Below are positions 1 to 64,000 of a stretch of 64,000 nt of DNA, piece by piece. Source of the DNA: Tessaracoccus lapidicaptus. Lineage in GTDB: Bacteria > Actinomycetota > Actinomycetes > Propionibacteriales > Propionibacteriaceae. The position numbers and the translations under genes were made by a program. How positions within the stretch are numbered: the first letter of the stretch is position 1; each line of letters opens with the position of its first letter. Under the pieces are notes generated by a model. It was not told the DNA's origin and searched no databases. It worked only from the letters and a program-made list of their open reading frames with translations. Where the stretch lies: positions 124,001 to 188,000 of the forward strand of contig NZ_MBQD01000020.1 of the NCBI RefSeq assembly GCF_001693815.1, read 5' to 3'.

Positions 1-24
1 GCCCGCCGCCGCGGCGATCCCGCC

Positions 25-40
25 CCGGACGAGCGTCCGG
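25..40. terminator. Small GC hairpin, possible terminator of a gene before the window
   Basis: CCGGAC and GTCCGG form a perfect 6-bp stem around a GAGC loop. There is no T-run. It lies between the window edge and the lacI promoter and could end a gene outside the window. A short GC palindrome can also occur by chance in this DNA. Confidence 0.25.
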
Positions 41-84
41 CAGCGGGGCGATGTGTCAGATCGGTAACGATTGCCGGGCCACCG

Positions 85-114
85 TTGACACCCCTGGGAC
101 GGCCACTGGAACAT
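85..114 (+). promoter_or_regulatory. Promoter of the LacI-family gene (TTGACA / GAACAT)
   Basis: A perfect -35 hexamer TTGACA (85-90) is followed after 18 bases by GAACAT (109-114), which fits the actinobacterial NANNNT -10 pattern. Initiation would fall near 121, giving a leader of about 28 bases with the Shine-Dalgarno sequence GGAGGG just before the ATG at 149. The palindromic operator at 113-124 overlaps the -10 box and the start site. Confidence 0.6.
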
Positions 115-124
115 TGGCGCCAAT
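113..124. promoter_or_regulatory. Palindromic LacI-type operator ATTGGCGCCAAT
   Basis: A perfect 12-bp palindrome with a central CpG, the geometry usual for LacI/GalR-family operators. It covers the end of the -10 element and the likely start site of the regulator gene 25 bases downstream. Negative autoregulation is the natural inference. The true operator could be longer and less symmetric. Confidence 0.55.
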
Positions 125-148
125 CTTTGAACGATCCACGGAGGGCCC

Positions 149-1165
149 ATGAAGAAGGCGACGCTCGCGAGCCTGGCCGCGGAACTGAAGGTGTCCCGGC
201 AGACCATCTCGAACGTCATCAACTTCCCGGACCGGGTGCGCGCGGAGACCCGCGCCCGCGTCGAAGCCGCCATCCAGCGCTCGGGGTACCGACCCTCGGC
301 GGCGGCGAGGGCGTTGCGCAACCAGCGCGCCATGGCCATCGGCGTCCGCCTCAGCCCACCCCGCAACGGGATCTCGGGATCGTTCATGGACGCCTTCCTC
401 CGCGAGATCGTGACGGCGGCGGACGCCCGCGGTTACCGCGTGGTCGTCTTCCCGGCGACGTCGCGGTCGGACGAGGTGGAGCGGCTCCTCGAGCTGCGGG
501 GGAGCCTCGCGATCGATGGGGGCGTCCTCACCGACACGTGGACCGACGACGACCGGCCGGAGCGGCTCGGTGAGGCTGGGGTGCCGTTCGTCTCCTTCGG
601 GCGGCCCTGGGGGAGCGCGGACCACGGCGCCTGGGTCGACGTCGATGGCCGCGCGGGCGCTGCGGCGGCGGCCCGCTTCCTCCGCGACGCCGGGCACGAG
701 CGGATCGGATTCCTGGGCTGGTCGGACGGGTCGCCCGTCGGTGCGGACCGCCGCGCCGGCTGGGCGGACGAGCTGGGGCTCACGGACGACGACGCCACAG
801 CGCTGACCGTCGAGGGACCGGACACCGCTGAGGCCGGGGCCTCAGGGATGGCGCGCCTCATCGACGGCGGCGCCACGGCGGCCGTGTGCGCCTCGGACAG
901 CCTGGCGCTCGGCGCAGAGACCCTCCGGCGGGAGCGCGGGCTGGCCGGCCCGGCCGTGGTCGGTTTCGACGACACCGCCGTCGCGCGGTCCATGGACCTG
1001 ACCAGCGTGCGGCAACCCGTCGAGGAGGTCGCCCGCACCGCGCTCGACCTGCTGCTCGAGCGGCTCGCCGACCCGGGTGTGACGCTGCAGGGCAGGCTGG
1101 TCGAACCGGTGCTGGAGGTGAGAGGTCAGTCCATGTCGGGCACGCGGTCGCGCGCGTCCGTGTAG
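149..1165 (+). CDS. LacI-family transcriptional repressor
   Basis: A 338-residue sugar-type repressor. The N-terminal helix-turn-helix (about residues 4-50) has the family pattern TLASLAAELKVSRQTISNVIN followed by the hinge helix region PSAAARALRNQR. The rest is a periplasmic-binding-protein-like effector domain, ending in the usual VGFDDTAVARSMDLTSVRQP stretch. Start: ATG with GGAGGG 3 bases upstream. An operator-like palindrome overlaps its own promoter. The effector is unknown: the next gene runs the opposite way and the next rightward operon is a peptide-type importer, so target genes may lie left of the window. The last 40 bases overlap the convergent FUSC gene. Confidence 0.9.
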   Translation: MKKATLASLAAELKVSRQTISNVINFPDRVRAETRARVEAAIQRSGYRPSAAARALRNQRAMAIGVRLSPPRNGISGSFMDAFLREIVTAADARGYRVVVFPATSRSDEVERLLELRGSLAIDGGVLTDTWTDDDRPERLGEAGVPFVSFGRPWGSADHGAWVDVDGRAGAAAAARFLRDAGHERIGFLGWSDGSPVGADRRAGWADELGLTDDDATALTVEGPDTAEAGASGMARLIDGGATAAVCASDSLALGAETLRRERGLAGPAVVGFDDTAVARSMDLTSVRQPVEEVARTALDLLLERLADPGVTLQGRLVEPVLEVRGQSMSGTRSRASV

Positions 1166-2289
1166 TCCTCCCCGCACAGCTCCATCAGGTCGACCAGCAT
1201 GGAGCGGGCCTGCGCGAGGATGACGGTGGGCGAGAGCCTCGGCAGGATCGGGATGTGAGCCGACCGCTCGCCGAGTTCTCTGAGCATGCCCAGCTTCGCC
1301 GTCGGCAGCCGACGGGCGAACAGCTCGGCGGCGCACTCGTCGATGGCCTGCGCGAGCCCCGTCAGGAGCTCCAGGTACTCCTCCGGCACCTGCTCGTCGC
1401 GCCAGGTGGCGACGGCGGCCCGGCGCGCGAGGACGCGCAGGTTGCGGATGAACCGGTCCAGAGGGACGACGAGATCCGCGACCTGGAACGCCTCCTCCCG
1501 GTGCCGCCGGAGGAACGGCGAGGTCCGCACCACGGCCGTGCCCTCGGCGGTGGCGGTCAGGAGCTTCGACATCTCCTGTTCCGTCGCCCGGGCCCGCTGC
1601 AGGATCTGTTCGGTCTCCTCCTCGTCGCCGCGACGCAGCGCCTCCACCATCGCCCGGACGGAGAAGGCGGCCTCGTGCAGCACCTTGGCGGCGATCAGGC
1701 GGGGGCGGGTGATCGGCGACGTGGGGGCCACCGTCGCGAACACCAGCGCGACGGCGCAGCCCACGAGGGCGTCCTGCCAGCGCGAGACGCCTGCGTCGAC
1801 GCCCGGCAGCACGGTCAGGACGGCGGCCGCCTGCACGGCGGACTGCGTCACCATGAGCGTGCGCGCCCCGAGCCAGGTGGTCAGGGACATCGCGACAGCA
1901 ACAACCAGCACGATCTGCCAGACCCCGGTGCCGAACATCGCCACGAACAGGTCGCCCAGGAAGACGCCCACGGTCACTCCGACGGCCACCTCGACCACCC
2001 GGCCCAGGCGCTGCCCGAAGGAGAACCCGAGGCAGATGATCGCGGCCACCGTCGACAGGAACGGCGCGTAGTGGCCGAGCAGGTCGTGCGCGATCCACCA
2101 GGAGACGCCCGCGGCCAGCGAGATCTGCACGATCATGAACAGCCTCGACCGCCACCGGCTCACGCGTCGCACCTGCGAGCGCCACCCGCGTCGGGCGGTG
2201 CGTTCCGACAGGTCGAAGGCCCGGATCGACGCTCGCTGGAGTGCGCGCCCCGTGCCGTGCAGGAAGCCCGGTTCGTCGTCGTCGGCCAT
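1126..2289 (-). CDS. FUSC-family (aromatic acid exporter-like) membrane protein
   Basis: 387 residues. After a basic cytoplasmic N-terminus (about 1-50), roughly six hydrophobic segments fill residues 50-190, followed by a long charged helical C-terminal region. This is the layout of FUSC/ArAE-type proteins (DUF939-like, YgaH/YeeA relatives), some of which export aromatic acids or act in envelope stress. The substrate cannot be read from sequence. Start chosen at the ATG of MADDDEP. The upstream in-frame codons run into the next intergenic region and read as non-coding. CAGGAT lies 6 bases before the ATG, a weak version of the leaderless -10 arrangement seen at many genes here. The 3' end overlaps the convergent LacI-type gene by 40 bases. 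Confidence 0.75.
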   Translation of the reverse strand: MADDDEPGFLHGTGRALQRASIRAFDLSERTARRGWRSQVRRVSRWRSRLFMIVQISLAAGVSWWIAHDLLGHYAPFLSTVAAIICLGFSFGQRLGRVVEVAVGVTVGVFLGDLFVAMFGTGVWQIVLVVAVAMSLTTWLGARTLMVTQSAVQAAAVLTVLPGVDAGVSRWQDALVGCAVALVFATVAPTSPITRPRLIAAKVLHEAAFSVRAMVEALRRGDEEETEQILQRARATEQEMSKLLTATAEGTAVVRTSPFLRRHREEAFQVADLVVPLDRFIRNLRVLARRAAVATWRDEQVPEEYLELLTGLAQAIDECAAELFARRLPTAKLGMLRELGERSAHIPILPRLSPTVILAQARSMLVDLMELCGEDYTDARDRVPDMD

Positions 2290-2361
2290 GGGTCCATCCT
2301 GCCGTGTCGCGCGGCGGTGCGCCGCTCCCGAGTGGCGGCGCCGGTCGGGGTCCGCTGCGGG

Positions 2362-2367
2362 TAAACT
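2362..2367 (+). promoter_or_regulatory. -10 element (TAAACT) of the ABC importer operon
   Basis: TAAACT fits TANNNT and is the only AT-rich hexamer in the 118-base gap before the binding-protein gene. Initiation near 2374 would give a leader of about 34 bases containing the Shine-Dalgarno sequence GGAAGGGA. I see no convincing -35 hexamer. Confidence 0.4.
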
Positions 2368-2407
2368 GAGCGGCGCCGTTGCCCGTTCCGGAAGGGAACT
2401 GAAAAAC

Positions 2408-3910
2408 ATGCGCCGAGCCCGCACCCTGGGGATCGTGGCCGTTGTACTCCTCGCCTCGCTGCTCGGGGCGTGCACGCGCCCCCCGCAGGTCGAGGAGCCC
2501 GAGCGCACGCTGGAGATCGGAGCGACGGGGGAGCCCGCTGGGCTGGACATGATCACCGTGTCCGGCGCCGGTACCCCCTTCGTGCTCCTCTACAACGTCT
2601 ACGAGACCCTCGTGAAGCTCGACGGCGAGGGCAACATCGACCCGCTGCTGGCCTCCGAGTGGACCATGAGCGAGGACAACACCGTCTACACGTTCACGCT
2701 CGACAAGGGCGCCCGGTTCGCGTCCGGAACCGATGTCACCGCCGAGGCTGTGGTCGCGAGCTTCGAGCGGAACCGCTCGGAGGCGGCCACGGACCAGATC
2801 ATGGGCAAGTGGCAGGTCGTCGACACCATCGAGGCGGTCGACGAGGACACCGTCGAGATCACGCTGTCGCAGGCCTCCAACCAGTGGCTCTACGAGATGA
2901 CCGGCCCGGCCGGTATCGTCACCGACCCCACCGGTGACGCCGACCTCAACACCACGCCGGCCGGCTCCGGCCCGTACGAGTTCGCCGCGTGGGAGGAGGG
3001 CTCCGCCATCGAACTGGTGGCCAACGACGGCTACTGGGGCACCCCGCCGCGGTTCGACTCGGTCACCTTCCGCTACTACGCGGATCCCAACGCGATGAAC
3101 ACGGCCATGCTCTCGGGCCAGCTCGACATCATCTCGAACCTGACGGTCCCGCAGGCCATCGAGCAGTTCGCCGACGAGACCGCCTACACCGTCCACGAGG
3201 GCACGACCGACGGCGAAGTGGTTCTGGGCTTCAACCACCGCACGCCCGCGCTGCAGGACCTGCGGGTCCGGCAGGCGATCAACCACGCCATCGACCGCGA
3301 GGCCCTCATCGACGCGGCCTGGGGCGGCAAGGGCACGCTGATCGGTTCCATGGTCCCGCCGACCGATCCCTGGTACGAAGACCTCTCCGACACCTATCCG
3401 TACGACCCGGAAAAGGCCAAAGCGTTGCTCGCCGAGGCCGGGATGGCGAGCGGGCTGTCGCTGCGGCTGCGGGTGCCGAACCTGCCGTACGGCCCGCCGG
3501 CGGGGCGATTCATCGCCGCCCAGCTCGAGGAGGTCGGCATCGACGTCGTCCTCGACGAACTCGAGTTCCCCGCGCGCTGGCTGGACCTGGTGTACACGAA
3601 GTTCGACTACGACATGACCATCGTGGCGCACGTCGAGCCCCGGGACCTCGAGGCGTTCGCGAACCCCGACTACTACTGGGGCTACGACAACCCGGAGTTC
3701 CAGCGCCTCATCGAGGAGGCGGACGCCGGCTCGCCCGAGGAGCAGGTGACCAAGCTCCAGGAGGCCGCCCGGCTGCTCGCCGACGACGCGGCCGCAGACT
3801 GGCTGTTCCTGCTGCCCAACATCATCGTGACCACCCCCGACATCTCGGGTATTCAGGCCAACCAGGTCAGCCTCGCGTTCGACCTCACCACGATCGCCGC
3901 CAGGAGCTGA
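2408..3910 (+). CDS. Peptide/nickel-type ABC transporter substrate-binding lipoprotein
   Basis: 500 residues, family SBP_bac_5 (DppA/OppA-like). The N-terminal signal peptide ends in the lipobox LLGAC, so the protein is probably a lipid-anchored receptor on the outer face of the membrane. Family features include an N-terminal ATGEPAGLDM stretch, FTLDKGARFASGTDVTAE, and LRVRQAINHAIDREALIDAA in the middle. Start: the ATG at 2408 gives the complete signal peptide and has GGAAGGGA upstream. It heads a five-gene operon with two permeases and two ATPases spaced by -4 to +2 bases. Ligand is probably peptide or another small amphiphile. Nickel or glutathione cannot be excluded. Confidence 0.88.
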   Translation: MRRARTLGIVAVVLLASLLGACTRPPQVEEPERTLEIGATGEPAGLDMITVSGAGTPFVLLYNVYETLVKLDGEGNIDPLLASEWTMSEDNTVYTFTLDKGARFASGTDVTAEAVVASFERNRSEAATDQIMGKWQVVDTIEAVDEDTVEITLSQASNQWLYEMTGPAGIVTDPTGDADLNTTPAGSGPYEFAAWEEGSAIELVANDGYWGTPPRFDSVTFRYYADPNAMNTAMLSGQLDIISNLTVPQAIEQFADETAYTVHEGTTDGEVVLGFNHRTPALQDLRVRQAINHAIDREALIDAAWGGKGTLIGSMVPPTDPWYEDLSDTYPYDPEKAKALLAEAGMASGLSLRLRVPNLPYGPPAGRFIAAQLEEVGIDVVLDELEFPARWLDLVYTKFDYDMTIVAHVEPRDLEAFANPDYYWGYDNPEFQRLIEEADAGSPEEQVTKLQEAARLLADDAAADWLFLLPNIIVTTPDISGIQANQVSLAFDLTTIAARS

Positions 3911-3912
3911 CC

Positions 3913-4872
3913 GTGGCCCTCCGCCGGGTGGGGCGGCGGCTGGGATGGTTGCTCGCCAGCCTGCTGCTCGCGTCGCTGCTGATCTTCGCGGCCACCAACG
4001 CGCTGCCCGGCGACATCGCCCAGGTCATCCTCGGCACCAACGCGACCCCCGGTGAAGCGGCCCGGCTCCGGGCCGAGCTGGGCCTCGACCGCCCGTTCCT
4101 GGCCCGGTACGCCGAATGGCTCTGGGGCGCGGTGCAGTTCGACTTCGGCGAGTCCTACCTCAGCGGCCGCCCGATCGCCCCGCTGATCGCCGCGCGGCTC
4201 GAGGTATCGGTCTGGCTCATCGTGTTCGGGATGGCGGCGGCGATCCTCATCGCGCTGCCGGTCGGTGCCTACGCGGCGGTCCGCCGGCGCCACGCCGACG
4301 GCGTCGCGGTGTCCGCGCTCAGCCAGCTGGGGCTCGCCGTGCCGGCGTTCTGGGCCGGGATCTGGCTGGTCGTGGTGTTCGCGGTCAACCTGCGCTGGCT
4401 GCCGGCGGGGGGCTACGTCTCCTACTGGGAGTCCGTCGCGGACTGGCTGCGCCATCTGGTCCTCCCCGTGACGTCCCTGGCGATCGTCCAGGCGAGCGTC
4501 ATCTCCCGGTACGTCCGCAGCGCCGTGCTCGAGGTGCTGCACGAGGACTACTTCCGCACCGCCAGGGCCGTCGGCTGGTCCCGCACCGGCGCGCTGTGGC
4601 GGCACGGACTGCGCAACATCGCCATCTCTCTGCTCACGGTCATCGGACTCCAATTGGCGACGCTGCTGGTCGGCGCCATCATCATCGAACAGGTGTTCGC
4701 GCTGCCCGGGCTGGGGTCGTCGCTGCTGCTCGCGGTGTCGCAGCGTGACCTGGGCGTGGTCCAGGCCATCGTCCTCCTCCTCGTCTGGGCCGTGCTCGTC
4801 ATCAACTTCCTGGTCGACGTCGCCTACCAGGTCATCGATCCGCGGCTGCGGCGTAGGGCGGAGGCGCGGTGA
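3913..4872 (+). CDS. DppB/OppB-type ABC permease
   Basis: 319 residues with about six membrane segments, starting with an N-terminal helix (WLLASLLLASLLIFAATNALPGD) and the conserved ARLRAELGLDRPF block of this family. The EAA-like cytoplasmic loop occurs around YFRTARAVGWSRTGALWRHGLRN. The GTG start lies 2 bases after the stop of the binding-protein gene, and the 3' end overlaps the next permease by 4 bases (GTGA), so translation is coupled. With the following permease it should form the membrane channel. Confidence 0.88.
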   Translation: MALRRVGRRLGWLLASLLLASLLIFAATNALPGDIAQVILGTNATPGEAARLRAELGLDRPFLARYAEWLWGAVQFDFGESYLSGRPIAPLIAARLEVSVWLIVFGMAAAILIALPVGAYAAVRRRHADGVAVSALSQLGLAVPAFWAGIWLVVVFAVNLRWLPAGGYVSYWESVADWLRHLVLPVTSLAIVQASVISRYVRSAVLEVLHEDYFRTARAVGWSRTGALWRHGLRNIAISLLTVIGLQLATLLVGAIIIEQVFALPGLGSSLLLAVSQRDLGVVQAIVLLLVWAVLVINFLVDVAYQVIDPRLRRRAEAR

Positions 4873-5678
4873 GGCACGCGACCCTGGCCGTCGGCGCCGC
4901 CCTCATCGGCCTCATCGTGGCGATGGCGCTGCTGGCCGCCGTCTGGACGCCCTTCCCACCGGACGCCGTCGTCGGACCCGGGCTCCAGCCCCCTGGCGGG
5001 GACCACCTGCTCGGCACTGACGGGCTGGGCGGGGACATCGCGTCGCGGCTCCTCAGCGGGGCGAAGATCTGCCTCCTGGTCGGCATCGTGTCCGTGGCCG
5101 CCGCCGCGGCGGTCGGGGTCCCGCTCGGCATCCTCGCCGGGATGAACCGCGGCTGGGTCGGAGAACTCCCCGCGCGGCTCGCGGACATCCTCTACGGCTT
5201 CCCCGCGCTCCTGCTGGCGATCCTCTTCGCCGCCGCGCTGGGCGGATCCACCTGGACGGCCATGATGGCCATCGCGCTGGCGTCCGTGCCGGCCTTCGTG
5301 CGCATCGCACGGGCGGCGACGTTGCAGGTCATGAGCCAGGGCTACGTCGAGGCGGCCAGGCTCAGCGGCACGCCCCATCTGGCCGTCGCGTGGCGGCACG
5401 TGCTGCCCAACATCGCCCCCGCGGTGGGGGTCCAGACCAGCGTCAGCATCGGCATCGCCATCCTCGCGGAGGCGGGCCTGTCCTATCTCGGCCTCGGCTC
5501 GGGACCCGAGTCGCCGACATGGGGGCGCATGCTCAGGGAGGCGCAGAACTACATCTTCAGCGAGCCGCAGCTCGCGCTGTGGCCGGGCCTCGCGATCGCC
5601 GTCGCGACGCTCGGGTTCAACCTGCTGGGCGACGGGCTCCGCGACCTCCTCGACCCTCGGCTGAGGGAGATCCGGTGA
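4869..5678 (+). CDS. DppC/OppC-type ABC permease
   Basis: 269 residues with five to six membrane segments. The extracytoplasmic segment LGTDGLGGDIASRLLSGAK is the DppC/OppC signature. The EAA loop is at YVEAARLSGTPHLAVAWRHVLPN, and GLSYLGLGSGPESPTWGRML is conserved near the C-terminus. The GTG start overlaps the upstream stop (GTGA) and the 3' end overlaps the first ATPase in the same way. The N-terminus is short: there is almost no cytoplasmic extension before the first helix. Confidence 0.87.
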   Translation: MRHATLAVGAALIGLIVAMALLAAVWTPFPPDAVVGPGLQPPGGDHLLGTDGLGGDIASRLLSGAKICLLVGIVSVAAAAAVGVPLGILAGMNRGWVGELPARLADILYGFPALLLAILFAAALGGSTWTAMMAIALASVPAFVRIARAATLQVMSQGYVEAARLSGTPHLAVAWRHVLPNIAPAVGVQTSVSIGIAILAEAGLSYLGLGSGPESPTWGRMLREAQNYIFSEPQLALWPGLAIAVATLGFNLLGDGLRDLLDPRLREIR

Positions 5679-6502
5679 GCCACCTCGAGGTGACGGACCT
5701 GGCCGTGAGCTTCGGCCGGCAGCAGCGGCCGGCGCTGCGGGGCATCAGCTTCACGCTCGGCGAGCGGGAGCGGCTCGGGATCATCGGCCAGTCGGGCTCC
5801 GGCAAGTCGGTGACGGCCCTGGCGGTGATGGGGCTGCTGCCCGTGCACGCCCGGGTCACGGGCAGCATCCGGCTCGCGGGGCGCGAGCTGGTGGGGCTCC
5901 CGGAGCGGGAGATGCGGCGCCTGCGCGGCGACGAGGTGTCCATGATCTTCCAGGAACCCATGACCGCGCTGGACCCCACGATGAAGGTCGGCCGCCAGGT
6001 CGGCGAGGTCGTGGCGCTCCACCACGTCGAGCGGCGCGGCAGCATCCACGACGAGGTGCTGGTCTGGCTGGGCCGGGTGGGGATCAGCGACCCGGCCCGC
6101 ATCGCCGACTCCTACCCGCACGAGTTGTCGGGGGGACAGCGCCAGCGCGTCCTGATCGCGATGGCGCTGGCGAACCGGCCCGGCCTGGTGCTGTGCGATG
6201 AGCCGACGACCGCCCTCGACGTCCTCGTCCAACGGCAGATCCTCCAGCTCCTGGCCGACGAGCTCGCCGACCGGGCGGCCGTCTTCGTGTCGCACGACCT
6301 CGCCGTCGTGCGCCAGGTGTGCCGCAGGGTGGCGGTCATGCTGGACGGCGAGATCGTCGAGCAGGGCGAGATCGACGAGATCATCGCCGCCCCGCGGCAC
6401 CCGTACACGCAGGGGCTCATCGCGTCCGCGCGCATCGACCAGGTCCCGCCGGGCCACCTGCTGCCCAGCGTCGCCGACTTCTACCCGGGGACGCGGTCAT
6501 GA
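5675..6502 (+). CDS. DppD-like ABC transporter ATPase
   Basis: 275 residues. Walker A is GQSGSGKS, the signature is LSGGQRQR and Walker B is [13 protein letters not shown], followed by the switch histidine in [10 protein letters not shown]. It powers the importer with the next ATPase. Its C-terminus ends soon after [10 protein letters not shown] and lacks the cysteine-containing extension common in DppD/OppD, so it is a short form. Start: GTG overlapping the upstream TGA. The ORF extends further upstream only inside the permease gene. Confidence 0.87.
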
Positions 6503-7272
6503 GCCTGGTCGAGCTGCGTGGCGCGGAGGTCACGTTCCGGCGGGCGGGTCGGCCCTTCGTGGCGCTGAGCGGCGTCGACCTCGTCGTGGAGCGGGGGGAG
6601 CGCGTCGGCATCGTGGGCGGCTCCGGCTCCGGCAAGACCACCATGGCCCGCCTCATGCTCGGCCTGCAGGAGCCGTCGGCCGGCGACGTGCTCATCGACG
6701 GCCGTTCCATCGTCGGGGTGCCCGAGCGCCACCGCGGATTCCTGCGTTCGGCGGCATCCATGGTGTTCCAGGATCCCAACTCGTCCTTGAACCCGCGCAT
6801 GCGGCTGCGCGACATCGTCGCCGAGCCGCTCAGGTCCCCCGTGCTGCGGGGACGCGGGGACGTCCCGGAACCCACCGCCGACGTCCTCGCGGCGGCGCTG
6901 CGCGGCGTCGGCCTCGATCCGGACATGCTCACGCGTTACCCGCATCAGCTCTCGGGAGGGCAACGGCAGCGGGTGGCCATCGCGCGGGCGCTCATCAGCG
7001 ACCCGGCGCTGCTGGTTGCCGACGAGCCCGTCTCCGCCCTCGACGTGTCCGTGCGCGCCCAGGTGCTCAACCTCCTCACGGCCGAGGCGGCCGAGCGCTC
7101 CCTCGCGCTCGTCCTGGTCAGCCACGACCTCGCGATCGTCCGGCACATGTGCGACCGCGTCGTGGTGGTGGACTCCGGGCGCATCGTCGAAGAGGGGCCG
7201 GTGCGCACGGTCCTCGACGCGCCGGCGCATCCCTACACCGCGCGGCTCGTCGAGGCCACGCTGACCCTCTGA
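6499..7272 (+). CDS. DppF-like ABC transporter ATPase
   Basis: 257 residues. Walker A is GGSGSGKT, the signature is [15 protein letters not shown] and Walker B is LLVADEPVSALDV, followed by LVSHDLAIVRHMC. It is the second nucleotide-binding subunit of the importer and the last gene of the operon. Its ATG overlaps the upstream stop by 4 bases. It ends at HPYTARLVEATLTL without the family's usual C-terminal oligopeptide-transporter extension. No clear hairpin terminator follows; the next gene has its own promoter-like box. Confidence 0.87.
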   Translation: MSLVELRGAEVTFRRAGRPFVALSGVDLVVERGERVGIVGGSGSGKTTMARLMLGLQEPSAGDVLIDGRSIVGVPERHRGFLRSAASMVFQDPNSSLNPRMRLRDIVAEPLRSPVLRGRGDVPEPTADVLAAALRGVGLDPDMLTRYPHQLSGGQRQRVAIARALISDPALLVADEPVSALDVSVRAQVLNLLTAEAAERSLALVLVSHDLAIVRHMCDRVVVVDSGRIVEEGPVRTVLDAPAHPYTARLVEATLTL

Positions 7273-7325
7273 CCGGCTTCGCCGATGGCGGACGGACGGC
7301 GTCGAGGCGGCGGGCGCCCCGGCCC

Positions 7326-7331
7326 TAGAAT
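7326..7331 (+). promoter_or_regulatory. -10 box TAGAAT for leaderless serA
   Basis: TAGAAT fits TANNNT and ends 7 bases before the GTG at 7339. This spacing places the transcription start at or next to the start codon, as in leaderless actinobacterial mRNAs. There is no Shine-Dalgarno sequence in the spacer. Confidence 0.55.
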
Positions 7332-7338
7332 GCGCAGG

Positions 7339-8529
7339 GTGAAGGCACTGCTACTTGAGAACATCCACGCCGACGCCGTCAAAGCGCTCGAGGCGAAGGG
7401 CTACGAGGTCGACAGCCGGCCCGGCGCGCTCGCCGAGCGGGACCTGATCGCCGCCCTGGAGGGCGTCGACTACCTGGGCATCCGATCGCGCACCTATGTC
7501 ACGGCCAAGGTCCTCGAGTCCGCCCCGCAGCTGCAGGCCGTCGGCGCCTTCTGCATCGGCACGAACCAGATCGACCTCGACGCCGCCACCCAGCACGGCG
7601 TCGCCGTCTTCAACGCGCCCTACTCCAACACCCGCTCCGTCGTCGAGCTGGCCATCGCGGAGATCATCTCCATGGCCCGCCGCCTCACCGACCGCAACCG
7701 CGACATGCACGCCGGCGTCTGGGACAAGTCCGCCGTCGGCTCGCACGAGGTCCGCGGGCGCACGCTGGGCATCGTCGGCTACGGCAACATCGGATCCCAG
7801 CTGTCGGTAGTGGCCGAGGCCCTCGGCATGCGCGTGCTGTTCTACGACCTGGTGGACCGGCTCGCCCTGGGCAACGCCCGGCGCGTCGACAGCCTCGAGG
7901 AACTGCTCTCCCAGGCCGAGACGGTCTCGCTGCACGTGGATGGCCGTCCCGAGAACAAGGCGATGTTCGGCGCCGAACAGTTCGCCCAGATGCGGCCGAG
8001 GTCGCTGTTCCTCAACCTGTGTCGCGGCGCCGTGGTGGACCTCGACGCGCTCTACGACAACCTCGTCTCGGGGCACGTCGCGGGCGCCGCCATCGACGTG
8101 TTCCCGACCGAGCCCAAGTCCAAGGACGAGCCCTTCGTGTCGAAACTGCAGGGCCTGAGCAACGTCATCCTCACCCCGCACGTCGGCGGCTCGACGCAGG
8201 AGGCGCAGGTCGACATCGGCCGCTTCGTCGCCGGCAAGCTGCTCGACTACGAGAAGCTCGGCTCCACGGCCATGAGCGTCAACCTCCCCGAGGTTCCCGC
8301 CGGGCCGACCACGACGGCGCGCATCGTGCACCTGCACCACAACGTCCCCGGCGTGCTGGCCCGGCTCAACCAGCTGTTCGCCACGCACGACATGAACATC
8401 GGGTCGCAGACCCTGGCGACCCGCGGCCACCTCGGCTACGTGGTCACCGACGTGTCGGGGGAGAAGTACGACGGGCTGCTGGCCGAGTTGGAGGCCCTCG
8501 ACGAGACGGTGCGGGTCCGGGTCCTCTAG
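7339..8529 (+). CDS. serA: D-3-phosphoglycerate dehydrogenase (short ACT type)
   Basis: Catalyses the first committed step of serine synthesis, oxidising 3-phosphoglycerate with NAD. 396 residues, close to the 410-residue E. coli form and lacking the large intervening domain of the mycobacterial enzyme. The NAD-binding loop is GIVGYGNIGSQ, and catalytic-site segments are NLCRGAVVDLDAL and HVGGSTQEAQ. The C-terminal ACT domain (about 325-396) should give serine feedback control. Start: GTG at 7339 is preferred because TAGAAT lies 7 bases upstream. The ATG at 7330 lies 9 bases earlier and overlaps that box. Its TAG stop forms part of the next gene's -10 box. Confidence 0.9.
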   Translation: MKALLLENIHADAVKALEAKGYEVDSRPGALAERDLIAALEGVDYLGIRSRTYVTAKVLESAPQLQAVGAFCIGTNQIDLDAATQHGVAVFNAPYSNTRSVVELAIAEIISMARRLTDRNRDMHAGVWDKSAVGSHEVRGRTLGIVGYGNIGSQLSVVAEALGMRVLFYDLVDRLALGNARRVDSLEELLSQAETVSLHVDGRPENKAMFGAEQFAQMRPRSLFLNLCRGAVVDLDALYDNLVSGHVAGAAIDVFPTEPKSKDEPFVSKLQGLSNVILTPHVGGSTQEAQVDIGRFVAGKLLDYEKLGSTAMSVNLPEVPAGPTTTARIVHLHHNVPGVLARLNQLFATHDMNIGSQTLATRGHLGYVVTDVSGEKYDGLLAELEALDETVRVRVL

Positions 8530-8532
8530 GTT
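8527..8532 (+). promoter_or_regulatory. -10 box TAGGTT for leaderless hisN, built on the serA stop codon
   Basis: TAGGTT fits TANNNT. Six bases (GGGCGC) separate it from the ATG at 8539. Its first three bases are the TAG stop of serA. The spacer has no Shine-Dalgarno sequence. Confidence 0.5.
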
Positions 8533-8538
8533 GGGCGC

Positions 8539-9342
8539 ATGGCTGTCTCCAAGGACCTCACCGACGACCTGCGCCTGGCGCACCTCATGGCGGACGATGC
8601 CGACTCGCTGACCATGAACCGCTTCAAGGCGCTCGACCTGCGGTTCAGCAGCAAGCCGGACAACACGCCGGTCACGGAGGCGGACACCGCCGTCGAGGAG
8701 GCCATCCGCCGGACGCTGGCACGCACTCGGCCGCGCGACGCGGTCCACGGCGAGGAGTTCAGCGACACCGGGGAGTCGAGCCGTCGGTGGATCATCGACC
8801 CGATCGACGGGACGAAGAACTATCTGCGCGGGGTGCCTGTCTGGGCGACCCTCATCGCCTTGGAGGTCGACGGCCGGATCGCCGCCTCCGTCGTGTCCGC
8901 CCCCGCCCTCAACCGGCGTTGGTGGGCCAGCCAGGGCGGCGGCGCGTACACGGGGCGGTCGATCCTCAACGCCAGCGAGCTGCGGGTCAGCCGCGTCGAG
9001 GCCATCGCCGACGCCTCGCTGTCCTACTCCGACATCGCCGAGTGGGTGGAGACCGACCGCGGCCAGGGCTTCATCAACCTCATGCGCGACGCGTGGCGCA
9101 CCCGCGCCTACGGCGACTTCTGGAGCTACATGCTGGTCGCCGAGGGCGCGGTCGACATGGCCTGCGAGCCCGATCTGGAGCTCTACGACATGGCGGCGCT
9201 CGACATCATCGTCCGCGAGGCCGGAGGACGGTTCAGCAACCTCGACGGCGTCGACGGCGTCGGCGGCAGGGGAGCGCTCGCCACGAACGGCCTGCTGCAC
9301 GAGGCCGTCCTCGAGTACCTGAGGGCTCCCTCCGCCGACTGA
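8539..9342 (+). CDS. hisN: Histidinol-phosphatase, inositol-monophosphatase family
   Basis: 267 residues of the IMPase fold. Metal-binding motifs are HGEEF (about 72) and IDPIDGTKNYLRGVPVWATLIAL (about 91); the C-terminal PDLELYDMAALDIIVREAGG completes the site. The GVPVWATLIAL and SAPALNRRWWA stretches are characteristic of actinobacterial HisN, which dephosphorylates histidinol phosphate. Inositol-monophosphatase activity on another substrate remains possible. Adjacency to rsgA and aroA matches the usual actinobacterial neighbourhood. It ends 18 bases before the convergent rsgA, with no hairpin between. Confidence 0.82.
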   Translation: MAVSKDLTDDLRLAHLMADDADSLTMNRFKALDLRFSSKPDNTPVTEADTAVEEAIRRTLARTRPRDAVHGEEFSDTGESSRRWIIDPIDGTKNYLRGVPVWATLIALEVDGRIAASVVSAPALNRRWWASQGGGAYTGRSILNASELRVSRVEAIADASLSYSDIAEWVETDRGQGFINLMRDAWRTRAYGDFWSYMLVAEGAVDMACEPDLELYDMAALDIIVREAGGRFSNLDGVDGVGGRGALATNGLLHEAVLEYLRAPSAD

Positions 9343-9360
9343 CCTCCGCGCCCCGGTGGC

Positions 9361-10332
9361 TCAGATGTAGGTGTCGCTCATCCGCCGGAACGACGCGAGC
9401 CGCTCCGGTGCGAGCCGGCCGGCCGCGACGGCGTCGTCCAGGGCGCACTCGATGGCGCCGGTCTCGTGCCGGCAGCCGCGGGGGCAGTCTTCCGCCAGCT
9501 TCTCGAGGTCCGGGAACGCGCCGATGATCGACGCCGGCTGCACGTGACTGATGCCGAACGACCGGACGCCCGGCGTGTCGATGATCCACCCGCCGCCAGG
9601 CAGCTCCATGGCCACCGCCGACGTGGACGTGTGGCGTCCCTTACCCGTCACCTCGCTGACCTCGGCCGTGACGCGCCCGGCCCCCGGGATCAGGCGATTG
9701 ACCAACGTCGACTTGCCCACGCCCGAGTGCCCGATGAACACCGTCACACGGTCGGCCAGCGCGTCGCGGATGAGGCCGAGGTCGGCGCCGGGATCGGTGA
9801 CCAGGATCGGGACCCCGAGCGGTTCGTACGCCGCGCGGAGCTCGTCGGGGCTCGCCAGGTCCGCCTTGGTGAGGCAGAGGATCGGCTCGATGCGGGCGTC
9901 GAACGCGGCCACGAGGATCCGGTCGATCATCCCCATGCGCGGCTGCGGATCGGCCAGCGCCGTGACGATGAACAGCTGGTCCGCGTTCGCGACGATGGGG
10001 CGCTCGAAGGTGTCGGTGTCGTCGGCGGAGCGCCGCAGCACCGTGGTGCGCTCGAGCACCTCGACGATCCGCGACAGCGTGCCCACCTCGCCGGAGGAAT
10101 CGCCGTCCAGCCGGACCCGGTCACCCACCAGGACGCCCTTGCGGTCGATGAGCCGCCCACGCACCGCGGTGACCGGACGGCCGTCGAGGACGCACCGGTA
10201 GCGGCCGCGGTCGATCGAGATGACGCGGGCCTCGGGCAGCGACGAGTAGTCGGGGCGCTCCTTCGTGCGGGGCCGGGTGCGCCGGCGGGGGCGGTCGAAC
10301 CCGCTGTGGTCGTCCTCACGCAGCGACTTCAC
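9361..10332 (-). CDS. rsgA: Ribosome small-subunit assembly GTPase RsgA
   Basis: 323 residues. An OB-fold N-terminus (about 35-105) precedes a circularly permuted GTPase: LTKADL (G4) comes before GHSGVGKSTLVNRL (G1) and IDTPGVRSFG (G3). The C-terminal zinc site is seen as CPRGCRHETGAIEC. It acts late in 30S maturation. Starts with GTG 7 bases after aroA, with GAGG upstream. Last gene of the DoxX-aroA-rsgA operon. The basic first 28 residues (RPRRRTRPRTKER) suit rRNA contact. Confidence 0.93.
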   Translation of the reverse strand: MKSLREDDHSGFDRPRRRTRPRTKERPDYSSLPEARVISIDRGRYRCVLDGRPVTAVRGRLIDRKGVLVGDRVRLDGDSSGEVGTLSRIVEVLERTTVLRRSADDTDTFERPIVANADQLFIVTALADPQPRMGMIDRILVAAFDARIEPILCLTKADLASPDELRAAYEPLGVPILVTDPGADLGLIRDALADRVTVFIGHSGVGKSTLVNRLIPGAGRVTAEVSEVTGKGRHTSTSAVAMELPGGGWIIDTPGVRSFGISHVQPASIIGAFPDLEKLAEDCPRGCRHETGAIECALDDAVAAGRLAPERLASFRRMSDTYI

Positions 10333-10339
10333 GAGCGCC

Positions 10340-11596
10340 TCACGCCCGCACCAGCGACGCCCAGTCGCGCGCGAAGTGCGGCATGGTCTTCGACACGCAC
10401 TCCAGGTCCGTGACCGCGATCCCGGGCACCCGCAGCGCCAGGAGCGCGGCGAAGTGGACCATGCGGTGGTCGGCGTACGTGTGGAGCACCGCGGGCCGCA
10501 GTTCCCCGGCGCCGACCAGCGTCAGGCCGTCGGCGGTCTCCTCGGCCTCAGCGCCGAGCCGGCGGAGTTCGGCGACGAGGGCGGCGATGCGGTCGGTCTC
10601 GTGGCCGCGGATGTGCGCGACGCCACGGATCGTCGTGCGGCCCTCGGCCAGGGCACCGAGCGCCGCGACGACGGGAGTGAGTTCGGAGGCGGTCGTGAGG
10701 TCGACGTCGAGCCCGGCCAGCGGGCCGACGCCCGTGACGGTCGCGGAGCGGCGACCGCGCGTCACCTGGGCACCCATGCGCTCGACGATGTCGAGGATCA
10801 GCGCGCCGGGCTGGAGGCTGCGGGAGGGCCAGCCCGGGACCGTCACGCTCCCGCCCGTGACGGCGGCGGCGGCCAGGAAGACGGCGGCGTTCGTGAGGTC
10901 CGGTTCGATCGTCAGGTCGCGGGCGGCGATGCGTCCGGGGGACACCTGCCAGGTCCGGTCGTCCAGCTCGGCCACGGACACGCCCACCTCGCGCAGCATG
11001 GAGGTCGTCATGTCGATGTGCGGCCGCGAGGGGAGCCGGTCCCCGGTGTGCCGCAGCGTGAGGCCCGTGGGCAGTCTCGCCCCGATCAGCAGCAGCCCGG
11101 ACACGAACTGGCTGGACGACGACGCGTCGATGTTGGCGGTGCCGTGCGGCGTCGCCGGTGGGGTCATCGTGAAGGGCAGCGCGTCGCCGGTGACCGTGGC
11201 GCCCAGCTGGCGCAGGCCGTCGAGGAGCGGGCCCATCGGGCGCTCGCTGGCGTGCGGGTCGCCGACGAAGGAGGAGGTCCCCTCAGCGAGCAGCGCGATG
11301 GGAGGCACGAAGCGCATGACCGTGCCGGCCAGGCCGCAGTCGATGTCGCGGGCGCCGCGGAAGCGCTCCGGCGGCCGGACCACGAGCGTCTCCCCGACGG
11401 GGTCGATGGTGACACCCAGCCGGCGCAGCGCGGCGATCATGAGCGCGGAGTCACGCGACTCCAGGGCGCCGGTCAGGGTACTGGGGCCGTCGGCGAGCGC
11501 CGCGAGCACCAACGCCCGGTTGGTTTCGGACTTCGAGCCGGGGACGACCTGCTCGCCCTCGACGGGACGGTGGGCGGAGGGGAGCGGGTGGGGCAT
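10340..11596 (-). CDS. aroA: 3-phosphoshikimate 1-carboxyvinyltransferase (EPSP synthase)
   Basis: 418 residues. Sixth step of the shikimate pathway, joining shikimate-3-phosphate and PEP. Active-site segments are PGSKSETNRALVLAALA at the N-terminus, GLAGTVMRFVPPIALLA for PEP binding, SSSSQFVSGLLL, and TYADHRMVHFAALLAL near the C-terminus. Start: the ATG at 11596 shares one base with the DoxX stop (TGATG), so it is translationally coupled. Upstream in-frame sequence lies inside the DoxX gene. Confidence 0.93.
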   Translation of the reverse strand: MPHPLPSAHRPVEGEQVVPGSKSETNRALVLAALADGPSTLTGALESRDSALMIAALRRLGVTIDPVGETLVVRPPERFRGARDIDCGLAGTVMRFVPPIALLAEGTSSFVGDPHASERPMGPLLDGLRQLGATVTGDALPFTMTPPATPHGTANIDASSSSQFVSGLLLIGARLPTGLTLRHTGDRLPSRPHIDMTTSMLREVGVSVAELDDRTWQVSPGRIAARDLTIEPDLTNAAVFLAAAAVTGGSVTVPGWPSRSLQPGALILDIVERMGAQVTRGRRSATVTGVGPLAGLDVDLTTASELTPVVAALGALAEGRTTIRGVAHIRGHETDRIAALVAELRRLGAEAEETADGLTLVGAGELRPAVLHTYADHRMVHFAALLALRVPGIAVTDLECVSKTMPHFARDWASLVRA

Positions 11597-12210
11597 CAGT
11601 TGATGGTGCCCTCGAGTTTCCTGCCCAGCTGCTTGGCGGAGCGCCGCGCCTTCTTGGCCAGGTGCTTGGCCTGCTTCTCCGTGCGCTGCGCGGCCTTGCG
11701 GGCCGAGCGGGTCACGTCGTCGCCGATGGCGGCGGCCTTGCGCTCGGTCACCTTGGCCGTGTGCTCCGCGCGCCAGGCCAGGCTGGGCCGGCCCTCGGTG
11801 TCGCGGGCGGCGAGGACCGCGGCGCCCAGGAGGGCCGCGTTGCGGAGGACCTCTGGGCGGGCGGCGCCCTTGGCGACCTTGGGCGCGCCCTTGTCTGGCA
11901 GGGAGATGGCGAGGTTGAGCACGGACGCCTTCGCGAGCAGGAGGGCTCCGAGGCGGCGGCCGAGGCCGGTGGCGTACATGGCGCCCCCGACGACCTGCGC
12001 GACGCCGGCGGCACGCACCCACGTCTCGGCCTTCTCCGGCACGTAGGCCGCGATGTCGGCCGGGACGACCCGCTGGAGCAGCGGGGTCACGGTCGACGTG
12101 AATCTCTCCGCATCCGGGGCGAGTTCCGCGGGCTTGGTGACCGCACGGACCCCCTCGGCGACGAAGTAGCTGGCGAACAGACTCCTGGCAACGAACCGCA
12201 GCAGACTCAT
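11596..12210 (-). CDS. DoxX-family membrane protein with lysine/arginine-rich tail
   Basis: 204 residues. The first about 140 residues carry the DoxX pattern of four hydrophobic segments (SLFASYFVAEGVRAV, AAGVAQVVGGAMYATGLG, ALLLAKASVLNLAI, LLGAAVLAARD). The last about 55 residues are rich in Lys, Arg and Ala (KAAQRTEKQAKHLAKKARRSAKQ), resembling a histone-H1-like tail. Function is unknown; DoxX proteins are linked to redox or thiosulfate metabolism in other organisms. First gene of an operon with aroA and rsgA. Start: ATG with TAGTGT 6 bases upstream and no Shine-Dalgarno sequence. Confidence 0.75.
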   Translation of the reverse strand: MSLLRFVARSLFASYFVAEGVRAVTKPAELAPDAERFTSTVTPLLQRVVPADIAAYVPEKAETWVRAAGVAQVVGGAMYATGLGRRLGALLLAKASVLNLAISLPDKGAPKVAKGAARPEVLRNAALLGAAVLAARDTEGRPSLAWRAEHTAKVTERKAAAIGDDVTRSARKAAQRTEKQAKHLAKKARRSAKQLGRKLEGTIN

Positions 12211-12216
12211 ATCGTC

Positions 12217-12222
12217 ACACTA
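12217..12222 (-). promoter_or_regulatory. -10 box TAGTGT for leaderless DoxX-aroA-rsgA operon
   Basis: On the minus strand TAGTGT is followed by 6 bases (GACGAT) and the ATG at 12210. It lies one base from the TAGGCT box of the divergent SRAP gene. Confidence 0.5.
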
Positions 12223-12223
12223 C

Positions 12224-12229
12224 TAGGCT
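12224..12229 (+). promoter_or_regulatory. -10 box TAGGCT for leaderless SRAP gene
   Basis: TAGGCT is followed by 6 bases (TCGGGT) and the ATG at 12236. The whole intergenic region is 25 bases, so both divergent promoters must use -35 regions inside the opposite gene. Confidence 0.5.
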
Positions 12230-12235
12230 TCGGGT

Positions 12236-12964
12236 ATGTGTGGACGCTATGCGGCGACGGCGAATCCTGACGAGCTGATCGAGGAGTTCGACATCAGCGT
12301 CATCGAGGACGACATGGCCGCCGTGGCCTCGCCGCGCTACAACATCGCCCCCACCGACGACGTCCCCGCGGTGCTGGAGCGGCTCACCGACGGGGCCCCG
12401 GTCCGCAAGCTGGTCCCCCTGCGCTGGGGCCTGGTCCCGAGCTGGTCCAAGGCGCCGGGGTCGGGGATGATCAACGCCCGCGTGGAGACGGTGGCGGAGA
12501 AGCCCGCCTACCGCCGGGCGGCGGCGGCACGACGGTGCCTGCTGCCCGCGCTGGGCTACTACGAGTGGCGGTCGGAGACCCCGCCCGGCGCGCCGAAGCC
12601 GGTCAAGCAGCCCTACTTCCTCCGGCGCCCGGCCGGGCTGTTCGTCATGGCCGGGCTGTACGAGTTCTGGCGTGGTCCGGAGGGCTGGCTCGCCTCGACG
12701 ACCATCGTCACGACGGAGGCGACCGACGAGCTGGGCTGGGTGCACGACCGCATGCCGATGACGGTCCCCCGCGAGAGCTGGGGGGACTGGTTGGACCCGT
12801 CGTTCACCGATGCCGCGGCCGCCGTCGCGCTGCTCGAGGTGCCCGCCGACCTCGCCCCGGTCAAGGTGTCGCGCGCGGTCAACACGGTCGGCACCGACGG
12901 GCCCCAGCTCATCGAGCCGGTGGATGAGGAGCCGGAAGAAATTCCTGTACCCCCGGGGGAATAG
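12236..12964 (+). CDS. SRAP-domain protein (HMCES/YedK family)
   Basis: 242 residues. The family forms a covalent DNA-protein crosslink with abasic sites in single-stranded DNA and shields them. All four active-site residues are visible: Cys2 exposed after Met removal (MCGRY), Asn36 (YNIAPT), Glu110 (YYEW) and His170 (WVHDRMP). RWGLVPSW and [17 protein letters not shown] are also typical. The ATG must be the true start because Cys2 is catalytic. Its 3' end carries the -35 element of the sigR stress promoter. Confidence 0.92.
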
Positions 12965-12983
12965 ACGCGGGCACGACGGCGTT
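12958..12983 (+). promoter_or_regulatory. SigR-type autoregulatory promoter GGAAT-N18-GTT
   Basis: GGAAT (12958-12962, within GGGGGAATAG) and GTT (12981-12983) are separated by exactly 18 bases, the consensus for Streptomyces SigR and mycobacterial SigH promoters. It lies just before an in-frame ATG at 12993, 34 codons upstream of the main sigR start. It is the only such match I found in an intergenic position. Confidence 0.75.
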
Positions 12984-13080
12984 GTCGTCGGCATGACCGT
13001 CAGCGCCCCGAGCCGCACCCCCGTGGCCTGCGCCGAGTCCACTACCGTGGCCCGGGCGGAGTCCATGGTCGAGCTGGCGC

Positions 13081-13086
13081 TATTGT
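13081..13086 (+). promoter_or_regulatory. Downstream sigR promoter -10 box TATTGT
   Basis: TATTGT fits TANNNT and ends 8 bases before the ATG at 13095. A vegetative promoter here would make an mRNA that is leaderless or nearly so and encodes the 205-residue form of SigR. Confidence 0.45.
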
Positions 13087-13094
13087 GGGCGCTG

Positions 13095-13712
13095 ATGGAC
13101 AGTCCGGATCTCGCGGCCCCCGACGCCGCCGACGTCCTCGAGGACGCCGACGCGGCGGCCTTCGAGGAGGAAGCGCTGAGCCATCTGGACCGGCTCTTCG
13201 CCGCGGCCATGCGCATGACCCGCAACGCGGCCGACGCCGAGGACATCGTCCAGGAGACCTACGCGAAGGCGTTCTCTTCCCGCCACACGTTCACGCCCGG
13301 CACCAACCTGAAGGCGTGGCTGTACCGGATCCTCACCAACACCTACATCAACGCGTACCGCAAGGCCCAGCGTTCGCCGCAGACCAGCGGCGACGAGGAG
13401 GTCAGTGACTGGCAGCTCGCTCGCGCGGCGTCGCACGACTCCGCCGGCCTGCGCAGCGCCGAAATGGAAGCGCTGGACCAGACCCCCGACGGCGCCGTCG
13501 CCGAGGCGATCGCCGCACTGCCGGAGAACTTCCGGATGGCGGTGCTGCTGAGCGACGTGGAGGGTTTCTCCTACAAGGAGATCGCCGAGATCATGGGTAC
13601 CCCCATCGGCACCGTGATGAGTCGACTGAACCGGGGCCGCGCCCAACTGCGTGACCTGCTGGCGGACTATGCCCGGGACAATGGCATCGGACGCAGGAGC
13701 GGAGGACGGTGA
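13095..13712 (+). CDS. sigR: ECF sigma factor SigR/SigH (thiol-oxidative stress)
   Basis: 205 residues from the ATG at 13095. Region 2 contains [20 protein letters not shown] and the core [21 protein letters not shown]. Region 4 contains [29 protein letters not shown] and [11 protein letters not shown]. The adjacent rsrA encodes its zinc anti-sigma factor and overlaps by one base. The frame is open upstream to an ATG at 12993, which follows a SigR-type promoter, so a 239-residue form is possible on induction. In Streptomyces such an extended form is known to be unstable. The basal start is supported by TATTGT just upstream and by the N-terminus of mycobacterial SigH. Confidence 0.92.
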
Positions 13713-13987
13713 TGGCCGATCCCGACATGTTCTCACACGAGCACGACGAAATGGACGAGTGCGTGGCGGCGCTGTCGCGCGTGCACTCCTTCCTCCACAA
13801 CGAGCTCGTCGAGCGCGACGCCGACATCATCCGGCTGCACCTGCACGCCTGTGAGCGATGTATGGAGAACTTCGAGATCGAATCGACGATCACGGAGATG
13901 ATCCAGCGCAGCCAGGAGACCGCGGCATCTGCGCCCGCCACCCTGACTGCGCGGATCCAGGCGATGCGCGTGACGACCCGCCGCTGA
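13712..13987 (+). CDS. rsrA: Zinc-containing anti-sigma factor RsrA
   Basis: 91 residues. It binds and silences SigR until oxidation releases zinc. The ZAS motif H-x3-C-x2-C is at His43, Cys47 and Cys50, and Cys17 is the fourth ligand. The spacing equals Cys11/His37/Cys41/Cys44 of Streptomyces RsrA with an offset of six, so Cys17-Cys50 is the likely redox pair. Start: ATG 13712 with GGAGGA 5 bases upstream; the in-frame GTG at 13709 is an alternative. The stop of sigR overlaps the ATG by one base. Confidence 0.93.
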   Translation: MADPDMFSHEHDEMDECVAALSRVHSFLHNELVERDADIIRLHLHACERCMENFEIESTITEMIQRSQETAASAPATLTARIQAMRVTTRR

Positions 13988-14001
13988 CCCCAGGTACGAC
14001 A

Positions 14002-14030
14002 CAGCCCCCGCAGGGAGACCGCGGGGGCTG
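14002..14030. terminator. Hairpin terminator between rsrA and bL37
   Basis: CAGCCCCCGC and GCGGGGGCTG form a perfect 10-bp stem with a 9-base loop. It sits in the 63-base gap between two convergent genes and could end both transcripts. On the plus strand it is followed by AATTGCG, not a T-run. Confidence 0.7.
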
Positions 14031-14050
14031 AATTGCGTTCGGCGTCAGGC

Positions 14051-14125
14051 TCAGCTGTTGGGGCGCTTGCCGTGGTTGGCCTTGTTCTTGCGGCGCGCGC
14101 GACGCTTGCGTCCGGTCTTACCCAT
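14051..14125 (-). CDS. Ribosomal protein bL37, 24 residues
   Basis: The 25-codon frame reads MGKTGRKRRARR followed by KNKANHGKRPNS. The basic composition and the KANHGKRPN ending match bL37, the very small large-subunit protein first seen in mycobacterial ribosome structures. A Shine-Dalgarno sequence, GAGGAG, lies about 6 bases before the ATG. Its place beside rsrA fits the actinobacterial neighbourhood. The assignment rests on remembered family sequence; the short length is the main caution. Confidence 0.82.
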   Translation of the reverse strand: MGKTGRKRRARRKNKANHGKRPNS

Positions 14126-14165
14126 GCGGGTCTCCTCATCAGTTCTTGCGGCTACGGGACACCAC

Positions 14166-14196
14166 ATTGTGCCAGAGAGACCGCCGCGCATGCCAA
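14166..14196 (-). promoter_or_regulatory. Possible bL37 promoter (TTGGCA / CACAAT)
   Basis: On the minus strand TTGGCA (14191-14196) and CACAAT (14166-14171) are 19 bases apart, about 40 bases before the bL37 ATG. The spacing is long and the -10 lacks the usual first T. Confidence 0.35.
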
Positions 14197-14222
14197 AGCC
14201 CATTCGTGGCAAGCTGGGCGGC

Positions 14223-15668
14223 GTGATGCGAGACGTGGCTCAGATGACCGACGACGAGTGGCTGGACGCCTTCGTCTCCCAGTGGGCGCTCCTGGCGGAC
14301 CTCAGTTTCTCGGACCTCGTCCTCTGGAAGCCCGCCTCGCGGGAGGGCGACGTCTTCCACTGCACCGCGCAGGTCCGGCCCGTGACCGGGCCGACGGCGC
14401 TGGAGGAAGACATCATTGGCGAGACGATCGAGTTCGAGCCGGACCACCAGGTGACCGTGGCGTTCATGAGCCGGGAGATCGCCGAGACGTCGGACAACGC
14501 GCTCGGCGCGGGCATCCCCGTGGACGTGTGGGCCATCCCGGTGCTGCGCCACGACCACGTCATCGCCGTCATCGAGCGGCACACCAACCAGATGGGCATG
14601 CGGGCCACGGGCGCCCTGGAGGAGAACTTCCTGGAGGCCGCCGAGATCCTCACCCAGATGCTGATGCGCGGCGAGTTCCCGCTGGTGACGCCGTCGGACA
14701 AGGCCCTGGCGCCACGCGCCGCCGACGGCGTGCTGCGGGTCCAGCCCGACGGCGTCATCTCCTACGCCAGCCCCAACGCCGTGACGGGATTCCGGCGCCT
14801 CGGGGCGGTCGGCGACATCGAGGGCGAGCACTTCCGCGACCTCACGCGCCAGCTGCGCGCCAGCGTCGAGTCGATGGGCCAGACCGTGGAGGCGGACCTC
14901 GACGGCCGCCTGACGCTGGAGTTCGACGTCGAGGCGCGCGGCGCGTCCATGCGGTTCGTGCTGCTGCCGCTGTGGCTCGAGTACACGTCGGCGGGGATGC
15001 TCGTCCTGTGCCGCGACACCACTGACCTGCGCCGGCGCGACCGCATGCTCGTGACGAAGGACGCCACGATCCGCGAGATCCACCACCGCGTCAAGAACAA
15101 CCTGCAGACGGTGGCGGCGTTGCTGCGGATGCAGTCTCGGCGGCTGTCGTCGCCCGAGGGCAAGGAGGCGCTGCGCGACGCCATGCGCCGCGTCTCGTCC
15201 ATCGCGATGGTCCACGAGACGCTCAGCTACTCGCTGGGGGAGGCCGTGGCGTTCGACGACGTGTGCGACAAGATCCTCGACATGGTGGGCGATCTCGCCG
15301 CGTCCCACGGCACGGTCAAGGCCAGGCGCCACGGATCCTTCGGGGTGGTGCCGGCCGCGATGGCGACGTCGCTGTCGATGGTCGTGACCGAGCTGTGTCA
15401 GAACGCGATCGAGCACGGCATGGACAGTTCCTCGGGCACGGTGGAGGTGCGGCCCGAGAGGGTGGGCGATCTGCTGACGATCCGGATCGCCGACCACGGC
15501 CACGGCCTGCCCGCGGACTTCCAGCTGGGCAGGCAGAAATCGCTGGGCCTGGCGATCATCTCGACGCTGATCAAGGACCTGCACGGCAGCCTCGCCATCG
15601 AGAACCGCCCCGACGGGCCCGGCGCCGTGGCGACCATCGTCGTCCCCGTGCCGCCAGTCGTGGCGTAG
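14223..15668 (+). CDS. pdtaS: PdtaS-type sensor histidine kinase
   Basis: 481 residues. An N-terminal GAF-like domain (about 10-160), a PAS-like domain (about 165-275, DGVLRVQPDGVISYASPNAV), then a HisKA_2 dimerisation/phosphoacceptor region (TIREIHHRVKNNLQTVAALLR) and a HATPase domain (VVTELCQNAIEHG; DHGHGLPADF). The order and sequences match mycobacterial PdtaS, which signals to the RNA-binding antiterminator PdtaR; no PdtaR gene is in this window. Start is uncertain: GTG 14223 has CAAGCT 7 bases upstream, ATG 14226 follows directly, and ATG 14190 adds 11 residues. Confidence 0.88.
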   Translation: MMRDVAQMTDDEWLDAFVSQWALLADLSFSDLVLWKPASREGDVFHCTAQVRPVTGPTALEEDIIGETIEFEPDHQVTVAFMSREIAETSDNALGAGIPVDVWAIPVLRHDHVIAVIERHTNQMGMRATGALEENFLEAAEILTQMLMRGEFPLVTPSDKALAPRAADGVLRVQPDGVISYASPNAVTGFRRLGAVGDIEGEHFRDLTRQLRASVESMGQTVEADLDGRLTLEFDVEARGASMRFVLLPLWLEYTSAGMLVLCRDTTDLRRRDRMLVTKDATIREIHHRVKNNLQTVAALLRMQSRRLSSPEGKEALRDAMRRVSSIAMVHETLSYSLGEAVAFDDVCDKILDMVGDLAASHGTVKARRHGSFGVVPAAMATSLSMVVTELCQNAIEHGMDSSSGTVEVRPERVGDLLTIRIADHGHGLPADFQLGRQKSLGLAIISTLIKDLHGSLAIENRPDGPGAVATIVVPVPPVVA

Positions 15669-15676
15669 GCGGGTCG

Positions 15677-16240
15677 TCAGCGGAGCGGGACGAAGGAGAA
15701 CAGCCCCGGGGCGTGCCGCCGGGTGAGGGCGCCGTCGGTGGAGCGCTCGACGATCGTCATCTCCTGCGCGGCCGGGAGCACCATGCGGCCGCCGGGGGCG
15801 AGCTGATCCTCCAGCGCGCGAGGGACCGAGCCGCCGTCGGCCGAGACGAGGATCCGGTCGTAGGGCGCGCCGTCGGGCCAGCCCATGACATCGCGTCGGG
15901 CGAGACGGATGCGGACCCACGGCCACCGATCGCCGAGGTTGGCGCGGCCGACGGCCACCAGCGCCGGGACGATGTCGACCCCGGTCACGGACCCGGTGGG
16001 CCCCACCAGCTCCCCGAGCAGCGCGCTGGTCCATCCCGATCCGCTGCCGACGTCGAGCACGCGGTCACCCGGGTGGGGGTCCAGGAGGCGCAGCATGAGC
16101 AGCACCGTCGAGGGCTGCGAGTTGGTGGCGCCGTGGCCGATCGGCAACGGCGCGTCGATGTGAGCGTTGTGGCGCTGCTGCGCGGTGAGGAAGTCTGCTC
16201 GGGGGGCCGTGGCGAACGCCTCGGTGAACCGGTCGTCCAT
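15677..16240 (-). CDS. Protein-L-isoaspartate O-methyltransferase-like protein
   Basis: 187 residues. The SAM-binding core is visible: PHPGDRVLDVGSGSGWTSALLGEL, SVTGVDIVPALVAVG and the substrate-side NSQPSTVLLML and APLPIGHGATNSQPS, a PCMT hallmark. It should methylate isoaspartyl residues to start protein repair. It is short for PCMT (about 205-215 residues) and could act on another protein. Start: ATG at 16240, with GGAGGG directly upstream; longer frames run into whiB1. It runs in the same direction as whiB1 and follows it by 38 bases. Confidence 0.78.
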   Translation of the reverse strand: MDDRFTEAFATAPRADFLTAQQRHNAHIDAPLPIGHGATNSQPSTVLLMLRLLDPHPGDRVLDVGSGSGWTSALLGELVGPTGSVTGVDIVPALVAVGRANLGDRWPWVRIRLARRDVMGWPDGAPYDRILVSADGGSVPRALEDQLAPGGRMVLPAAQEMTIVERSTDGALTRRHAPGLFSFVPLR

Positions 16241-16278
16241 ACCCTCCAGTGTGCCGCCAGGGAGCTCGCCGGCGGGGC

Positions 16279-16530
16279 TCAGGAGTTGCGCAGCCGCGAC
16301 CGCGCCGCGCGCCGCTTGATGGCTCGTCGCTCGTCCTCGCTGAGGCCGCCCCAAACGCCGTGGTCCTGACCGGCCTCGAGGGCCCAGGACAGGCACTGCT
16401 CGCGGACGACGCAACGCTGGCACACCTTTTTGGCTTCCTCGATCTGCTGGAGCGCGGGGCCGGTGTTTCCGACCGGGAAGAACAACTCCGGATCCTCGGT
16501 GAGGCAGGCGGCCTTGTGGCGCCAATCCAT
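16279..16530 (-). CDS. whiB1: WhiB1-type iron-sulfur transcription factor
   Basis: 83 residues. Four cluster cysteines are at 9, 37, 40 and 46 (KAACLTED; CQRCVVREQC), followed by the GVWGG turn and a basic C-terminus (RRAIKRRAARSR) for DNA contact. MDWRHKAAC and DPELFFPVGNTGPALQQI closely match mycobacterial WhiB1, an essential nitric-oxide-sensitive regulator that binds the housekeeping sigma factor. Start: ATG with AAGGAG 7 bases upstream. The adjacent pdtaS and sigR-rsrA repeat the mycobacterial arrangement. Confidence 0.95.
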   Translation of the reverse strand: MDWRHKAACLTEDPELFFPVGNTGPALQQIEEAKKVCQRCVVREQCLSWALEAGQDHGVWGGLSEDERRAIKRRAARSRLRNS

Positions 16531-16586
16531 GGTTGAGCTCCTTCTGGTCGGAGAATGTTTCGTGGCTGAAGCAAGCAAGCTCATGC

Positions 16587-16615
16587 AGGTTACTCGTCGA
16601 ACCAACGATAGGCAA
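16587..16615 (-). promoter_or_regulatory. whiB1 promoter (TTGCCT-N17-TAACCT)
   Basis: On the minus strand TTGCCT (16610-16615) and TAACCT (16587-16592) are exactly 17 bases apart. Initiation near 16580 gives a leader of about 50 bases with a strong Shine-Dalgarno sequence. The 165-base region 16531-16695 also separates the divergent gene at 16696; I see no other clear element in it. Confidence 0.6.
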
Positions 16616-16695
16616 TAGAGGGCGCCTGCGGGTGGGCGACCCGCAAACGCGGACCGGATTTGTGGCCCCGTCTCACGTGCGGCACGCTCGGACGC

Positions 16696-17073
16696 ATGTC
16701 CGACGTGCTGCGCCGCCCCTTGTTGGCCGTTCCCGTGTTGCTCACCGCCGTCGCGGGGCTCGCGATCGTGGGGATCGGGGTGGGCACCGTCGCGGCGAAC
16801 GCCCGTACCTTCGGGGTCGGCGTGGCCGCCGTGCTGGTGGGCTACGGCCTCATGCTGCTGCTCGTCGCCTGGGCGGTGACGAGGCGTCAGCACTGGGCGC
16901 TGGGCCTCGTCGTGGCGTCCTCGCTGTTGCACCTGCTGGTGGTCGGTAGCTTCCTCACCACCGCCGACCGAGCGCAGTTCGTCGGAAGTCTGCTGGTGTT
17001 GCCGGTCGTGCTCGCGACGGTGGTGACGGCTGTGCTGGCCGTGGGCCGCCGCGAGCTCGACCGGGTGGGCTGA
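16696..17073 (+). CDS. Small integral membrane protein, function unknown
   Basis: 125 residues with four predicted membrane helices (about 10-32, 40-62, 66-88, 95-117) joined by short loops; the C-terminus is RRELDRVG. I recognise no functional motif. The start is the ATG of MSDVLRRP; CACGCT lies 7 bases upstream, a weak leaderless-type box. It converges on galK with a single base between the stops, so transcripts probably overlap. Confidence 0.65.
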   Translation: MSDVLRRPLLAVPVLLTAVAGLAIVGIGVGTVAANARTFGVGVAAVLVGYGLMLLLVAWAVTRRQHWALGLVVASSLLHLLVVGSFLTTADRAQFVGSLLVLPVVLATVVTAVLAVGRRELDRVG

Positions 17074-17074
17074 G

Positions 17075-18217
17075 TCAGGCGAGCCGTCCCGCCCCGGGGG
17101 CGGGCGTCGCGGAGAACCATTCGGGAGCGCCGTAGCCGGCCTCGGTGAACGCGTCGGCGACGGCCCGGCCGATCCCGTCGGCCTCGCCCGCCCTGGTGAG
17201 CGCGATGATGCAGCCGCCGAAGCCGCCACCCGTCATGCGCGCGCCGAGGGCGCCGGCGGCCCGCGCAGCCTCCACCGCCAGGTCGACGGTGGGCACCGTG
17301 ATCTCGTAGTCGTCGCGCATGGAGACGTGCGACGCGTCGAGCAGGGGCGCCAGCGCGGCGAGGTCGTCCGACCGCGCCACCTCGAACGCGTCGAGCACGC
17401 GTTGGTTCTCGGTGACGACGTGGCGAACGCGTCGCCGCAGCGTCTCGTCGTCGAGGCGGCCGAGCGCGTCGTCGAGGTCGGTGACGTCACGCAAAGCGGG
17501 GATCCCCAGGATCGAGGCCGCCGCCTCGCAGGAAGCGCGCCGGGCGCCGTACTCGCCGTCGACGTGGCTGTGCGGGGTCTTGGTGTCGAGCACCAGGATC
17601 TCGTAGCCCTGTTCCGCCATCGGCAGCGGCACCTGCTGCGTCTCGAGCGTCCGACAGTCCAGGAACAGCCCGGCATCCGCCTCGCACAGCGTGCTCGCGG
17701 CCTGGTCGAGGAGCCCGGTGGGGGCGCCGACGTAGTCGTTCTCCGCCACGCGGGCGAGCCTCGCCCGATCCATCTTCGCGATGTCGAGGTCGTAGAGGTC
17801 GGCCAGCGCGGCCACGGTCGCGCACTCGATGGCCGCTGAGCTGGACAGGCCGGCCCCCAGCGGCACGTCGGACGTCATGACCAGCGTGGCGCCGCCGACG
17901 TCGTGGCCGGCCTCGCGCAGCGCCCAGGCCACCCCGGCCAGGTACGACGACCAACCCTGGGTGCCCGGGGCCAGGTCGGCGAGGGGCACGCGCACCTCGT
18001 CGTCCAGTTCCAGCGACACCAGGACGAGCGTGTCATCCGTGCGCCGACCGCCGGCGATGACGGCCTTCCGCTCCAGGGCGAACGGCAGGACGAACCCGTC
18101 GTTGTAATCGGTGTGCTCACCGATGAGGTTCACCCGGCCGGGGGCGAACCAGAGCCCCTCCGGCTCCGCCTCCGTGATCTGCCGGTAGCGCGCCCGCAGC
18201 GCGTCGAGATCGAGCAT
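17075..18217 (-). CDS. galK: Galactokinase
   Basis: 380 residues. Phosphorylates galactose to galactose-1-phosphate in the Leloir pathway. GHMP-kinase motifs in order: FAPGRVNLIGEHTDYNDG (sugar binding), PLGAGLSSSAAIE (ATP-binding glycine-serine loop, about residue 118), and GGFGGCIIAL near the C-terminus. The ATG shares one base with the stop of the upstream 59-residue gene. No galT or galE is present here, so it is separated from the rest of the pathway. Confidence 0.93.
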   Translation of the reverse strand: MLDLDALRARYRQITEAEPEGLWFAPGRVNLIGEHTDYNDGFVLPFALERKAVIAGGRRTDDTLVLVSLELDDEVRVPLADLAPGTQGWSSYLAGVAWALREAGHDVGGATLVMTSDVPLGAGLSSSAAIECATVAALADLYDLDIAKMDRARLARVAENDYVGAPTGLLDQAASTLCEADAGLFLDCRTLETQQVPLPMAEQGYEILVLDTKTPHSHVDGEYGARRASCEAAASILGIPALRDVTDLDDALGRLDDETLRRRVRHVVTENQRVLDAFEVARSDDLAALAPLLDASHVSMRDDYEITVPTVDLAVEAARAAGALGARMTGGGFGGCIIALTRAGEADGIGRAVADAFTEAGYGAPEWFSATPAPGAGRLA

Positions 18218-18396
18218 CAGTCCTCCTCGTCGTCGTCGAGGCGCGCGAGCCAGGAGGCCAGCCGCTCGACCGGAGTCTCGAACTCCGGGAACAGGTCAAC
18301 AAACGTGCGCATCTGCTCGGCCAGCCACTCGAAGGTGACCTCCTCGTGGCCGCGCCGGTCTGTGAGCTCCTCGAGCCCTCGGTCCGTGAAATACAC
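18217..18396 (-). CDS. DUF6104-like small acidic protein
   Basis: 59 residues starting with GTG (VYFTDRGLEELTDRRG), then VTFEWLAEQMRTFVDLFPEFETPVERLASWLARL and an acidic end. This short conserved actinobacterial protein commonly sits next to kgd; its role is not known. TAGGCT lies 7 bases before the GTG, in the last codons of kgd, and no Shine-Dalgarno sequence is present. Its stop overlaps the galK start (TGATG). Confidence 0.75.
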   Translation of the reverse strand: MYFTDRGLEELTDRRGHEEVTFEWLAEQMRTFVDLFPEFETPVERLASWLARLDDDEED

Positions 18397-18401
18397 GGCC
18401 G

Positions 18402-21400
18402 TCAGCCTAGCGCCGCGGTGAGGAGGTCCTCCTCCTGGCCCTTGTGAACCTTGAGCGAGCCCACCGACGGCGCCGACGACCACTCGCGGGCCACCAGTGT
18501 CATGGTGAGGTCGTAGTCCGGCAGGTGGCGCTTGACGTCGCCGGGCAGGTGCACGGACAGGAAGGGCCAGGCCCCCTGGTTCTCCGGCTCGTCCTGCACG
18601 AATCGCACGTCGTCGACGTGCGCGTATCGCTGCAGCGCCCGCGCGAGCTCCTCGCTGGGCAGCGGGTACAGCCGCTCGAGCGCGACGATCGCGATGCTGC
18701 CGTCGTGGCCGAGCTGCTCTCGGCGGGCGACGAGGTCCCAGCGCACCTTCCCGGAGCAGAGGATGAGGCGCTTGACCTTCGACGGGTCGTCGATGGTCGG
18801 GTCGTCCAGCACCGGGTGCCAGGCGCCGGAGGTGAAGTCCTCCGGATGGGACGTGGCCAGCTTGTTGCGCAGCATCGACTTGGGCGTCGCGATCACCACG
18901 GGGCGGTGGTAGTTGACGTAGGCGTGCTGGCGCAGCAGGTGGAAGTAGCTGGCCGGTGTCGACGGCTGGCACACGGCCAGCGCGTTCTCCGCGCACAGCT
19001 GCAGCCAGCGCTCGATGCGCGCCGAGCTGTGGTCCGGGCCCTGACCCTCGTAGCCGTGAGGGAGCAGCAGCACCACACCGGACTTCTGGGTCCACTTCGC
19101 GTTGCCGGCGGCGACGAACTCGTCGGAGATGATCTGGGCGCCGTTGACGAAGTCGCCGAACTGGGCCTCCCACATCACCAGCGCGTCCGGGCGTGCCACC
19201 GAGTACCCGTACTCGAAGCCGAGCGCGGCGTACTCGCTGAGCAGCGAGTCGAACACGTCGAACGTGCCCTGGTCCTCGGTGAGGTGCTTGAGCGGCACCC
19301 AGGCCTCGTTGGTGACCCGGTCCACGATGGCGGCGAAGCGCTGCGAGAACGTGCCGCGCCGCGAGTCCTGGCCGGCCAACCGCACGGGCCGGCGCTCCAT
19401 GAGCAGCGAGCCGATGGCGATCATCTCGGCCGTCGCCCAGTCGATCGGTCCCTCGAGGATCGCGTGCGCGCGGCGCTCGAGCTGCGGCATGACCTTCGGG
19501 TGCACCGTGAACCCGTCGGGGAACTGCGTGTGCACCTCCGCGATCGTCCTGAGCATCTCCGGGGTGATCTCGGTGAGCCGGGCGTCGGGCTTCGTCGGGT
19601 AGTAGGGCACCTTGCGGTAGTCGTCGTCGGCCTCGGTGGTCTCGCGCACCTCGCGGAACACGTTCTCGAGGCGGGCGCGGAACCGGTTCATGACGTCCTC
19701 GGCGTCGGCCATGGAGATGTCGCCGCGGCCGATGAGGGACTCGGTGTAGAGGCGCCGCGTCGAGCGCTTCTGCTCGATGAGGTCGTACATGTTCGGCTGC
19801 GTGAAGCTCGGGTCGTCGCCCTCGTTGTGGCCGCGGCGGCGGTAGCAGATGAGGTCGATGACGACGTCCTTGTGGTAGCGCTGCCGGTAGTCGAACGCGA
19901 CGCGGGCGGCCCGGATGCAGGCGTCCGGGTCGTCGCCGTTGACGTGCAGGACGGGTGCGGAGATCGACTTGGCGACGTCCGTGCAGTACGTCGAGCTGCG
20001 CGACTCCGTCGGCGCCGTCGTGAACCCCACCTGGTTGTTGACGACCACGTGGATGGTGCCACCGGTCTTGTATCCGCGCAGCTGACTCATCTGCAGGGTC
20101 TCGAACACCACGCCCTGGCCCGAGAACGACGCGTCGCCGTGCAGCGTCAGCGGCAGGACCGGGTAGTCGTCGGCCGCCAGCGTGTCCTGCTTGGCGCGGG
20201 CGATGCCCTGGAGCACCGGGTTGACCGCCTCGAGGTGCGACGGGTTCGCCGCGACCGACGCCTTGATGGTGGCGCCGTTGGCCGCGACGAAGGTGCCCTC
20301 CGCGCCGAGGTGGTACTTGACGTCGCCGGTGCCGGTGCGGTCGACCTGGCCGTCGAACTCCTTGAAGATCTGGGCGTACTTCTTCCCGACGACGTTGGCG
20401 AGCACGTTGAGGCGGCCGCGGTGCGGCATGCCGATGCACACCTCGTCGAGGGAGTCGTTCGCGGCCCGCTGGGCGATCTCGTCCAGCAGCACGATCAGCG
20501 ACTCGCCGCCCTCCAGCGAGAAGCGCTTCTGACCCACGAACTTCGTCTGCAGGAACGTCTCGAAGACCTCGGCCTCGTTGAGCTTGTCCAGCGCGTGCAT
20601 GTGTTCCTCGTGCGTCAGCGGCGTGTGCGGCCGCTCCATCCGCTGCTGGAACCACTCGCGCTGACGCGGGTCGGCGATGTGCATGTACTCGACGCCGATG
20701 GTGCGGGTGTAGGAGTCCTGCAGGATGCCGATGATGTCGCGCAGCGGCAGGTAGACGCGCTCCTTGCCGCCGAAGGTCCCGACCGCGAACTCGCGGTCCA
20801 GGTCCCAGATCGACAGGCCGTGCGCCTCGAGGCGCAGGTCCTCGTGCGCCCGCTGCCGGTACTCGAGCGGATCGGTGTCCGCGACGAGGTGGCCGAACGT
20901 GCGGTACGCGTTGACCAGCTCCAGCACGCGGGCCGTCTTGCTCACCTGCGAGTCACGGTGCGCCGAGATGTCCGGTGACCAGCGCAGGGGCTCGTAGGGG
21001 ATGCGCAGAGCCTCGAAGATCTCGTCGTAGAACCGGTCCTCGCCGAGGAGCAGGCCATGGAGTTTCTTGAGGAACTCGCCGGAGGTGGCGCCCTGGATGA
21101 CGCGGTGGTCGTACGTGCTGGTGAGGGTCGTGACCTTGGACACGCCCAGCTCGGTGAGCTTCGACGGGCTCATGCCCTGGAACTCGGCCGGATAGTCGAT
21201 GTTGCCGACGCCGAGGATGACGCCCTGCCCGTTCATGAGGCGAGGCACGGAGTGGTTGGTGCCGATGCCGCCGGGGTTGGTGAGCGACGCCGTCGTGCCC
21301 GCGAAGTCGCTGACCTGCAGGTCGCCGTCGCGGGTCTTCTTGACCACCTGCTCGTAGGCGGACCAGAACTGGAAGAAGTTGAGGTTCTCGCAGCCCTTGA

Positions 21401-22184
21401 TGTTGGGCACCAGCAGCTGTCGGGTGTCGCCCTTGCGGATGTCGATGGCGATGCCGAGGTTGATGGAGGGGTTCTCGATGAGGGTGGGCTTGCCGTCGAC
21501 GACGTCGTAGGCGTTGTTCATATCCGGCATGGCCGCCAGCGCCTTGACCATCGCGTAGCCGATCAGGTGCGTGAAGGAGACCTTCCCGCCCTTGGAGGTG
21601 CGCAGGAAGTTGTTGATGACCGTGCGCTGGTCGATGACGAGCTTCATGGGGACGGAGCGGACGGAGGTGGCCGTCGGGACCGTCAGCGACGACTCCATGT
21701 TCTTGGCCGTGCGCATCGGGGCGCCGCGCAGGACCGTGTACTTCGGCTGCGCGGCGGTGGGCTCGGGCCGCAGCGCGGGGTTGGGGGCGTTGGCCGACAG
21801 CGTCGACCCGGAGCCGGGGTTGGCCGGGCGCTCGCCGCCCTTGGGCCGCCGCTCCACCATGGACTTCTGCGCGGGCCGGGCCGGTGCGGCCTCGCCGTCG
21901 GCGGCGGGCTGGTCCTTGGGCTCCCCATCGCCCTTCGCCGCCTCGACGGGCTTGGCGCTCTGCTGCGGCGGTGCGGGGGTCACGGCGGGCTGTGCCTCGG
22001 ACGGCTGCTCGGCCGCCTGAGGGGCGGGTGGCGCGGCGGTGGGCTGCGCGGGAGCCCCCTCAGTCTCGAACAGCTTGCGCCATTCCGGATCGACGGAGCT
22101 GGGATCGGCCTGGTAGGCCTCCCGCATCTCGTCGATCAGCCATGCATTCGCCCCGAAAGAGTCCAGTGAGTCAGGTGCTGACAT
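18402..22184 (-). CDS. kgd: Multifunctional 2-oxoglutarate dehydrogenase E1/E2 (KGD)
   Basis: 1260 residues. Decarboxylates 2-oxoglutarate in the TCA cycle. Layout: a short N-terminal segment (ANAWLIDEMREAYQAD), a Pro/Ala-rich linker (about 45-140), an E2-like acyltransferase domain (about 150-390, ending STYDHRVIQGATSGEF), then the thiamine-diphosphate E1 (about 410-1260) with GMPHRGRLNVLANV and RRRGHNEGDDPSFTQP. There is no lipoyl domain, as in actinobacterial KGD; the E2 motif has Q-G where classical E2s have D-G, again as in mycobacterial KGD. The Pro/Ala linker is where low-complexity length variation is expected. Confidence 0.95.
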   Translation of the reverse strand: MSAPDSLDSFGANAWLIDEMREAYQADPSSVDPEWRKLFETEGAPAQPTAAPPAPQAAEQPSEAQPAVTPAPPQQSAKPVEAAKGDGEPKDQPAADGEAAPARPAQKSMVERRPKGGERPANPGSGSTLSANAPNPALRPEPTAAQPKYTVLRGAPMRTAKNMESSLTVPTATSVRSVPMKLVIDQRTVINNFLRTSKGGKVSFTHLIGYAMVKALAAMPDMNNAYDVVDGKPTLIENPSINLGIAIDIRKGDTRQLLVPNIKGCENLNFFQFWSAYEQVVKKTRDGDLQVSDFAGTTASLTNPGGIGTNHSVPRLMNGQGVILGVGNIDYPAEFQGMSPSKLTELGVSKVTTLTSTYDHRVIQGATSGEFLKKLHGLLLGEDRFYDEIFEALRIPYEPLRWSPDISAHRDSQVSKTARVLELVNAYRTFGHLVADTDPLEYRQRAHEDLRLEAHGLSIWDLDREFAVGTFGGKERVYLPLRDIIGILQDSYTRTIGVEYMHIADPRQREWFQQRMERPHTPLTHEEHMHALDKLNEAEVFETFLQTKFVGQKRFSLEGGESLIVLLDEIAQRAANDSLDEVCIGMPHRGRLNVLANVVGKKYAQIFKEFDGQVDRTGTGDVKYHLGAEGTFVAANGATIKASVAANPSHLEAVNPVLQGIARAKQDTLAADDYPVLPLTLHGDASFSGQGVVFETLQMSQLRGYKTGGTIHVVVNNQVGFTTAPTESRSSTYCTDVAKSISAPVLHVNGDDPDACIRAARVAFDYRQRYHKDVVIDLICYRRRGHNEGDDPSFTQPNMYDLIEQKRSTRRLYTESLIGRGDISMADAEDVMNRFRARLENVFREVRETTEADDDYRKVPYYPTKPDARLTEITPEMLRTIAEVHTQFPDGFTVHPKVMPQLERRAHAILEGPIDWATAEMIAIGSLLMERRPVRLAGQDSRRGTFSQRFAAIVDRVTNEAWVPLKHLTEDQGTFDVFDSLLSEYAALGFEYGYSVARPDALVMWEAQFGDFVNGAQIISDEFVAAGNAKWTQKSGVVLLLPHGYEGQGPDHSSARIERWLQLCAENALAVCQPSTPASYFHLLRQHAYVNYHRPVVIATPKSMLRNKLATSHPEDFTSGAWHPVLDDPTIDDPSKVKRLILCSGKVRWDLVARREQLGHDGSIAIVALERLYPLPSEELARALQRYAHVDDVRFVQDEPENQGAWPFLSVHLPGDVKRHLPDYDLTMTLVAREWSSAPSVGSLKVHKGQEEDLLTAALG
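18404..18409 (-). promoter_or_regulatory. -10 box TAGGCT for the DUF6104-galK pair
   Basis: On the minus strand TAGGCT is followed by 7 bases (GACGGCC) and the GTG at 18396. It overlaps the last codons of kgd, so the small gene and galK may be expressed independently of kgd. Confidence 0.5.
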
Positions 22185-22227
22185 GTGTGAGTGGCGGAGG
22201 CCACGATCCCCTCTGTGAGTCCCGTCG

Positions 22228-22245
22228 GCCGCAGACGACTGCGGC
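22228..22245. terminator. GCCGCAG/CTGCGGC hairpin in the kgd leader
   Basis: A perfect 7-bp stem with a 4-base loop lies in the 88-base gap between the GT87-like gene and kgd, both leftward. It could end the upstream transcript, or form in the kgd leader if transcription starts near 22253. No T-run follows. Confidence 0.4.
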
Positions 22246-22259
22246 TGCTGCTACTGGGC

Positions 22260-22265
22260 AGCTTA
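22260..22265 (-). promoter_or_regulatory. Possible kgd -10 box TAAGCT
   Basis: TAAGCT on the minus strand fits TANNNT and would start transcription about 70 bases before the kgd ATG. The -35 region (GCCACA) is weak. Confidence 0.35.
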
Positions 22266-22272
22266 CCCACAC

Positions 22273-23571
22273 TCACGAGGGCTGTGGCGACGACGCACGC
22301 CCCCGGACGGGGGTGTTGCCGGCTCCCCGTCCGGTGGCCCGGAGGGTGAGCACGAAGCTGTGCCCGGTGAGGGCCACGAGCAGCAGATTGCGCAGGACGA
22401 GGACCGACGTCTCGGGCCCGGAGCCCAGCGGGATGGCCATGATGCCGTAGGCGCCCCACGGATAGGTCAGCTGCGTCAGTAGCGCCACGAGCAGCATGCC
22501 GGCGGCCTGCACATGCACGTGTCGCCGCAGCCCGCCGTCCAGCGGCGCGACGAGCAGCGCGGCCACCGGCCCTCCCGGCCACAGCACGTACTGCGGCGAG
22601 AGCGTCTTGTTGCTGATGAGGGTGGCCAGCACGATCGTGAGGACGGCCAGCAGGATGGCCACCTCCCGGTCCTGCCCGCGGAGGCCGCGCGCCCGGGCCA
22701 GGCGCAGCGTCAGATAGCCGGTGGCGGCGACGGAGAGCACCGTGAGCACCGAACTGGTCAGCAGCATGGTGTCGGCGTGGGGGCCCCTCAGCTCCAGCGC
22801 GTTGTACGGGGACAAGAACACGTCCCACGACGGGTTGGCGGTGAACGTGCGCAACACCATGAGCGGTGTCGCGGGGACCGATTCGATCTGCAGGCCCCGG
22901 TCGGACTGCCAGGTGATGGGGGAGGCGGAGCGGTCCCAGCCGCTGCTCACCAGCGACGCGGCGGCGAGGCCGAACCCCACCACCACGAACCCGATCAGCC
23001 GCAGGCGAGCGGACCGGGAGCGCCAAGGGTGGGGCGTCAGCATCGGCGCGATGAGGAGCGCCGGCCACAGCTTGATCGCCGCTCCGAGCCCGACGAGTGC
23101 TCCGGAGACGGCGGGCGCCCGGATGAGCAGCAGACACGCCCAGGCGACCAGCGCCGCCGGGATCAGGTCGAAGCGGAACCAGACGATGGCGCCCTGCAGG
23201 CCGGTGAACAGGATCCAGAACAGCGCGCCGGCGGCGTTGTCGCGGCGGTGGAAGGAGATCGCGACCAGAGCGTCGAGGAGTACGAACACCGTGGCGTAGA
23301 CCGACGTCCACGTCTGCCAGCCGCCGCCGAGGCGGTAGATCGCCTGCAGGATCCACACGGCGGGGACGGGGTACTCGACCATGACGCCGGTCTCGCCCTC
23401 GTCGAGGCGGAAGAGGTGGTAGCCGTAATAGGAGACGTCGTTGGCGATGAACGCCACCGACTCCAGTTCCAGGAACCGGTACGACACGTAGCGGGTGAGG
23501 ATGAACACCGCGATGAGGAGTCCGGCGACGGCCGTCCGGGGGAGATGGACTCGTGGTGCGGCATGTCTCAC
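22273..23571 (-). CDS. Polytopic GT87/DUF2029-like glycosyltransferase
   Basis: 432 residues with about ten membrane helices. The first helix (VAGLLIAVFILTRYVSYRFLE) is followed by an extracytoplasmic acidic loop (ANDVSYYGYHLFRLDEGE), and GLGAAIKLWPALL and LSPQYVLWPGGP are typical of the polyprenol-dependent mannosyltransferase group. It probably builds a cell-envelope glycan outside the membrane, but donor and acceptor are unknown. Start: GTG 23571 has AGGAGA about 9 bases upstream; the in-frame ATG at 23607 adds 12 residues and abuts the tRNA. Probably cotranscribed with, or just downstream of, the tRNA gene. Confidence 0.7.
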   Translation of the reverse strand: MRHAAPRVHLPRTAVAGLLIAVFILTRYVSYRFLELESVAFIANDVSYYGYHLFRLDEGETGVMVEYPVPAVWILQAIYRLGGGWQTWTSVYATVFVLLDALVAISFHRRDNAAGALFWILFTGLQGAIVWFRFDLIPAALVAWACLLLIRAPAVSGALVGLGAAIKLWPALLIAPMLTPHPWRSRSARLRLIGFVVVGFGLAAASLVSSGWDRSASPITWQSDRGLQIESVPATPLMVLRTFTANPSWDVFLSPYNALELRGPHADTMLLTSSVLTVLSVAATGYLTLRLARARGLRGQDREVAILLAVLTIVLATLISNKTLSPQYVLWPGGPVAALLVAPLDGGLRRHVHVQAAGMLLVALLTQLTYPWGAYGIMAIPLGSGPETSVLVLRNLLLVALTGHSFVLTLRATGRGAGNTPVRGRASSPQPS

Positions 23572-23618
23572 GGACTCACGTCTCCTACCAGCGAGGCCTG
23601 GGGCCATCGGGCGCTGAG

Positions 23619-23690
23619 CGCCCCCGCGAGGATTCGAACCTCGGCTCCCGCCTCCGGAGGGCGGTGCTCTATCCCCTGAGCTACGGGGGC
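23619..23690 (-). tRNA. tRNA-Arg (anticodon CCG)
   Basis: The minus strand folds as a cloverleaf: acceptor GCCCCCG/CGGGGGC, D-stem GCTC/GAGC, anticodon stem CCGCC/GGCGG with loop CTCCGGA (anticodon CCG, reading CGG), and T-arm CGAGG-TTCGAAT-CCTCG. 72 bases including the discriminator G; no CCA is encoded. CGG is a major Arg codon in this GC-rich genome. Confidence 0.95.
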
Positions 23691-23700
23691 TGGCCCGGAA

Positions 23701-23730
23701 AGGTTAGCACCTCGTGAGCGGTTCTGTCGT
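23701..23730 (-). promoter_or_regulatory. tRNA-Arg promoter (ACGACA-N18-TAACCT)
   Basis: On the minus strand ACGACA (23725-23730) and TAACCT (23701-23706) are 18 bases apart, placing initiation a few bases before the tRNA 5' end at 23690. Confidence 0.5.
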
Positions 23731-23737
23731 TTCCGGC

Positions 23738-23743
23738 TACGGT
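23738..23743 (+). promoter_or_regulatory. -10 box TACGGT for the leaderless lipoprotein gene
   Basis: TACGGT is followed by 7 bases (GGTCGGC) and the GTG at 23751. It lies close to the -35 region of the divergent tRNA promoter. The identical hexamer precedes the NUDIX gene at 59398-59403. Confidence 0.45.
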
Positions 23744-23750
23744 GGTCGGC

Positions 23751-24254
23751 GTGAGGCCACTGCTGACGTCCGTGCTGGCGATGATCCTGATCGCACTGCC
23801 TGTCGGCTGCGTGTCGCGCCCCGACCCCGGCCCGGCGGTCCTGCGCGACTCGGCTCCGCCGTGGGACGCCCCGCGCGACGGCGTGGCCTACATCGAGGCC
23901 GCGGGGTTGCCCGAGCAGCCGCTCGACACCGATTCCGATCCCTGGATCCTCGACCTCACGGTGACCGTCGACGGCCGCGAGGTGGAGGTACCGGCGTACA
24001 TCGGCGTGGACCGGCTGCGCGCGGTCCAGGCGCCGGTCCACACGCACGCGCCGGGCGGCGAGATCTGGCTCGAGGGCGAAGGCAATCGCGACGTGACGCT
24101 GGGCGAGTTCTTCACGCTCTGGGGGGTCCGGCTCGACTCCGACTGCGTGGGCGGGGCCTGCGGCGACCTCGTCGTGACCGCCGACGGCGAGCCGGTCGCC
24201 GATCCGCCGTCGCTCGTGCTCCGCGGACTGGATCGCGTCGTCGTCTCGGGCTGA
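23751..24254 (+). CDS. Predicted lipoprotein with HTH-type (His-Thr-His) motif, function unknown
   Basis: 167 residues. A signal peptide (LLTSVLAMILIALPVGC) ends in a lipobox, predicting a lipid-anchored extracytoplasmic protein. The domain has APVHTHAPGGEIWLEGEG followed by VTLGEFFTLWGVRL and a Cys pair (DCVGGAC). I have seen HTH-x-G and TLGEFF-W patterns in secreted actinobacterial proteins of unknown role, possibly metal-binding; this is inference. Start: GTG 23751 rather than GTG 23742, because TACGGT lies 7 bases upstream. It precedes lysA by 47 bases and may be cotranscribed with it. Confidence 0.6.
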   Translation: MRPLLTSVLAMILIALPVGCVSRPDPGPAVLRDSAPPWDAPRDGVAYIEAAGLPEQPLDTDSDPWILDLTVTVDGREVEVPAYIGVDRLRAVQAPVHTHAPGGEIWLEGEGNRDVTLGEFFTLWGVRLDSDCVGGACGDLVVTADGEPVADPPSLVLRGLDRVVVSG

Positions 24255-24301
24255 GCCGGCCGATGGCGGCCGGGGGCGGGCCTCTGGCAGGCTTGGGCGC
24301 C

Positions 24302-25705
24302 ATGACGCACATGCACATCGCCGGGTCGATCCACGCGGACGCCGCGCACGGAGGGCCGCAGTGGCTCGAGGTACCGCGCGACCTCAACGCGCTCGACCCC
24401 AAGCTCTGGCCGCGGGGCACGGTCCGCGACGACCAGGGCCGCATCGTCGTCGCCGGCGCGCCGCTGACCGACGTGGCACGCGAACACGGGACGCCCGTCT
24501 ACGTCATCGACGAGGAGGACTTCCGCTCGCGGGCCCGCGAGTTCCGCACCGCGTTCCCGACCTGGGACATCTACTACGCCGGCAAGGCGCTGCTCACCCG
24601 GCGGGTCGCCCGCTGGGCCGCGGAGGAGGGCCTGGGGCTCGACGTCACGACGATGGGGGAGATGCGCATCGCGCTCGCCGGCGGCATGCCCGCCGCCCGG
24701 CTGGGGCTCCACGGCAACAACAAGTCCGACGAGGAGATCCGCTTCGCGCTCGAGCAGGGCGTCGGGCGCATCATCGTCGACTCCTTCGACGAGATCGCAC
24801 GCCTCGAGCGGGCCTGCGTCGACGGCGGCCACCGCGCCCGCGTCATGGTCCGGGTCACCACCGGAGTCGAGGCGCACACCCACGAGTACATCGCGACCGC
24901 CCACGAGGACCAGAAGTTCGGGATGTCGATCACGGGCGGGCAGGCCCTGACCGCCCTGGTGCGTTGCCACAGCTCGCAGTACCTGGATCTGGCCGGCATC
25001 CACAGCCACATCGGATCGCAGATCTTCGACACGCACGGCTTCGAGGTGGCCATCCGCCGCACCATGCGGCTGGCGTCGCAGTTCCGGACCGCCACGGGGG
25101 TCGAGCTGCCCGAACTGGACCTCGGGGGCGGCTTCGGCATCGCCTACACCTCCGCCGACACCCCGGAGCCGACCGGCGACATCGCGGCCGCCTTCGAGGA
25201 GATGATCGACCACGAGTGCCGGGCGTTCGGGCTCCAGCGCCCGCACCTGTCCATCGAACCGGGCCGGGCGATCTGCGGACCTGCCGGCGTCGCCGTCTAC
25301 GAGGTCGGCACCGTCAAGGTGGTGGACCTCGAGGGCGGGCGCTCGCGCGTGTACATCAGCGTCGACGGCGGCATGAGCGACAACATCCGCCCGGCGCTGT
25401 ACGCGGCCGAGTACTCCGCCGCGCTGGCCAACCGCACCTCCGACGCCGAGCCGGTCCTCAGCCGCGTCGTCGGCAAGCACTGCGAGGGGGGCGACATCCT
25501 GATCCGCGACGTCTTCCTCCCGGCCGACGTGACCATCGGCGACCTCATCGCCGTGCCCGGCTCCGGCGCCTACGCCCGCAGCATGGCCAGCAACTACAAT
25601 CAGATTCCGAAGCCCCCGGTCGTCTCGGCGAAGGACGGTGCCACGAGCGTGATGCTGCGCCGCGAGACGCTCGACGACCTCATGAGATTGGACGTGGGAG
25701 AGTGA
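24302..25705 (+). CDS. lysA: Diaminopimelate decarboxylase
   Basis: 467 residues, PLP-dependent fold III. Converts meso-diaminopimelate to lysine. The Schiff-base lysine lies in YYAGKALL; other segments are HSHIGSQIFD, LDLGGGFGIAY, EPGRAICGPAG, GKHCEGGDIL and GAYARSMASNYNQ. Start: the ATG at 24302 gives a full N-terminus of the actinobacterial length. CAGGCT lies 8 bases upstream; no Shine-Dalgarno sequence is seen. It overlaps hom by 4 bases. Confidence 0.94.
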   Translation: MTHMHIAGSIHADAAHGGPQWLEVPRDLNALDPKLWPRGTVRDDQGRIVVAGAPLTDVAREHGTPVYVIDEEDFRSRAREFRTAFPTWDIYYAGKALLTRRVARWAAEEGLGLDVTTMGEMRIALAGGMPAARLGLHGNNKSDEEIRFALEQGVGRIIVDSFDEIARLERACVDGGHRARVMVRVTTGVEAHTHEYIATAHEDQKFGMSITGGQALTALVRCHSSQYLDLAGIHSHIGSQIFDTHGFEVAIRRTMRLASQFRTATGVELPELDLGGGFGIAYTSADTPEPTGDIAAAFEEMIDHECRAFGLQRPHLSIEPGRAICGPAGVAVYEVGTVKVVDLEGGRSRVYISVDGGMSDNIRPALYAAEYSAALANRTSDAEPVLSRVVGKHCEGGDILIRDVFLPADVTIGDLIAVPGSGAYARSMASNYNQIPKPPVVSAKDGATSVMLRRETLDDLMRLDVGE

Positions 25706-27012
25706 GCAAGCCGCTCAAGGTCGCGCTGCTCGGCGCTGGCGTCGTCGGGTCCCAGGTGGCCCGCATCATCCTCAACGAGGGCCCCACGCTCGAGGCGCGC
25801 ATCGGTCGCCGGCTCGAGCTGGTCGGCATCGGCGTGCGGCGGCTGGAGGCCGAGCGCCCCGGCATCGACCCCGCGCTGCTGACCACGGACCTCGAGTCGC
25901 TGGTGGCCCGCAAGGACCTCGACATCGTCATCGAGCTCATCGGCGGCATCGAGCCCGCCCGCACCCTGCTGCTCACGGCCATCGCCAACGGCGCCTCCGT
26001 CGTGTCGGCGAACAAGGCGCTGCTGGCCGACGACCTCGGGGAGCTGTCGCGGGCGGCGGAGGCCAAGGGCGTCGATCTCTACTACGAGGCGGCCGTCGCG
26101 GGCGCCATCCCGATCGTCCGGCCGCTGCGCGAGTCCCTCGTCGGCGACGACATCACCGCGGTCATGGGCATCGTCAACGGCACCACCAACTACATCCTCG
26201 ACAAGATGGTCAGCGACGGCAGCAGCTTCGACGCGGCCCTGGCCGAGGCGCAGCAGCTCGGCTACGCCGAGGCGGACCCGACGGCGGACGTCGAGGGCCA
26301 CGACGCCGCCGCCAAGGCCGCGATCCTGGCGGGACTCGCCTTCCACACGGAGGTGCGCCGCGACGAGGTCTTCTGCGAGGGCATCACGGGTGTCACCGAG
26401 GACGACATCGCTGCCGCCGAGCAGATGGGCTGCACCATCAAGCTGCTGGCGATCGCGAAACTGACCGACGACGACCGCGTCATCGTCAAGGTGCACCCGG
26501 CCATGGTGGCCAACAAGCACCCCCTGGCCACGGTCTCGGGCGCGTACAACGCCATCTTCGTCAACTCTCGCGAGGCCGGCGAGCTGATGTTCCTCGGTCA
26601 GGGCGCCGGTGGCGCTCCGACGGCCAGCGCCGTCATGGGCGACGTCGTCACCGTGGCCCGCAACCGCCACCGCGGCACCGCCAGCCACCGCGGCTCCAGC
26701 TCCAGCAGCCGTGCGGTCGCCCCCATCGGCGAGTCCGAGGCGCAGTTCTACGTGAGCTTCGACGTCGTCGACCGCCCCGGCATCCTGGCCCGCTGCGCCG
26801 GCATCTTCGGCGATCACGGCGTGTCGCTGCGGGTGGTGCAGCAGAGCTACCTGGCCGACCGGGAGGGGGCCGACGCCAGCGGTTTCGCCGCCCGGCTCGG
26901 CGTCATGACGCACCTCACGCGGGAGAGCGACCTCGCGGTCGTCGTCGAGGAACTCCGCCGGTCCGACTTCGTCGGATCCGACGTGCGCGTCCTGCGCGTC
27001 GAGGGCTTCTGA
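25702..27012 (+). CDS. hom: Homoserine dehydrogenase with ACT domain
   Basis: 436 residues. Reduces aspartate semialdehyde to homoserine. The NAD(P) loop is LLGAGVVGSQVARI; catalytic and substrate segments are VSANKALLADD, VNGTTNYILDKM and GYAEADPTADVEGHDAAAKAAIL. A C-terminal ACT domain (about 350-436) should mediate threonine feedback. The link between them, HRGTASHRGSSSSS, is unusually rich in Ser, His and Arg. GTG start overlapping the lysA stop (GTGA). Confidence 0.94.
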   Translation: MSKPLKVALLGAGVVGSQVARIILNEGPTLEARIGRRLELVGIGVRRLEAERPGIDPALLTTDLESLVARKDLDIVIELIGGIEPARTLLLTAIANGASVVSANKALLADDLGELSRAAEAKGVDLYYEAAVAGAIPIVRPLRESLVGDDITAVMGIVNGTTNYILDKMVSDGSSFDAALAEAQQLGYAEADPTADVEGHDAAAKAAILAGLAFHTEVRRDEVFCEGITGVTEDDIAAAEQMGCTIKLLAIAKLTDDDRVIVKVHPAMVANKHPLATVSGAYNAIFVNSREAGELMFLGQGAGGAPTASAVMGDVVTVARNRHRGTASHRGSSSSSRAVAPIGESEAQFYVSFDVVDRPGILARCAGIFGDHGVSLRVVQQSYLADREGADASGFAARLGVMTHLTRESDLAVVVEELRRSDFVGSDVRVLRVEGF

Positions 27013-27016
27013 GTCG

Positions 27017-27907
27017 ATGGGCCGGCTCGTCGTCCGGGTCCCCGCGACCACCGCGAACCTGGGCTCGGGGTTCGACTGCGTCGGCATGGCGTTCGACTGG
27101 TTCGACGAGCTGACGCTCGAGACGCACGACACGCCGGGCCTGGAGGTCATGGTCACCGGCGAAGGCGCGGCGGACGTGCCGCGCGACGAACGGCACCTGG
27201 TCGTGGCGACGTTCCTCGAGGGCCTGGCCGCCTTCGGGGGCGAGCGCCCCCCGGGTCTGCGGTTCACGGCGCACAACACCATCCCGCACTCGCGCGGCCT
27301 GGGCTCGTCGGCGGCCGCCATCGTCGCGGGCCTCGCGCTGGCCTGGGGCGTCGCCCGCCCCGGCCAGCCGCTGGACCGGGCGGCGCTCACGCGCCTCGCC
27401 ACCGCTGCCGAGGGACATCCGGACAACGCGGGGGCGGCCGTGTGGGGCGGCGCCATCCTCGCCTGGGCCCGCGACGGCAAGGTGTCGCTGGTGCAGCTGC
27501 CGCTGCCCGAGGGCTTCGGGGCCGTGGCGTATGTGCCCGGCTTCGAGTGCCGCACCGACGACGCCCGCCGCGTCCTGCCCGACACCGTGGGGCGGGCTGA
27601 CGCCGTCGCGCAGGCCATCGCGGCTGCCGCCCTGCCGCTCGCCCTCACGCTCCGCCCCGACCTGCTGCTGGACGCGACGGCGGACCGGCTGCACCAGCAG
27701 TACCGGGCGGACCTCATGCGGCCCGCCTACGACCTCATGCTGCGGCTGAGGGCGGCCGGTGTGCCGGCGGCCATCTCCGGCGCGGGCCCCACCGTGATCG
27801 CCGTCGGGCTCCCGGACCAGCTGGATCCGGCCGGCTCCGTGCCCGGCGCCGGGTTCGCGGTGCACCGGCTGCGTCCCGCCGGGGGCGTCGAACTGCACGT
27901 CGGCTGA
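27017..27907 (+). CDS. thrB: Homoserine kinase
   Basis: 296 residues, GHMP kinase family. Phosphorylates homoserine for threonine synthesis. Motifs: VPATTANLGSGFDCVGMAFD (substrate binding), IPHSRGLGSSAAAIVAGLALA (ATP loop) and AAISGAGPTVIAV (C-terminal glycine motif). ATG 4 bases after hom. Threonine synthase (thrC) is missing from the usual place between hom and thrB. Confidence 0.94.
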   Translation: MGRLVVRVPATTANLGSGFDCVGMAFDWFDELTLETHDTPGLEVMVTGEGAADVPRDERHLVVATFLEGLAAFGGERPPGLRFTAHNTIPHSRGLGSSAAAIVAGLALAWGVARPGQPLDRAALTRLATAAEGHPDNAGAAVWGGAILAWARDGKVSLVQLPLPEGFGAVAYVPGFECRTDDARRVLPDTVGRADAVAQAIAAAALPLALTLRPDLLLDATADRLHQQYRADLMRPAYDLMLRLRAAGVPAAISGAGPTVIAVGLPDQLDPAGSVPGAGFAVHRLRPAGGVELHVG

Positions 27908-27925
27908 CGGCCCCGCCCCGGGCCG
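27908..27925 (+). terminator. GC hairpin after thrB
   Basis: CGGCCC and GGGCCG pair around a 6-base loop directly after the thrB stop. The stem is only 6 bp and no T-run follows. Confidence 0.4.
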
Positions 27926-27948
27926 CGCGCGGCGATTCGGGCGCGTCT

Positions 27949-27978
27949 TTGGTCGCAGGCCCTCCGACTTGCTAGGCT
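27949..27978 (+). promoter_or_regulatory. rho promoter (TTGGTC-N18-TAGGCT)
   Basis: TTGGTC (27949-27954) and TAGGCT (27973-27978) are 18 bases apart. Initiation near 27985 leaves a leader of about 127 bases before the TTG start, long enough for Rho-dependent autogenous control. The rest of 27908-28111 shows no other clear signal. Confidence 0.6.
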
Positions 27979-28111
27979 GGAGCGCGGTTTACCACGAGGC
28001 GCCGCCGGGGCGATCATCCACCCGGCCACTTCCGCGCCCAGTACTCCACCACTTTGACGCCGTCGGCCGCATTGAGAGGCTGCCCGCACGGCTCCATGAA
28101 GGGAACTTTCC

Positions 28112-29935
28112 TTGAGCGAATCCGTTGACCTGTCCGGAATGAAGCTGGTCGAACTCAAGTCCGTCGCAGCCAGACTGGGCATCAAGGGCGCATCCGCCAT
28201 GCGCAAGGGTGACCTGGTCTCCGCCATCCAGTCCGCCGGGGGCGGCGCCCCCGCCGCCCGAGCGCCCCGCCCCGAGCGGGAGCAGGCGGCCCCCCAGGAG
28301 ACGCTCGTCGACGCCGGGGCCGAGCCCCAGCGCCCTCCGCGCAGCCGTCGCGCCGCGTCGCGTCCGGCTGGGGAACCGGCCTCCCCCGCGGGGGAGGCCG
28401 CGCCCGCGGCCCAGGAGCAGCGCTCCGAGGAGCCGCGCCGCCAGGAAGAGCCGCGCCAGGACCGTGGCGACGGCGAGCCGAGCGGCCGCAACCGCCGCCG
28501 CCGTAACCGCGACCGCGCCCCCCAGGGCGAGACCACCATCCCGCAGCAGGACGTCATCGACGAGGTGGGCGAACTCCTCGAAGCGGCCAAGGGCGGCGGC
28601 CGCGCACCCGCTGCCGCGGCCTCAGCGCCGCCGGCCCCCGCGTCGGTCACCATCGAGCCCGTGGGCTACGACGACGATCAGGGCGGCTCGCGCCGCAGCC
28701 GTCGACGCCGTAACCGCGAGCGGCAGACCAACCGGCGCCCCACCCGGGGAAGCCAGGGGGGCATGGAGCGCATGGAGGCCGAGCCCACCGTCGGCGAGGG
28801 CGACGTGCTCGTCCAGATCTCCGGCATCGTCGACATCCAGGACAACTATGCGTTCGTCCGCACCTCCGGGTACCTGCCCGGCCCCAACGATGCCTACCTG
28901 TCGATGTCGACGGTGCGGCGCTACGGTCTGCGCCGCGGCGACGTCATCACCGGCGCGATCCGCGCGCAGCGTGAGGGCGAGCGCAAGGAGAAGTTCAACC
29001 CGCTGGTGCGCCTCGACACGGTCAACGGCGACGATCCGGAGAAGGCCAAGGGCCGCCCCGAGTTCGCCAAGCTCACCCCGCTCTATCCGCAGGAGCGGCT
29101 GCGCCTCGAGACCGTGCAGAACAACATCACCGGCCGGATCATCGACCTGGTCTCGCCCATCGGCAAGGGCCAGCGCGGCCTGATCGTGTCGCCGCCCAAG
29201 GCGGGCAAGACCATGATCATGCAGGCCATCGCGAACGCGATCGCCGCGAACAACCCCGAGGTCCACCTCATGGTGGTGCTCGTGGACGAGCGTCCCGAGG
29301 AGGTCACCGACTTCCAGCGCACAGTCTCCGGCGAGGTCATCGCCTCGACGTTCGACCGCCCGGCCGAGGACCACACCATGGTCTCCGAGCTCGCGATCGA
29401 GCGCGCCAAGCGCCTGGTCGAGCTCGGCCACGACGTCGTCGTGCTGCTCGACGGCATCACGCGCCTCGGCCGCGCCTATAACCTGGCGGCGCCGGCCTCG
29501 GGCCGCATCCTGTCCGGTGGTGTCGACTCGGCGGCGCTGTACCCGCCGAAGAAGTTCTTCGGTGCCGCCCGCAACATCGAAGACGGTGGCTCGCTCACCA
29601 TCCTGGCCACCGCGCTCATCGAGACGGGCTCCAAGATGGACGAGGTCATCTTCGAGGAGTTCAAGGGCACGGGCAACATGGAGCTGCGCCTGCGCCGCGA
29701 GCTGGCCGACAAGCGCATCTTCCCCGCGATCGACGTCGACGCCTCGGGCACCCGGCGCGAGGACCTGCTGCTGGGTCGCGACGAGCTCAACATCATCTGG
29801 AAGCTGCGCCGGGCCCTGTCCGGACTCGACGACCAGCAGGCGCTCGAGACCCTGAAGTCGCGGATGGCCAAGACGCAGAGCAACCACGAGTTCCTGCTCA
29901 GCGTCCTGAAGACCACCCCCGCGGCCGAGGGCTGA
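28112..29935 (+). CDS. rho: Transcription termination factor Rho, actinobacterial long form
   Basis: 607 residues. A short N-terminal helical domain ([17 protein letters not shown]) is followed by a long Arg/Pro/Glu/Gly-rich insertion (about 45-215) typical of actinobacteria, with two arginine patches ([25 protein letters not shown]). The RNA-binding domain has [19 protein letters not shown]; the ATPase core has [22 protein letters not shown] and [15 protein letters not shown]. Start: TTG 28112 with GAAGGGA upstream; it is the only start that gives the complete N-terminal helix domain. Confidence 0.94.
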
Positions 29936-29945
29936 GCGCGCGGAG

Positions 29946-29989
29946 TTTGATTTCCGGGGCCGGCGCGGCAGAATAGGTAGCTGCGCCGG
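29946..29989 (+). promoter_or_regulatory. rpmE upstream region: promoter-like boxes and a hairpin
   Basis: TTGATT (29947-29952) and CAGAAT (29969-29974) are 16 bases apart and could be the rpmE promoter. Over the same stretch CCGGCGCGGC (29960-29969) and GCTGCGCCGG (29980-29989) form a 10-bp stem with one mismatch and could terminate rho. The two readings are compatible at DNA and RNA level. Confidence 0.4.
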
Positions 29990-30056
29990 TTCACGCGTAC
30001 CTCCAGGCCCGTCTCAGGGCCGGCGACCCGGCCACCTTCACCCGAGGAGATCCATC

Positions 30057-30269
30057 ATGAAGCAGGGCATCCACCCTGATTACGTCGAGACCCAGGTCCA
30101 CTGCACCTGCGGCAACACGTTCACCACGAAGAGCACCAGCACGAAGGGCACCCTGAGCGCCGACGTCTGCTCCGAGTGCCACCCGTTCTACACCGGCAAG
30201 CAGAAGATCCTCGACACCGGTGGCCGCGTGGCCCGCTTCGAGCGCCGCTACGCCAAGAAGTCCAGCTAG
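30057..30269 (+). CDS. rpmE: 50S ribosomal protein bL31, zinc form
   Basis: 70 residues. The zinc ribbon is intact: Cys16 and Cys18 (HCTCGN), Cys38 and Cys41 (DVCSECH). [24 protein letters not shown] is the family C-terminus. A strong Shine-Dalgarno sequence (GAGGAG) precedes the ATG. This is the zinc-dependent paralogue; a cysteine-free copy, if present, lies elsewhere. Confidence 0.96.
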
Positions 30270-30277
30270 CGTCATCC

Positions 30278-30324
30278 TCGGGCGCCGGGACGGGTTCGCA
30301 CCCGCCCGGCGCCCGATGCATTTT
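30278..30324 (+). terminator. Intrinsic terminator after rpmE
   Basis: TCGGGCGCCGGG (30278-30289) pairs with CCCGGCGCCCGA (30305-30316). After a bulged A, CGGGT pairs with ACCCG, closing a TCGC loop. TTTT follows at 30321-30324. This is the only hairpin in the window with a T-run. Confidence 0.8.
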
Positions 30325-30349
30325 CCCGCCACGCCACCGAAGGATCCCC

Positions 30350-31417
30350 GTGTTCGACAACGCCCAGCCCCTCGTCGACGAGTACCGCGACCTGGAGCGC
30401 CAGCTGGCCGACCCCGAGCTGCACGCCGACGTGGCCCGGTCGCGCAAGGTGGGGCGCCGGTACGCCGCGCTGCGGCCGGTGGTGGAGGGCCTGGACCAGT
30501 TCCGCAGGGTGAGCGAGGACCGGGCGGCGGCCGCCGAACTGGCCGCCGACGACCCGTCGTTCGCCGACGAGCTGGCCGAACTCGACCTGCAGCTGGAGGC
30601 CGCCACGGCGCGCCTGACCCGGCTGCTCGCGCCGCGCGACCCGAACGACGACGCCGACGCGCTGGTGGAGATCAAGTCGGGGGAGGGCGGCGACGAGTCG
30701 GCCCTGTTCGCCGGCGACCTGCTGAAGATGTACACCCGCTACGCCGAACAGGTGGGCTGGAAGATCGAGGTACTCGACTCCCAGGAGACGGACCTGGGCG
30801 GCTACAAGTCGGTGACGGTCGCGATCAAGGCCGCCTCCGGTCACGAGCACGGGCCGTACGGCCGCCTGAAGTTCGAAGGCGGCGTCCATCGGGTGCAGCG
30901 CGTCCCCGTCACCGAGTCCCAGGGCCGCATCCACACGTCGGCCGCCGGCGTGCTGGTGATGCCCGATGTCGAGGCGGACGAGGTCGAGATCAACGACGAC
31001 GACCTCCGCATCGACGTCTACCGCTCCTCGGGCCCCGGCGGCCAGGGCGTCAACACCACCGACTCGGCGGTCCGGATCACCCACCTGCCCACCGGCACCG
31101 TGGTGTCGTGCCAGAACGAGCGTTCCCAGCTGCAGAATCGCGAGTCCGCCATGCGCATGCTGCGCGCCCGCCTGATCGCTCTCGCGGAGGCCGAGGCGGC
31201 CTCGGCGGCGTCGCAGGCGCGCAAGTCCCAGGTGCGCACCGTCGACCGCTCCGAGCGCATCCGCACCTACAACTTCCCGGAGAACCGGATCACGGACCAT
31301 CGCATCGGCTACAAGGCGCATAACCTGGACCAAGTGCTCGACGGCGCGCTGACGCCGCTGCTCGACGCCCTGGCCGAGCAGGATCTCGCCGAGCGCCTCG
31401 CAGGGGTCGGCGGGTGA
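30350..31417 (+). CDS. prfA: Peptide chain release factor 1
   Basis: 355 residues. Recognises UAA/UAG; the GGQ catalytic loop is in [18 protein letters not shown], with the RF1 recognition region around [20 protein letters not shown] and [18 protein letters not shown]. Start: GTG 30350 with AAGGA upstream. The in-frame extension lies inside rpmE and its terminator. The 3' end overlaps prmC by 4 bases, coupling release factor and its methylase. Confidence 0.95.
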
Positions 31418-32271
31418 CGGAGGCCGCGTTCGAGGTCGCCGCCGTGCTCGCCCGATCCGGCTCCCCGAGCCCCGGCCCCGAGGCGCGGCAGCTCGTCGCG
31501 CACGTCCTGGGCGTCGACGTCGCGTCGCTGATCCGCATCGACGGCGTCACTCGCGCGCAGCGCGCGGCCATCGACGCTCTGGTGGAACGTCGCGCCGCGG
31601 GCGAGCCGCTGCAGCATCTGACTGGCGAGGCGCACTTCCGCTACGAGACCGTCGCCGTCGGGCCGGGCGTGTTCATCCCGCGCCCCGAGACCGAGGTCAT
31701 GGTCGGGTGGGCGCTCGACCAGCTGGCCGCCCGCCCCGCCGACCGGCGCCGCGTCGTCGAGCTGTGCGCCGGCTCCGGCGCGATCACGGCGTCCCTGGCG
31801 CACGAGCTCGGCGGACTGGAGCTGCACGCCGTCGAACTGTCCGACGCCGCGCTGCCCTACCTGCGGCACAACCTCGCCGGCACGGGCGCCGACGTCGTCC
31901 ACGGCGACATGGCCGACGCGCTGCCCCAGCTGGACGGCCAAGTGGATCTCGTCATCGTCAACCCGCCCTACATCCCGGAGACGCACCGGGCGCTGCTGCC
32001 CAGCGACGTCGTGGACCACGACCCCGGGCTCGCGCTGTTCTCAGGACCCGACGGCCTCGACGCCATCCGCACCGTCGTCCGCGTGGCCGGGCGCCTGCTG
32101 CGCGCCGGGGGCCTGCTGGCCACCGAGCACGACGACAGCCATGCGGCCGACGTCGTGGAGCTTGTCGCCGGGGCCGGCTTCGAGGACGTGAGCTCGCAGT
32201 ACGACCTCACGGGTCGCCCCCGGTTCGTGACGGGCGTCCGCGGCGCCGATGGTGGCAGGATTGCCCCGTGA
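31414..32271 (+). CDS. prmC: Release factor glutamine methyltransferase
   Basis: 285 residues. Methylates the GGQ glutamine of release factors. The catalytic NPPY motif is in [11 protein letters not shown]. The SAM fold shows [16 protein letters not shown], and [11 protein letters not shown] is the family substrate segment. GTG start overlapping the prfA stop; its own 3' end overlaps the next gene by 4 bases. Confidence 0.94.
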
Positions 32272-32912
32272 CCAACACCTTCGACCTCAGAACCGACGAC
32301 GCCGCCGCCCTCGAGGCCGCCGCCGAGGCCGTCCGGGCCGGACAGTGCATCGTGCTGCCGACCGACACGGTCTACGGCATCGGCGCCAACGCGTTCAGCG
32401 CCGACGCGGTCCAAGGCCTCCTGGACGCCAAGGAGCGCGGCCGTGACATGCCGCCGCCCGTCCTCATCGCCGAGCCCTCGATGCTCAGGGCGATCGCCGA
32501 CGACGTACCGCCCGCGGCGGCCGCCGTCGCGAAGGCGTTCTGGCCCGGCGGTCTCACGCTCATCGTCACGGCACAGGCGCGCTCGGGCATGTCGCTGGGC
32601 GAGACGGGCGGCACCGTCGCCGTGCGCGTCCCGGACCACGACGGCGCCCGCGCCCTGCTCCGACGCACCGGGCCGCTCGCGGTCAGCTCCGCCAACGTGT
32701 CGGGGCGCCCGGCCGCGCTCGACTGCGCGGAGGCCCGCGAGCAGCTGGGGGACCGGGTCGCGGTGTACCTCGACGGCGGTCCCGTGACCGGGGGAGTGGC
32801 CTCCACGATCGTCGACTTCGCCGCCACCCCCGAGGGCCGCGTCCTGCGGCGCGGGGCCGTCTCGCTCGAGGCCCTGCGCGAGGTGGCGCCGGGCGTCGAG
32901 GACCTGAGCTAG
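32268..32912 (+). CDS. tsaC: L-threonylcarbamoyladenylate synthase (TsaC/Sua5 family)
   Basis: 214 residues. Makes threonylcarbamoyl-AMP for t6A at position 37 of ANN-decoding tRNAs. Family segments are GQCIVLPTDTVYGIGANAF, FWPGGLTLIV, GTVAVRVPDHDGARALL and PLAVSSANVSGRPA. The short length lacks the C-terminal Sua5 domain, hence TsaC-like. GTG start overlapping prmC. Confidence 0.92.
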   Translation: MTNTFDLRTDDAAALEAAAEAVRAGQCIVLPTDTVYGIGANAFSADAVQGLLDAKERGRDMPPPVLIAEPSMLRAIADDVPPAAAAVAKAFWPGGLTLIVTAQARSGMSLGETGGTVAVRVPDHDGARALLRRTGPLAVSSANVSGRPAALDCAEAREQLGDRVAVYLDGGPVTGGVASTIVDFAATPEGRVLRRGAVSLEALREVAPGVEDLS

Positions 32913-32919
32913 CCGCCCG

Positions 32920-34059
32920 ATGCGCGAGTACCTGCTGGTCCTGCTGGTCGCGGTCGGCACGACCCACCTGCTGGCGGGCCTGTGCCGCAACATCGCGGTC
33001 CGCACCGGCGCGCTCGCCAGTGTGCGCAGCCGCGATGTGCACACCCAGCCCATCCCGTACTTCGGTGGCGTCGCCATGTTCGGCGGCCTGGCGATGGCCT
33101 TCCTCCTGGCGGTCCAGCTGCCCTTCCTGGGCCGGTATACGGCCGTCGAGCACGACGCGTCTGCGGTTCTGTGGGCGGGGCTCGTGATCACCGTCATCGG
33201 GGTGCTCGACGACAAGTACGACATGCCCGCGATGGTCAAGCTCGGCGGGCAGGTGCTCGCCGCGGGCGTCGCGGTCCTGCAGGGGGTGCGGATCTACTGG
33301 ATCCCCCTGCCGAACCGGATCGTCGCGCTCGACGACGCCACCAGCATCCTGGTCACCGTCTTCTTCATCGCTCTGTGCGTCAACGCCGTCAACTTCGTCG
33401 ACGGGCTCGACGGGCTCGCGGGCGGCATCGTGGCCATCGGATCGGGCGCCTTCTTCAGTTACACCTACGTCCTGGCCTACGAGCAGGAGCTGATCCGGGC
33501 CACGACGGCGAGCCTCATCACCGTCGCCACCTGCGGGATCGCCATCGGATTCCTGCTCCACAACGTGCACCCCGCCAAGATGTTCATGGGCGACTCCGGG
33601 GCCATGCTCCTGGGCCTGCTCATGGCCATGAGCACGATCTCGTTCACGGGCCAGCTCGACCCCGGCGCCCTCGCCCAGGGGGAGAACCTGCTCCCTGCCC
33701 TGCTGCCGATCCTGCTCCCGCTGGCCGCGCTGTCGCTGCCCTTCCTCGACCTCGTCCTCGCCTGGGTGCGGCGGACGTGGAACGGCCAGCACGTCTTCCA
33801 CCCCGACAAGCAGCACCTGCACCACCGGCTGCTGGCGCGCGGGCACTCCCACTGGGGTGCGGTTCTCCTCATGTACGGGTGGACCGCCGTGGTCACGGTC
33901 GGGCTGGTGGTCGTCACGCTGTTACCGGGGACGCCGACGCTCTGGGCGCTGGGCCTCGCCCTGGTCGTCGTGGTCGTGCTGACCCTGCGTCCCGTCCGGT
34001 CCGCGCCGCCGGAACTGCCTGCGGACACCGACGTCGTCGATCCAGCCCGCCGTGGCTGA
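32920..34059 (+). CDS. wecA: Undecaprenyl-phosphate N-acetylglucosaminyl-1-phosphate transferase-like protein
   Basis: 379 residues, polytopic (about ten helices), MraY/WecA family. Asp-rich loops are visible: GVLDDKYDMPA, NAVNFVDGLDGLAGG and FMGDSGAMLLG; the C-terminal HLHHRLLARGHS is the WecA-type sugar-binding histidine loop. It should start a lipid-linked glycan, for example the linkage unit of a wall polymer. The mycobacterial orthologue sits in the same place before the atp operon. Starts 7 bases after tsaC. Confidence 0.88.
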   Translation: MREYLLVLLVAVGTTHLLAGLCRNIAVRTGALASVRSRDVHTQPIPYFGGVAMFGGLAMAFLLAVQLPFLGRYTAVEHDASAVLWAGLVITVIGVLDDKYDMPAMVKLGGQVLAAGVAVLQGVRIYWIPLPNRIVALDDATSILVTVFFIALCVNAVNFVDGLDGLAGGIVAIGSGAFFSYTYVLAYEQELIRATTASLITVATCGIAIGFLLHNVHPAKMFMGDSGAMLLGLLMAMSTISFTGQLDPGALAQGENLLPALLPILLPLAALSLPFLDLVLAWVRRTWNGQHVFHPDKQHLHHRLLARGHSHWGAVLLMYGWTAVVTVGLVVVTLLPGTPTLWALGLALVVVVVLTLRPVRSAPPELPADTDVVDPARRG

Positions 34060-34504
34060 GCGGGGGATGGGGCCCGCGAGCCGTCGCGCCCGCGAGATGA
34101 TGGTCGGCGGGCTCGTCGGCGGGCACCTGGCCGGGCTGCTCGTGATCGGCGGCGCGCTCGGCTTCGGGGGCCGGGGTGCGGCCGTGACCGCGGCCCTCGG
34201 TTTCGCCGCGGTCGTCATCTTCTACTCGGTGGGCCAGGCCATCGAGGTGATCGCCGCGGAACTGCCCGACCTGCAGGGCATGGGCCTGGTCCTGGTGAGC
34301 TACGCGGTCCGGGTCGTCGGCATCGCCGCTGGGCTGTGGTTCATCCTCGACCTGCCCGCGATCAGGCCCGTCCTGCGCGAGGGCTGGCTCCTCCTCAGCG
34401 TGGTCGCGACGGTGCTCGCCTGGGTCACCGGCGTGGTCGTCGTGGCGTCCCGCCAGCGCTATCCGGTGTACGACTCGGAGTACCACCCCCCTGTCGCGGA
34501 CTGA
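34052..34504 (+). CDS. AtpI-like small membrane protein ahead of the ATP synthase operon
   Basis: 150 residues with four membrane helices (about 18-38, 42-62, 82-102, 112-134) and a polar C-terminus (RYPVYDSEYHPPVAD). Its position, size and topology match the small membrane protein before atpB in mycobacteria; its role in F0 assembly is inferred. The GTG start overlaps the wecA stop by 8 bases. I recognise no catalytic motif. Confidence 0.65.
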   Translation: MAERGMGPASRRAREMMVGGLVGGHLAGLLVIGGALGFGGRGAAVTAALGFAAVVIFYSVGQAIEVIAAELPDLQGMGLVLVSYAVRVVGIAAGLWFILDLPAIRPVLREGWLLLSVVATVLAWVTGVVVVASRQRYPVYDSEYHPPVAD

Positions 34505-34515
34505 GTGCCGTGGAA

Positions 34516-34545
34516 TATGATTCGCCGCCCCGTTTCCGCTAGGCT
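34516..34545 (+). promoter_or_regulatory. ATP synthase operon promoter region (TATGAT and TAGGCT boxes)
   Basis: Two -10-like hexamers lie in the short gap before the AtpZ-like gene: TATGAT (34516-34521) and TAGGCT (34540-34545, 10 bases before the ATG). Neither has a strong -35. A promoter here would separate atp transcription from the prfA-wecA unit. Confidence 0.45.
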
Positions 34546-34555
34546 CACTCACGAG

Positions 34556-34777
34556 ATGGGCAACGCACCGACGGGTAATGCGCCAGAAGGACCTAGGCGC
34601 GCCGACGACGGCATGCTCGTCCTCAGTTATCTGCTCAGCGGGCTCATCTTCTACGGTGGTCTCGGCTGGGTCGGGGACTACTTCTTGCAGACCTCGTGGT
34701 TGTTGCCACTCGGCCTGATCCTGGGTCTGGTGAGCAGCATCTACATCATCATCAAGCGATACGGGAGCGGTACGTGA
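34556..34777 (+). CDS. AtpZ/AtpI-like F0 accessory protein
   Basis: 73 residues with two membrane helices: LVLSYLLSGLIFYGGLGWVGD and LLPLGLILGLVSSIYIII, the AtpZ/AtpI pattern. It may help c-ring assembly or ion supply. Start: the ATG of MGNAPTGN; the ORF can be extended by 17 residues through the promoter region, which I consider non-coding. Its stop overlaps the atpB GTG. Confidence 0.75.
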   Translation: MGNAPTGNAPEGPRRADDGMLVLSYLLSGLIFYGGLGWVGDYFLQTSWLLPLGLILGLVSSIYIIIKRYGSGT

Positions 34778-35580
34778 CACTGGGGCTACTTCCGATGGAG
34801 ACCACCGGCGGAGGCGAATACCATCCGCCGGGCACCGAGGACTTCCTGTGGTACTCGGTCTGGCCGGGCGTCTTTCCGGACTGGGTCAACAAGCCGCTCA
34901 TCCAGGCCATCATCGGCGCCCTGATCGTCATGGGCCTGTGGTGGTGGGCGTCGCGGAACCTGAAGGTCCAGCCGACCAAGGGCCAGTTCCTCGCCGAGTA
35001 CGTCTACGAGTTCGTGCGCAACGGCATCGCGCGCGACATCCTGCACCACGACTTCAAGAAGTTCCTGCCGTACCTGCTCGGCCTCTTCTCGTTCCTGCTG
35101 GTCAACAACTGGTTCGGCGAGATGTTCTTCTTCATGTACCCGACCTTCTCCAACGTCGGCTACGCCTACGGCCTGGCCATCCTGTCGTGGCTGATCTACG
35201 TCGGGGCGGGCTTCAAGAAGTGGGGTGTGGGGGGATTCCTCAAGAAGTCGCTGGTGCCCGAGGGCGTCCCCGGCTACCTCCTCCCGCTGGTCGTGCCGCT
35301 GGAGTTCCTGGCCACCTTCATCACGCGCCCCATCACGCTGGCCTTGCGTCTCTTCGCCAACCTCTTCGCCGGCCACCTCGTGGTGCTGGTGTTCGTCGTC
35401 GGCGGTGGGTACCTGGTGTCGCAGGCCGACAACCTCTTCTACAACGTGTCCGGCGTGGTCTCGATCGCGTTCAGCATCATCATCCTGTGCCTGGAGCTGT
35501 TCATCGGCGCCCTGCAGGCCTACATCTTCACCGTCCTCACCGCCCAGTACGTGTCGTCCTCGATCGCCGAGGCGCACTGA
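34774..35580 (+). CDS. atpB: ATP synthase F0 subunit a
   Basis: 268 residues. The proton-channel helix has the essential arginine in FITRPITLALRLFANLFAGHLVV, and the last helix reads LELFIGALQAYIFTVLTAQYVSSS. About five to six helices. Start: GTG overlapping the preceding stop; an in-frame ATG at 34795 would remove seven residues. Confidence 0.93.
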   Translation: MTLGLLPMETTGGGEYHPPGTEDFLWYSVWPGVFPDWVNKPLIQAIIGALIVMGLWWWASRNLKVQPTKGQFLAEYVYEFVRNGIARDILHHDFKKFLPYLLGLFSFLLVNNWFGEMFFFMYPTFSNVGYAYGLAILSWLIYVGAGFKKWGVGGFLKKSLVPEGVPGYLLPLVVPLEFLATFITRPITLALRLFANLFAGHLVVLVFVVGGGYLVSQADNLFYNVSGVVSIAFSIIILCLELFIGALQAYIFTVLTAQYVSSSIAEAH

Positions 35581-35635
35581 GTCCACCGACTCCTCGTCAG
35601 TAACCGCTGACGGGCAGCCATCCGAAAGGAAAGCA

Positions 35636-35854
35636 ATGTCCCTCCTGGAAATCTCCGGCTCGCTGAACATGATCGGCTACGCGATCGCCACGATCGCCCC
35701 CGCCCTCGGCGTCGCCTGGATCTTCGCGTCGGTCATCAACGGCACGGCGCGGCAGCCTGAGGCCCGCGGCGCCATGATGGGCACCGCCTTCATCGGCTTC
35801 GCCGTGGTCGAGGCGCTCGCCATCATCGCCATCGCCCTCGCGTTCGTCCTCTGA
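35636..35854 (+). CDS. atpE: ATP synthase F0 subunit c
   Basis: 72 residues, two helices joined by the polar loop NGTARQPEARG. Glu59 in the second helix (FAVVEAL) is the ion-binding carboxylate. The first helix lacks the Gln/Ser set of sodium-type rings, so proton coupling is expected. AAAGGAAAG precedes the ATG: a very strong Shine-Dalgarno sequence suiting the high c-subunit copy number. The 55-base gap before it is the longest inside the operon. Confidence 0.95.
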   Translation: MSLLEISGSLNMIGYAIATIAPALGVAWIFASVINGTARQPEARGAMMGTAFIGFAVVEALAIIAIALAFVL

Positions 35855-35862
35855 GCCCCGCC

Positions 35863-36408
35863 ATGTTCCCCTTCACCGGGGCGCTTCTCGAGATCGACCT
35901 GGGGCCGCTGATGCCCCACTATCTCTCGGAGATCATCGCCGGCATCCTGCTGATGCTCGTGATCTTCCTCCTCATGTGGAAGGTCGTCGTTCCGGCCTTC
36001 GAGAAGATGTACGAGGAGCGCACGAACAAGATCGAGGGCGGCATGCGTCGGGCGGCCGCGGCGGAAGCCAAGGCGGCGGCAGCGCTGGCCGAGTACAACG
36101 ACCAGCTCAGCGCAGCCCGCGAAGAGGCCGCGCGCATCCGCGAGGACGCCAAGAACCAGTCGGCCGCCCTCGTGGCGGAGGCTCGGGAAAAGGCGGCCAA
36201 GGAGTCGCAGCGGATTCTCGACGCCGGGCGCCAGCAGCTCGAGGCCGAGCGGTCCCAGCTTGTGCACGACCTGCGCGGTGAGGTAGGCGGCATCGCCACC
36301 ACGCTCGCCGGCAAGATTGTGGGCGAGTCCCTGACCGACGACGAGCGCGCCATGCGCACCGTCGACCGGTTCCTGGCTGAGCTCGAGTCGGCGGGTCAGG
36401 CCCGATGA
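35863..36408 (+). CDS. atpF: ATP synthase F0 subunit b
   Basis: 181 residues. One N-terminal membrane helix ([21 protein letters not shown]) is followed by a long charged coiled coil (about 45-150) that dimerises as the peripheral stalk. It is a normal separate b subunit, unlike the b-delta fusion of mycobacteria. It follows atpE by 8 bases and overlaps atpH by 4. Confidence 0.93.
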
Positions 36409-37202
36409 TGGCCGTCGGCGCCGCACCCGCTGGACTCGACGCGACCGTGGACGGCATCCCCACCGATGCCACCACGGCCGCAGAGCTGTTCGCCGTCGTC
36501 GACCTCCTCGACGGCCAGCCGATGCTGCGTCGCTCGCTGTCGGACCCGTCGGCCTCCGTGGAGGACCGGTCGGGGCTCGCCACGCGCCTGCTGGGGGGTC
36601 GCGTGTCGGCCGCCACGCTGGCGGTGCTGACCGAGGCCGTCAAGGCGTCCTGGAACAGTGGCGCGGACATGGTTGCGGGCTTGGAGCGGCAGGCCGTCCG
36701 GTTGTCGCTGCTCGACGCCCAGCGCACCGGCGACATCGACCGCGTGTCGGACGAACTGCACACGCTCGGCCTGACCATCGACTCCAACCCGGAGCTCGCG
36801 GGCACCCTGCGCAACCAGACGTACCCCGTCGACGCCAAGCAGGAGCTGATCGACCGGCTCATCGCCGACAAGGTGCATCCCGTGACCCGCGCGCTCGCCG
36901 CGCGGACCGTGCGGACCCGGCGGCGCAACTACGCCCGCACCGTCGGCGAGATCCTCGAGATGGCGGCCGACCTGGCCGGCGAGAAGATCGCCAAGGTCAC
37001 CGTCGCCCGGCCCCTCGACGAGGCGCGCCTCGCTCGGCTCAGGCGGGCACTGGAAGCCCAGGCCGGCGGCCCCGTGGCGCTGCAGGTCGAGGTCGATCCC
37101 TCCGTGCTCGGCGGCATCAACGTCGCGCTCGGAGACGACGTATTCGAAGCAACCGTTGCCGCGCGGCTCGACCAGGTCCGCCGTCAACTCATCACCTCGT
37201 AG
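36405..37202 (+). CDS. atpH: ATP synthase F1 subunit delta (extended)
   Basis: 265 residues, against about 177 in E. coli. The OSCP fold is seen in [23 protein letters not shown] and the C-terminal [17 protein letters not shown] and [22 protein letters not shown]. The extra N-terminal part (about 1-85) is typical of actinobacterial delta subunits and strengthens the stalk contact. ATG overlaps the atpF stop. Confidence 0.92.
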
Positions 37203-37219
37203 ACGAAAGTAGAAACGCA

Positions 37220-38857
37220 ATGGCTGAACTGACCATCAGTCCGGACGAGATCCGCAGTGCGCTGGACGACTTCGTCCAGTCTTACCAGCCCCAGGCCGCA
37301 TCCCGGACCGAGGTCGGCTCCGTCGTGACCTCGGGCGACGGCATCGCCCGTGTGGAGGGCCTGCCCTCCGCGATGGCGAACGAGCTGTTGCGCTTCGAGA
37401 ACGGCACCCTGGGCATCGCCCTCAACCTCGACGAGCGCGAGATCGGCGTCGTCGTCCTCGGTGACTCCGAGGGCATCGACGAGGGCTCCGTCGTGCACGG
37501 CACCGGAGACGTGCTGTCGGTGCCCGTCGGCGACGGCTACCTCGGCCGCGTCGTGGACGCCATGGGCAACCCGATCGACGGCCTCGGCGAGATCACCGAC
37601 CTCGACGGCCGTCGCGCCCTCGAGCTGCAGGCCGCCGGCGTCATGGACCGCCAGGAGGTCCGCGAGCCGCTGCAGACCGGGCTCAAGGCCATCGACGCGA
37701 TGATCCCGATCGGCCGCGGCCAGCGCCAGCTGATCATCGGCGACCGCAAGACCGGCAAGACCGCCATCGCGATCGACACGATCATCAACCAGAAGGCCAA
37801 CTGGGAGTCGGGCGACCCCAAGAAGCAGGTGCGCTGCATCTACGTGGCCATCGGCCAGAAGGGCTCGACGATCGCCGAGGTGCGCAGCACGCTCGAAGCG
37901 GCCGGTGCGCTCGACTACACCACGATCGTGCACTCGCCCGCCTCGGACCCGGCAGGCTTCAAGTACATCGCCCCCTACTCGGGTTCGGCCATCGGCCAGC
38001 ACTGGATGTACCAGGGCAAGCACGTCCTCATCGTGTTCGACGACCTGACCAAGCAGGCCGAGGCCTACCGCGCCATGTCGCTGCTGCTGCGCCGGCCCCC
38101 GGGCCGCGAGGCGTACCCCGGTGACGTGTTCTACCTCCACTCCCGCCTGCTGGAGCGCTGCGCCAAGCTCTCCGACGAGCTGGGCGGCGGATCGATGACC
38201 GGCCTGCCGATCATCGAGACGAAGGCCAACGACGTGTCGGCCTACATCCCGACCAACGTGATCTCGATCACCGACGGCCAGATCTTCCTGCAGTCGGACC
38301 TGTTCAACGCGAACCAGCGCCCGGCCGTGGACGTCGGCGTGTCGGTGTCGCGTGTCGGTGGCGCCGCGCAGATCAAGGCCATGAAGTCGGTCGCCGGCTC
38401 GCTGAAGATCAACCTCGCGCAGTACCGCGACATGCAGGCCTTCGCGATGTTCGCCTCGGACCTCGACGCCGCGACGCGGCGCCAGCTGGACCGCGGCGCC
38501 CGGCTCACCGAGCTGCTGCGCCAGGGCCAGTACGCGCCGTACCCGGTCGAGGACCAGGTCGTCAGCGTGTGGGCCGGCATCGAGGGCCACTTCGACGACG
38601 TCCCCGTCGACGACGTGCTGCGCTTCGAGCAGGAGTTCCTCGATCACCTGCGCCACAACGCGACCGTGCTGCAGTCGATCGCCGAGACCAATGTCTTCGG
38701 CGACGAGGCGAAGGAGTCCACCGCCAAGGCGCTGGCCGACTTCAAGCGGGTCTTCCGCACCTCCGAGGGCAAGCTTCTGGTCGGTCACGAGGAGCACAAG
38801 CCTCTCGCGGACGAGCAGATCGGCCAGGAGACGATCGTCCGCCAGAAGCGGGGCTGA
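37220..38857 (+). CDS. atpA: ATP synthase F1 subunit alpha
   Basis: 545 residues. The non-catalytic nucleotide site has GDRKTGKTA, and the family signature [22 protein letters not shown] is present. N-terminal beta barrel about 25-95; C-terminal helical bundle from about 385. A C-terminal tail of about 30 residues beyond E. coli alpha ([18 protein letters not shown]) resembles the actinobacterial extension tied to low ATPase activity in mycobacteria. Confidence 0.96.
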
Positions 38858-38861
38858 GTCC

Positions 38862-41236
<2,375 letters not shown>

Positions 41237-41238
41237 TC

Positions 41239-41646
41239 GTGTCGCGACCCCCGCTGCAAGTCGAGGTCGTCGCGGCGGACCGGCTCGTCTGGTCCGGCGA
41301 GTCGGTCAACATCATCGCGCGCACCGTCGAGGGCGACATCGGCATCCTGCCCGGCCACGAGCCGCTGCTGGCCGTCCTCGTCCCGTGCGTGGTGGAGATC
41401 GTCACCGCCGACGGACGCAGCGAGTCGCTGGCCGTCGACGAGGGCTTCATCTCCGTGGCCCACAACCGCGTCTCCGTGCTCGCCCAGGTGGCGACGCTCG
41501 GGCACGAGGTCGGGCTGGAGGAGGCGCGGCGTGAGGCGTCCACCCTGGAGGCCAGGGCCATGCAGGGCGACGCGGACGACGACGAGCTCCATCACCTGAG
41601 GATCCTCCAGGCGCAGATCCGCGCCGGCGAGAGAGCCACGACCTAG
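41239..41646 (+). CDS. atpC: ATP synthase F1 subunit epsilon
   Basis: 135 residues. N-terminal beta sandwich (LQVEVVAADRLVWSGESVNI, GDIGILPGHEPLLAVL) and a C-terminal helical pair. It links the rotor and can inhibit hydrolysis. GTG start 2 bases after atpD. Last gene of the operon. Confidence 0.94.
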   Translation: MSRPPLQVEVVAADRLVWSGESVNIIARTVEGDIGILPGHEPLLAVLVPCVVEIVTADGRSESLAVDEGFISVAHNRVSVLAQVATLGHEVGLEEARREASTLEARAMQGDADDDELHHLRILQAQIRAGERATT

Positions 41647-41651
41647 CACAC

Positions 41652-41687
41652 CGTTCAGGGCGGCCCCCGCGGGGGCTGCCCTGAACG
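41652..41687 (+). terminator. Strong hairpin terminator of the atp operon
   Basis: A 17-base arm starting CGTTCAGGGC pairs with an arm ending GCCCTGAACG with a single G-T wobble. The apex is GC only, so the top pairs open to a small loop. No T-run follows: the I-shaped terminator type common in actinobacteria. Confidence 0.8.
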
Positions 41688-41726
41688 CATAGTGGGGCAG
41701 TGCCCCAGGAGGAGGATCGGGGCCGC

Positions 41727-42188
41727 ATGCCGTGGCAGTTCATCGTCACGACGGTCGTCATCGTCGCGCTGATTCTGCTGCCGTTCGCCCTGCTCTACCT
41801 CCGCCGCCGCTGGCTCACCGGCCAGGGCGGCCTGTTCGACTGCGCCCATCGCGTCCGCGACGACACGCCCGGCCACGGGTGGGCCCTGGGCGTGGCCCGA
41901 TACCGTGGCGAGAACCTCGAGTGGTTCCGGTCCTTCTCCCTCGGGTTGACCCCCAAGCTGGTTCTGCAGCGGGCGGGGACCACGTACGTGCATCAGCGCA
42001 AGCCGGAGGGCCTCGAGGCGATCGCGCTGTTCGCCGACTCCATCATCGTCACGGTCAAGGACCGGGTGACGGGTCACCTGCACACCCTGGCGATGTCGCG
42101 CGACGAGGTCCTGGCCCTGATGAGCTGGCTGGAGTCCGCCCCGCCCGGCAGCCACTATCTCCCGGGCAGCGCGGACTCGCCGCGCTAG
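41727..42188 (+). CDS. DUF2550 membrane-anchored protein
   Basis: 153 residues. One N-terminal helix (FIVTTVVIVALILLPFALLYLR) is followed by a soluble domain with HGWALGVARYRGENLEWFRSFSL, as in the DUF2550 protein after atpC in mycobacteria. Function unknown. Start: ATG 41727 gives the usual length and has GGAGGAGG about 12 bases upstream; the GTG at 41700 would add nine polar residues. It ends overlapping the convergent pduO gene by 4 bases. Confidence 0.75.
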   Translation: MPWQFIVTTVVIVALILLPFALLYLRRRWLTGQGGLFDCAHRVRDDTPGHGWALGVARYRGENLEWFRSFSLGLTPKLVLQRAGTTYVHQRKPEGLEAIALFADSIIVTVKDRVTGHLHTLAMSRDEVLALMSWLESAPPGSHYLPGSADSPR

Positions 42189-42790
42189 CGCGCCCCTTCC
42201 GGCTTCTCGCGGTCGGTGCCGGGCACCCAGAGGATCTCCCCGTCGGTGCCGTTGGCGGCGCGCGACATGATGAACAGCAGGTCCGACAGCCGGTTCAGGT
42301 AGGTGACGGCGGCCATGTTGACGCCCCCCTCGGGGTCCGTGCCGTGCTCCTCGACGCAGCGCCAGGCCGCCCGCTCCGCGCGGCGCGTCACGGTGCGGGC
42401 CACGTGTAGCTGGGCCCCCGCGTGGGTGCCGCCGGGCAGGATGAAGCTGCGCAGGACCGGCAGGCCCTCCTGCAGCTCGTCGCAGAACCCCTCCAGGCGC
42501 TCGACGGAGGACTGCTCGATCCGCAGGGGCGGCCAGGCGGGCGCCGGATGCAGGGGTGTCGAGAGGTCGGCGCCGACGTCGAAGAGCTCGTTGCTGATCA
42601 GCTGCAGCATCTCCACGACCCGCGGCGGCAGGCCGCCGATGGCCAGGGCCACGCCGATCGTGGCGTTCGCCTCGTCCACCTGGCCGTACGCCTCGACGCG
42701 GAGGTCCGTCTTGCGCACCTCGGAGTTGTCCGAGAGCCTCGTGGAGCCGGCGTCGCCGGTGCGGGTGTAGATCTTCGACAGTGTGACCAT
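42185..42790 (-). CDS. Cob(I)yrinic acid a,c-diamide/cobalamin adenosyltransferase, PduO type
   Basis: 201 residues. Transfers adenosyl from ATP to cob(I)alamin. PduO motifs: KIYTRTGDAGSTRLSD (ATP binding), RVEAYGQVDEANATIG and YLNRLSDLLFIMSR. Adenosylcobalamin is the cofactor of methylmalonyl-CoA mutase, which fits the epimerase gene at 47.6 kb. Start: ATG with TAGATT 6 bases upstream, no Shine-Dalgarno sequence. Confidence 0.92.
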   Translation of the reverse strand: MVTLSKIYTRTGDAGSTRLSDNSEVRKTDLRVEAYGQVDEANATIGVALAIGGLPPRVVEMLQLISNELFDVGADLSTPLHPAPAWPPLRIEQSSVERLEGFCDELQEGLPVLRSFILPGGTHAGAQLHVARTVTRRAERAAWRCVEEHGTDPEGGVNMAAVTYLNRLSDLLFIMSRAANGTDGEILWVPGTDREKPEGAR

Positions 42791-42796
42791 GGCCTC

Positions 42797-42802
42797 AATC
42801 TA
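42797..42802 (-). promoter_or_regulatory. -10 box TAGATT for leaderless pduO gene
   Basis: On the minus strand TAGATT is followed by 6 bases (GAGGCC) and the ATG at 42790. Confidence 0.5.
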
Positions 42803-42805
42803 TGC

Positions 42806-42811
42806 CAAGCT
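42806..42811 (+). promoter_or_regulatory. Weak -10 box CAAGCT for the peptidyl-prolyl isomerase gene
   Basis: CAAGCT is followed by 7 bases and the GTG at 42819. It has C instead of T at the first position; the same hexamer and spacing precede the pdtaS GTG. Only three bases separate it from the divergent TAGATT box. Confidence 0.35.
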
Positions 42812-42818
42812 GGACGCC

Positions 42819-43475
42819 GTGCGCATCCGACCCCTCGCCCTCCTCGCCGTCCTGGCCCTCCTCGCGACGGGCTGTCAGAACGCCAACGACTCGGCAGGCG
42901 ACGCGGTGGCCGGCGGCGCCGGCGTGACCTGTGAGTACCCGCCCGAGGGGGAGCCCGCGCGGCCCGTGGACCCGCCGCGCAGCGAGAACGTGTCCGACCA
43001 GGGGACCGTCGGGGTCACGCTGCACCTCACCGCCGGGGACGTCTCCCTGACGCTCGACCGGGCCACGGCGCCGTGCACCGTCAACTCGTTCGTGTCCCTG
43101 GCCGAGCAGGGGTTCTACGACGACACCGAGTGCCACCGCCTCGTTGACTACGGCATCTTCATCCTGCAGTGCGGGGACCCGACGGCCACCGGCACCGGCG
43201 GGCCCGGCTACACCATCCCTGATGAGCTGAACCCGCCGCCGACCTACCCGGCAGGGACGGTCGCCATGGCGAAGCGGCAGCCGCCGAACACCGGCGGCTC
43301 CCAGTTCTTCCTGGTATGGGCGGACACGCCGCTACCACCGGAGTACACGGTGTTCGGCACCATGGATCAGGCCGGACTCGACGTGGTGGCAGGGATCGCT
43401 GCGCAGGGCGTCGACGGGACGGACCAGACATCGCCCAACGCCGAGGCCCGCATCGAGTCGGTGTCCCTGGGCTGA
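42819..43475 (+). CDS. Cyclophilin-type peptidyl-prolyl isomerase lipoprotein
   Basis: 218 residues. The signal peptide and lipobox (LLAVLALLATGC) predict an extracytoplasmic lipid anchor. The cyclophilin domain (about 60-218) has TVNSFVSLAEQGFYDDTECHRL, then GGPGYTIPDE, MAKRQPPNTGGSQFFL and YTVFG. The usual FHRV arginine region reads CHRL and I see the FxxQGGD equivalent as FILQCGD, with a Cys. Likely assists folding of exported proteins. Start: GTG 42819 gives a clean signal peptide; the upstream ATGs overlap pduO. Confidence 0.85.
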   Translation: MRIRPLALLAVLALLATGCQNANDSAGDAVAGGAGVTCEYPPEGEPARPVDPPRSENVSDQGTVGVTLHLTAGDVSLTLDRATAPCTVNSFVSLAEQGFYDDTECHRLVDYGIFILQCGDPTATGTGGPGYTIPDELNPPPTYPAGTVAMAKRQPPNTGGSQFFLVWADTPLPPEYTVFGTMDQAGLDVVAGIAAQGVDGTDQTSPNAEARIESVSLG

Positions 43476-43487
43476 CGGCGGCCCGCC

Positions 43488-44261
43488 TCAGGCGTCCGCG
43501 AGGAGGTGCCGCACCACCGCGACGAAGCCGTCGGGGTCGTCGGCGTGCACCCAGTGCCCCGCCTTCTTGAGCGTCACCTGCAGCACGCGCGGGAACAGCC
43601 GGCGCATCGGTTCCAGGTGCTCGGGCTGCACGTAGGGGGAGCGCCCGCCGTTGACCCAGAGCACGGGGCCGTCGAAGTGGCCGTCGATGGCGGGCCAGCC
43701 GCCGACGGCGTGCAGGGAGTCGCCCATCAGGTCGAGGTTGGCCTGCCAGAACCAGGTGTCGCCCTTGCGCCGCAGGTTCTGCAGCAGGAAGCGCCGCACG
43801 ACGTCGTCGGGGATGAGTTCGGAGAGTTCCTCGTCGGCCTGCGTGCGGCTGGTCAGCGAGTCGAGATCCAGCGTCCGCAGCGCCGCGACCAGGTTGACGA
43901 ACTGCGCGGCCGCGACGTTGCGGGCGGGCGAGATGTCGACCACCATGAGCCGGTCCACGAGTTCGGGCCGCCGCAGCGCCAGCCGCATCGCGACCTTGCC
44001 GCCCAGCGAGTGACCGATCAGCGCCACCGGATGGCCGAACCGCTGCTCGAGCCAGTCGCCCACGACGTCGGCCTGGTTGTCCAGCGTGAACGTCTCGGTC
44101 CACGACGACCGGCCGTGGTTCGGCAGGTCGACGAGGTGACAGGTGGCCACATCGCCGAGCCGTGCCGCGACGGTGCCGAAGTTCTTGCCCTGCCCGAAAA
44201 GCCCGTGGAGGAACACGGCGTGCGCGGGGCCGGAGCCGACGACCATCTCGTGCAGCGTCAT
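43488..44261 (-). CDS. Alpha/beta hydrolase (YbfF-like esterase)
   Basis: 257 residues. Nucleophile elbow GHSLGGKVAM; oxyanion segment FLHGLFGQGKNFG; the catalytic histidine lies in AGHWVHADDP. Substrate unknown; YbfF-type enzymes cleave small acyl esters. The ATG at 44261 overlaps the upstream small gene by 4 bases, and the long in-frame upstream extension lies in that gene. Confidence 0.82.
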   Translation of the reverse strand: MTLHEMVVGSGPAHAVFLHGLFGQGKNFGTVAARLGDVATCHLVDLPNHGRSSWTETFTLDNQADVVGDWLEQRFGHPVALIGHSLGGKVAMRLALRRPELVDRLMVVDISPARNVAAAQFVNLVAALRTLDLDSLTSRTQADEELSELIPDDVVRRFLLQNLRRKGDTWFWQANLDLMGDSLHAVGGWPAIDGHFDGPVLWVNGGRSPYVQPEHLEPMRRLFPRVLQVTLKKAGHWVHADDPDGFVAVVRHLLADA

Positions 44262-44533
44262 CGCGGCAGCCGCCAGCAGTGTGGGTGCCAGTGGCGCCGG
44301 ACCTCCAGCCCGGACTCCGCGCCGAGTGGCGGCGTGTCGGGCCACGCGACCAGGTGCGGGGTCCCCGGAGCAACGCGCTGGTCGCAGCCCGGACACCGGT
44401 ACTCCTTGACCGCCCGGTGCGCGGGGACGTCGCGGACGATCCAGGTGCGGCCGCCCCGGCTCTCCCGCCGCTGCGAGCCGCCCGAGAGGAGGGGGCGCGG
44501 CGCACGGAGGTGCTTGGACGGACGGCGGGCCAC
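44258..44533 (-). CDS. Small zinc-ribbon-like protein between nucS and a hydrolase
   Basis: 91 residues. A basic N-terminus (ARRPSKHLRAPRPLL) is followed by a core YRCPGCDQRVAPGTPHLVAW and RRHWHPHCWRLPR, giving a CxxC pair and a His/Cys pair that could bind zinc. Short proteins of this type next to nucS are common in actinobacteria and are often mislabelled ATP/GTP-binding protein. I do not know its function. GTG start shares a base with the nucS stop (TAGTG); it overlaps the hydrolase by 4 bases. Tight coupling hints at linked roles. Confidence 0.75.
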   Translation of the reverse strand: MARRPSKHLRAPRPLLSGGSQRRESRGGRTWIVRDVPAHRAVKEYRCPGCDQRVAPGTPHLVAWPDTPPLGAESGLEVRRHWHPHCWRLPR

Positions 44534-45228
44534 TAGAAGAGCCGCTCGTCGGCGTTGTCGAGCCCGCGCAGGGCGTCGTAGTCGATGAGCCGCCACTCGA
44601 TGCCGCGGTCGCTGGCAAGGGTGCGCGCCTGCGGCTTGATCTGCTGGCCGGCGAAGATGCCGCGGACGGGGGCGAGGTGGGGGTCGCGGTTCATGAGCTC
44701 GAGATAGCGGGTCAGCTGCTCGACACCGTCGATCTCGCCGCGGCGTTTGACCTCCACCGCGACGTAGGAGCCACGGTCGTCGCGCAGGAGCAGATCGACC
44801 GGGCCGATGGGGGTGAGATACTCGCGCTGCACGAGGCTCAGCCCGTCGCCGAGCGTGGCGGGGTGGTCGGCGAGCAGCGCCTGGAGGTGGGCCTCCACGC
44901 CGTCCTTCTGCAGGCCCGGATCGACACCCAGCTCGTGGGCGGAGTCGTGGAACACGTCGGCCACCGAGATGCGGAGGGTGTCGCCGTCCTTGGCGCGCAC
45001 CTGCCAGACCTCCGTGACCCCCATGCTCGCGGCGGCGTCCGGGTCAGGTGCCTCCACCTGCAGTGTGCACGGGGGGCTCATCCAGTTCAGCGGCTTGTAC
45101 GCGCGGTCGTCCGCGTGGACCGAGACCGACCCGTCGGCCTTGACCAGGATGAGGCGCGTGGCCATCGGCAGGTGCGCCGTCAGCCGGCCGACGTAATCGA
45201 CCTGACACTTCGCAACCACGAGACGCAC
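44533..45228 (-). CDS. nucS: Mismatch-specific endonuclease NucS/EndoMS
   Basis: 231 residues. Cleaves both strands at mismatches in the actinobacterial MutS-independent repair route. The nuclease core has [32 protein letters not shown] with the D/E/K catalytic set. The C-terminus ends ERLF, matching the short hydrophobic end that contacts the sliding clamp in relatives. Start: GTG with TAGGGT 6 bases upstream and no Shine-Dalgarno sequence. Confidence 0.94.
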
Positions 45229-45234
45229 GCCGCC

Positions 45235-45240
45235 ACCCTA
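45235..45240 (-). promoter_or_regulatory. -10 box TAGGGT for leaderless nucS
   Basis: On the minus strand TAGGGT is followed by 6 bases (GGCGGC) and the GTG at 45228. It lies in the 23-base gap after the AI-2E-family gene. Confidence 0.5.
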
Positions 45241-45251
45241 CCAAGTGCGGG

Positions 45252-46454
45252 TCAGGCGGCGTCCAACGCGGGCTGCACGATCTCGCGGTGGAGCAGCAAC
45301 AGCGCGGCCGTGGTGGGGATGGCGATGACGGCGCCGATGACGCCGAAGAGCATGCCGCCGATGATGGCCGACAGCACGACGAGGGCCCCCGGCACCTTGA
45401 CGGTGCGCTTCAGCACGGTCGGGTAGAGCACGTACGCATCGAACTGCTGGTAGATGAGGAAGTAGATGATGGTGGCGATACCGATGGTGGGGTCGACGGC
45501 GAAGCCGACGATCGCGACGCTCGCCATCGCCAGCGAGGAGCCGACGAGGGGGATGAAGCAGAACATCGCCACGACGAAGGCCAGCGCCAGGGAGTAGCTG
45601 CCGAGTCCGGCGATGTTCATGAAGATGAAGGCGCTCACGGACGCGACCGAGACGATGACGAACATGCCGGTGATGTAGCCGGAGACGCCGCGGAAGATCT
45701 CTTCGGCCAGGTAGCGGGTGCGGGGGCGCCGGCTGGCCGGAGCCAGCGAGTAGATCGTCTCCTTGATCGTGGGCAGGGAGGCGAGGAAGTAGATGGTGAG
45801 CACCAGCGTGACGATCACCGAGAACACCAGGTTGGCGACCAGCCGGCCGGCGCCCCACAGGCCCCCGAACAGGTTCTCCAGCAGGGCGCCCGAGGAGAAG
45901 AACTCCGTCACGGTGCTGGTGATCTGGTACTGCTCCTCCCACTGCGCGATCTGGGGCTGCCGCGCCAGGTTCTGCAGCATGCCGGGCAGGTTGCGCATGA
46001 GGGTGGCGGTCTGCTCAGTGAGGATGGGCACCAGCGCCGTCACGCCGAGGGCGATGACCGCGAGCAGCGTCACCGCCACGATGGTGACGGCGAACCCGCG
46101 GGGGACCCGCCGACGCCGCAGGAACTCGACGGCGGGGCTGAGCCCCAGAGCCAGGAACAGCGCCAGCACGACGAGGATGAGGACGCTCTGGACGGTCAGG
46201 ACGGCCTGGGCCAGAGCCACGGCCATGAGGACGCCGAGCGCACCCATGAAGCCGAAGAGGAACGGCGACGGCCAGCGCGGCTTCTCCTCCGGCGGGGGCG
46301 GCGTGAACGGGACGGGGACGATCACCGGCTCCGGCGTCGGTGTCATGAGGGTGCGCGCCCCTCGCCGGACCTTCGTCGCGGCGCGCCCGAGGAGGGAACG
46401 GTGTGGCCTCGGCGCCGGCTCGGGGACGGCGGCTGGGGCGCTGGGGTCGGTCAC
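45252..46454 (-). CDS. AI-2E-family (PerM-like) transporter
   Basis: 400 residues. A Pro-rich cytoplasmic N-terminus (about 1-65) precedes eight hydrophobic segments; FCFIPLVGSSLAMASVAIVGF, IIYFLIYQQFDAYVLYPTVL and GGMLFGVIGAVIAIPTTAAL are family regions. Members have been linked to autoinducer, sodium or peptide export; the substrate here is unknown. GTG start overlapping the upstream coiled-coil gene by 4 bases, so the two are coupled. Confidence 0.82.
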   Translation of the reverse strand: MTDPSAPAAVPEPAPRPHRSLLGRAATKVRRGARTLMTPTPEPVIVPVPFTPPPPEEKPRWPSPFLFGFMGALGVLMAVALAQAVLTVQSVLILVVLALFLALGLSPAVEFLRRRRVPRGFAVTIVAVTLLAVIALGVTALVPILTEQTATLMRNLPGMLQNLARQPQIAQWEEQYQITSTVTEFFSSGALLENLFGGLWGAGRLVANLVFSVIVTLVLTIYFLASLPTIKETIYSLAPASRRPRTRYLAEEIFRGVSGYITGMFVIVSVASVSAFIFMNIAGLGSYSLALAFVVAMFCFIPLVGSSLAMASVAIVGFAVDPTIGIATIIYFLIYQQFDAYVLYPTVLKRTVKVPGALVVLSAIIGGMLFGVIGAVIAIPTTAALLLLHREIVQPALDAA

Positions 46455-47512
46455 TGGGGTGTGTCATCCTTCCGGATCACAGTGGTGGGGGAGTCCTCGA
46501 ACCCGGCGCTCGACTCCTCCGCGAGCGCGCGCAGATTCCCGAGCTGGGCCAGCGCCGCGCGACGGCGCCCCTCGAGCGTGCCGATCTCGCGCTCGAGCTG
46601 CTCCTTGCGCCACGCGATGCGCTCCTCCAGCGCGGCCTCGGCGTCGCGGGTGCGGGTGCGCAGGATCGCCAGGGTCTCCTCGCTCTCCCGCATGGCGGCG
46701 AGCCTGATCTCCTCGGCCGCGGCCACGGCCTCGGCGCGGATCCGCTGGGCCTCCTCACGGGCCGCGGCGACCCGTGCCTGGACGTCCGAGCCGTCCTGCT
46801 CGGTGCGCGCGAGGCGTTCCGTGACGACGCGCTCCGCCTCGGCGGCCGCCTGTGCGGTGGCGGCGGCCTGTTCCTCGGCGGCGCGCTCGGCGGCGAGCCG
46901 GAGCTCGCTGGCTGTGCGCTGGGCCTCGAGCCGGACGCGCTCGGCTTCAGCGGTGGCGGCGTCGACGATGGCCGATGCGCGGGTCGTGGCCGCCTCCACG
47001 ATGCCGTCGGCCTTGATGCGCGCGTCGGCGACGATGAGATCGGCGTCCCGCCGGGCGGTCTCCAGGGCCTCCTTGCCGGCCTGGGCCTGCTGTTGCCGCA
47101 GCTCGCGCAGCCCGGCGAGCCCGGTGAGCCGCACGTCGTCAGCCTCCTGCTGGGCGGACTCGCGCAGCGACGCCGCGGTCCGGCGGGCCTCCGTCTTGAT
47201 CCGCTCGCCCTCGTTCTCGGCCTGGACGACGATGTCGGCCGCCTGCGCCTCGGCCGCGCGGAGCAGCCCTGTGGCGTGGGCGCCGAGGCGCGTGAAGTCG
47301 GTCGTTCCCTGCTCGGCACGGACGAACTCGAGCTCGCGGGTCCGCTCCCGCACCTGCAGTTTCAGCTGGCTGACCTTCGATTCCACTTCGCGGACGTAGG
47401 TGTCGACGGCGTGGCGGTCGTAGCCCAGCATCGAGTGGGGGAAGCTGCCCGCGGCCGTGGCTCGGTCGTCGAACAGGTTCAGCCCGGTCTCTTCGCTGTC
47501 GAACTCAGGCAT
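46451..47512 (-). CDS. DivIVA-like coiled-coil protein
   Basis: 353 residues. Residues about 22-60 (FPHSMLGYDRHAVDTYVREV) match the DivIVA N-terminal membrane-curvature module. Then a nearly continuous Ala/Glu/Arg heptad coiled coil runs from about 75 to 330, and the end is TTVIRKDDTPQ. It should be a polar scaffold or cytoskeletal protein like actinobacterial DivIVA/Scy relatives. Start: ATG with GAAGGAG 7 bases upstream. Coupled to the AI-2E-family transporter. Confidence 0.8.
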   Translation of the reverse strand: MPEFDSEETGLNLFDDRATAAGSFPHSMLGYDRHAVDTYVREVESKVSQLKLQVRERTRELEFVRAEQGTTDFTRLGAHATGLLRAAEAQAADIVVQAENEGERIKTEARRTAASLRESAQQEADDVRLTGLAGLRELRQQQAQAGKEALETARRDADLIVADARIKADGIVEAATTRASAIVDAATAEAERVRLEAQRTASELRLAAERAAEEQAAATAQAAAEAERVVTERLARTEQDGSDVQARVAAAREEAQRIRAEAVAAAEEIRLAAMRESEETLAILRTRTRDAEAALEERIAWRKEQLEREIGTLEGRRRAALAQLGNLRALAEESSAGFEDSPTTVIRKDDTPQ

Positions 47513-47541
47513 CGGATGCTCCTTCGGTCAGATCCAGGACG

Positions 47542-47547
47542 AGCCTA
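47542..47547 (-). promoter_or_regulatory. -10 box TAGGCT upstream of the DivIVA-like gene
   Basis: On the minus strand TAGGCT lies 29 bases before the ATG, giving a leader of about 23 bases that contains the Shine-Dalgarno sequence. No clear -35. Confidence 0.4.
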
Positions 47548-47566
47548 GCCCCTCCCGCTGACACGG

Positions 47567-47599
47567 CACGGGGCGGAACGCCGCGCGTTCCGCCCCGTG
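47567..47599 (-). terminator. Perfect 14-bp hairpin after methylmalonyl-CoA epimerase
   Basis: CACGGGGCGGAACG and CGTTCCGCCCCGTG pair perfectly around a 5-base loop, 10 bases after the epimerase stop. There is no T-run. Confidence 0.8.
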
Positions 47600-47609
47600 A
47601 TCGTCAGCC

Positions 47610-48059
47610 TCAGTGGGCCGCCGGCTCCTTGGGGAGCTCGACGAGCTCCAGCAGCACGCCGCGGGCATCCTTCGGGTGGACGAAGTTGATCCGGGAGCCG
47701 CCCGTGCCGCGCTTGGCCTCGGGGTACAGCAGGCGCAGGCCCCGCTCGCGGAGGACGGCGCTGACGTGGTCGAGGTCGGCGACGCGGTAGGCCAGCTGCT
47801 GGATGCCGGGGCCGTTCTTGGCCAGGAACTTGCCGATGGCCGAGTCCTCACGCAGGGGGGCCAGGAGCTGGATCTTCGCGTTCTCCTCGCCCTGTTCGCC
47901 GGTGCCCAGCATCGCCTCGGCGACGCCCTGCTCCTCGTTGACCTCGCGGTGGAGTTCACGCCAGCCGAACGCCTCGGCGTGGAACTTGACGGCCTCGTCG
48001 AGGTCCGGGACGGCCAGGCCGACGTGATCGATGCAGATGAAAAGATCAGAGTTGTCCAT
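47610..48059 (-). CDS. mce: Methylmalonyl-CoA epimerase
   Basis: 149 residues, glyoxalase/VOC fold. Interconverts S- and R-methylmalonyl-CoA between propionyl-CoA carboxylase and the cobalamin mutase. Metal-site segments: CIDHVGLAVPDLDEAVKFH, IQLLAPLREDSAIGKFL and GVLLELVEL. Start: ATG 48059; a GTG two codons upstream is nearly equivalent. The mycobacterial epimerase sits at the same relative position. Confidence 0.9.
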   Translation of the reverse strand: MDNSDLFICIDHVGLAVPDLDEAVKFHAEAFGWRELHREVNEEQGVAEAMLGTGEQGEENAKIQLLAPLREDSAIGKFLAKNGPGIQQLAYRVADLDHVSAVLRERGLRLLYPEAKRGTGGSRINFVHPKDARGVLLELVELPKEPAAH

Positions 48060-48196
48060 GGCCACGAGTCTTCCACACGGGGTGCCGCACGAGGACGGCG
48101 GGGTGGGATCTCGTGGGCGTCGGTCGGCGCGTCGTCCCGGAGAGTCTGCGCACGTCGGGCAGACTTGCCCGAGACCCTGTGAGGAGGAGGCCGCTC

Positions 48197-48352
48197 GTGA
48201 TCGGTTGGGTGAAGAAGGCCCTGTTGCTGCTCATCGCCGCATTCGTGCTGTTCTACCTGTTCACACGCCCTGAGGCCGCCGCGGAGGCCGTGCGCGCGTT
48301 CTTCGGGGCCTTCGAGGCGATCGGACGGTTCTTCACCACGCTGGCCGCGTGA
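48197..48352 (+). CDS. Single-pass small membrane protein, function unknown
   Basis: 51 residues from the GTG at 48197, which has GAGGAGGAGG 6 bases upstream. One helix (ALLLLIAAFVLFYLFT) and an amphipathic C-terminal stretch (AFFGAFEAIGRFFTTLAA). No known motif. One base separates it from the following PH-domain gene, so the two are coupled. The longer in-frame extension upstream lacks a ribosome site. Confidence 0.65.
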   Translation: MIGWVKKALLLLIAAFVLFYLFTRPEAAAEAVRAFFGAFEAIGRFFTTLAA

Positions 48353-48353
48353 G

Positions 48354-48914
48354 GTGAACGTCTGGCGCGGCCTGGTCGAGCCCGACGTCCAGGGCCACCT
48401 GCTGGTGGACGAGGGCGAGGTCATCATCGACGAGGTGCGCAAGCACTGGGCGGCGACGTTCTGGTGGTACGCCCTGGCCGCGCTCAGCATCCCGCTGTTC
48501 TGGACGGCCGTGTGGGCCGGTGACTACTACGCGGTTCCGTTGGTCCTGGGTGTGGCCGCGCTCGTCGTGGGCCTGTGGAAGGTGCACGTGCAGCGCATGG
48601 ACCGCTTCGTCATCACCAACATGCGTGTTTTCCGGGTGCACGGCGTCTTCGACCGGTCGCTGGCGACCATGCCCATGACGCGGATCCTCGATATCTCCAT
48701 GTACCGCTCGCTCATGGGCCAGGTGCTTGGCTACGGGCACTTCGTGTTCGAGTCGGCCGCGCAGGGCCAGGGACTGCGCGAGATCCGCTACGTCGGCGAC
48801 CCGGACCGCCGCGACCTCACCATTCAGCGGGTCATCCAGCGGTCCGGGCTGCGTCAGGTCATGCGGATGGATCCCATCGTGCTGGACGACCCGAACGACG
48901 CCGACGGGCTCTGA
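48354..48914 (+). CDS. Bacterial PH-domain (YdbS/YdbT-like) membrane protein
   Basis: 186 residues. Two adjacent helices (about 35-55, 60-78) are followed by a PH-like domain with DRFVITNMRVFRVHGVFDRSLATMPMTRILDISMYRS and YGHFVFESAAQ. Such proteins sit in the membrane with the PH domain in the cytoplasm; roles are mostly unknown. GTG start 1 base after the preceding gene. Ends 3 bases from the convergent pgm. Confidence 0.8.
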   Translation: MNVWRGLVEPDVQGHLLVDEGEVIIDEVRKHWAATFWWYALAALSIPLFWTAVWAGDYYAVPLVLGVAALVVGLWKVHVQRMDRFVITNMRVFRVHGVFDRSLATMPMTRILDISMYRSLMGQVLGYGHFVFESAAQGQGLREIRYVGDPDRRDLTIQRVIQRSGLRQVMRMDPIVLDDPNDADGL

Positions 48915-48917
48915 GAC

Positions 48918-50537
48918 TCAGGCGCCCAGCGCCCGGTCCACCAGGTCCCTGGCGGCCGACTGCACGGCGGCCAGGTGGTCGGCGCCCTTGAGGGACTCCG
49001 CGTAGATCTTGTACTTGTCCTCGGTGCCGGAGGGGCGGGCGGCGAACCATGCGCTGGGCGTGGTGACCTTGATCCCGCCGATGGCGGCGCCGTTGCCCGG
49101 AGCATGGGACAAGACGGCGGTGATCTGCTCGCCGGCGAGCTCGGTGACGGTGACGTCGTTGGCGCCGAGGCGGCCGAGACGGGCCTTCTGCTCGCGGCTG
49201 GCGTCGGCGTCCACCCGGGCGTAGTAGGAGCGGCCGAACTCGGCTTCCAGCTCTGCGTACAGCTGCGACGGCGTCTTGCCGGTCACTGCGATGATCTCGG
49301 AGGCGAGCAGGGCCAGCAGGATGCCGTCCTTGTCGGTGGTCCACGTCGAGCCGTCGCGCGCCAGGAAGGAGGCGCCGGCCGATTCCTCGCCGCCGAAGCC
49401 GATGGAGCCGTCGGTCAGGCCGGGCACGAACCACTTGAAGCCGACGGGCACCTCGACGAGGCGACGCCCGAGCTTCGCCGCGACCTTGTCGATGATCGAC
49501 GACGACACGAGCGTCTTGCCGATCCCCGCGTCGGCCGCCCACCCCGGGCGGTGGGAGAAGAGGTAGCTGATCGCCACGGCCAGGTAGGCGTTGGGGTTCA
49601 TCAGGCCGTGGTCCGGCGTGACGATCCCGTGCCGGTCGGCGTCCGCGTCGTTGCCCGTGGACACCGAGAAGGCGTCGCGCTTGCCCACGAGCGAGGCCAT
49701 CGCGTCGGGCGACGAGCAGTCCATGCGGATCTTGCCGTCGGTGTCGAGCGTCATGAAGCGCCACGTCGGGTCGACGGCGGGATTGACGACCGTGATCGGT
49801 AGCCCGAGCTCGGCCAGGTGCTCCCAGTACTGCACCGACGCGCCGCCCATCGGGTCGGCGCCGTGCACGAGCCCCGAGGCCTTGATGGCGTCGAGGTCGA
49901 TCGCGGTGGCCAGCTCCTGGCAGTACGGGGTGCGGTAGTCGTAGCGGTTGACCTCGGCCGAGGCGTAGGAGATGCGCCGGATGGCGGACGGGTCGGCCAT
50001 CAGCTCGTTGGCGCGGGCCGCGATGACGGTCGTCGCGTCCGAGTCGGCGGGTCCGCCGTTGGGCGGGTTGTACTTGAACCCGCCGTCACGGGGCGGGTTG
50101 TGCGACGGCGTCACGACGATGCCGTCGGCCTGCGCCGAGTGCTCGCGGTTGTAGCGGATGATCGCCCGCGACACCGCCGGGGTCGGGGTGTACTCGTCCT
50201 CGCGCTCGGCGCAGATCTCCACTCCGTTGGCCGCCAGGACCTCGATGGCCGTGGTCCAGGCGGGCAGCGAGAGCGCGTGCGTGTCCTTGCCGATGAACAG
50301 AGGGCCGCTGGTGCCCTGGGCGCGGCGGTACTCGACGATGGCCTGCGTGGTGGCGGCGATGTGCAGGTCGTTGAAGGCCGTGTCCAGCGACGAGCCGCGG
50401 TGCCCCGACGTGCCGAAGACCACCATCTGGTCCGGGTTGGCCGGGTCCGGCGTGCGGTCGTGATAGGCGGCGAGAAGCTCGTCGACGTTGATCAGGTCCT
50501 GGTCCTGGGCCGGCTGCCCGGCGCGCTCGTGTGCCAT
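48918..50537 (-). CDS. pgm: Phosphoglucomutase (alpha-D-glucose type)
   Basis: 539 residues. Interconverts glucose-1- and glucose-6-phosphate. FGTSGHRGSS is the family start; the phosphoserine loop is TPSHNPPRDGGFKYNPP; the metal loop is DADADRHGIV; the sugar loop GGEESAGASF and phosphate loop RPSGTEDKYKIYAES follow. It feeds the glycogen/trehalose genes that follow. Start: ATG with TAGGAT 6 bases upstream. Confidence 0.95.
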   Translation of the reverse strand: MAHERAGQPAQDQDLINVDELLAAYHDRTPDPANPDQMVVFGTSGHRGSSLDTAFNDLHIAATTQAIVEYRRAQGTSGPLFIGKDTHALSLPAWTTAIEVLAANGVEICAEREDEYTPTPAVSRAIIRYNREHSAQADGIVVTPSHNPPRDGGFKYNPPNGGPADSDATTVIAARANELMADPSAIRRISYASAEVNRYDYRTPYCQELATAIDLDAIKASGLVHGADPMGGASVQYWEHLAELGLPITVVNPAVDPTWRFMTLDTDGKIRMDCSSPDAMASLVGKRDAFSVSTGNDADADRHGIVTPDHGLMNPNAYLAVAISYLFSHRPGWAADAGIGKTLVSSSIIDKVAAKLGRRLVEVPVGFKWFVPGLTDGSIGFGGEESAGASFLARDGSTWTTDKDGILLALLASEIIAVTGKTPSQLYAELEAEFGRSYYARVDADASREQKARLGRLGANDVTVTELAGEQITAVLSHAPGNGAAIGGIKVTTPSAWFAARPSGTEDKYKIYAESLKGADHLAAVQSAARDLVDRALGA

Positions 50538-50543
50538 GGCGCC

Positions 50544-50549
50544 ATCCTA
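50544..50549 (-). promoter_or_regulatory. -10 box TAGGAT for leaderless pgm
   Basis: On the minus strand TAGGAT is followed by 6 bases (GGCGCC) and the ATG at 50537. Confidence 0.5.
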
Positions 50550-50583
50550 GTGGCGGGGGCTGGCGCCGGGGAGCCTCCGCCGA

Positions 50584-51477
50584 TCAGAACAGGACGCTGG
50601 CGAGCCGGCGGCGCGCCTTCAGCACGACCGGCTCGGCGCGCCCGACGACCTCGAACAGCTCCAGCAGGCGCACGCGGATGGGGTCGCGCTCGTCGGCCGG
50701 CAGCTGCCCGGCCAGGCCCAGCAGCCGGTCGAAGGCCTCCTCGTAGCGGCCCTGGATGATCTCGAGGTCGGCCGCGTCCAGCTGGGCCGCCACGTCGGTG
50801 GGCCCGGCCTCAGCGCGCGCCACGATCGTCGCGGGGTCGAAGCCGGCGCTGCGCACCAGCAGCGCGGCCTGTGCGCGGCCGGCGAGGGCCTCGGCGTCGC
50901 CGGGAGTCTCCTTGAGCAGGGCGTCGAACTCCGCGACGGCGGCCTCGAAATCGCCGGCCTCGAGTGCCGCGTCGGCCTTGGCGAACCGGGGGTTCCCGGC
51001 GGGGGCCTCCGCCACATCGGGGGAGCCGGCTGTTGCGACGGGCTGCGCGCGTCCCGTCATGCCGTTGGCGATGGCCAGCTGGGCGATCTGGTCGAGGATG
51101 GCCGAGATCTCCTCGCGGGACTTGGTGCCCTGGAAGAGCGGGGCCAGCTGGCCGCCCACGACGGCGACGACGGTGGGCACGGCCTGGACGCCCAGGGCCT
51201 GGGCCACGCGCGGCTCGGCGTCGACGTCGACGCGGCCGAGCAGGAATTTGCCGCCGGCCGCGTTGACCAGTTCGGCCAGCGTGTCGGACACGACCCTCCC
51301 GTTGGGGTCGCGCGGCGAGTGGAACTCGAGGATGACGGGGTACTGCGAGGACTTGGCGGCCACCGCCTGGAAGTCGGCCTCCGCCACGTCCATGACGTAG
51401 CCGCCCGACGCGGGGGCGGGCTGGGACAGGGACGAGAGGTCGACGGCGCCGGGGCGCGAGAACGCAGCAGAAGTCAT
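50584..51477 (-). CDS. Thioredoxin-fold/TPR protein lacking the CxxC site (YbbN/CnoX-like)
   Basis: 297 residues. Thioredoxin-like domain (about 30-140: VILEFHSPRDPNGRVVSDTL, LLGRVDVDAEPRVAQALGVQAVPTVVAVVGG) followed by a helical TPR-like region (FAKADAALEAGDFEAAVAEFDALL). Where thioredoxin has WCxxC this protein has SPRDPNGR, so it cannot do dithiol chemistry there; YbbN/CnoX relatives act as chaperone adaptors. Start: ATG of MTSAAFSRP; CAAGAT lies 6 bases upstream. The mycobacterial counterpart is also next to the glucan genes. Confidence 0.82.
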   Translation of the reverse strand: MTSAAFSRPGAVDLSSLSQPAPASGGYVMDVAEADFQAVAAKSSQYPVILEFHSPRDPNGRVVSDTLAELVNAAGGKFLLGRVDVDAEPRVAQALGVQAVPTVVAVVGGQLAPLFQGTKSREEISAILDQIAQLAIANGMTGRAQPVATAGSPDVAEAPAGNPRFAKADAALEAGDFEAAVAEFDALLKETPGDAEALAGRAQAALLVRSAGFDPATIVARAEAGPTDVAAQLDAADLEIIQGRYEEAFDRLLGLAGQLPADERDPIRVRLLELFEVVGRAEPVVLKARRRLASVLF

Positions 51478-51508
51478 GGGTCCATCTTGGCCGCACACCT
51501 GGGCCCGA

Positions 51509-53230
51509 TCAACCGACGACGACAGCTCCGGGCCCGCCGAGCCGGTACCGGCCGCCCCCGAGGTCGGCGACATCGCCCCACGCGGCGAGGATCCGGCCCT
51601 CACTGAGGTCGACCTGCGCGCCGTCACCCCGCGTCGCGGCGACGCGCACGCGGCCGCCCCGCGTCATCACCACGGTGTCGGCGTCGACGACCCGCACGTC
51701 GACGGACGCCAGCGCCGGGTCCCGCAGCTCGGGCCGTTCGCCGCGGAGCTCGATGAGCCGGCGGTACCAGGCGAGCATCTCCGCGTGGGCGGGCTCGGCG
51801 AGCTCCTGCCACTGCAGCACGGCCGAGCGCCAGGTCTCGCGATCCTGCGGATCAGGGGTCGGGTCGCTCCACCCCATGGCCGCGAACTCGCGGGCGCGCC
51901 CCGCCGTGACGTGCGGGCCGAGGTCGGGCCCGAGGTCGCTGAAGTACGGGAACGGGCTGGAGGCCGCCCACTCCTCGCCCTGGAACAGCATCGGCGTATA
52001 GGGCGACAGCAGGTACAGAGCGGCGGCCGCGGCCTGGAGGTCGGGGGAGGCGTGCCGGTCGAAGCGGTCGCCGAGTGCGCGGTTGCCGACCTGGTCGTGG
52101 TTCTGGAGGAACACGACGAACGAGTGCCCGTCGTAGAGGGGGCTGGCGGGATCCACCGGCGCGCCCCACTTCGTGCCCCGGAAGGTGGACGGCCCGCCGT
52201 CGTGGACGAAGACGCGGGTGAGGGCGTGGGCGAGGACCTCGGCGGTGCCGAAGTCGACGTAGTAGCCCTGCGTCTCGCGAGAGAAGAAGCTGTGCAGCGC
52301 GTGGTGAACGTCGTCGGCCCACTGCGCCGCCATCCCGCGGGCGTCGGGCACCGAGCCCAGGGGCGACACCATGGCCGGCTGGTTGAGGTCCGACTCCGCG
52401 ATGAGCGTCAGGGGGCGACCCACCTCGTCCGCCCACGCCGCGACATCGTCCGCCAGCTCGGCCAGGAAGTGCCGGTCCGAGTCGTCGCGCAGCGCGTGGA
52501 CCGCGTCGAGGCGCAGAGCGTCCGCGCCGACGTCGACCAGCCAGTGCCGCGCCGACCCGAGCAGGAACGCCCGTACCTCGTGCGCGTCGGGGCCGTCGAG
52601 GTTCACCGCGTCCCCCCACGGGGTGGAGTGGCGCGACGTGAAGTACGGGCCGAACTGGCCGAGGTAGTTGCCCTCAGGGCCGAGGTGGTTGTGCACGGCG
52701 TCGACGACGACGCCCAGGCCGCGCTCGTGGCAGGCGTCGACCAGGCGGGTCAGGCCCTCGACCCCGCCGTAGGCAGGATGGGCCGCGTAGAGCGCCACGC
52801 CGTCGTAGCCCCAGCCGCGTTCGCCGGGGAAGGCCGCCACGGGCATGAGCTCGATCGCCTCGACGCCGAGCTCGACGAGGTGGTCGAGGCGGGCGACGGC
52901 CGCGTCGAAGGTGCCCTCCTCGGTGAACGTGCCGATGTGGAGCTCGTAGAGCACGGCCCCGCGCAGGTCCCGGCCGCGCCAGCCGGTGTCCCGGCGCAGC
53001 AGCGCGGGGTCGACGACCTCGCTGGGCGCGTGGACGCCGTCGGGCTGCGCCAGCGAGCGGGGGTCGGGCCGCGGGTCGCCGCCGTCGAGCCGGAACGCGT
53101 AGCGGGCGCCGGGGGCGAGGTCCACCTCGGCCTCGAACCAGCCGTCGCCCCGCGGCCGCATGGGGTGCTCGGCGCCGCTGGTGGCCAGCGCCACGGACGC
53201 GGCGTACGGGGCCCAGACGGCGGGCCTCAT
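51509..53230 (-). CDS. treZ: Malto-oligosyltrehalose trehalohydrolase
   Basis: 573 residues, GH13. Releases trehalose from maltooligosyl-trehalose. An N-terminal beta domain is followed by the barrel: YELHIGTFTEEGTFDAAV, VVDAVHNHLGPEGNYLG, DALRLDAVHAL (nucleophile Asp), LTLIAESDLN (acid Glu) and VFLQNHDQVGNRALGDR. ATG overlaps the treY stop by 4 bases. No treX debranching gene accompanies the pair. Confidence 0.93.
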   Translation of the reverse strand: MRPAVWAPYAASVALATSGAEHPMRPRGDGWFEAEVDLAPGARYAFRLDGGDPRPDPRSLAQPDGVHAPSEVVDPALLRRDTGWRGRDLRGAVLYELHIGTFTEEGTFDAAVARLDHLVELGVEAIELMPVAAFPGERGWGYDGVALYAAHPAYGGVEGLTRLVDACHERGLGVVVDAVHNHLGPEGNYLGQFGPYFTSRHSTPWGDAVNLDGPDAHEVRAFLLGSARHWLVDVGADALRLDAVHALRDDSDRHFLAELADDVAAWADEVGRPLTLIAESDLNQPAMVSPLGSVPDARGMAAQWADDVHHALHSFFSRETQGYYVDFGTAEVLAHALTRVFVHDGGPSTFRGTKWGAPVDPASPLYDGHSFVVFLQNHDQVGNRALGDRFDRHASPDLQAAAAALYLLSPYTPMLFQGEEWAASSPFPYFSDLGPDLGPHVTAGRAREFAAMGWSDPTPDPQDRETWRSAVLQWQELAEPAHAEMLAWYRRLIELRGERPELRDPALASVDVRVVDADTVVMTRGGRVRVAATRGDGAQVDLSEGRILAAWGDVADLGGGRYRLGGPGAVVVG

Positions 53231-55761
53231 CGGGCGGCCACCAGGAGGGCCACGGGGAGGTCGCCCAGCACGTCGGCCAGCGCGACGGCGCCGCCCTCCA
53301 CCTCACGTCCGGTGAACGCGTCGGTGTAGCGGCCCTCCGGGAGGATCACCTGGTGCTCGCTCCAGCCGCCGCGCTCGGCCAGGGTGGTGGGGAGCCGGGT
53401 GGCGACCGCGACGGCCGTGACGCCGTCGTCCCGGATGCCGCGCGCGAAGGCCACCGCGTGGCCACTGGTGCTCGGCACGGGGGCGTACGTGGCGGTCTCG
53501 CCGCGGAACGCGTCGGGATGGTCGCGGCGGAGCCGTAGCGCGCGGCTGGTGACCAACAGCTTCTCGGCGTCCAGGCTCTGCTGGCGCGACGCGTCGACGG
53601 CGGCGAGCAGGTCGGCCCGATGCACGTAGTCCACCGGGCGCCGGTTGTCCGGGTCCACCAGCGACAGGTCGACGACCTCGCAGCCCTGATACACGTCCGG
53701 CACGCCCGGCATGGTGAGCTGCAGCAGCTTGGCGCCCAGGACCGCGCAGCGCACGGACTCCTGCGTCACGGCCGTGAAGGCGTCCAGCGCCGCGACGCAT
53801 CGCTCGTCGGTGAGCGCGAGGTGCGCGAGGTCCAGCACCGCCTGCTCGTAGGCCTGGTCCGGCGCGGTCCAGGTCGTGTGCTGTTTGGCCTCGCGCATGG
53901 CCTTGGTGAGGTAGGCGTCGAGCCGCTCGGCGGTGATGGGGGCGGCGCCGGCCAGCGTCCCCGGCAGGCGCCAGGTGGCGGCGAGCGTCTGCCACAGCAG
54001 CAGCTCGGTGGGGCCGTCGACGGCGTGGCGCTGGCCGTCGGTCGCCGCGCGCAGCTCAGTGACGCAGGCGTCCCAGTCCTTGGCGTGCTCCAGCAGCGCG
54101 GCGAGCCGGGCGCGCACGTCCTCGGAACGCTTGGTGTCGTGGGTCGACAGCGTGGTCATAGTCGCCGGCCAGTCCGTGGTGAGCTGCTCGCCGAAGCTGT
54201 GGAAGTCGTCGACGGAGACGCCGACCAGCGTCGGCTCGCTGCCGACCTCGTTCACGCCGATGAAGCGGGACCATCGGTAGAAGGCGGTGTCCTCCTTCGA
54301 CTTGGCCATGACGGGGCCGCAGGTCTGGGCGAAGCGGACCATGAACTCGGCGCGCAGTTCGGCGATGTCCTGCTGCGCGTCTGGGAGTTCGGTGGTGACG
54401 GGGTGCGCGGCCACGGGCGGCAGCGAATCCGCGCCGCCGGTGCCCGCGACGCCGGTGTCGCCGCAGGCGAGCGCGACGATGAGGTCCAGCGTGGCCTGCT
54501 CGTCCTCGTCGAGGTCGGCCCGGGCGCGGTCCGCGGCGTCGACGATGACCTGGCGCTCCGCGTCGGGGGCCGGCAGGCCGGGCTCGACATAGGCGCGGTA
54601 GCGGTCCATGTGGATGAGCAGGGCGCGGATGGCGCGGTCGAGCTGGCGCCGGGTGTGGTCGCGGAGCCGGACGTCGGAGTCGCAGATTGCCACCGCGATG
54701 GACACCAGGCGGTTGACCTCCGCGAACAGCATGGAGCGCACGACCTCCTCCTTCGCGCGCAGCAGGGAGGCGGTGAACCAGCCCTCGCCGGGCGCGACGC
54801 GCTCCCACAGCTCGTCGAGGCGGGGCAGCTGCGCCGGGTCGTGGAACAGGCCGGCCACCCGCAGCAGCGCGTCGTAGCCGGTGGTGCCGGCGCAGCGGGA
54901 GCCGGCCGGCAGGGTCTCGTGCGGCTCGAGGATCTTCTCGACCACCACCCAGCAGCCGCCGGTGGCGCGCTGCAGCTTCTGCAGGTAGCCGCGCGGCGTG
55001 GCGAGGCCGTCGGGGTGGTCGATCCGGAACCCGTCGATCAGCCCCTCCTCGTAGAGGCGGATGAGCAGCGCGTGGCTGGCGTCGAACACGTCCTGGTCCT
55101 CGACGCGGATCGCGGCGAGGGTGTCGACGTCGAAGAAGCGGCGGTAGTTGAGCTCGTCGTTGCCGACCTTCCAGTACGCCAGGCGGTACCACTGCTGGTC
55201 CAGCAACTCGTCGAGCGGCAGGTCCTCGGTGCCGGGGCGGATCGGGAACACGTGGTCGTGGTAGGCGACGACGCGCTGCGGCGTTCCCGCGATGTCGCGC
55301 TCCTCGACGACGATGGAGCCCTCGGCCAGCTCGTCGCCGATGCGGCGGCCCAGCACCGGCATGAGGATGGCCCGGGAGCGGCTGAGGTCGATGTCGAACC
55401 AGCCGGCGAACTCGGACTCCGGGCCGGCGCGCAGGACGTCCCAGAGGGCGCGGTTGAGCCACAGCGGCGTCGGCACCGCCATGTGGTTCGGCACGACGTC
55501 GACCACCAGGCCCAGCCCGTGCTCGCGGGCGGCGGCGGCCAGCCGGCGGAAGCCGTCCTCCCCGCCGCACTCCGCCGAGATGGCCGCATGGTCGACGACG
55601 TCGTAGCCGTGCATGGAGCCGGGGGCCGCCTGCAGGATGGGGGAGCAGAACAGGTGCGACACCCCGAGCGAGGCCAGGTAGGGGACCTGGGCCACGGCGT
55701 CGTCGAACGTGAATGCGGCGTTGAGCTGGAGGCGGTACGTGGAACTGGGAGTCGTCGGCAC
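53227..55761 (-). CDS. treY: Malto-oligosyltrehalose synthase
   Basis: 844 residues, GH13. Turns the reducing end of maltodextrins into a trehalose unit. STYRLQLNAAFTFDDAVAQVPYLASLGVSHL is the family start; VVDVVPNHMAV, DGFRIDHPDGLATP (nucleophile) and WVVVEKILEPHETLP (acid) form the active site; THDTKRSEDVRARL is diagnostic. GTG start with TAGTCT 6 bases upstream. Confidence 0.94.
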   Translation of the reverse strand: MPTTPSSTYRLQLNAAFTFDDAVAQVPYLASLGVSHLFCSPILQAAPGSMHGYDVVDHAAISAECGGEDGFRRLAAAAREHGLGLVVDVVPNHMAVPTPLWLNRALWDVLRAGPESEFAGWFDIDLSRSRAILMPVLGRRIGDELAEGSIVVEERDIAGTPQRVVAYHDHVFPIRPGTEDLPLDELLDQQWYRLAYWKVGNDELNYRRFFDVDTLAAIRVEDQDVFDASHALLIRLYEEGLIDGFRIDHPDGLATPRGYLQKLQRATGGCWVVVEKILEPHETLPAGSRCAGTTGYDALLRVAGLFHDPAQLPRLDELWERVAPGEGWFTASLLRAKEEVVRSMLFAEVNRLVSIAVAICDSDVRLRDHTRRQLDRAIRALLIHMDRYRAYVEPGLPAPDAERQVIVDAADRARADLDEDEQATLDLIVALACGDTGVAGTGGADSLPPVAAHPVTTELPDAQQDIAELRAEFMVRFAQTCGPVMAKSKEDTAFYRWSRFIGVNEVGSEPTLVGVSVDDFHSFGEQLTTDWPATMTTLSTHDTKRSEDVRARLAALLEHAKDWDACVTELRAATDGQRHAVDGPTELLLWQTLAATWRLPGTLAGAAPITAERLDAYLTKAMREAKQHTTWTAPDQAYEQAVLDLAHLALTDERCVAALDAFTAVTQESVRCAVLGAKLLQLTMPGVPDVYQGCEVVDLSLVDPDNRRPVDYVHRADLLAAVDASRQQSLDAEKLLVTSRALRLRRDHPDAFRGETATYAPVPSTSGHAVAFARGIRDDGVTAVAVATRLPTTLAERGGWSEHQVILPEGRYTDAFTGREVEGGAVALADVLGDLPVALLVAAR

Positions 55762-55767
55762 ACCCCC

Positions 55768-55773
55768 AGACTA
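55768..55773 (-). promoter_or_regulatory. -10 box TAGTCT for leaderless treY, built on the ATPase stop codon
   Basis: On the minus strand TAGTCT is followed by 6 bases (GGGGGT) and the GTG at 55761. The TAG is the stop codon of the upstream Ca2+ ATPase gene. Confidence 0.5.
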
Positions 55774-58593
55774 GGTGGGGCGGGCCGCACGCGTCGACCG
55801 TCCGCCGGCCCGTCGGGCGGCCTTGACCGCCTCCTCCACGAGAATCACGACGACGCCCGCGCCGATCGCCACCGCCCAGTGCGACCACGCCAGGGGCGCC
55901 GTGCCGAACGCGTGCTGCAGCACCGGGACGTAGACGACGGCGACCTGCAGCGCGGCTGCGCCGGCCAGCGACACCCACAGCCAGCGGTTGGTGAACAGGT
56001 GGTCCAGCACGCTGGCGCGGTCGGAGCGGCTGTTGAGGGCGTTGGCGAGCTGCATGAGGACGAGTGCCGTGAACACGGTGGTGCGGGCGGTGTCGAGCTC
56101 GGCCCCGGCGGGGGCGGCCCGGTCCAGCCCACCGAGCAGCCCGCCCGGGAGCGTCAGGTCGTACACGACCAGGCTGAGCAGACCCATGAGGGCGCCGATG
56201 CCGAGGATGCGCTGCCACATGTGCCGGTCGATGATGCGGTCGTCCGCGCGGCGCGGGGGCCGGGCCATGACGTCGTCGATCTCCGGGTCCACGCCCATGG
56301 CCAGGGCCGGGCCGGAGTCGGTGACGAGGTTGATCCACAGGATCTGGGTGGCCAGCAGCGGCACCACCGCGGCGCCGGGGTTGGCGGGGTCGGCGAGCCC
56401 GATGACGGTGCCGAGGGTCACGCCCAGGAACACGGTGGCGATCTCGCCCATGTTGGAGCTCAGCAGGTAGCGCATGAACTTCTTGATGTTGTCGAAGATG
56501 ACCCGGCCCTGCCGGACGGCGGCGACGATCGTGGCGTAGTTGTCGTCGCCGAGGATCATCGCCCCGGCCTCCTTGGTCACCTCCGTGCCCGTGATCCCCA
56601 TCGCCACCCCGATGTCGGCCGACTTCAGCGCAGGGGCGTCGTTGACGCCGTCGCCGGTCATCGCGACGACCTGCCGGTCGGCCTGCAGCGCGTCGACCAC
56701 CCGCAGCTTGTGCTCCGGCGCCACCCGCGCGTAGACGTTCGCGGTGCGGGCGGCCTCCGCGAGCTCCGCCGGGTCGACGTCGGCGAGGTCGCGGCCGGTG
56801 ATGACGGCCGTGTCACCGGGGCGCGTGATCCCCAGGTCGGCGGCGATGCGGGCCGCGGTCACGGGGTGGTCTCCCGTGATCATGACCGTGCGGATCCCCG
56901 CCCGCTGGGCCTCGCGGATGGCGGCCGCGGCCTCCTCGCGCGGGGGGTCGAGCAGCGCCACGAGGCCCCCGAAGATGAGGTCGCGCTCCGCGGGCTCGTC
57001 GAAGGTGCCGGCCTCGGTCGCGGTCGCGGGCCGCCAGGCGACGCCGAGCGTGCGGTAACCCTGGCCGCTCAACTCCTCGACCATGGCCGCCAGCTCGCGC
57101 CGCCTCCCGGGGGTGAGGGGGCGCGCACCGTCGGCGACCTGTTCCGACACGCAGCGCTCGAGCAGCACATCGGCGGCGCCCTTGGCGAACACCGAGTGGC
57201 CCCGGGCGGGATGCCGGCTGAGCACCGACATCATCCGGCGCTCGGAGCTGAACGGCACCTCGGCCGCCCGGTCGTGTCCGCTGCTGAGCTCGTGCGCGCC
57301 GTCGAGCTTGCGCGCCGCCACGAGGAAGGCCGCCTCGGTGGGGTCGCCCTGGATCTCCCACGATCCGTCCTGCTGCGACAGCTGCGCGTCGTTGGCGACC
57401 GAGCCGGCGACCAGGGCCCGGCGGGCCTCGTCGAGCGTGGCCTCGACGTCGCCGTCGACCCGGACCTCGCCCACGGGCGTGTATCCGGTGCCGCCGAGGA
57501 CGACCCGACCCGACGCGGTGACGATCTCGCGCAGGGTCATCTCGTTCTTCGTGAGCGTGCCGGTCTTGTCCGAGCAGATGACGGAGACCGAACCCAGGGT
57601 CTCCACCGAGTGCAGGTCCTTCATCACCGCGTTGCGGCGGGCCATGGCCTGGACGCCGATGGCCAGGACGAGGGAGAGGATGGCGGGCAGCCCCTCGGGC
57701 ACGGCCGCCACGGCCAGCGAGACGCCCATGAGCAGGACGTCGACGGCGCCCTCAAGCGTGCGGACGCTGTTGACGAGCGCGGTGGTGATCATGACGACGA
57801 CGGCGATGACGACCACCAGCAGCCCGAGCGTGGTGGAGATGCGGGCGATCTCGCGCTGCAGGGGCGTCGGCTCGGACTCGGTCTCGTCGAGCAGGGTGGC
57901 GATGCGCCCCATCTCGGTGTCCATGCCTGTCGCGGTGACGACGGCGCGGCCCACGCCCCGCGCCACGGCGGTGCCCTTGAACACCATGTTCGCTCGGTCG
58001 CCGAGGGCGCCCGGCTCGTCCAGCGGCTGCGGGGACTTCTCAGCGGCCTCGGACTCGCCGGTCAGCGACGCCTCCTGCACGCGCAGCGCCGTGGCGGTGA
58101 GGAGGCGGGCGTCGGCGCCGACGGCGTCGCCCTCGGCCAGGACGAGGATGTCCCCGGGCACCAGGTCGGTGGACGCGACGGTGGTGAGCAGCCCGTCCCG
58201 CAGGACGGTGGAGCGGGTCGCGGTGAGGTCGGCGAGGGCCGCGACGGCCCGCTCGGCGCGGTTCTCCTGCACGTAGCCGATGACGGCGTTGGCCGCGACG
58301 ATCAGGGCGATGACGGTCGCGTCGACCGGGAGTCCGACGGCGCCGTCGACGGCCCACGCGATGATCGAGATGACGATGGCTGCCAGCAGGAGGTAGATGA
58401 GCGGGTCGGCGAACTGGCGCAGGAAGCGCCGCCAGGCAGGGTCGGGGGGCGTCGCGCGCAGCTCGTTGGGCCCGTGGATCTCGCGGCGGGCGGCCACCTC
58501 GGCCAGGGACAGGCCCTCGGCCGGGTCGACGGCGAGGGCGAGGGTGACGTCGGCGGGGGGAAGGAGGGTGACGTCGCGCGTCGCGTCGGCCAT
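55771..58593 (-). CDS. P-type Ca2+ ATPase (type IIA, SERCA/PacL-like)
   Basis: 940 residues. The phosphorylation motif is CSDKTGTLTKNEM; the A-domain motif is SLTGESEAAEK; the hinge is TGDGVNDAPALKSADIG. Calcium ligands of SERCA are all at hand: PEGLPA in M4, SSNMGE in M5 and NLVTDSGPA in M6. It should export Ca2+ with ATP. Start: ATG 58593 with CACAAT 7 bases upstream; the ATG at 58602 adds three residues. It lies between the NUDIX gene and treY with short gaps, inside a glucan cluster. Confidence 0.92.
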   Translation of the reverse strand: MADATRDVTLLPPADVTLALAVDPAEGLSLAEVAARREIHGPNELRATPPDPAWRRFLRQFADPLIYLLLAAIVISIIAWAVDGAVGLPVDATVIALIVAANAVIGYVQENRAERAVAALADLTATRSTVLRDGLLTTVASTDLVPGDILVLAEGDAVGADARLLTATALRVQEASLTGESEAAEKSPQPLDEPGALGDRANMVFKGTAVARGVGRAVVTATGMDTEMGRIATLLDETESEPTPLQREIARISTTLGLLVVVIAVVVMITTALVNSVRTLEGAVDVLLMGVSLAVAAVPEGLPAILSLVLAIGVQAMARRNAVMKDLHSVETLGSVSVICSDKTGTLTKNEMTLREIVTASGRVVLGGTGYTPVGEVRVDGDVEATLDEARRALVAGSVANDAQLSQQDGSWEIQGDPTEAAFLVAARKLDGAHELSSGHDRAAEVPFSSERRMMSVLSRHPARGHSVFAKGAADVLLERCVSEQVADGARPLTPGRRRELAAMVEELSGQGYRTLGVAWRPATATEAGTFDEPAERDLIFGGLVALLDPPREEAAAAIREAQRAGIRTVMITGDHPVTAARIAADLGITRPGDTAVITGRDLADVDPAELAEAARTANVYARVAPEHKLRVVDALQADRQVVAMTGDGVNDAPALKSADIGVAMGITGTEVTKEAGAMILGDDNYATIVAAVRQGRVIFDNIKKFMRYLLSSNMGEIATVFLGVTLGTVIGLADPANPGAAVVPLLATQILWINLVTDSGPALAMGVDPEIDDVMARPPRRADDRIIDRHMWQRILGIGALMGLLSLVVYDLTLPGGLLGGLDRAAPAGAELDTARTTVFTALVLMQLANALNSRSDRASVLDHLFTNRWLWVSLAGAAALQVAVVYVPVLQHAFGTAPLAWSHWAVAIGAGVVVILVEEAVKAARRAGGRSTRAARPT

Positions 58594-58616
58594 GTCTCCC
58601 ATTGTGGACCGCAGGG

Positions 58617-59390
58617 TCAGACGGGGTAGCCGTTCTCGGTCAGCCCGCGGTACCCGTCGAGCATCAGCGCGATCCGACGCGCCGACAGCTCGGTGACGTG
58701 CCGGGGCACGTCGTCGGGCTCGATCCAGTGGATGGCCTTGATCTCGCGGTCGTCGGTGCCGAGCTCGGCCGCCACCTCCGGCGGCAGCACGCCGCCGTCG
58801 AAGATGAACTCGACCGCGTCGGACCAACCCAGATAGGGCGGCATCCAGTCGATGAGCAGCGGCTGCCCGAACTCGACGGCGATGCCCAGCTCCTCGAGCG
58901 TCTCGCGGGCCCCGCCGTGCCGCGGGGGCTCGCCCGGCTCGACGATGCCGCCGGGCAGTTCCCAGTCCTGCTTGTAGGAGGTCTCCAGCAGCAGTACACG
59001 CCCCTCCTGGTCGCGGAACAGGGCGTGCGCGATGGTGCGCTTGGTGGGCAGGATCGAGTCCAGCACGCCCGAGAACCCGGTGGGGCCGTACACGGCGTCC
59101 ACGGCCAGCCGCGAGTAGACGAGGATGTCGCGGAAGACGCCCGGCTCCGGCTCGAGGGCCGAGCGCAGGCGCCCCTCAAGGCGGAACCCGCAGCGGTGCA
59201 ACGCCACGCGTGCGGCGGTGTCCCACTCGGGGAGCTCCACCTGGAGGCGCCGCAGGTCGTGGGCGAGGATCGCGTCGTCGGAGGCCAGCGACAGCGCGCG
59301 CTGCAGCGTCTCGACGTCGACCTCCTGCTCGTCCCAGCGCAGGGTGCCGACCCCCGAGGCGATGTCCACGGACACCTTGAAGTCGCTCAC
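58617..59390 (-). CDS. NUDIX hydrolase with N-terminal GNAT-like domain
   Basis: 257 residues. NUDIX box GGIVEPGEPPRHGGARETLEELG (about 160-182) has all charged residues. Before it, residues 1-115 look like a GNAT acetyltransferase remnant: WDTAARVALHRCGFRLEGRLRSA and GVFRDILVYSRL match the family's C-terminal half. The substrate is unknown. Start: GTG 59390 with TACGGT 7 bases upstream; the longer frame adds 13 residues across that box. It sits between glgB and the Ca2+ ATPase. Confidence 0.82.
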   Translation of the reverse strand: MSDFKVSVDIASGVGTLRWDEQEVDVETLQRALSLASDDAILAHDLRRLQVELPEWDTAARVALHRCGFRLEGRLRSALEPEPGVFRDILVYSRLAVDAVYGPTGFSGVLDSILPTKRTIAHALFRDQEGRVLLLETSYKQDWELPGGIVEPGEPPRHGGARETLEELGIAVEFGQPLLIDWMPPYLGWSDAVEFIFDGGVLPPEVAAELGTDDREIKAIHWIEPDDVPRHVTELSARRIALMLDGYRGLTENGYPV

Positions 59391-59397
59391 GCCGTCG

Positions 59398-59403
59398 ACC
59401 GTA
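59398..59403 (-). promoter_or_regulatory. -10 box TACGGT for leaderless NUDIX gene
   Basis: On the minus strand TACGGT is followed by 7 bases (CGACGGC) and the GTG at 59390. Hexamer and spacing match the lipoprotein gene at 23.7 kb. Confidence 0.5.
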
Positions 59404-59439
59404 CCCGGCGGCGCCGCGCCGGGCGACACCGGGGCGGGA

Positions 59440-61335
59440 TCACTCCGCGGCGCGACGCAGCCAGATCGAGCCCAGCGGCGGCACCGTGACGCGGGCGCGC
59501 GCCGGGAAGTGGCCCCACGGCTCCTCGTGGGCCGTCACCTCGCCGAGGTTGCCGAACTCGCCGGAGCCGTCGTAGATCGGGGCGTCGGTGTTGAGGATCT
59601 CCTCCCACGCCCCGGCCTCGGGCAGGCCGATCTCGTAGTCGCGCAGCGGGTCCGGGGAGAAGTTGGTCACGCAGGCGATGTGGTTGCCCGACGCGTCGTG
59701 GCGCACCCACGACAGGGTGTTGCGCCCGTTGTCGTCGGCGTTGATCCAGGTGAAGCCCTCGGGCGAGTTGTCCAGCTCGTACAGCGGCGAGTTGGCGCGG
59801 TAGATGTGGTTGAGGTCGCGGAACAGGCGCTGCAGACCGCCGTGGCCCCACAGCTCGCTGACCCACCACTCCAGCGACACCGACTCGTTGAACTCCGGTC
59901 GCTGCCCGAACTCGCAGCCCATGAAGATCAGCTGCTTGCCGGGGAAGCTCCACATGTAGGAGTAGAAGGCGCGCAGCGTGGCGAACTTGCGCCAGTCGTC
60001 CTGCGGCACCTTATTGATCATGGAGCCCTTGCCGTGCACGACCTCGTCGTGGCTGATCGGCAGCACGAAGTTCTCCGAGTACGCGTAGACCATCGCGAAG
60101 GTGAGCAGGTTGTGCTCGTACTGCCGGTACACGGGATCCAGCTGCAGGTAGCGCAGCGAGTCGTTCATCCAGCCCATGTTCCACTTGAAGCCGAAGCCCA
60201 GGCCGCCCTCGTGCACCGGCTTGGTGACGCCGGCGAAGCTGGTCGACTCCTCGGCGATCATCACGACGCCCGGCTCCCGCTCGTACAGGTGGCGGTTGCA
60301 GTAGCGCAGGAAATCCATCGCCTCGAGGTTCTCGCGGCCGCCGAACTGGTTGGGCACCCACTGCCCGTCTTCACGGGAGTAGTCGAGGTAGAGCATGGAG
60401 GCGACGGCGTCCACGCGCAGGCCGTCGATGTGGAACTCCTGCGCCCAGTACAGCGCGTTGGACACGAGGAAGCTCTTCACCTCGTTGCGGCCGTAGTTGA
60501 AGATGTAGGTGCCCCAGTCCTGGTGCTCACCCTGGCGGGGGTCGGCGTGCTCGTAGAGCGCGGTGCCGTCGAAGCGGCCCAGCGCCCACTCGTCCTTGGG
60601 GAAGTGTCCCGGCACCCAGTCCATGATCACGCCGATGCCGGCCTGATGCAGGCGGTCGATGAGGTAGCGCAGGTCGTCGGGCTTGCCGAAGCGCGACGTG
60701 GGGGAGAAGTAGCCGGTCACCTGGTAACCCCAGCTGGGCTCGAACGGGTGTTCCGACAGCGGCATGAACTCGACGTGCGTGTAGCCCTGCCACTTGACGT
60801 AGCTGACCAGCTCCTCGGCGAGGTCCAGGTAGCTCTTGCCCTTGCGCCAGCCGCCGAGGTGCACCTCGTAGACGCTCATCGGCTCGGCGTGCGCCTGCGA
60901 CGTGCGGCGCTTGGCCATCCATTCGTCGTCGGACCACAGGTAGCGCGACTCGTAGACGATCGACGCGTTCGCCGGCGCCTGTTCGCTGAACCGGGCCATG
61001 GGGTCGACCTTCTCGACCCACTGGCCGTCGCCGGTCTCGATCCGGTACTTGTACAGCGTGCCCTCGCCGAGGCCCTCGATGAACAGGCCCCAGATGCCGG
61101 AGCCAGGGATGAGTTCCATGGCGTCGCCGGTCCACCAGTTGAAGTCGCCGATGACATGCACCGACTTGGCGTTGGGCGCCCACACGGCGAAGCGGACGCC
61201 GGTGACCGGGCCGCGCTCGTCGTCGTCGATCGTCACCACGGTGCTGCCGAGCCGCTTCCACAGCTCGGTGTCGCCACCGCCGTGGAATCCCTCGAAGTCC
61301 CATCCGGTCAGTCCACCGAAGCGGTCGTGTGCCAT
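59440..61335 (-). CDS. glgB: 1,4-alpha-glucan branching enzyme
   Basis: 631 residues, GH13. Adds alpha-1,6 branches; in the GlgE pathway it works on maltosyl-extended chains. CBM48 region (about 40-125, [18 protein letters not shown]), then barrel motifs [31 protein letters not shown] (nucleophile), MIAEESTSF (acid) and [15 protein letters not shown]. It lacks the extra N1 domain of the longer 730-residue actinobacterial forms. Start: ATG 61335 with AAGGAG about 8 bases upstream. Confidence 0.94.
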
Positions 61336-61379
61336 GTCTCGACTCCTTAGGGTCACTATCTGTTTCGTCAATCTAGCGC

Positions 61380-61425
61380 GCCCGGGTGGGGCCGTGTGAG
61401 GCTGCGCGCCGACACGCTCCCGGGC
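61380..61425 (-). terminator. Possible stem-loop between pep2 and glgB
   Basis: GCCCGGG and CCCGGGC enclose 32 bases in which CGTGT and ACACG can also pair. It lies in the 102-base gap after pep2. This may attenuate read-through into glgB. The long loop makes it uncertain. Confidence 0.3.
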
Positions 61426-61437
61426 TTGATGGGATGG

Positions 61438-62589
61438 TTATCGTTCCGTGACCAACGAGGCCAAGTGGGCCAGTGGCACGGTCAGGAGCTCCGGCCGGAA
61501 CCGGGCCTCGTACACGGCCTCGTAGCCGGCCTTGTCCGTCTCGTACGCGGCCAGGACCGGGTCCTGAGCGTCGGTCGGGAGGCCGTAGCCGGCCAGGAAT
61601 GCGGCGCGGCAGTCGGCCAGCCAGTCGGCGGACGCGTCGCCGGCGGCGCGCGCGTAGGCGAACGAGCGCAGCATGCCGGCCACGTCGCGCAGCGGGGAGT
61701 CCGGGCGGCGCCGCTCCTCCATGGACTTCAAGGGCTCGCCCTCGAAGTCGACGTAGCGCCAGCCGCCCTCCGACAGGAGGACCTGGCCGAGGTGGCAGTC
61801 GCCGTGGACCCGCTGGGCGGGCAACTCGTCGTCGGCGATTTCGGCGAACACCGCGTCGACCGCGTCGGCGAACGGCCGGACCTCCGGGACCTCGGCAGCG
61901 ACGGTGGCGAACCGCTCGCGGGACTCGCGGGCCAGAGCGGCGCCGTCGATGGTCGCGGTGGGGAGCCGCTCGGCCAGCGTGTGATGCACCGTGGCCAGGG
62001 CCTCGCCCAGGGCGCGGGCGTGGCCGGTGAAGTCGCGGCCCTCGCGGGCGAAGTCGCAGGCCAGGACGTAGCCGTCGGTGGGGTCGTGCAGCGCCTCGAG
62101 GAACACCGCAAGGTCCGTGCCGTCCCACACCCACGCGCCGTAGAGCTCCGCCACGACACCGCTGCCGGCCAGGGCCTCATGCAACTCGACGTCGACGGAG
62201 CGGCCCGGTTCCAGACGGCGGAAGACCTTGACCAGGAGCTCGTCGCCGAAGAACACCGACGTGTTGGACTGCTCCCCGGCGTACCGGCGCGCGGGCAGGT
62301 CGGCGGGGACGTCGCGGTAGCGCTCGAAGCCGGGGGCGCCATCGTGCAGCGCCCGCAGCAGGACGCCGCCGTCGTCGCACGCGTCGACGGGCTCGCCGTC
62401 GCGGTAGAGCAACGGGACGTGGAACCGCTCGCGGTGCCCGTCGCCGAACTCGACGACGAGGACCGCGGGGCGCAGGTCCTCACCGGCCCAGGGACCGAGC
62501 TCAACGTCGACCGGCCGACCGCTGCGCCCGCTGAACCAGCGCGACGCGACGGCCAGGTCCCACAGCCGCCGGGTCAGGTCGGCGCTCAT
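61438..62589 (-). CDS. pep2: Maltokinase (Pep2-like)
   Basis: 383 residues. Phosphorylates maltose to maltose-1-phosphate, the GlgE donor. The kinase core has RVHGDCHLGQVLLSEGGWRYVDFEGEP, with the catalytic Asp and the DFEGEP metal motif typical of maltokinases, and QSNTSVFFGDELLVKVFRRLEPG as the N-lobe. It is shorter than mycobacterial Pep2 (about 455 residues) and is not fused to TreS. Its ATG overlaps the glgE stop by 4 bases. Confidence 0.9.
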   Translation of the reverse strand: MSADLTRRLWDLAVASRWFSGRSGRPVDVELGPWAGEDLRPAVLVVEFGDGHRERFHVPLLYRDGEPVDACDDGGVLLRALHDGAPGFERYRDVPADLPARRYAGEQSNTSVFFGDELLVKVFRRLEPGRSVDVELHEALAGSGVVAELYGAWVWDGTDLAVFLEALHDPTDGYVLACDFAREGRDFTGHARALGEALATVHHTLAERLPTATIDGAALARESRERFATVAAEVPEVRPFADAVDAVFAEIADDELPAQRVHGDCHLGQVLLSEGGWRYVDFEGEPLKSMEERRRPDSPLRDVAGMLRSFAYARAAGDASADWLADCRAAFLAGYGLPTDAQDPVLAAYETDKAGYEAVYEARFRPELLTVPLAHLASLVTER

Positions 62590-64000
62590 GGCGCCGTGAC
62601 GTGGAAGACGTGCGCGGGCTTGCTCGGCCAGAGCCGCACCCAGGCGCGCTGCCCCCACACGTAGGACTCGCCGGTCAGCTCGTCGGTCACGCGGACCGAG
62701 TCGCCGCCCAGGCCGAGGGCGGCCAGGTCGAGCATGATGTCGGACTCGACGGTGTGGTCCGGGTCGAGCGAGCACACCACGAGCACCGTGTCGGCGCCGT
62801 CGTTCTTGGAGAACACGATGACCGAGTCGTGGGGCGCGTGGTGGAAGTGGATGTCGCGGAGCTGCTGCAGCGCCGGGTGCGCCTCGCGGATCTCGTTGAG
62901 TTTGCCCAGCAGCAGGTTGAGGTTGGGCTCGGCGTTGTAGTCGCGGGGCCGGAACTCGTACTTCTCGGAATCGAGGTACTCCTCCTTGCCGGCGGCGACG
63001 GGCAGGTGCTCGAACAGTTCGAAGCCCGAGTAGACGCCCCAGGTCGGCGACATCGTCGCGGCGAGGATCGCGCGGATCGAGAACGCCGCCGGGTTGCCCG
63101 ACTGCAGGAAGAAGGGGTTGATGTCGGGCGTGTTGACGAAGAAGTTGGGCCGGTAGTACGACGCCATCTCCTGCGACAGCTCGGTCAAGTACTCGGTCAG
63201 TTCCCACTTGAGGTTGCGCCACGTGAAGTAGGTGTAGCTCTGCTGGAAGCCCACCTTGCCCAGCGCCGCCATCATCTGCGGCTTGGTGAACGCCTCGGCG
63301 AGGAAGATGACCTCCGGGTTGGTCTCGTGGACGCGCTCCAGCAGCCAGTCCCAGAACTCGACGGGCTTGGTGTGCGGGTTGTCGACGCGGAAGATCGTCA
63401 CGCCGTGGTCGATCCAGAACCGGACGATCCGCAGCACCTCGTGGTAGAGCCCGGCCGGGTCGTTGTCGAAGTTCAGCGGGTAGATGTCCTGGTACTTCTT
63501 GGGCGGGTTCTCGGCGTAGGCGATGCTGCCGTCCATGCGGGTCGTGAACCACTCGGGATGCTCGGTCACCCACGGGTGGTCCGGCGACGCCTGCAGGGCC
63601 AGGTCCAGCGCCACCTCCAGCCCGAGCGAGCGGGCCTTGGCGACGAACGCGTCGAAGTCGTCGAAGTCGCCCAGGTCCGGGTGGATCGCGTCGTGCCCGC
63701 CGTCGGGCGAGCCGATCGCCCACGGCGAGCCGGGGTCCGCGTCGGAGGCGTCGAGGGAGTTGTTCTTCCCCTTGCGGTAGGCGCGGCCGATCGGGTGGAT
63801 CGGGGGCAGGTAGGCGACGTCGAAGCCCATGGCGGCGGCCGCCTCGAGCCGCTCGAACGACGTGCGGAACGTGCCGGAGTGCCACTGGCCGTGCTCGTCC
63901 TGCCAGGCGCCCTGCGAGCGGGGGAAGAACTCGTACCACGACGAGTACAGCGCGCGGCGCCGCTCGACCCGGATCGGGTACTCCTGCGTCGGCGACACCA
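62586..64000 (-). CDS. glgE: Alpha-1,4-glucan:maltose-1-phosphate maltosyltransferase, 5' end beyond the window
   Basis: Partial: 471 codons including the stop; a normal GlgE has 660-700 residues, so the N-terminal about 200 lie outside. It transfers maltosyl from maltose-1-phosphate to glucan chains. WYEFFPRSQGAW begins the catalytic barrel; the nucleophile is in IFRVDNPHTKP and the acid in VIFLAEAFTKPQMM; AENPPKKYQDIYPLNFD is diagnostic of GlgE. The first in-window GTG/Met-like position is not the real start. Confidence 0.95.
   Translation of the reverse strand, partial: VSPTQEYPIRVERRRALYSSWYEFFPRSQGAWQDEHGQWHSGTFRTSFERLEAAAAMGFDVAYLPPIHPIGRAYRKGKNNSLDASDADPGSPWAIGSPDGGHDAIHPDLGDFDDFDAFVAKARSLGLEVALDLALQASPDHPWVTEHPEWFTTRMDGSIAYAENPPKKYQDIYPLNFDNDPAGLYHEVLRIVRFWIDHGVTIFRVDNPHTKPVEFWDWLLERVHETNPEVIFLAEAFTKPQMMAALGKVGFQQSYTYFTWRNLKWELTEYLTELSQEMASYYRPNFFVNTPDINPFFLQSGNPAAFSIRAILAATMSPTWGVYSGFELFEHLPVAAGKEEYLDSEKYEFRPRDYNAEPNLNLLLGKLNEIREAHPALQQLRDIHFHHAPHDSVIVFSKNDGADTVLVVCSLDPDHTVESDIMLDLAALGLGGDSVRVTDELTGESYVWGQRAWVRLWPSKPAHVFHVTAP

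Follow-up and report, generated by a model that had tools for sequence, protein, structure and literature searches.

Organization of the sigR locus

The window, that is the whole 64 kb stretch of Tessaracoccus DNA that was analyzed, contains a SRAP gene followed by sigR, which encodes an ECF sigma factor, and by a gene for an RsrA-like anti-sigma factor. The features of this region, all on the forward strand, are listed below.

12236..12964, +, SRAP gene (PF02586 SRAP, E 1.8e-64), whose last codon and stop overlap the -35 of p2
12958..12983, +, p2, putative autoregulatory SigR-type promoter upstream of sigR, recognized by its motif GGAAT-N18-GTT
12993..12995, +, ATG1, start of the long isoform SigR', predicted to be leaderless, at a distance of 12 nt from the G of GTT
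12993..13094, +, 34-codon N-terminal extension of SigR', frame open to the ATG at 13095
13078..13086, +, p1, CGC-TATTGT, an extended -10-like box of the housekeeping type that lies among the codons of the extension, TAnnnT at -14
13095..13097, +, ATG2, start of short SigR, with a predicted leader of 0-3 nt and depleted of Shine-Dalgarno (SD) sequences
13095..13712, +, sigR, ECF sigma factor, short form of 205 aa (NCBIfam TIGR02947 SigH_actino; Pfam Sigma70_r2 and r4_2)
13712..13987, +, rsrA-like gene for a zinc anti-sigma factor, whose start overlaps the sigR stop (TGATG), with GGAGG upstream

SigR scores 314.5 bits against TIGR02947 SigH_actino, above the curated cutoff of 251.55. The rsrA-like product matches the RsrA model TIGR03988 antisig_RsrA (E 7.6e-13) with 48.4 bits, below the curated cutoff of 62.5, and zf-HC2 with 20.9 against a cutoff of 22.2; an HxxxCxxC motif and an upstream Cys can be read in its sequence. 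Facing rsrA behind a G+C-rich inverted repeat there is an ORF on the minus strand (14051-14125) of 24 very basic residues, which has no match in Pfam and presumably resembles AURKAIP1/COX24-like small proteins. A PdtaS-type kinase and a WhiB gene (other strand), at 14226-16535, adjoin sigR-rsrA downstream, neighbors that we take to resemble those of the M. tuberculosis sigH region.

The geometry given in a preliminary description of this DNA is largely borne out by the window sequence. GGAAT (12958-12962) and GTT (12981-12983) are separated, as claimed, by exactly 18 bases (12963-12980), TATTGT (13081-13086) lies 8 bases before the ATG at 13095, and 34 open codons extend from the ATG at 12993 to the one at 13095, which are the 34 residues that the upstream promoter was said to add. 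The position of the first ATG was right as well; the gap between GTT and this ATG had been given as 10 bases and is in fact 9. Other start-like codons occur in frame within the extension, namely GTG at 13023 and 13047, ATG at 13065 and TTG at 13083.

GGAAT-N18-GTT is found once in the window against 0.29 expected, and at least once in 26 of 100 shuffles; the corresponding figures for CGSTANNNT-N8-ATG are one against 0.17, and 16 of 100. Either motif within the window alone is weak evidence, and we therefore relied on comparison. Genome-wide, GGAAT-N18-GTT occurs 16 times, against 5 for the reversed pattern, and CGSTANNNT-N8-ATG occurs 5 times, which is hardly above the genome background since the reversed pattern occurs twice.

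Loci compared and counting rules

The comparison covers 204 sigR loci at the level of the order: 37 from the genus Tessaracoccus, 94 + 10 from the rest of the family and 33 + 30 from the rest of the order. A match was present in 37 of 39 genomes of the genus, and in 104 of the 105 genomes searched in the rest of the family, all 104 of which were included; from the order outside the family, 63 of 81 genomes were used. The other-class sample, 59 of the 175 other-class genomes with a match, is uneven and was chosen by match score. The first set consists of 164 loci; the 40 added later enter only the counts of p2, p1 boxes, starts and stops, and are excluded from those of p1 distance and profile, codons, extensions, SD sequences, SRAP, spacers, degrons and other-class loci. 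Six duplicate loci were removed. Loci were anchored from the search coordinates in the case of 24 short loci left unplaced by tblastn, of the misplaced locus L108 and of the 40 added ones. L339, in which frame and anchor disagree, was counted as a miss, and so was L019, a locus of the genus with a frameshift in sigR, from a genome that is 60% complete; this frameshift, located inside sigR and downstream of both starts, is probably an assembly fault, and on direct reading the elements of L019 conform.

The putative upstream SigR-type promoter

The pattern GGAA[TC]-N17-19-GTT is found upstream of sigR in 191 of the 204 loci (157 of the 164 first loci and 34 of the 40 added), and, when read backwards, in 2 of 204. 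Among the 157 loci the spacer measures 18 nt in 104, 19 nt in 35 and 17 nt in 18. Two of the 204 loci have more than one p2 position; when a locus gave several matches, we chose the match that has an in-frame start.

As defined here, p2 is missing in 13 of the 204 loci: one of the genus (L013, genome G009), which carries TAnnnT 13 nt before its ATG, six family loci of the first set and six of the added ones. L061 was scored as missing with a near-match that ends in CTT, and L084, cut by a contig end, was scored as lacking p2. Three loci of the family genus g13 (L139, L140 and L142) are without p2, and in the family genus g25 the motif is absent in 7 of 12 loci (L141, L327-L330, L332 and L334), two of which are also without the p1 box; a natural loss of sigR autoregulation is possible in g25.

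The -35 of p2 overlaps the last codon and the stop (TAG, 12962-12964) of the SRAP gene. From this overlap, which is real in the window, the preliminary description had drawn a link between a DNA-repair gene and the stress switch. As a general feature this link is not supported, and the overlap is mostly a local one: SRAP has the same direction in 61 long loci, and in 17 of these its stop lies inside the -35 (GGAATAG or GGAATAA); 42 further long loci have no SRAP match. SRAP was rejected as a functional partner on these counts. The A that usually follows GGAAT in the family may be due in part to the SRAP stop embedded in the -35.

Elsewhere in this genome there are 15 other GGAAT-N18-GTT sites. 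Five proteins encoded downstream of them were scanned, and revealed thioredoxin, Clp_N, LON_substr_bdg and HTH domains, one protein being without a match. The sites L233, L234 and L235 precede genes for a LON substrate-binding domain, thioredoxin and Clp_N, in keeping with a SigR regulon; several sites among the 15, those with no evident gene downstream, may be chance matches. The idea that leaderless spacing is general for the SigR promoters of this genome was rejected, because GGAAT lies 69 nt before the start of the thioredoxin gene and 75 nt before that of the Clp_N gene.

The predicted start of SigR' and its extension

Transcripts made with ECF sigma factors begin at about +12 from the G of GTT, that is about where ATG1 lies. 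In 168 of the 191 loci with p2, a start in the sigR frame follows the G of GTT at a distance of 11-13 nt, and among the ATG and GTG codons at this distance 168 share the frame of sigR and 3 are in another frame. The distance keeps to 11-13 nt although the length of the spacer varies, which couples the position of the start codon to that of the transcription start. At one locus of the genus, L008, the start predicted for p2 is a GTG.

Stops or frameshifts in relatives, which the preliminary description had proposed as a check of the long frame, were looked for with a search that ignored stops in choosing the starts: none of the 168 upstream starts is separated from sigR by an in-frame stop; when these stretches are read in the two remaining frames, a stop turns up in 270 of 336 cases. 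The count of 145 leaderless extensions used below had required an open frame beforehand, and the stop test was repeated on the 168 starts free of this condition. Of the 23 loci with p2 and no start at 11-13 nt, 21 have an SD-led ATG, GTG or TTG in frame further down (11 in the first set and 10 among the added loci), a kind of start that is found in 2 of the 145 leaderless loci; the last two are L019 and L339. An upstream in-frame start with an N-terminal extension is thus present in 168 leaderless and 21 SD-led cases of the 191. These proportions (21 of 23 against 2 of 145) suggest that the long form is kept by either mode of translation, and the maintenance of the long frame under two modes is the strongest argument here for the production of SigR'.

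The 145 leaderless extensions are 15-57 codons long, with a median of 25. Their pN/pS is about 0.71, a value pooled over 32 ungapped pairs that, being non-independent, make it only a sign of weak constraint. The extension would therefore be under weak purifying selection only, and its sequence is poorly conserved. Because it varies in both sequence and length no conserved degron is evident, and the candidate degron motif [LIVM][DE]RP is found within the first 14 residues of 0 of 35 extensions in the genus, 4 of 88 in the family, 7 of 33 in the order and 2 of 38 in the other-class loci. Among 156 extensions, 53% have a hydrophobic residue at position 5 and 30% a Pro at position 8, the corresponding values at more internal positions being 17% and 12%; this trend could be a loose N-terminal signal, far from a motif. 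The retention of the long isoform while its sequence drifts constrains how such a tail could act.

A predicted promoter box inside the extension

The element that would serve as a SigR-independent promoter for the short form is TAnnnT, whose TA lies exactly 14 nt before an in-frame ATG or GTG in 199 of the 204 loci (162 of the 164 in the first set). At other distances, the same search of the 164 loci gave between 0 and 11 matches, except for 47 at distance 11, which we think arise because a GTG codon sits just before ATG2. The p1 box is absent in L013, L019, L328, L330 and L339. It is kept where p2 is absent, in all six such family loci of the first set and in four of the six added ones.

The aligned profile of p1 in 162 loci reads sCGS-TANNST, with YG before the ATG. 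Judged by eye, this profile contains neither a conserved -35 nor an AT-rich block of the WblC/WhiB7 type, so that we can only infer which sigma factor reads p1. The TA of the box, which was itself a search criterion, falls in the codons GTA (90 loci), CTA (69), ATA (2) and TTA (1); in the same SigR bodies GTA accounts for 13 of 661 Val codons and CTA for 29 of 1703 Leu codons. Since the TA falls mostly in codons that are rare in the same proteins, the constraint on the p1 box acts on DNA.

SD-like 4-mers precede ATG2 in 4 of 162 loci, compared with 151 of 756 internal ATG/GTG codons and 71 of 102 rsrA starts, and there is none upstream of 13095 in the window sequence. P. acnes is a member of the Propionibacteriaceae. 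Its vegetative -10 boxes have the form TAnnnT, with their centre about 9 nt from the start site. Leaderless mRNAs are frequent in this species: the portion of the study available to us reports 50 annotated start codons that overlap start sites and 88 more within 10 nt (PMC3848588). On the basis of this spacing, the leader of the p1 mRNA may measure 0-3 nt before ATG2.

A proposed pairing of two promoters with two isoforms

Chance is excluded because both elements, with their exact distances to in-frame starts, are conserved at sigR in the 204 loci. The comparison thus supports what had been proposed for this DNA, namely two promoters, the upstream one of the SigR type, and two in-frame starts (p2 in 191 of 204 loci, p1 in 199 of 204, start in 168 of 191). 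The proposal that both mRNAs are leaderless or nearly so is consistent with the spacing between promoter and start, read from sequence, at both starts (168 of 191 and 199 of 204). In our view, sigR very probably gives rise to two isoforms, in most cases both from leaderless mRNAs. The conservation of this layout in most of the relatives examined points to a real and old regulatory switch; the arrangement is real and general in the order, with an anatomy that is probably right and dynamics that are plausible.

The explanation that we find best, and in which we have high confidence, is that two promoters each fix one isoform of SigR, including a probable burst of short-lived SigR'. The housekeeping-type promoter p1, lying inside the extension codons, would start its transcript within about 3 nt of ATG2, and leaderless translation of this mRNA would give short SigR, held in check by RsrA. 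Under thiol-oxidative stress RsrA would release SigR, which would transcribe its own operon from p2; the p2 transcript would begin at ATG1, and its leaderless translation would give SigR', longer by 34 residues. This mRNA should yield mainly SigR' because ATG2 has no SD sequence, and if p2 mRNA gives mainly SigR' and p1 mRNA SigR alone, the choice of promoter is the choice of isoform. By analogy with Streptomyces, SigR' is probably short-lived, which would make the burst self-limiting.

The poor conservation of the extension (pN/pS about 0.71) is what would be seen if ATG1 were unused, the p2 transcript giving short SigR from ATG2 alone and the extension being an untranslated leader. We hold this to be very improbable: 168 of 191 loci have an in-frame start where transcription is predicted to begin, with no stop blocking any of these starts, 21 of the 23 remaining loci have an SD-led in-frame start instead, and a leadered ATG2 would be in a poor position to initiate translation because no SD-like 4-mer precedes it in 158 of 162 loci. 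The location of the p1 box within the sequence read from ATG1 could suggest that CGSTANNNT is no promoter, being a protein-level motif of an extension whose long form alone exists. There is hardly any likelihood in this either, since the TA sits in rare Val, Leu or Ile codons with a third-base A (the weight of the argument resting on its presence in 162 of 164 loci), ATG2 lies at a fixed distance from the box, and the box persists without p2, in six of six family loci of the first set and four of six added ones.

A switch between two isoforms in which SigR' is stable, differing from SigR in activity or in binding of RsrA and producing no pulse, is a more serious alternative, and still an unlikely one. 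The extension has no conserved degron-like sequence that we could find and varies from 15 to 57 codons in length, as this alternative would allow. Against it, the extension of 55-58 residues in Streptomyces makes SigR' a short-lived Clp substrate, according to the parts of the reports at hand (PMC4921905, PMC5472188), and the hydrophobic position 5 (53% of 156) and the Pro at position 8 (30%) leave room for a loose N-terminal signal. The instability of SigR' and the pulse in the response would be expected by analogy, as a part of the two-promoter explanation that we prefer.

If this explanation is true, the two-promoter circuit of Streptomyces would become a testable design throughout the order, in which promoter choice equals protein isoform. 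It would suggest a clear use for leaderless mRNA, and it predicts that many sigR genes in these bacteria carry two true start codons.

Comparison with known systems

The two-isoform circuit is already known from Streptomyces, and what differs here from its published form is the double-leaderless wiring. In S. coelicolor, SigR' is produced from the SigR-dependent p2 and is short-lived, and SigR is produced from p1 (PMC5472188, PMC4921905, as far as the accessible text goes). The likeness to Tessaracoccus lies in an ECF sigma factor with RsrA (in Tessaracoccus an RsrA-like protein) downstream, a downstream promoter for short SigR, and a SigR-dependent upstream promoter that leads to an extended SigR' from an upstream in-frame ATG (PMC5472188, PMC4921905), the promoters and isoforms of Tessaracoccus being predicted ones. 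The extension is of 55-58 residues in S. coelicolor, by the portions of the sources available, and of 34 in Tessaracoccus. Moreover, the short SigR of S. coelicolor is described in the same portions as starting at a GTC behind a AGGAGGTG ribosome site and as repressed by IF3, and its p1 as responsive to WblC, whereas in Tessaracoccus both starts are on predicted transcript ends, ATG2 has no SD sequence and no AT-rich block of the WblC type is seen. A Streptomyces-type SD-led GTC start for the short form was not found, ATG2 being free of SD-like 4-mers in 158 of 162 loci. A description of the double-leaderless sigR arrangement was not found in the literature searched, some of it available in part; Kim 2009 and Kim 2012, which lie outside that literature, may describe extensions elsewhere.

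SigH/RshA of M. tuberculosis is similar in having two promoters, the upstream one recognizable by SigH (PMC4921905), with the consensus GGAAYR-N17-18-GTT for SigH promoters (PMC4803200). It differs in that leaderlessness is stated, in the portions of these sources at hand, for sigEp1 and not for the sigH mRNA. SigH/RshA of C. glutamicum is likewise a related sigma/anti-sigma operon with several promoters; four sigH starts have been mapped there, however, at distances of 22, 89, 93 and 131 nt before the start codon, and their promoters look SigA-dependent in the part of the study available (PMC3489674).

Beyond the order the pattern is mixed. The 59 other-class loci include 29 with the p1 box, 13 with a leaderless p2 start and 7 with both; 25 of the 59 have SD-led starts by a loose SD rule, some of which (e.g. 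L195) are doubtful. In family f7, which we guess to be mycobacteria, the p1 box at -14 is found in 0 of 6 loci (L203-L208). One scenario, to which we give even chances, is that leaderlessness wires the switch in Propionibacteriales and in part of the class, each promoter being able to make a single isoform, so that the promoter in use decides how much of the stress regulator there is and how long it lasts. In this scenario the SD sequence, GTC and IF3 of Streptomyces are a later rewiring, and lineages with a leadered p2 gained an SD sequence that preserves the long form.

Named genera were compared on 46 of the 80 named loci. In the five Streptomyces loci among them p2 is located far upstream and a p1 box at -14 is missing, and the p1 box, together with p2 and an in-frame start 32-39 nt after GGAA[TC], is present in 5 of 5 loci of Cellulomonas and in 7 of 7 of Nocardioides.
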